Of a stretch of 17,485 nucleotides of DNA, positions 1 through 17,485 are shown one piece after another. The position numbers and the translations under genes are program-made. The notes under the pieces were generated by a model. It searched no databases. It was given only the letters and a program-made list of their open reading frames with translations, and was not told where the DNA came from. This DNA comes from an uncultured Roseburia sp. (GTDB lineage: Bacteria; Bacillota; Clostridia; Lachnospirales; Lachnospiraceae), in assembly GCA_945928585.1 (NCBI GenBank), contig CAMENQ010000010.1:1-17485 (forward strand), given 5' to 3'. The number at the start of each line of letters is the position of its first letter. Positions within the stretch are counted from its first letter, which is position 1.

Positions 1-580
1 CTCCCAAAGTGTATACTATTCCACCTGCCACAAGGAGAATTATACCGTTTTTATCCATATTATCTATGAGTGCCTTAAAACCAAATACTATTACCCAGCC
101 CATAAATATATAACAGAACAATGATATTTTCTGGTATTTTTCCACATCAATGGCATTAAATACTATGCCTACCACCGATGCTGCCACTATAACTCCAAAA
201 TATACCCAGCCCAAAGCACCGCCAATAGCTACTAAAACTACCGGTATATATGTTCCTGCTATAAGAAGAAATATGGTACAATGATCAAACACCCTGAACA
301 CTCTTTTTGCATTATTTCTCTTAAGTGCATGGTACATTGTAGACATCATATAAAGTGTAAACAGCATACTTCCATAAAGTGCTGCACTTACTACCTCTAA
401 GGCTCCCCCGTGTATAGCGGCCTTTACCACACAAAGTACAAGTGCCGCTATGGAAAGTCCTGCTCCTATTCCATGTGAAATAGCACTTATTAGTTCCTCT
501 CCCAAAGTGTAATCCGGAAGCGGTATACGTTTTTTGCTTTCTTCTTCTGTATAACAGTCTGCTCTTTTACTCATATCCAT
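1..580 (-). CDS. trhA: Hemolysin III / TrhA (PAQR-family) membrane protein, 3' end missing
   Basis: Seen: an open reading frame runs leftward from an ATG at 580 to the window edge, giving 193 residues without a stop. The start is supported by AGGAGG 5-6 bases upstream. After a short acidic/basic N-terminus come GEELISAISHGIGAG, MSTMYHAL and DHCTIFLLIAGTYIP among several hydrophobic segments. Known: these Ser/His/Asp motifs mark the hemolysin III/YqfA/TrhA branch of the PAQR superfamily, integral membrane proteins tied to membrane fluidity homeostasis; the hemolysin name is historical. Family members are usually a little over 200 residues, so only the last membrane segment or so (with the C-terminal His motif) should lie outside the window. 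It has its own promoter and an approximately 135-nt leader. The family call is secure; the physiological role here is inferred. Confidence 0.9.
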   Translation of the reverse strand, partial: MDMSKRADCYTEEESKKRIPLPDYTLGEELISAISHGIGAGLSIAALVLCVVKAAIHGGALEVVSAALYGSMLFTLYMMSTMYHALKRNNAKRVFRVFDHCTIFLLIAGTYIPVVLVAIGGALGWVYFGVIVAASVVGIVFNAIDVEKYQKISLFCYIFMGWVIVFGFKALIDNMDKNGIILLVAGGIVYTLG

Positions 581-701
581 AATAGTCCTCCTTTATTATC
601 ATATTAATATTATCTGTTTATTACATAACTTTTATTTTCCCTGCCTGCTGCTTCCCAATCAGCTTAAGATTACAATACGTGGCAAGCCTTATTGTATTAT
701 A

Positions 702-716
702 TAGTTTTAAAAACTA
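702..716. promoter_or_regulatory. Palindrome at the predicted start site of the hemolysin III gene
   Basis: TAGTTTTAAAAACTA is a 7+1+7 perfect inverted repeat at the expected transcription start. TTATATAGT also occurs twice (698-706 and 719-727), 21 bp apart, about two helical turns. The position suits a repressor operator. No cognate regulator is identified, and AT-rich palindromes arise by chance. Confidence 0.35.
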
Positions 717-722
717 CGTTAT

Positions 723-751
723 ATAGTATTACTATTTTGTGCGGATGTCAA
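723..751 (-). promoter_or_regulatory. Sigma-A promoter of the hemolysin III gene
   Basis: On the minus strand TTGACA (746-751) is followed after 17 bp by TACTAT (723-728). This predicts a start near 716 and a leader of about 135 nt before the ATG at 580. The leader also holds TACAATA/TATTGTA arms (671-677 and 690-696) that could form a hairpin. Confidence 0.75.
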
Positions 752-786
752 GTATATTATTCCATTCTGTAAATTTTTTCATAGCA

Positions 787-1097
787 GTTCAGCCTTGCTG
801 TCTGTGGTGCAGTGAATGCTCCGCAGTACAAAATTGGGATGTGCAGTCTGGCAGCTAATGGAGATTATACTTTATTCTGCAAACAATTAAGAGGTGTTTT
901 TAGTGGAAACGAAATCCACTTCTTACGCAGACTTAGGCGCGAAGGCATTCCTGAGCGTCTTAGTCTGCGTTAGAAGTTAGTTCGTTGGAGCGTTACCTCG
1001 TTTGCAGAATAAAGCATAATCTCCATTAGCTGCCAGACTGCACATCCCAATTTTGTACTGCAGAGCATTCACTGCACTGCAGACAGCAAGGCTGAAC
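787..1097. repeat. 311-bp near-perfect inverted repeat (long hairpin element)
   Basis: Arms 787-884 and 1000-1097 are each 98 bp and align without gaps with only 4 mismatches (94/98). The 115-bp centre is itself partly self-complementary: 918-940 matches the reverse complement of 955-977 at 20 of 23 positions, around a 14-nt loop. Of the four outer mismatches, two would be G-U pairs in a plus-strand RNA and two in a minus-strand RNA, so the folding strand is not revealed. No reading frame fills it. It could be a MITE-like non-autonomous element or a structured RNA. No target-site duplication was obvious. Confidence 0.85.
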
Positions 1098-1131
1098 CAA
1101 TGTCATTAAGATAAGAAAATATATTATACCA

Positions 1132-1169
1132 GGGCTGTCGCACTAATTATTTAGTGCACAGCTCCTTTT
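1132..1169 (+). terminator. Terminator-like hairpin
   Basis: GGGCTGTCGCACTAA (1132-1146) pairs with TTAGTGCACAGCTCC (1151-1165), with single-base bulges, followed by four T. No gene ends just upstream on the plus strand; the inverted-repeat element would be the only transcript it could end. It may be a leftover of a mobile element. Confidence 0.35.
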
Positions 1170-1175
1170 CTGTGC

Positions 1176-1214
1176 AAAAAAATAACTGCCAAACCTCGAA
1201 AGAATTCGGCAGTT
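1176..1214 (-). terminator. Rho-independent terminator of the hydrolase-MarR operon
   Basis: On the minus strand AACTGCC (1208-1214) pairs with GGCAGTT (1184-1190) and is followed by A then seven T when the 1176-1182 run is read in reverse. It lies downstream of the MarR gene and the chemoreceptor remnant, so it probably ends that transcript. Confidence 0.6.
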
Positions 1215-1289
1215 GGTGTAAATTATTATTTTGGTACACGGTATTTGTAAAAAGCATCATTTGAAAAAGTAGTTAATATCAGTTTCTAT

Positions 1290-1458
1290 TCAGCCCTGCC
1301 TTACGCTGATTGTAAGCCTAAGTTCCTCTTTTTGTTTTTTGAGAATATCATTTAGTTTTATGGTTTCAGCAATACTTGCATCTGAATTTCCCACCAAATC
1401 ACTTATAAGCATCTCAATATCTGACGCACTGTGTGCACTTCCGTCAGCTAATTTTCAT
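1290..1458 (-). pseudogene. Remnant of a methyl-accepting chemotaxis protein signalling domain
   Basis: Seen: ATG at 1458 is preceded by GGAG, but its frame stops after four codons (M K I S). Dropping one base from the AAAA run at the start opens a frame reading MKLADGSAHSASDIEML, then LISDLVGNSDASIAETIKLN, ILKKQKEELRLTISVRQG and a stop at 1290. Known: 'LAD.S..SA.DIE.LI..L' followed by a helix ending in KQKEEL is the pattern of the cytoplasmic coiled coil of chemoreceptors (MCPs), normally several hundred residues long. Both ends of the parent gene are missing and the frame is shifted, so this is taken as a decayed fragment. Alternatively it is a short real peptide with an unusual start, which is less likely. 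Confidence 0.6.
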
Positions 1459-1502
1459 TTTTATCTCCTATACATTTTAAATATTTATCCTGTATATTCT
1501 TC

Positions 1503-1949
1503 TTAATCACATACATCTTTTTCCAGTTTCATTAAATTATCTGTTACTCTTGAAAATAAACTTAAAAATTCTTCTCTCTCCTCCTTTGAAAAGCCTAAAA
1601 AACATTCCTCCTCCAACTTTTCTATTATATCATTAGCCTTTTTAGCTTTTTCTTTTCCTTTTTCCGTAAGGAAAATCCTATAAGCTCTTTTTCCCCCTGA
1701 CACAAATTCCTTCTTTTTATATATCAAATCATCCCTTTCCATCTTCTGGAGCAATGATGTCATTGTTGCTGATTTAACATTACATACCTCTGCCAAATCC
1801 TTTTGAATGCAGCCTTCCATTGTAAGTAAATTCGCCAAAACCTTAGGCTGACCCTCTGATAAATCTATTTCACTAAATTGTCTTCTTCTCCTGCTGCAAT
1901 GAAATGATGATGCTCTGATTAACAAAATATGCAAATACTTTTCCTTCAA
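1503..1949 (-). CDS. MarR-family transcriptional regulator
   Basis: Seen: 148 residues from a TTG start at 1949, chosen because AAGGAG lies 9 bases upstream and no ATG fits. 'DLSEGQPKVLANLL', 'CIQKDLAEVCNVKSATMTSLLQKMERDDLI' and a basic wing ending 'RAYRIFLTEKGKEKAKKAND' are the winged helix-turn-helix of the MarR family (about residues 25-105). Flanking helices would form the dimer interface. Length is normal for the family. It sits 39 bp downstream of the lipoprotein hydrolase on the same strand, so the two probably share one transcript. The operon promoter carries a TTAG-N4-CTAA palindrome of MarR type at its start site, so autorepression relieved by a small ligand is the likely mode. The ligand is unknown. 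Confidence 0.88.
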   Translation of the reverse strand: MKEKYLHILLIRASSFHCSRRRRQFSEIDLSEGQPKVLANLLTMEGCIQKDLAEVCNVKSATMTSLLQKMERDDLIYKKKEFVSGGKRAYRIFLTEKGKEKAKKANDIIEKLEEECFLGFSKEEREEFLSLFSRVTDNLMKLEKDVCD

Positions 1950-1988
1950 TGCCTTATCTCCTTATATGTTCATAAAATCATTAAGTTT

Positions 1989-2942
1989 TTAATTTGTTTT
2001 TGTATGTGCCTGTAAAAATTCCAGCACCTTTTGTTTTGCCGTATTTGCCCCTGCAGGTGAAAATCCATGTCCCTCCCCGGACATTGTAATCAATTCTGCA
2101 TGAGGATACTTCTTTTGCGCTTCAATAGAAACTGAAATCGGAGCAATATTGTCCTTATTGCCATGTAATATCAATACATCTCCATTATAATTACCAATAT
2201 TGTCAAATGTATAGAAATCATGCATATCAACAAAGAAATTTTTTCCCAGGGTAAGTCCCCAAAAGCTTAATGTCTCAGGTATATCCTTAACGTCAGGATA
2301 TGTTTTTCTCCAGTCGTCAGGTATATTTAATGCCGGAAAGTAAAGTATCATACCCTTCACCTTTTCTGCCCTCTCCTCCGTGGCAAGTGTTGCTACCAAT
2401 CCGCCCTGACTGCCGCCAAAAAGGAATATCTGATCTGCATCCACGTTTTCCATTAATTCAATATAATCAAATACTGCAAGTAAATCAGATTTTTCCGTAA
2501 AAATAGTCATATCTGTGGATTTTCCTGTGCTTTTAGAATTTACTGACCCGCCACAAAAATCAAATGCATACGCAATGTAACCATTTTCTGCATAGTATCT
2601 GCATTCCTTCACAAAATCATTATTTGTTCCATTATATCCATGACATAAAATAATTGCTGGATGCTTTCCCTCTCCCACTGGTATATAAAGTTTTCCATAT
2701 ATAGTGTTTTCGCCATTTTGGATTCGAAGCTCCTTAACTGTAATCTCTTCATTTTTTGTATTCTGCTGTGTATCCTTTTCAGATGTTTTTTCCTCCGAGT
2801 TCTTCTTCTCTGTACTGACTGTTGTATTATTGTTATTCATATTATCCGTCCCATTTGTTTTATTTGTGTCGTCTGCTCCACATCCACATATTGCCATAGC
2901 TACACTCATCACTGCTATTCCTAAAAGCAATTTCTTTTTCAT
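1989..2942 (-). CDS. Secreted lipoprotein alpha/beta hydrolase (esterase-like)
   Basis: Seen: 317 residues from ATG at 2942. An ATG 15 bases upstream is rejected because the GGAGG ribosome binding site (2951-2955) lies between the two and serves the downstream one. The N-terminus MKKKLLLGIAVMSVAMAICGC is a lipoprotein signal with a lipobox ending at Cys21. An Asn/Thr/Lys/Glu-rich linker follows (about 22-66). The hydrolase domain has HGYNG after the first strands, nucleophile elbow GGSQGG (Ser178), HGNKDNIAP (Asp264) and GEGHGF (His292), a full Ser-Asp-His triad. Known: this fold includes carboxylesterases, cinnamoyl esterases and acyltransferases. Inferred: a membrane-tethered extracellular esterase or peptidase; the substrate cannot be told. 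It is first gene of an operon with the MarR regulator. Confidence 0.85.
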   Translation of the reverse strand: MKKKLLLGIAVMSVAMAICGCGADDTNKTNGTDNMNNNNTTVSTEKKNSEEKTSEKDTQQNTKNEEITVKELRIQNGENTIYGKLYIPVGEGKHPAIILCHGYNGTNNDFVKECRYYAENGYIAYAFDFCGGSVNSKSTGKSTDMTIFTEKSDLLAVFDYIELMENVDADQIFLFGGSQGGLVATLATEERAEKVKGMILYFPALNIPDDWRKTYPDVKDIPETLSFWGLTLGKNFFVDMHDFYTFDNIGNYNGDVLILHGNKDNIAPISVSIEAQKKYPHAELITMSGEGHGFSPAGANTAKQKVLEFLQAHTKTN

Positions 2943-3030
2943 CTTATCTTCCTCCATTATTTCCCAATACTATCTTTTATTTTAATGCTGCTATATGTAT
3001 TTTTCTATCACCTCTCTTTTTAGGTTTCTT

Positions 3031-3044
3031 ATTAGATGTCTAAT
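3031..3044. promoter_or_regulatory. Candidate MarR operator
   Basis: ATTAGATGTCTAAT has ATTAG/CTAAT arms around a 4-bp centre and covers the predicted start site of the hydrolase-MarR promoter. TTAG-N4-CTAA resembles sites bound by MarR/SlyA-type dimers. Binding would block transcription start, fitting autorepression by the MarR protein encoded in the operon. Confidence 0.5.
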
Positions 3045-3048
3045 TCGA

Positions 3049-3077
3049 ATTATATTCTTTCTTTTATATTATGTCAA
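3049..3077 (-). promoter_or_regulatory. Perfect-consensus sigma-A promoter of the hydrolase-MarR operon
   Basis: TTGACA (3072-3077) and TATAAT (3049-3054) on the minus strand are separated by exactly 17 bp, a full consensus match. The predicted start is near 3042, about 100 nt before the hydrolase ATG. Such a strong promoter is usually held down by a repressor. Confidence 0.85.
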
Positions 3078-3145
3078 TAGTGTTTTTCTGATATACATTC
3101 TTCTCAGTGTCGAATCCCTGCCCGATTCCATTGATACCACCATAG

Positions 3146-3185
3146 AGATATTTCTTACCGGGACACATTCAAAAAAGAAATATCT
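3146..3185. repeat. Short inverted repeat in a 468-bp intergenic region
   Basis: AGATATTTCTT (3146-3156) and AAGAAATATCT (3175-3185) are perfect 11-bp arms with an 18-nt loop. There is no T-run after it on either strand, so it is not a standard terminator. It lies about 70-110 bp upstream of the hydrolase-MarR promoter. Apart from the two divergent promoters and this repeat, nothing else was recognised between 2943 and 3410. Confidence 0.4.
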
Positions 3186-3303
3186 TCATCCAGAACTCGC
3201 AGATCTGTATATCTGTTTTTCAGCTATAGGCAGATATAAGTTTTACTCTTAACTAAGTGACATTGAGGCTGAACTGCTACATTTTTCCAAAAACATTTTA
3301 TTC

Positions 3304-3331
3304 TTGACTTTTACATAAAAAAAGTTATTAT
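3304..3331 (+). promoter_or_regulatory. Sigma-A promoter of the AEC permease gene
   Basis: TTGACT (3304-3309), 16-bp spacer, TATTAT (3326-3331). The predicted leader is about 70 nt and contains ATTAG-N9-CTAAT (3373-3391), the same half-sites as the MarR-like operator of the divergent operon but with wider spacing. Confidence 0.6.
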
Positions 3332-3410
3332 GAGTATAGTTTTCAGATTAAATATTAATCCTGACTTACACATTAGAATACAAATCTAATGATACATTTG
3401 GAGGAAAATT

Positions 3411-4349
3411 ATGAGCAATTTTATTTTTAGTATAAACGCAACTTTACCTGTTTTTCTTGTTATAGTGCTGGGATATATACTTAAAATCCGCGGAAAAGTA
3501 AATGAAAATTTCTGCTCCGTTACAAATGACATAAATTTTAAGCTTACTCTCCCTGCCCTTCTCTTTCTGGATATATCCACCACCAATATAAAAGAAACCT
3601 TTGATGCAAAATATGTTCTTTTCTGTGCTATTGTCACTTTAGTATGTTTTGTTGTAATATGGGTTCTTTCTAAGATTTTTATAAAAAATAAATCCGAAGT
3701 AGGCGCCTTCGTTCAAGGCTCTTTCAGAGGAAGTGCCGCCGTTTTGGGTGTGGCTTTTATTCAGAATATGTACGGAAATGCAGGTATGGCACCGCTTATG
3801 ATTATAGGTGCGGTTCCTGTTTATAATATTTGTTCAGTTATTGTACTTACCTTTGAGGGAAGTGATAATTCAGAAAAAAATATAAAAAAGGCTTTTATAA
3901 GTATTTGCAAAAATCCTATTATTTTAAGTATTATTGCAGGTATTCTTGTATCTCTTTTAGAGATAGATTTTCCTGATATTATAGATAAAACTCTCGAGAA
4001 TGTGGCAAAGCTTGCAACTCCTTTGGCTCTTCTTGTTATCGGTGCCAGCTTTGAGGGCAGAAAGGCTGTTTCAAAGATTAAGATAACTTTGGCAGGCTGT
4101 CTTATAAAGCTTGTTATCCAGCCTGCCATTTTTTTGCCTGTAGCCATTGCTTTAGGATTTTCAGGGGAGAAACTGATTTCAATTCTTATTATGTTAGGTG
4201 CCCCTACCACTGCAAGCTGCTATATAATGGCAAAGGCGATGAATAATGACACTGTTCTTACAAGCAGCATAGTGGTGATGTCGACACTTTTGTCGGCGGC
4301 TACGATTACATTGTGGATATTTTTATTAAAGAGTATGGGTGTGTGTTAA
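3411..4349 (+). CDS. AEC-family (auxin efflux carrier type) permease
   Basis: Seen: 312 residues, start at 3411 with GGAGG 6 bases upstream. The protein is almost entirely hydrophobic, about ten membrane segments, beginning 'FSINATLPVFLVIVLGYIL' and including 'TNDINFKLTLPALLFLDIST' and, in the second half, 'TLENVAKLATPLALLVIGASF' and 'ILIMLGAPTTASCYIMAKAM'. Known: two inverted five-helix bundles with these conserved Pro/Gly crossovers typify the AEC family, whose bacterial members include malate/malonate permeases. Length is normal. Inferred: secondary transport of an organic acid. Malate is the usual guess but nothing here fixes the substrate. It has its own promoter and no strong terminator downstream. 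Confidence 0.85.
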   Translation: MSNFIFSINATLPVFLVIVLGYILKIRGKVNENFCSVTNDINFKLTLPALLFLDISTTNIKETFDAKYVLFCAIVTLVCFVVIWVLSKIFIKNKSEVGAFVQGSFRGSAAVLGVAFIQNMYGNAGMAPLMIIGAVPVYNICSVIVLTFEGSDNSEKNIKKAFISICKNPIILSIIAGILVSLLEIDFPDIIDKTLENVAKLATPLALLVIGASFEGRKAVSKIKITLAGCLIKLVIQPAIFLPVAIALGFSGEKLISILIMLGAPTTASCYIMAKAMNNDTVLTSSIVVMSTLLSAATITLWIFLLKSMGVC

Positions 4350-4401
4350 TTGTGACGGTTTAGTCCTTACGGACACCTGTGAAGTTTTTATTGTATTATT
4401 T

Positions 4402-5913
4402 CTAATTTTGTTTATTCTTTTCTTTTTTTACAATCCACTTTCCGTTCCTATTTGACCCTTCTCTCACTAGCAATCTTTCTTCCTGTAACTCTTTTACAGC
4501 CTTCTGAACTTGTTTTCTCGTAAGTTTCAGTTCTTCCATAAGTTGGGTCTGTGTCATTGTCGGATTCTCTACTAATTTATTCAATATTTCTTCTTTTCTT
4601 TTGGCTCCTTTTTTCGGCTCCCTTTCGGCTCCTTTTTGGCTCTCATTCGGCTCACCTTCCCTCAAAAAAGCCTCATGCACAAACAATCTTGATATAAAAT
4701 AACTATGGTCATCGTCTGTCTCAAACTCCGGCTTAGGAGAACCATTCTCTTCAAGTGCCCTAAGGATTTTTCCAAATCCAGTATTTCTTCCTTCTGTCAA
4801 ATGCAACTCTTTAAGAATATCTCCAATTCGACGATTTCTATAACGACGATTCGACACCTTATATCTCTTCAACCCCTCTTGCGTAACAGAACGATCCGGA
4901 CCAGGAAAGCTGACAATCTCAATCATTTCCTTTTCAACTCTTATCTCAATTGGCTCCCTAATGTCATATGCACGATGATATATCGCATTTGACAATGCCT
5001 CCTCCAATGCCGCATATGGATAGTTAAACACCCAGTCTGCCTCTGCTCTATTGGACTGTTTCACAATCTTCTTTGTTATGATTGAATTTCTGATGAACTG
5101 CAATGCCTCTCTGAGTTGCTGATGAAGTGGTCCTTTAAATGTATTCTCTATTATGTCATCTCCACCTAATCCATCTGGAAACTGCACTATGTCTATCTGC
5201 GTATATGGGAAAAATTTTTCCGGCTCCATACAGAAAAACATCAGTCCTACATTCTTAGGTTTTGCATACTCAGGAAGATTACTGATAATATTCATATCTT
5301 TACACACTTCCATAAAATCGCCACTTTTAGCTTTTTCATAAAGAGAGCTATTAACTTCCTTCAGATAATTCTGAACCAATGTAATATTCAAATCGGATAT
5401 TTCTGCCTGATGATTTACCCTGTCATCAAATGGTACTCTATTCGCCAGATTAAATAAATCTTTTTCCTCATCATCCGACGGTTCTACTGTATTTGACGCC
5501 TTACGAATGTAATGGCTTCGTTCTTTATTATCTTTTTCCATAGTCTTCGGAGACGAATATGGTCTATTATCTCCACCTGGACACCATATAACAATAAACT
5601 GCTTGTCCTGATATGTCTCCACACCTATTATTGGTGTATATGCCGGTCTAATCAACTTGCATTTTGCATAAATACTTTTCTGATAGGCATCCAATTTATC
5701 TGTTGGAACACCATTTAACGGATATGTCGGCCTGCCATTGTCTTCTTTCACACCTATGACAATATATCCCCCGCCCCAATTATCAAGGTCATTAGCAAAT
5801 GCACAAATAGTCTTTAAAGATGTTGCGGCATCCCATGTTTCTTTATATTCAATTCTTGCCCATTCGACTACTTCGCCAGACAAGAGAGTCTTGATGTTAG
5901 TTGGTATCGCCAT
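4402..5913 (-). CDS. AlbA-domain / GHKL-like ATP-binding / winged-helix regulator
   Basis: Seen: 503 residues from ATG at 5913 (MAIPTNIKTLLSGEVVEW). An in-frame ATG at 5931 is possible, but a GAAGGGA ribosome binding site lies between it and the chosen start. Domains in order: an AlbA_2 (Schlafen-like) N-terminus with 'IEYKETW' (about 21-27), 'TICAFANDLDNWGGGYIVIGV' (35-55) and a later His-Tyr-Ile-Arg stretch; a central region with 'ALEEALSNAIYHRAYDIREP', 'IEIVSFPGP' and 'IGDILKELHLTEGRNTGFGKI', resembling the N-box and G-boxes of GHKL ATPases (HATPase_c_4); a charged linker with repeated 'ES/EPKKGAKR'-like units; and a C-terminal helix-turn-helix, 'TMTQTQLMEELKLTRKQVQKAVKEL' (about 445-485), with a basic end. 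Known: such proteins are annotated as transcriptional regulators or RNA-binding ATPases and are common accessory genes. The ligand and target are unknown. It stands alone. Confidence 0.85.
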   Translation of the reverse strand: MAIPTNIKTLLSGEVVEWARIEYKETWDAATSLKTICAFANDLDNWGGGYIVIGVKEDNGRPTYPLNGVPTDKLDAYQKSIYAKCKLIRPAYTPIIGVETYQDKQFIVIWCPGGDNRPYSSPKTMEKDNKERSHYIRKASNTVEPSDDEEKDLFNLANRVPFDDRVNHQAEISDLNITLVQNYLKEVNSSLYEKAKSGDFMEVCKDMNIISNLPEYAKPKNVGLMFFCMEPEKFFPYTQIDIVQFPDGLGGDDIIENTFKGPLHQQLREALQFIRNSIITKKIVKQSNRAEADWVFNYPYAALEEALSNAIYHRAYDIREPIEIRVEKEMIEIVSFPGPDRSVTQEGLKRYKVSNRRYRNRRIGDILKELHLTEGRNTGFGKILRALEENGSPKPEFETDDDHSYFISRLFVHEAFLREGEPNESQKGAEREPKKGAKRKEEILNKLVENPTMTQTQLMEELKLTRKQVQKAVKELQEERLLVREGSNRNGKWIVKKEKNKQN

Positions 5914-6029
5914 GTGGTCACTTCCCTTCATATTTATAGAAAAACCATCATCCTATGTCTCTGTAGTCCCCGCCTGCCTGCTATCACCATCGGCACCGGC
6001 ACAATCTCTCCAAACAACAGGCATATAAA

Positions 6030-7115
6030 TCACATAAACTGTATAGCAATACTGTTAAAATTTACTTTAACGTCTGCCTTGCCGCCTACTATAAGAGGCA
6101 TCATAGGTGAAAGATGCCCCACGTCGGCATCCATAATAACAGGGACGTTATATTTTCCCAATACTCCGATTACTGCATCATACTGATCTAAGCCCATCAT
6201 ACAGGCACCATTCTGCGGATCTTCTTTCATACAGTATGGGCGGCCTATTATAAATCCTTTAGTATGTTTAAACCAGCCGCAATTATCAAGCTGCCACATG
6301 GCGCGCCTTATTGCCATTACATTTAAGTCACAGCTTTCTATAAACCATGTTATGCCGTCTTCCTTATATTTTTCTGTAAATGCTTTTACATTGTCATATT
6401 TTGTGCCTGCTATATTGCACAGGCAGTCAAGACAGCCTCCTATTAACCGGCCGGAAAAAGTCAAAAGGTTAGATTTATTTTCTCCGGTTAATGTATCTTC
6501 GCCTTCTTCTACATAATGTGAGCCTATGTATTTGCGGATTTTAAAGGGTTCTGTTACATTGTAGGGTGCAAGGGGATTTTCTTCATTTTTAAGGGAATTT
6601 GCCTCCCATTTATCGTAGTTTTTTACGGTAGTTACTTTTCCCTCAAGTAATCCTATGGCGTCCTCCAGAGATTTGTGCCACGGCTCCATACCAAATGCGG
6701 CCGCACATGGTCCGTAAACTGCTGCCGTGTCGCATATGGTAGGCAGAAGAAATGTCATGTGGGTGTTGTCAGAATAACCCATAAACCATTTAGGTTCTGA
6801 TTTTTTTAATTCATCAAAATCTATATGGTCTAATATTTCACACATAAGCTCACCGCCTCCGCAGGAAATAAGTGCCTGATTATTCTCCGACTTATAATAC
6901 TCCATAAATTCCTTTGCACAGTCAACGGCATTTGTACTTCGTCCTATTCCGTCATTTTTATGGCAGTTGTAGCCTACGTCTGCGTTGTAGCCCCGCTCCT
7001 TAAGTTTGCGCTTTGCATTTTCAAAGGCAGAAATATATGGCTCTGTTCCACAGCCAAAAGACGGTGAAACAAAGCCGATTGTATCATTTTTTTTAATATA
7101 TTTAGGATATCTCAT
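6030..7115 (-). CDS. Peptidase S66 family, LD-carboxypeptidase / MccF-like
   Basis: Seen: 361 residues. 'VSPSFG' near the N-terminus, 'ALISCGGGELMCEILDHIDF' and then 'FMGYSDNTH' (nucleophile Ser115), 'FIESCD' (Glu260) and 'ADVGHLSPMMPLIVGGKADV' (His334) supply the Ser-Glu-His triad of family S66. Known: S66 enzymes are cytoplasmic serine peptidases. LdcA trims the L,D-linked terminal D-Ala from recycled muropeptides, while MccF cleaves microcin C-like toxic aminoacyl nucleotides. Sequence reading alone does not decide between these roles; Lachnospiraceae MccF-type proteins are similar in length. The gene begins 3 bp after ldhA and has no good ribosome binding site of its own, so it is probably translationally coupled. 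Confidence 0.87.
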   Translation of the reverse strand: MRYPKYIKKNDTIGFVSPSFGCGTEPYISAFENAKRKLKERGYNADVGYNCHKNDGIGRSTNAVDCAKEFMEYYKSENNQALISCGGGELMCEILDHIDFDELKKSEPKWFMGYSDNTHMTFLLPTICDTAAVYGPCAAAFGMEPWHKSLEDAIGLLEGKVTTVKNYDKWEANSLKNEENPLAPYNVTEPFKIRKYIGSHYVEEGEDTLTGENKSNLLTFSGRLIGGCLDCLCNIAGTKYDNVKAFTEKYKEDGITWFIESCDLNVMAIRRAMWQLDNCGWFKHTKGFIIGRPYCMKEDPQNGACMMGLDQYDAVIGVLGKYNVPVIMDADVGHLSPMMPLIVGGKADVKVNFNSIAIQFM

Positions 7116-7118
7116 AAT

Positions 7119-8102
7119 TTACTTAACCTGATTTTTAAGTTCAGTGCCATGCTCAATGGCATAAGCATTTTCCATAGTTTCTATAGCTATTGCCTGCATA
7201 GCTTCTCTTGTAAAGTAGCCCTGATGTGAAGTAATGATAACATTCGGGAAGGATGTAAGTCTTGCAAGCTGTGCATCCTCCATAATTTCGTTTGAGTGAT
7301 CCTCATAAAATAAATCACCCTCCTCCTCATAAACATCAAGTCCTACACCGCCGATTTTTCCCGGTACCGTAAGTGCCTCAATAAGTGCTGAGGTTTTAAT
7401 AAGTGGACCTCTTGATGTATTAACAATAAATACACCATTTGGCATAAGTGAAAGCGCATGCTCATCTATAATATAATGTGTATCCGGTGTAAGGGGACAG
7501 TGAAGTGAAATCATGTCTGACTTTGAAAATAATGTATCAAGGTCTACATATTCTACGTCAAGGTTTTTATTCGGGTATACATCATAAGCTATAACTCTCA
7601 TTCCAAAGCCCTTACAAATGCGTATCATAGCCTGTCCAATACGTCCTGTACCTATAATGCCTGCTGTCTTATTGCTCATATCACGTCCCATAAGTCCGTT
7701 TATATTCATATTGAAATCTCTTGTTCTGGCATATGCCTTGTGTATATGTCTGTTGACTGTAAGGCAGAGTCCCATGGCAAATTCCGCTACTGCCTCCGGT
7801 GAGTATCCCGGCACGTGTAAAACAGGAATATCGTACTTAGCTGCTGCCTTAAGGTCTACATTGTTGTAGCCTGCACATCTCATAAGCACTCCCTTTATAT
7901 TTAACTTTTTAAGTTCTGCAAGTACAGCCTCATTAAGAACATCATTTACGAAGGCACATACAAGCTCGCTGCCATTTGCCATAAATACCGTATCCTCATC
8001 AAGCTTCGGCTCTAAAAATTTTACCTCCATGCCATATTCTCCTGCAAGAGGCTCAAACCATATCTTGTCATATGGCTTTGTTGAAAAAAGCACAATTTTC
8101 AT
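7119..8102 (-). CDS. ldhA: D-lactate dehydrogenase (D-2-hydroxyacid dehydrogenase family)
   Basis: Seen: 327 residues, ATG at 8102 behind an AAAGGATAGG ribosome binding site. Substrate-domain halves flank a Rossmann NAD domain with GTGRIG (151-156). Catalytic residues fit the family: Arg231 in 'NTSRGPLI', Glu in 'LDVYEEEGDLFYED' (about 259-261) and His293 in 'SHQGYFT'. 'CAGYNNVDL' and 'VPGYSPEAVAEFAMGL' are typical of LdhA. Known: reduces pyruvate to D-lactate with NADH, regenerating NAD+ in fermentation. The 'EEEGDLFYEDHSNEI' stretch is characteristic of D-LDH rather than phosphoglycerate or formate dehydrogenases. It has its own strong promoter and leads a two-gene operon with the S66 peptidase. 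Activity on other 2-oxoacids cannot be excluded. Confidence 0.92.
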   Translation of the reverse strand: MKIVLFSTKPYDKIWFEPLAGEYGMEVKFLEPKLDEDTVFMANGSELVCAFVNDVLNEAVLAELKKLNIKGVLMRCAGYNNVDLKAAAKYDIPVLHVPGYSPEAVAEFAMGLCLTVNRHIHKAYARTRDFNMNINGLMGRDMSNKTAGIIGTGRIGQAMIRICKGFGMRVIAYDVYPNKNLDVEYVDLDTLFSKSDMISLHCPLTPDTHYIIDEHALSLMPNGVFIVNTSRGPLIKTSALIEALTVPGKIGGVGLDVYEEEGDLFYEDHSNEIMEDAQLARLTSFPNVIITSHQGYFTREAMQAIAIETMENAYAIEHGTELKNQVK

Positions 8103-8161
8103 ATATTTACCTATCCTTTCTAAAAACGTTTGAATAAAAAACTCCTTAGTATAATAAGATT

Positions 8162-8190
8162 ATTATAAGTATAAAAAGGTGTAAGGTCAA
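8162..8190 (-). promoter_or_regulatory. Sigma-A promoter of ldhA
   Basis: TTGACC (8185-8190), 17 bp, TATAAT (8162-8167) on the minus strand; predicted start near 8155, leader about 53 nt. The -35 box ends on the first base of the divergent spmB start codon, so RNA polymerase at this promoter would cover the spmB ribosome binding site region. Confidence 0.75.
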
Positions 8191-8717
8191 TGGAATTTAT
8201 CACATTTTTATCAACCTCTATTATTCCCATAATGGTAATTTATATAATAGGTTTTGGACTTCTTATGAAAATAAATATTTTTGATATTTTCATAAAAGGT
8301 GCATGGGATGGTATAAAAACCGTAGCAAATCTTACCCCGACACTGATTGGTCTTATTGTAGGTGTCGGTGTTCTCCGTTCTTCCGGTCTTCTTGATTTTT
8401 TATGCGATAAGCTGGCTCTGCTGACACAGTACATAGGATTTCCCATAGAGCTTATGCCTGTTGCCGTCATTAAAATGTTCTCCGCTTCTGCAGCTAACGG
8501 ACTTGTTTTTGACATTTTTAAGGAATATGGTACTGATTCCTTTCTTGGAATGGCTGCTTCCATTATGATGAGCTGTACGGAGACAGTGCTTTACTGTATG
8601 AGTGTTTATTTTATGGCTACCAGTGTAACTAAGACACGCTGGACTTTGGCCGGAGGGATTATTGCAAGTGTGGCGGGGATTATGGCTAGTGTTATTCTGG
8701 CGGGGATTGTGACGTGA
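8190..8717 (+). CDS. spmB: Spore maturation protein SpmB (nucleoside-recognition domain membrane protein)
   Basis: Seen: 175 residues with about five hydrophobic segments. Conserved stretches are 'TPTLIGLIVGVGVLRSSGLLDFL', 'GFPIELMPVAVIKMFSASAANGLVFDIF' and 'ASIMMSCTETVLYCMSVYF'. Known: this is the NupC/nucleoside-recognition (Gate) fold of SpmB, which with SpmA is needed for spore-core dehydration and heat resistance in Bacillus; length matches (about 175-180). No spmA lies next to it here, so it is either elsewhere or absent. The ribosome binding site is modest (AAGGTG, 8 bases before the ATG). A convincing vegetative promoter was not found on the plus strand, which would fit a sporulation sigma factor, though the elements are not clear. 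A terminator lies about 90 bp downstream. Confidence 0.85.
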   Translation: MEFITFLSTSIIPIMVIYIIGFGLLMKINIFDIFIKGAWDGIKTVANLTPTLIGLIVGVGVLRSSGLLDFLCDKLALLTQYIGFPIELMPVAVIKMFSASAANGLVFDIFKEYGTDSFLGMAASIMMSCTETVLYCMSVYFMATSVTKTRWTLAGGIIASVAGIMASVILAGIVT

Positions 8718-8807
8718 GATTCTTATATTGTTTTTTAAGTAATAAAAAATTCCTAATGTGACAACATTAATTCGCACAACTAAAAATTCGCGAATGTGAA
8801 TCTACAG

Positions 8808-8833
8808 TCGCTGCTACCCTGCGGCGATTTTTT
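8808..8833 (+). terminator. Rho-independent terminator after spmB
   Basis: TCGCTGC (8808-8814) pairs with GCGGCGA (8821-8827), one G-U pair, followed by six T. It separates spmB from the small-peptide locus downstream. Confidence 0.65.
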
Positions 8834-8856
8834 ATATTAAATATTGGGATTTTTTC

Positions 8857-8885
8857 TTGATTTCAGAACATATGTTTGCTACAAT
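8857..8885 (+). promoter_or_regulatory. Promoter of the small-peptide mRNA, extended -10
   Basis: TTGATT (8857-8862), 17 bp, TGC-TACAAT with the -10 at 8880-8885. The start is predicted near 8892, at the edge of a TAGGC/GCCTA hairpin (8891-8905). The mRNA would therefore begin with a stem, a feature that protects RNA 5' ends, and carry a leader of about 140 nt. Confidence 0.65.
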
Positions 8886-8904
8886 GTATATAGGCTTTAT
8901 GCCT

Positions 8905-8941
8905 AAGGTGCTACTTCACATTGACGTGAATGGCGGTTCGC
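8905..8941 (+). repeat. Left inverted repeat flanking the small-peptide locus
   Basis: AAGGTGCTACT (8905-8915) and CGGTTCGC (8934-8941), separated by 18 bp that includes a TTCAC/GTGAA hairpin. The same two blocks in the same order, 5 bp apart, lie in reverse orientation at 9196-9219. Both the predicted mRNA and the predicted antisense RNA therefore carry the same sequence block near their 5' ends. Confidence 0.7.
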
Positions 8942-8950
8942 TTTTTGCGG

Positions 8951-9029
8951 AGAGTCTATAGCTCCGTTTCCAATGTAATCTTCGATTACATAAATACCCT
9001 TTGTGGAATTTTTACGGAAGGAGGACTCT
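8951..9029 (+). promoter_or_regulatory. Nested leader structure sequestering the ribosome binding site
   Basis: Three shells can pair. AGAGTC plus CTCC (8951-8956 and 8962-8965) pair with GGAGGACTCT (9020-9029), burying the Shine-Dalgarno bases. TTCCA (8968-8972) pairs with TGGAA (9004-9008). TGTAATC (8974-8980) pairs with GATTACA (8984-8990) around a TTC loop. An alternative outer pairing is TCCGT (8963-8967) with ACGGA (9014-9018). Delayed or processed-mRNA-only translation is typical of type I toxin messages. Pairing is seen by eye only; no energy was calculated. Confidence 0.6.
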
Positions 9030-9033
9030 GCTT

Positions 9034-9138
9034 ATGCTTACAATCGGTGACTTGATTGCAGTGCTTAGTCTCTGCTTAACCTCTTTTGGTCTTGGCTATG
9101 CGATTGGTTCCAATAGCAGTAAGACCACAAAAAGATAA
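9034..9138 (+). CDS. 34-aa single-span membrane peptide, candidate type I toxin
   Basis: Seen: ATG at 9034 with AAGGAGG ending 9 bases upstream, and TAA at 9136-9138. The peptide reads MLTIGDLIAVLSLCLTSFGL, then GYAIGSNSSKTTKR: an N-terminal hydrophobic stretch of about 20 residues and a polar, basic tail. Known: small hydrophobic peptides with a charged C-terminus, paired with an antisense RNA, include Fst, TxpA, BsrG and the Firmicute holin-like peptides. Inferred: the locus plan (folded leader, convergent antisense promoter, shared terminator) fits a type I toxin-antitoxin system. No specific family match is claimed; it might instead be a regulatory or leader peptide. The stop codon lies inside the terminator stem. 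Confidence 0.7.
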   Translation: MLTIGDLIAVLSLCLTSFGLGYAIGSNSSKTTKR

Positions 9139-9175
9139 CCGCCCTGTCCTGAGAAAACTTGGCGGTTATTTTTAA
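9135..9175. terminator. Bidirectional terminator shared by the peptide mRNA and its antisense RNA
   Basis: ATAACCGCC (9135-9143) pairs with GGCGGTTAT (9161-9169), 9 bp. A TTATTTTT run follows on the plus strand and ATCTTTTT on the minus strand, so it can stop both convergent transcripts. GGTTATT/AATAACC (9164-9180) offers a competing hairpin on the right side. Confidence 0.75.
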
Positions 9176-9195
9176 TAACCAATAAATTATATCAG

Positions 9196-9219
9196 GCGAA
9201 CCGTCATCAGTAGCACCTT
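9196..9219 (-). repeat. Right inverted repeat flanking the small-peptide locus
   Basis: GCGAACCG (9196-9203) and AGTAGCACCTT (9209-9219) are the exact reverse complements of the two blocks at 8905-8941, with a 5-bp instead of 18-bp gap. They fall in the 5' part of the predicted antisense RNA. Confidence 0.7.
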
Positions 9220-9229
9220 TTATACTATT

Positions 9230-9258
9230 ATAATAACACTGCTATCGTTTTATGTCAA
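9230..9258 (-). promoter_or_regulatory. Strong promoter of the antisense RNA
   Basis: TTGACA (9253-9258), 17 bp, TATTAT (9230-9235) on the minus strand, closer to consensus than the facing mRNA promoter, as expected if the RNA antitoxin is made in excess. No minus-strand gene lies between this promoter and the shared terminator. The stretch 9260-9400 holds nothing else recognisable. Confidence 0.75.
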
Positions 9259-9401
9259 ATACATATTCTTTTTTTGAAACGATTCAGACCTGTCGTATAT
9301 CCGTATATATCCATTGCCACAGAATCATGCCGTAAATGACGCCATCCCCCCTTATTCGACAATTTCAAGAAAATTTTTTTCTTTTTTCTGTTTTCCGGTA
9401 A

Positions 9402-9429
9402 TTGATTTTAGCATAAAGTCTGTTATCAT
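9402..9429 (+). promoter_or_regulatory. Possible promoter of the MerR-like gene
   Basis: TTGATT (9402-9407), 16 bp, TATCAT (9424-9429). Fair but not strong. The leader would be about 60 nt, with GAAGGGAG some 12 bases before the ATG at 9498, a rather long spacing. Confidence 0.4.
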
Positions 9430-9497
9430 AATGTGAAGAGACTTTATAAGCCTGTATTTTTCAAGGCTATATTGTTTGAAGGGAGATATAATATAAA

Positions 9498-10241
9498 ATG
9501 GAGAAACGTTATATGATTTCAGATGCAGCCCGTCTTGTAGATGTGGAGGCTCATGTATTGCGTTATTGGGAGGAGGAGCTTGACATAGAAATTCCCAGAA
9601 ACGAAATGGGACACAGATATTATACGGACAAGCTCATAACTCTTTTTAAGGCGGTTAAAGAACTTAAGGAGCAGGGATTTTTACTTAAAGCAATAAAAAT
9701 GCTTATGCCGGAGCTTACAGACGGACGGGCAGTTACTGCGGCGGATGTTAAGCATATAACCGAAGGATATATACATAATGAAGCCGGCATTGAAAATACC
9801 CCTGAGAATACACATAATATTAATAACAGTCATTTGGACACATCTTTAAATGACGAAAATAAACAGTCATATACAAATGAAGTCATTTCAGCTTCAAATA
9901 CTGCCATCAGCACGCAAAGCAACAATTATCTGCAGGAAGATGGTTCCACTGATTCTGTGAAAGCGAATAAAATGGAGCAGTTTCAGCTTATTCTTGGAAA
10001 TATCGTTGCAAAAGCATTGCAGGAAAATAATGATTCCTTGGGAAAATCGGTGTCTGACCACGTTTCCGACTCTGTTATAAAACAGATGGATTACCTTTTG
10101 CGTATGCAGGAGGAGCATGAAGAGGAACGCTACAAAAAGCTGGATGAAACCATCCGTAATTATCAGCTTGCGAAAAAGGAAATTGCGGCAGGCAGGAACA
10201 AAAAAAGGTTTAAGGTGTTTAAAAAATCTCCGAAGGGATAA
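9498..10241 (+). CDS. MerR-like helix-turn-helix protein with C-terminal coiled coil
   Basis: Seen: 247 residues. Residues 1-70 form a MerR-type winged helix: 'YMISDAARLVDVEAHVLRYWEEELDIEIPRN', 'GHRYYTDKLITLFKAVKEL' and 'GFLLKAIKML'. Residues 90-150 are a low-complexity Asn/Ser/Thr-rich linker. Residues about 195-235 ('LLRMQEEHEEERYKKLDETI...AKKEIAAG') are a predicted coiled coil and the end is strongly basic (KKRFKVFKKSPKG). Known: classical MerR regulators carry a short dimer helix and ligand domain. A long linker plus coiled coil is more like RacA or DUF3967-type chromosome- or plasmid-associated proteins. Inferred: a DNA-binding protein of regulatory or nucoid role. It stands alone, ended by the strong terminator at 10362. 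Confidence 0.8.
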   Translation: MEKRYMISDAARLVDVEAHVLRYWEEELDIEIPRNEMGHRYYTDKLITLFKAVKELKEQGFLLKAIKMLMPELTDGRAVTAADVKHITEGYIHNEAGIENTPENTHNINNSHLDTSLNDENKQSYTNEVISASNTAISTQSNNYLQEDGSTDSVKANKMEQFQLILGNIVAKALQENNDSLGKSVSDHVSDSVIKQMDYLLRMQEEHEEERYKKLDETIRNYQLAKKEIAAGRNKKRFKVFKKSPKG

Positions 10242-10355
10242 TAGAGCGTGCCGGTTGCCGCACTCTCCGAATTTAATCCTGAGCTTCTAAAATGAATTTT
10301 ACCACAACTCTTGACAAAGAACCATTTAAGTTATCGCTTTATGAATTTTCTGTTA

Positions 10356-10415
10356 GAAAAAAGGGGTGCCACCAGATATAACTGAATCAGTATCTGGCGA
10401 CATCCCTCTTTTTTT
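10356..10415. terminator. Bidirectional terminator between the MerR-like gene and ferredoxin
   Basis: A 17-bp stem joins 10362-10378 and 10391-10407 around a 12-nt loop, with three imperfect pairs. Seven T follow on the plus strand (10409-10415) and six on the minus strand (10356-10361). Two of the imperfect pairs are G-U only on the minus strand, so it is slightly stronger for the ferredoxin transcript. Confidence 0.85.
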
Positions 10416-10444
10416 ATGTTTAATATGTTTTCCCTAAACGGGTA

Positions 10445-10702
<258 letters not shown>

Positions 10703-10731
10703 TTATCAATTATCAGCGCTGACACACTTAT

Positions 10732-10760
10732 AATAATACAAATATCGTCATTTTGCAACA
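10732..10760 (-). promoter_or_regulatory. Promoter of the ferredoxin gene
   Basis: TTGCAA (10755-10760), 17 bp, TATTAT (10732-10737) on the minus strand, just downstream of the fucO stop. The perfect palindrome TCAGCGCTGA (10715-10724) lies at the predicted start site and could be an operator. The leader would be about 110 nt. Confidence 0.55.
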
Positions 10761-10766
10761 GGAAAT

Positions 10767-11915
10767 TTACAGTAATGACTTATACAATTCTATAATCTGC
10801 TCTAACGAAGCATCCTTTGGATTACCCGGTGTACATGCATCTGCCACTGCACTTTCTGCGAGGAACTGTACATCCTCCTCCTTAACTATCTCCTTAAGGT
10901 CTGCAGGAATTCCAACATCCTGTGACAGCTTCTTAACAGCATCTACTGCTGCCTTTCTGTACTCATCAGGTGTCATGTTCTCTGTTCCAGAAACCCCCAT
11001 AGCCTGTGCAATATACTTATATTTATCACCTGTAGCATCTGCATTAAATTCCATTACTGTAGGAAGTAATATGGCGTTTGCAACACCATGTGGTGTATCA
11101 TATACGGCTCCTAATGCGTGTGCCATAGAATGAACTATACCAAGTCCCACATTTGAGAAGCCCATACCTGCAACATACTGTCCAAGCGCCATATCCTCTC
11201 TTCCCTTAGGAGTATTTGCTACTGCGTCCCTAAGTGAACGTGAAATGATTTCTATTGCCTTTAAGTGGAACATATCAGATAATTCCCATGCTCCCTTTGT
11301 TATGTAGCCTTCAATAGCATGTGTCAGTGCGTCCATACCTGTAGCTGCCGTCAGTCCCTTTGGCATAGATGACATCATATCAGGATCTACTACTGCTATA
11401 ACCGGAATATCATGCGGGTCAACGCACACAAACTTTCTCTTCTTTTCCACATCTGTGATAACGTAGTTAATCGTAACCTCTGCTGCCGTACCTGCTGTAG
11501 TAGGAACTGCTATAATCGGTACACAAGGCTTTGTGGTAGGTGCGACACCCTCTAAGCTTCTTACATCTGCAAACTCAGGATTATTTATAATAATACCTAC
11601 TGCCTTGGCTGTATCCATAGAAGAACCACCGCCGATAGCTATGATATAATCTGCTCCTGCTTCCTTAAATGCTGCCACTCCCGTCTGAACATTTTCGATA
11701 GTCGGGTTTGGTTTAATGTTTGAATAAAGCTCATATGCAAGTCCTGCTCCGTCTAAGAGTGAGGTAACCTTGCCTGTGACACCAAACTTAACCAAATCAG
11801 GATCTGAGCATACAAATGCTTTTTTGAAGCCTCTTCTTTTAACCTCATTCACGATTTCTTTAATAGCTCCTGCTCCATGATAGGATGTCTCATTAAGTAT
11901 AAATCTGTTTGCCAT
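10767..11915 (-). CDS. fucO: Lactaldehyde reductase / 1,2-propanediol oxidoreductase (iron-containing alcohol dehydrogenase)
   Basis: Seen: 382 residues from ATG at 11915 (MANRFILNETSYHG), with GGAGG about 9 bases upstream; an upstream in-frame ATG at 11951 lacks this. GGGSSMDTAK (96-104) binds NAD; metal ligands are Asp195, His199, His262 and His276 in 'GMDALTHAIEGY', 'VHSMAHALGAVYDTPHG'. Known: near-identical motif layout and length to Escherichia coli FucO ('MANRMILNET', 'NNPEFADVRSLEG', 'INYVITD', 'RKFVCVDPHDIP', 'GQYVAGMGFSNVGLG'), which reduces L-lactaldehyde to 1,2-propanediol with NADH during anaerobic fucose or rhamnose use. Inferred: the same role, though no fucose or rhamnose genes are adjacent, and general aldehyde reduction is possible. 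It has its own promoter 138 nt upstream. Confidence 0.92.
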   Translation of the reverse strand: MANRFILNETSYHGAGAIKEIVNEVKRRGFKKAFVCSDPDLVKFGVTGKVTSLLDGAGLAYELYSNIKPNPTIENVQTGVAAFKEAGADYIIAIGGGSSMDTAKAVGIIINNPEFADVRSLEGVAPTTKPCVPIIAVPTTAGTAAEVTINYVITDVEKKRKFVCVDPHDIPVIAVVDPDMMSSMPKGLTAATGMDALTHAIEGYITKGAWELSDMFHLKAIEIISRSLRDAVANTPKGREDMALGQYVAGMGFSNVGLGIVHSMAHALGAVYDTPHGVANAILLPTVMEFNADATGDKYKYIAQAMGVSGTENMTPDEYRKAAVDAVKKLSQDVGIPADLKEIVKEEDVQFLAESAVADACTPGNPKDASLEQIIELYKSLL

Positions 11916-11978
11916 TTCAAAATCCTCCATTCTGTTACAGATAAGCTGCAACCCCTCTCAAAAGTGCCATTATGTATG

Positions 11979-11991
11979 ATGTGATACACAT
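11979..11991. promoter_or_regulatory. Palindrome in the fucO leader
   Basis: ATGTGATACACAT is a 13-bp inverted repeat (ATGTG/CACAT arms) about 60-75 nt downstream of the predicted fucO start. TGTG/CACA half-sites recall Crp and Rex boxes, but the spacing fits neither consensus. Operator or chance; weak evidence. Confidence 0.25.
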
Positions 11992-12059
11992 TTGTGCATG
12001 AATCTGCGCTATATGAAGATGGTACTTTTGACTATAAACGTTAATTTGCTGATGTGTTT

Positions 12060-12088
12060 ATTATACAATATCAACAAATTATATTCAA
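12060..12088 (-). promoter_or_regulatory. Sigma-A promoter of fucO
   Basis: TTGAAT (12083-12088), 17 bp ending in TTG, then TATAAT (12060-12065) on the minus strand. Predicted start near 12053; leader about 138 nt. Confidence 0.7.
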
Positions 12089-12116
12089 GGGATTTGAGTA
12101 AATTCAAGCGAGTTAC

Positions 12117-12155
12117 AAAAAAACTGCAATCTGACAAAATCAAATTGCAGTTTTT
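12117..12155. terminator. Terminator of the aconitase-family hydratase
   Basis: AAACTGCAAT (12121-12130) pairs with ATTGCAGTTT (12144-12153) around a 13-nt loop. Seven A on the left give a T-run on the minus strand, ending the hydratase transcript. A TTTTT on the right makes it possible on the plus strand too, where no gene is seen. Confidence 0.85.
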
Positions 12156-12180
12156 ATATTTTTATGTTTTATTTTTTGTA

Positions 12181-14469
12181 TTATCTTCTGTTATAATTTA
12201 TAAGACATCCCTTTAAAATAATATCTCTTTCATCATCCGTAAGCTCACCCATCTTAAGAGTAAACTCCTTAAGCTCATCTCCCTTTACCACATAAGCTTT
12301 TATATCTGTAAGCTTATCCTTTATGGCTGTGGCAATATTTGGAATGAATATATAATCTCCCTTTGTAAACGGAAGCTCATCCTCCTCATATATAAATGGA
12401 AGCATACCCCAGTTTATAAGGTTTGAACGGTATCTCTTTGTGGCATATTCCTTTGCGATGTTTGCCCAGCCGCCAAGTACCTTCTGACATGAGGCAGCCT
12501 GTTCTCTGGCTGAACCGTCACCAGGCTTTACGGCGTATATGGTTGAACCTATGCCGAACTCATTGTGGTGAAGCTCAGGGAATTTTGCTTTTATAACCTT
12601 CATGGCTGCGCCAAGCTCAGGAAGTGCGTTACATGGACATTCATCCTTAAGTCTTGACTTTTCTGCTGCCTGTATCTCCTTTGCAAGTCCTACATACTCA
12701 GGATCCTTTCTTGAAAGTGTAAACTCTGCAAGTCCGAGAGGATTTGAACGGTAAGATGAAGTCTCTCCTGACGGAATAAGCTCATCTGTAGTTGTTACAG
12801 GGTCATGTATCTCTGAAACCACCTTAAGTACAAGGTTTTCAGTAAGTGCTGACATCTCCGGCCAGTCCTTAATATTCGGACCAAATTTAATTTCAACAGA
12901 ATCATCTGCCACGCCCTTTGAGTCAAATACTCTGTTAGCATAGATTGTACTGTCGAAATGATATTTTGGTGATGTGTATTCTACATCTATATCTGTAGCT
13001 GCCGTAAGGTAGCCCTTATTTGCAGCCGTAGCTGCTATTGAACGTGCATCCATAAGTGCTACGGAAGAAATCTGTCCATTCTGAAGCTTAGAACCTTCTC
13101 TGTTAGGGAAGTTTCTTGTTGAATGACGTATACTTAACGCATTGTTTGAAGGTGTATCACCTGCACCAAAGCAAGGTCCGCAGAATGCAGTTTTCACTAT
13201 GGCACCTGTGCCTATAAGGTCAGCAAGCTTTCCGTTTCTTGCAAGCTCCATATAAATAGGTGTACTTGCAGGATATACGCTTAACGTAAATTCATCTGCA
13301 CCTATGCTTCTGCCTTTAAGAATATCAGCAGCATCACATATATTCTCAAAGCCGCCGCCTGCACAGCCTGCTATAATTCCCTGCTCTACATAAAGCTTTC
13401 CGTTTCTCACCTTATCTGTAAGCTTAAAATCAACCTTTCCGTCAAGGCTTACAAGTGCTTTCTTCTCTACATCATGAAGTATATCCATAAGATTAGCATT
13501 AAGCTCCTCTATAGTGTATGTGTTGCTTGGATGGAACGGCATAGCTATCATAGGCTTAATTTTACTTAAATCTACATACACGATACCATCATAGTAGGCT
13601 ACGTCACCCGGATTTAACTCCTTATATTCATCTACCCTGCCATGGATATCATAAAATTCTTTTATCTTTTCATCTGTTCTCCATATAGAAGAAAGACATG
13701 TGGTCTCTGTAGTCATTACGTCCACGCCGATACGGAAATCTGCACTAAGGCTTGAAACACCCGGTCCCACAAATTCCATTACTTTATTCTTTACATATCC
13801 GTTTGCAAATACTGCTCCGATAATGGCAAGTGCAACGTCCTGAGGGCCTACTCCCTTTGCCGGTTCTCCTGTCATGTAAATACCTACAACTCCCGGCATA
13901 TTTATATCATATGTCTGTGAAAGAAGCTGCTTTACAAGCTCAGGTCCGCCCTCTCCCATAGCCATGGTACCAAGTGCGCCATATCTTGTGTGAGAATCTG
14001 AACCAAGTATCATCTTTCCGCCGCCTGCAAGCATTTCCCTTGCAAACTGGTGTATAACTGCCTGATGAGGTGGAACATATATACCGCCATACTTCTTGGC
14101 ACATGTAAGACCAAACATATGGTCATCCTCGTTTATGGTTCCTCCTACTGCACACAGACTGTTGTGGCAGTTTGTAAGAACGTATGGTATAGGGAACTTC
14201 TTAAGTCCTGAAGCTCTCGCTGTCTGTATAATACCTACAAATGTTATATCATGTGATGTAAGCTTATCGAATTTTATCATAAGCTTATCCATATTTCCTG
14301 ATGTATTGTGGCTTTCCAGTATGCCGTAAGCCATAGTATTTTTGCGTGCTTCTTCCTTTGAAACTGTCTTACCGAGCCTGCTTTTAAGAACTGCTTCAGT
14401 GTCGTTATTTACCTCCACTACCTCTGTTCCGTTTAAGAGGAAAGCACCGCCTTCACTTAACTTTATCAT
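12181..14469 (-). CDS. Aconitase-family Fe-S hydratase (YbhJ-like)
   Basis: Seen: 762 residues from ATG at 14469 ([10 protein letters not shown]), with GGAG 6 bases upstream; an in-frame ATG 12 bases earlier overlaps this site and is rejected. Aconitase hallmarks: 'GSDSHT' (156-161), cluster cysteines at 369 ('AGCAGGG') and 430/433 ('AFCGPCFG'), 'RNFPNREG' and '[20 protein letters not shown]', then a C-terminal swivel domain with '[15 protein letters not shown]'. Known: the [4Fe-4S] cluster drives stereospecific hydration-dehydration. Its divergence from classical AcnA ('STTNRNFEGR' replaced by '[14 protein letters not shown]') fits the YbhJ-type group whose substrate is not settled. Inferred: a citrate-cycle-like or related hydratase in a cell that need not run a full cycle. 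No isocitrate dehydrogenase or citrate synthase is adjacent. It is monocistronic. Confidence 0.88.
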
Positions 14470-14572
14470 AGTTATCTCCATTCCTGCATTTTAGCCCAAT
14501 ATTGTTATGCTTTTATCCGGCTTAACGCATATTGCTGTTTGTTTATAATTATCGAAAGACGCAGATGCTTAT

Positions 14573-14586
14573 TTGATTTATATCAA
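14573..14586. promoter_or_regulatory. Crp/Fnr-type box upstream of the hydratase
   Basis: TTGATTTATATCAA matches the Fnr consensus TTGAT-N4-ATCAA in both arms. On the minus strand it is followed about 19 bp later by a GATAATTATAA region that can act as -10 box, placing the box centre at roughly -39 to -43, the class II activator position near -41.5. Outer GCAG-N-TG and CA-N-CTGC blocks, 5 bp outside each arm, extend the symmetry. No -35 match to consensus is seen, as expected for an activated promoter. The regulator is not in the window. Confidence 0.45.
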
Positions 14587-14682
14587 TACGCCACCTGCGC
14601 CCTTTTATTTGTACCATATTTTCAGTGATTATTCAAGTGTCATTTTATTATGGCTTCGCCGAGTATTACGCCAGTCATTCCC

Positions 14683-15273
14683 CTACTGCTGCTTTGAATA
14701 CCCATATTTTACCTGCACTCTGACCGCTATGTTCACTGTTAGAAGCACTGCCACCACAATAAGACATACTATACACACATCCCATTTAAAAAAATTCATT
14801 TCCGCACTTCGTATCATTGCCGCCACTGATTTTATTTTTTCAATAAAATTAAACGCACCCAAAGAAAGGGGAACTGCCAGCGCCTCCGCCATAATTACCG
14901 CTGACATTCCATACCCAAGTTCTGTCAAAAGCACTTTTTCTTTTCTGTAGCCAAGCACATATCTTATTCCTATATCTATATTTCTGCTTTCACTCATACT
15001 CTGGAAAAGCTTATACAGAAAATACAGAAAAATAGCCGTAACTACTGCGGAACATATTATAAACAGCATAACCGTTGTCTTGTATGTATTTTTAAAGCCC
15101 TTTGTCTCCATGCCGTCTTCAAGGAATTTACCTATTTCTTCTGCCTTACCGCTTTTTTTCAGTCTGTAAAAAAAGCTGAATAATTCACAGGAAATAATAA
15201 TTCCCACTATGTTAATGGTAAACAATATAATATTTAGTATATTTTTAATCAATACTTTTCCTTTATAATTCAT
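14683..15273 (-). CDS. Short FtsX-domain ABC transporter permease
   Basis: Seen: 196 residues with four hydrophobic segments: one near the N-terminus (about 10-32), then three in the C-terminal half. '[34 protein letters not shown]' between segments two and three is the cytoplasmic coupling region typical of FtsX/MacB permeases. Only about 30 residues lie between the first and second segment, so the large extracellular domain usual in MacB is missing. Its ATG overlaps the ATPase stop by 4 bases (ATGA), so it is translationally coupled and the last gene of the operon. It is distinct in sequence from the two upstream permeases. Substrate unknown. No clear terminator was found between it and the hydratase promoter. 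Confidence 0.75.
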
Positions 15274-15947
15274 CGCACTTTCTTCCCGTTTTCCATTCTT
15301 ATTACTACATCTGCATACTCCATTACCTTTTCACTGTGGGTAACAATAATAACGGTTTTTCCTTCCGTTGTCAGCTTCTTCATATATTCCATTATTACCT
15401 TCTCATTTTCCCCGTCCAGATTTCCGGTTGGCTCATCAGCCAGAATAATGTCCGGCGAATTTGCCAACGCTCTTGCCACACATACTCTCTGCTGTTCTCC
15501 TCCTGACAATTCATCAGGATAGCTGTCTGCATATTTATCTACTGAAAACTTTTTCAGAAGCTCTATTGTTTTTTCCCTGTACTGTGATTTTATATTTTCA
15601 GGATTTGCCTTTAATGCAAGAATAATATTGTCTGCCACTGTTTTCTTCGGATTAAGATAATAATGCTGAAATACAAAGCCTACGGTTTTCATTCTAAGGT
15701 CTGCCATTTCGCCTGATGACAAACTTTCTACCTTTACTCCGTTAAGATATATTTCTCCCGAAGTAGGCTTGTCCATAACTCCCATAATGCTTAATATGGT
15801 AGATTTTCCTGCTCCTGAATGTCCCACTATGGTATACAACTTTCCTTTCTCAAAGGATGCCGTAAAATCAGAAACCGCCTCCAGCTTTTCTTTGTTGTTT
15901 TTTACATATGTTTTGTTTATGTTCTTTAATTCCATTATATATTCCAT
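15270..15947 (-). CDS. ABC transporter ATP-binding protein (LolD/MacB type)
   Basis: Seen: 225 residues. Walker [10 protein letters not shown] (42-50), Q-loop '[10 protein letters not shown]' (Gln94), signature LSGGEQQRV (147-155), Walker B with D-loop '[12 protein letters not shown]' (167-178) and switch His204 in 'IVTHS'. '[11 protein letters not shown]' and 'EPTGNLD' place it in the MacB/LolD/FtsE group, whose ATPases work with FtsX-type permeases in extrusion or mechanotransmission rather than import. It starts one base after the upstream permease stop (TAAGATG); a second ATG 12 bases in is also possible. Inferred role: the single ATPase serving the two or three permeases of this operon. 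Export of a peptide, lipid or antibiotic is plausible, but no substrate gene or two-component sensor is visible. Confidence 0.93.
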
Positions 15948-15948
15948 C

Positions 15949-17175
15949 TTATTTCAATGCCTCCATTGGCTCCAGCCTGTTTATTTTTATTATTGTCAGT
16001 GTATATCCAAGAATTGGCAGTCCTGCTGCTATTCCAAATACAAGTGCCGCTATATTTCCATATAACTTAATATCAAACATTGCATATTCATATATATCAA
16101 AATTATTTTTAAGAAAAATATCTGCCGCTACGACAGCTGCTATGCCCAATATAAATGCTGTCCCTAAAGGTATGACTATTTCAAGTACCAGCTCCTTAAT
16201 AAGTGTTTTGCATATTCCTGATGTTTTGTAACCTATGGCTTTCATTATGCCAAATTCCTGTTTTCTTCTGTTCATCATATCCTTTATGTAAGAAAACAGA
16301 CTTAATGTCGCACATACTAACAGGAAGGATGCCGCGATATTCGCCAAAAGCTTTATTGCCCGAAGACTGTGAAATTCGTCTGTTGCTCCAAATTCGTGAG
16401 TTGATGCATCCAGTCCGTATTCCTTCAATATAGTATCAACGCTTTCCTTAACTTCCTCAGCATTTTTGTACTCATCTATTGTAATATAAACATGTACCGC
16501 TGTAAGGTCAGATACCATATATACCTTTGTATTATCACTCTGTCCCGGCTTTGAAAAGTCTTTCATTTCCATTAAATTCTTTTCGGACACAATTATTCCT
16601 CCCAGTGCCGATTTAGCATTATCATATAATCCTACAACCTTGAGAGTGTATACTTTTTCATCCAGTATTTCTTCTGTTGGTGACTGCTGAATTTCCGACT
16701 CATACGTATATTGCTTTTTATACACAGTATATTCTATATTCTTTCCTATATATTCTTCTTCTTTCCGCTCTATATACTCGCCTGCCACGTTTTCGTATTT
16801 AGGTAAAATCACTTCATTGTCCTTCAATTTAAAGTTTTTCTTATTCATATACTCTTCCAATACCTTCTCAGAAATATATGTAACCCCACATTCATTGTTT
16901 CCATCTATTATGCCTTCTGTATATCCTCCCAAATATACACCTAATATATGGTCATTTTCAAATGAACTAAGCTTATTAAAAACCTCCTCTCCTATTTCAT
17001 AATATTCTTCCCAGTCCATTTGAACCTCTAATCTTCTTGACAAAACTGTGTTTTCCAATCCATTGAACGTACTGCTGATTATTTCAAATGTGTTATTTAC
17101 CAGCATTAGCATAGATAAGGATATTGTCATTAAGACAATTACTTTTGATATACCCTTGTTACGTTTTTTTCTCAT
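15949..17175 (-). CDS. FtsX/MacB-like ABC permease with extracellular domain
   Basis: Seen: 408 residues. A strongly basic start (MRKKRNKG) precedes the first membrane segment (about 11-33). An extracellular, Glu/Lys/Tyr-rich domain spans roughly 40-270. Three further segments follow, with the coupling motif 'NRRKQEFGIMKAIGYKTSGICKTLIKEL' between the second and third and a C-terminal 'INRLEPMEALK'. Known: this is the MacB topology. The gene overlaps the upstream permease by ATGA at 17172-17175 and is followed one base later by the ATPase, so all are coupled. Its last 287 bases are a duplicate of the upstream gene's end. Substrate unknown. Confidence 0.85.
   Translation of the reverse strand: MRKKRNKGISKVIVLMTISLSMLMLVNNTFEIISSTFNGLENTVLSRRLEVQMDWEEYYEIGEEVFNKLSSFENDHILGVYLGGYTEGIIDGNNECGVTYISEKVLEEYMNKKNFKLKDNEVILPKYENVAGEYIERKEEEYIGKNIEYTVYKKQYTYESEIQQSPTEEILDEKVYTLKVVGLYDNAKSALGGIIVSEKNLMEMKDFSKPGQSDNTKVYMVSDLTAVHVYITIDEYKNAEEVKESVDTILKEYGLDASTHEFGATDEFHSLRAIKLLANIAASFLLVCATLSLFSYIKDMMNRRKQEFGIMKAIGYKTSGICKTLIKELVLEIVIPLGTAFILGIAAVVAADIFLKNNFDIYEYAMFDIKLYGNIAALVFGIAAGLPILGYTLTIIKINRLEPMEALK
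15958..16244. repeat. Tandem paralogue segment, copy 1 (copy 2 at 17199-17485)
   Basis: Positions 15958-15997 equal 17199-17238 (40 bp identical), and 16190-16244 equal 17431-17485 (55 bp identical, up to the window edge). Both pairs are offset by exactly 1241 bp. The roughly 190 bp between them has diverged at many sites without a length change. This shows duplication of the permease gene, with the identical tracts encoding the coupling helix and the C-terminus. Confidence 0.85.
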
Positions 17176-17485
17176 ACTCTGCCCTCACTTCCTTTTAGTG
17201 CCTCCATTGGCTCCAGCCTGTTTATTTTTATTATTGTCCATCCGTACCCTATCAATGGCAAAATCACTGCAATGCCGCCAACCAGTGCCAGTATTTCCGG
17301 AAACAGTTTAATTTCCATAAGTGCATATTCGTATATGTCAAAGCTGTTTTTAAAGTAATTATCTGCTGCTATGACAGAACCAAGACCTAACGCCAGTGAT
17401 GTTCCAAGTGGTATGGTTATTTCAAGGATTAGCTCCTTAATAAGTGTTTTGCATATTCCTGATGTTTTGTAACCTATGGCTTTCA
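17172..17485 (-). CDS. FtsX/MacB-like ABC permease, 5' part beyond the window
   Basis: Seen: the C-terminal 104 codons, reading (M)KAIGYKTSGICKTLIKELIL, with two more membrane segments and ending 'INRLEPMEALKGSEGRV' and a TGA at 17172. It is the same protein type as the next gene, with which it shares 'KAIGYKTSGICKTLIKEL' and 'IKINRLEPMEALK', plus six extra residues at the end. The stop overlaps the next ATG. It is probably a tandem paralogue forming a heterodimeric permease with it. Confidence 0.85.
   Translation of the reverse strand, partial: KAIGYKTSGICKTLIKELILEITIPLGTSLALGLGSVIAADNYFKNSFDIYEYALMEIKLFPEILALVGGIAVILPLIGYGWTIIKINRLEPMEALKGSEGRV

Follow-up and report, generated by a model that had tools for sequence, protein, structure and literature searches.

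The stretch of DNA analyzed here (17,485 nucleotides from an uncultured Roseburia sp., referred to below as the window) contains two short, converging putative transcription units within positions 8857 to 9258. Scans of the sequence, its open reading frames (ORFs), and its promoters located every part that a sequence-only reading had described in this region, as follows.

8857 to 8885, plus strand: promoter of the peptide mRNA, TTGATT (8857-8862) and TACAAT (8880-8885) separated by 17 nt, with a TG extension, read from the sequence; transcription would start near 8892.
8892 to 8904, plus strand: 13-nt hairpin at the 5' terminus of the mRNA, AGGC-TTTAT-GCCT, from the sequence and the minimum-energy fold.
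8907 to 8941, plus strand: mRNA 5' motif GGTGCTAC...GGCGGTTCGC, made up of hairpin P1 and GGCGGTT, a same-sense copy of the antisense 5' end, from inverted repeats and P1 covariation.
8948 to 8966, plus strand: leader hairpin P2, CGGAG...CTCCG, from covariation; the CTCC of its 3' arm can also pair with the GGAG of the Shine-Dalgarno sequence.
8984 to 9012, plus strand: conserved GATTACAT and leader hairpin P3, upstream of the ribosome-binding site, from the leader consensus and covariation.
9018 to 9025, plus strand: Shine-Dalgarno sequence AAGGAGGA, read from the sequence; the consensus in 110 leaders is AAGGAGG.
9034 to 9138, plus strand: gene for the hydrophobic 34-aa peptide MLTIGDLIAVLSLCLTSFGLGYAIGSNSSKTTKR, the putative toxin, from the ORF, its homologues, dN/dS, and structure prediction.
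9121 to 9223, minus strand: antisense RNA of ~97 nt, the putative RNA antitoxin, from a covariance model and covariation.
9135 to 9173, both strands: bidirectional terminator common to both RNAs, from an inverted repeat and covariation.
9196 to 9219, minus strand: antisense 5' hairpin (GGTGCTACTGATGACGGTTCGC), from an inverted repeat, a motif scan, and covariation.
9230 to 9258, minus strand: promoter of the antisense RNA, TTGACA (9258-9253) and TATTAT (9235-9230) separated by 17 nt and scoring 11/12, from the sequence and its conservation.

The plus-strand promoter with its extended -10 element and the facing minus-strand promoter are both present, and the latter indeed appears to have no gene to serve: just two ORFs of at least 20 aa, of 21 and 28 aa, lie inside the minus transcript. 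A search of 1.4 kb found five promoter-like sites where shuffled sequences gave 4.0, a number not beyond chance; since both promoters are unexceptional when measured against shuffles, the case for the locus rests on comparison and conservation. The minus promoter scored at least 9/12 in 71/85 loci and the plus promoter in 63/86 (the window locus is counted in both), the chance rate for such a score being 7.6%, as measured on shuffled minus-promoter regions from the first 60 loci, and the promoter consensus of 110 leaders was TTG...TG.TATAAT. By eye, the conserved block of close homologues stops near both -35 boxes, outside of which their sequences show no relationship.

The 34-aa peptide is predicted to form one helix (residues 4 to 31, mean pLDDT 81), and its Kyte-Doolittle maximum is 1.91 over 19 residues. 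In alignment A1, GY..G is kept in all 18 members and the last residue is K or R in 17 of them. The locus thus encodes what is looked for in a type I system, namely, a small hydrophobic peptide with one membrane-spanning helix and a charged C terminus. Over 52 pairs drawn from 11 close homologues, dN/dS was 0.050/0.303 = 0.16, by which measure the peptide frame is under purifying selection. Reading alone had not matched the peptide to a named family, and this was borne out, the window peptide having no Pfam or NCBIfam match. Comparison of the 18 peptides with PHROGs (best E 0.011), NCBIfam (best E 0.0085), and PDB (best E 0.012) yielded nothing convincing; seven of the 18 were weakly similar to BcsF (best E 0.013), which also appeared in the PDB search (E 0.012). 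A Pfam similarity to Proton_antipo_N in 5/18 members (best E 0.00054) was taken as a likeness between membrane helices. In the protein collection, 39 entries were homologous to the 45-aa frame, and all of them lacked both a name and a Pfam domain. Among 14 close homologues examined by eye, a C-terminal frameshift was seen in L201 and L202, the leader is missing in L196 and L206, and the first part of the leader is missing in L198.

The terminator stem of 9 bp is formed by ATAACCGCC (9135-9143) and GGCGGTTAT (9161-9169) and is followed by T's. Its 5' arm holds the peptide stop codon (TAACCGCC), confirming that the 34-aa ORF ends inside the stem, and the final codons of the peptide supply the T-tract of the minus RNA. 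CCGCC directly follows the stop in 102/120 loci, and the last codon is AAA in 109/120 (AGA in the window); the conservation of both features indicates that the last bases of the toxin gene also serve to terminate the antisense RNA.

The minus RNA folds better than shuffled sequences (z -2.73). R1, a covariance model of the antisense RNA built on 51 rows, with the window locus (L001) among them, matches the window at 9121-9221 on the minus strand with 76 bits. In the antisense 5' hairpin and the terminator, the latter scored on alignment A4, 39 double-change cells were counted versus 16.2 in shuffles (0/500), and the number of paired cells was likewise reached in 0/500 shuffles. The 5' motif of the minus RNA was found within 5 mismatches in 86/133 loci, whereas the best match in shuffles had 12.0 mismatches on average, and the antisense RNAs across loci share GGTGCTACCGATAGACGGTTAGCCC, the linker, and the terminator. 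A minus transcript of about 95 nt that overlaps the mRNA at its 3' end only had been proposed; the coordinates predict ~97 nt, an overlap of ~50 nt, and complementary terminator hairpins. Sequence, conservation, and covariation together describe the predicted transcript as the product of an antisense gene that overlaps the toxin mRNA and has its own promoter and terminator. Rfam returned no match at the gathering score in the window, and the four matches obtained at E <= 5 were unrelated and all far below the cutoff. In a subgroup of ten loci (L064, L069, L092, L098, L110, L112, L113, L115, L116, and L131), the antisense RNA seems, by eye, to start with an extra hairpin of the GCATCTGTTnnnnCAGATGC type, located between the promoter and the common motif.

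The predicted peptide mRNA, of ~285 nt, also folds better than shuffles (z -3.22), and R2, a covariance model of the leader, matches the window at 8911-9036. When the anatomy was compared over 133 distinct loci, the leaders were found to share the promoter, a 5' motif GGTGCTACC...GGTAGGCGGTTAGCC, hairpins P2 and P3, and AAGGAGG. Covariation supports P2 and P3 (60 double-change cells versus 20.6 in shuffles, 0/500) and P1 (11 versus 4.3, 0/500), with weak support for a second leader pairing, P1b. An attenuator-like alternative, in which GCCCUC:GGAGGG is combined with CUCC:Shine-Dalgarno pairing, was pairable in 91.9% of cells and was set aside, its covariation not exceeding that of shuffles. 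By eye, hairpins like that at 8892-8904 are built from other sequences in L002, L010, L012, and L020. The suggestion that the leader can bury its Shine-Dalgarno sequence holds in part: in the minimum-energy fold two helices hold the neighbors of the AGGA core (9019-9022), but the core itself is unpaired between them, leaving the site only partly buried. In L022, L023, and L162, the P2 loop is extended by an insert that contains a GTGCC...GGCAC hairpin and is alike between these loci (by eye), as if a small element had been inserted into the leader.

Lack of conservation of the peptide frame and of both promoters among relatives had been named as grounds for abandoning the sequence-only reading; all three proved to be conserved. 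A profile of the 18 peptides matched 93/299 Lachnospiraceae genomes, sampled at nearly one per genus, with the weakest matches doubtful: L017 in G035 is a false match to a long protein-kinase frame, and other weak matches among the 93 also fall in long frames. The single-sequence search of 61 genomes, the window's own included, placed the peptide in 15, one of them the same false match; in this search the peptide was absent from 24 genomes of other families in the order and from 3/3 other genomes of the window's genus. Since these three congeners have no copy, the cassette is not a core function in the genus. By eye, one congener (L277 in G001) shows another gene order before a MerR-like regulator and has no cassette.

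R1 matched 156/299 Lachnospiraceae genomes at E <= 0.01 and 53/130 genomes at E <= 0.001. In a class-wide set of 291 genomes, 19 were matched at E <= 1e-5, 7 of them in the same family (the window's own genome counted) and 12 in other families at weaker scores. A scan of GTDB species with the close peptide subset confirmed 361/428 pattern matches, and 80 were kept, the titles of which are mostly Lachnospiraceae or Clostridiales/Eubacteriales metagenome assemblies, with a few named isolates. Cultured carriers include Lachnospira eligens ATCC 27750 (L052) and Butyrivibrio sp. MC2021 (L256); another named carrier, Sharpea azabuensis (L252), lies outside Lachnospiraceae. L243 bears the title Candidatus Gastranaerophilales, probably because a contig was wrongly assigned in that metagenome assembly, and at the Lachnospira eligens match no gene is listed in a gene table that is incomplete. 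Copies of the cassette also occur on 18 IMG/VR contigs and in one phage record (E 1e-4), and the unit appears as one block between unrelated flanks, phage contigs included. The window's own genome carries a second complete cassette (L002, G000:C1:10945-11227), whose peptide is 64% identical, and a contig-edge copy (L003, G000:C279:1-139) consisting of only the antisense RNA and the C-terminal part of the toxin. On three contigs (G138:C69, G032:C14, and G010:C54), the cassette or its antisense half is present several times within a few kilobases.

Forty regions with an R1 match but no peptide match were fetched. They contained 43 antisense matches, 20 with a convergent R2 leader and 23 without, and 20/21 leader matches in them precede an ORF of 27 to 36 aa (two of these ORFs are identical). 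The leader match of L166 (20.3 bits) overlaps its own antisense match, has no ORF, and was counted as an orphan; R2 matches of 15 to 17 bits sitting on the antisense match itself (L177, L161, and the second of L173) were left out. Most of the swapped ORFs encode products that are hydrophobic, have a basic end, stop within the terminator, and are unlike the window peptide; MSDFELLSIMLMFVSILTSVLIAYINNTKK (L156) and MVTYSDLFQFGILIVATVGLVYKIVRNTKK (L189) are examples. The L189 peptide exceeds the Pfam gathering score for Hol_Tox (PF16935; 31.2 versus 23.3) and shows a weak similarity to PepG1, a type I toxin (NCBIfam E 5e-5, far short of the cutoff set for that model), and the L179 peptide is a near-miss for Hol_Tox at 22.1. 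By eye, a few swapped peptides, among them those of L186 and L194, may be distantly related to the window peptide. The L171 ORF, possibly a false one, lacks hydrophobicity (0.63), and the L183 ORF extends through the terminator arm. Judging from these regions, one RNA control chassis is used for different small hydrophobic peptides. Because R1 has matches in more genomes than does the peptide profile (156 versus 93 of 299), it provides a handle on toxins that peptide searches miss. The suggestion that the locus is an undescribed member of its class stands insofar as the family libraries searched have no entry for it, but understates the case, as the R1 count given above and the several different peptides attest. 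The locus is not named in the part of the literature that was searched.

Leaders and antisense RNAs do not always occur together. Among 130 genomes, 55/66 leaders had a convergent antisense match, 52 to 122 nt apart, and 11/66 had none. Of the six of these 11 that were inspected, three are cut by contig ends, and one (L130) has an antisense motif by eye, below threshold. At two loci of genome G028, L014 and L023, a leader and a toxin frame are followed by bases with no antisense motif; the sequence of L014 breaks off 87 bases beyond its stop, and the L023 frame runs past a lost terminator. Both look like genuine losses of the antisense half, a state not to be expected of an addiction module if no other antitoxin stands in. 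In the same genomes, 59/114 antisense matches had no leader at the thresholds used and 55 had one; since weak leaders fall below threshold, the orphan count is an upper bound. The leaders of L164 and L179, for instance, were detected only in a smaller search. A promoter scoring at least 9/12 was kept in 15/23 orphan antisense copies, compared with 20/20 paired copies and 10% of shuffles. By eye, remains of the toxin C terminus persist in three orphans (L167, L168, and L190), and a short hydrophobic ORF still precedes the second, leaderless antisense match of L173. The asymmetry leans towards the toxin being lost before the antitoxin, as far as the sequences indicate, although the pattern is not clean.

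The two RNAs also resemble each other. In the window, 8905-8915 and 9209-9219 form an inverted repeat (11/11), as do 8930-8941 and 9196-9207 (92%); because these repeats are inverted, the mRNA and the antisense RNA carry the same-sense 5' sequence. Over 87 loci, distances between the two RNAs were correlated for the 5' arms (partial r 0.545) and for the 3' arms (partial r 0.584), each with 0/500 permutations, where the partial r takes account of the ORF and of the remaining leader sequence and corrects for ancestry only roughly; arms within one hairpin correlated less (0.225 and 0.097, 87 loci). In 16 loci outside the model alignments, a few of them close relatives, an exact 9-nt arm was shared in 8 versus 2.1 expected, and cognate arm identity was 0.856 versus 0.713 (0/2000 permutations). 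Explanations in terms of pairing energy were tried and rejected: the antisense 5' part showed no notable pairing with the leader or start region (duplex energy mean z -0.36, 87 loci, versus dinucleotide shuffles), strand exchange of the 5' hairpins gave a cofold gain of -2.81 at 103 cognate loci versus -3.17 in 817 non-cognate pairs, and arm-exchange energies were no better than those of permuted partners (195/2000 at least as good). We regard the concerted change as real but, with the cognate energies unremarkable, a strand-exchange mechanism for it as unsupported; shared ancestry, template switching between inverted repeats, and a common binding partner are all possible sources. Tentatively, and with more doubt than conviction, we suggest that a chassis serving exchangeable toxins across Lachnospiraceae has its same-sense hairpins kept alike by concerted change and that the antitoxin partly imitates the mRNA 5' end, either by using the same binding partner or by competition for a single site, in addition to antisense pairing.

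Taken together, the conserved frame, promoters, and RNA structures support the type I reading as the best one, and we consider it very probable that the chromosomal cassette of ~400 bp at 8857-9258 is a type I toxin-antitoxin module composed of a putative toxin and an RNA antitoxin. The plus promoter would produce the ~285-nt mRNA, whose structured leader would hold back translation of the one-helix membrane peptide, while the stronger facing promoter would produce the ~97-nt antisense RNA ending at the same bidirectional terminator. The two RNAs could meet via their fully complementary terminator hairpins (~50 nt), and this pairing could mark the mRNA for decay or lock the leader closed. Were the antisense RNA to run out, the peptide would be made and would presumably disturb the membrane.

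Alternatively, the peptide could be no toxin but a small membrane protein that has some ordinary role in regulation, such as transporter modulation, and whose level is tuned by an antisense RNA acting in cis. Toxicity is putative here, and the low dN/dS (0.16), the GY..G kept in 18/18 members, the weak likeness to parts of membrane proteins (Proton_antipo_N in 5/18 and BcsF in 7/18), and the two G028 loci that keep a leader and toxin frame without an antisense motif could all be accommodated by such a role. We nevertheless think it unlikely: a chassis that also carries other hydrophobic peptides, Hol_Tox included, fits a toxin slot better, and the frequency of antisense RNAs without leaders relative to the fewer leaders without antisense RNAs, the patchy distribution, the several copies per genome, and the carriage by phages all argue against it.

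We likewise give little credence to the idea that the minus RNA is chiefly a trans-acting small RNA, with the peptide mRNA as one partner and the orphan copies acting on other loci. The leaderless state of 59/114 antisense matches and the promoter kept in 15/23 orphans would be in line with it, but where a leader is present its distance from the antisense RNA is narrow (52 to 122 nt), and remains of the toxin C terminus in some orphans are what the decay of a complete cassette is expected to leave. A mobile noncoding MITE-like element, with the inverted repeat GGTGCTAC...GTAGCACC as its ends and the ORF as a passenger or chance occurrence, is highly improbable: imperfect inverted repeats near both ends, unrelated flanks of close copies, and many copies, several per genome, would suit it, but conservation reaches past the repeats to both promoters, whereas in a transposon it would stop at the ends; selection acts on the ORF, and the compensatory changes follow the pairing of RNA hairpins.

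If the toxin-antitoxin reading is correct, a toxin-antitoxin class present in 4 to 5 of every 10 sampled genera of a major gut family would have no RNA-library entry, and its main peptide would likewise have no entry in the protein libraries searched. The cassette would provide a natural case of toxin exchange under a single RNA control, its concerted same-sense 5' hairpins would raise a testable question about target recognition by antitoxin RNAs, and the orphan antitoxin RNAs would make it possible to test for protection against phages or plasmids bringing the module into the cell.

Several known systems invite comparison. The CD/RCd modules of Clostridioides difficile combine a convergent toxin gene and antisense RNA with membrane peptides of 34 to 53 aa, and several reside on prophages (PMC6563280); the present locus, likened to them by description, shares the convergent arrangement and the small membrane peptide, and the word Lachnospir- does not appear in that review. 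As for Hol_Tox (PF16935), the same chassis carries such a peptide at L189 and a near-miss at L179; the window peptide gave no match to this family, nor did the 18 aligned members up to E 10. With txpA/RatA and bsrG/SR4 of Bacillus subtilis, whose layout the sequence-only reading had assigned to this locus, it has in common a small hydrophobic peptide and an antisense RNA over the mRNA 3' end, their peptide sequences having been compared through Pfam and NCBIfam only. Those RNA pairs, however, share 100 to 140 bp (PMC6562991), in contrast to the predicted overlap of ~50 nt at a shared bidirectional terminator here, and the layout is closer to that of par/Fst. The par/Fst system (pAD1 RNA I/RNA II) has a 33-aa peptide, convergent promoters, a bidirectional terminator, and a leader structure near the ribosome-binding site (PMC7472228). 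The present locus has a 34-aa peptide, convergent promoters with one bidirectional terminator that gives rise to complementary terminator stem-loops, and, again, a leader structure near the ribosome-binding site. Two hallmarks of Fst/par were not found: the PXXXG(C) motif is absent from the 18 members of alignment A1, and no direct repeat of at least 9 nt corresponding to DRa/DRb, which in that family provide another complementary region close to the start of the toxin gene, joins the leader and the antisense 5' region in the window. On the best reading of its sequence, the locus would work most like Fst/par, yet without that motif and those repeats; unlike par/Fst, it has inverted in place of direct repeats in the window, and its chassis takes different peptides.
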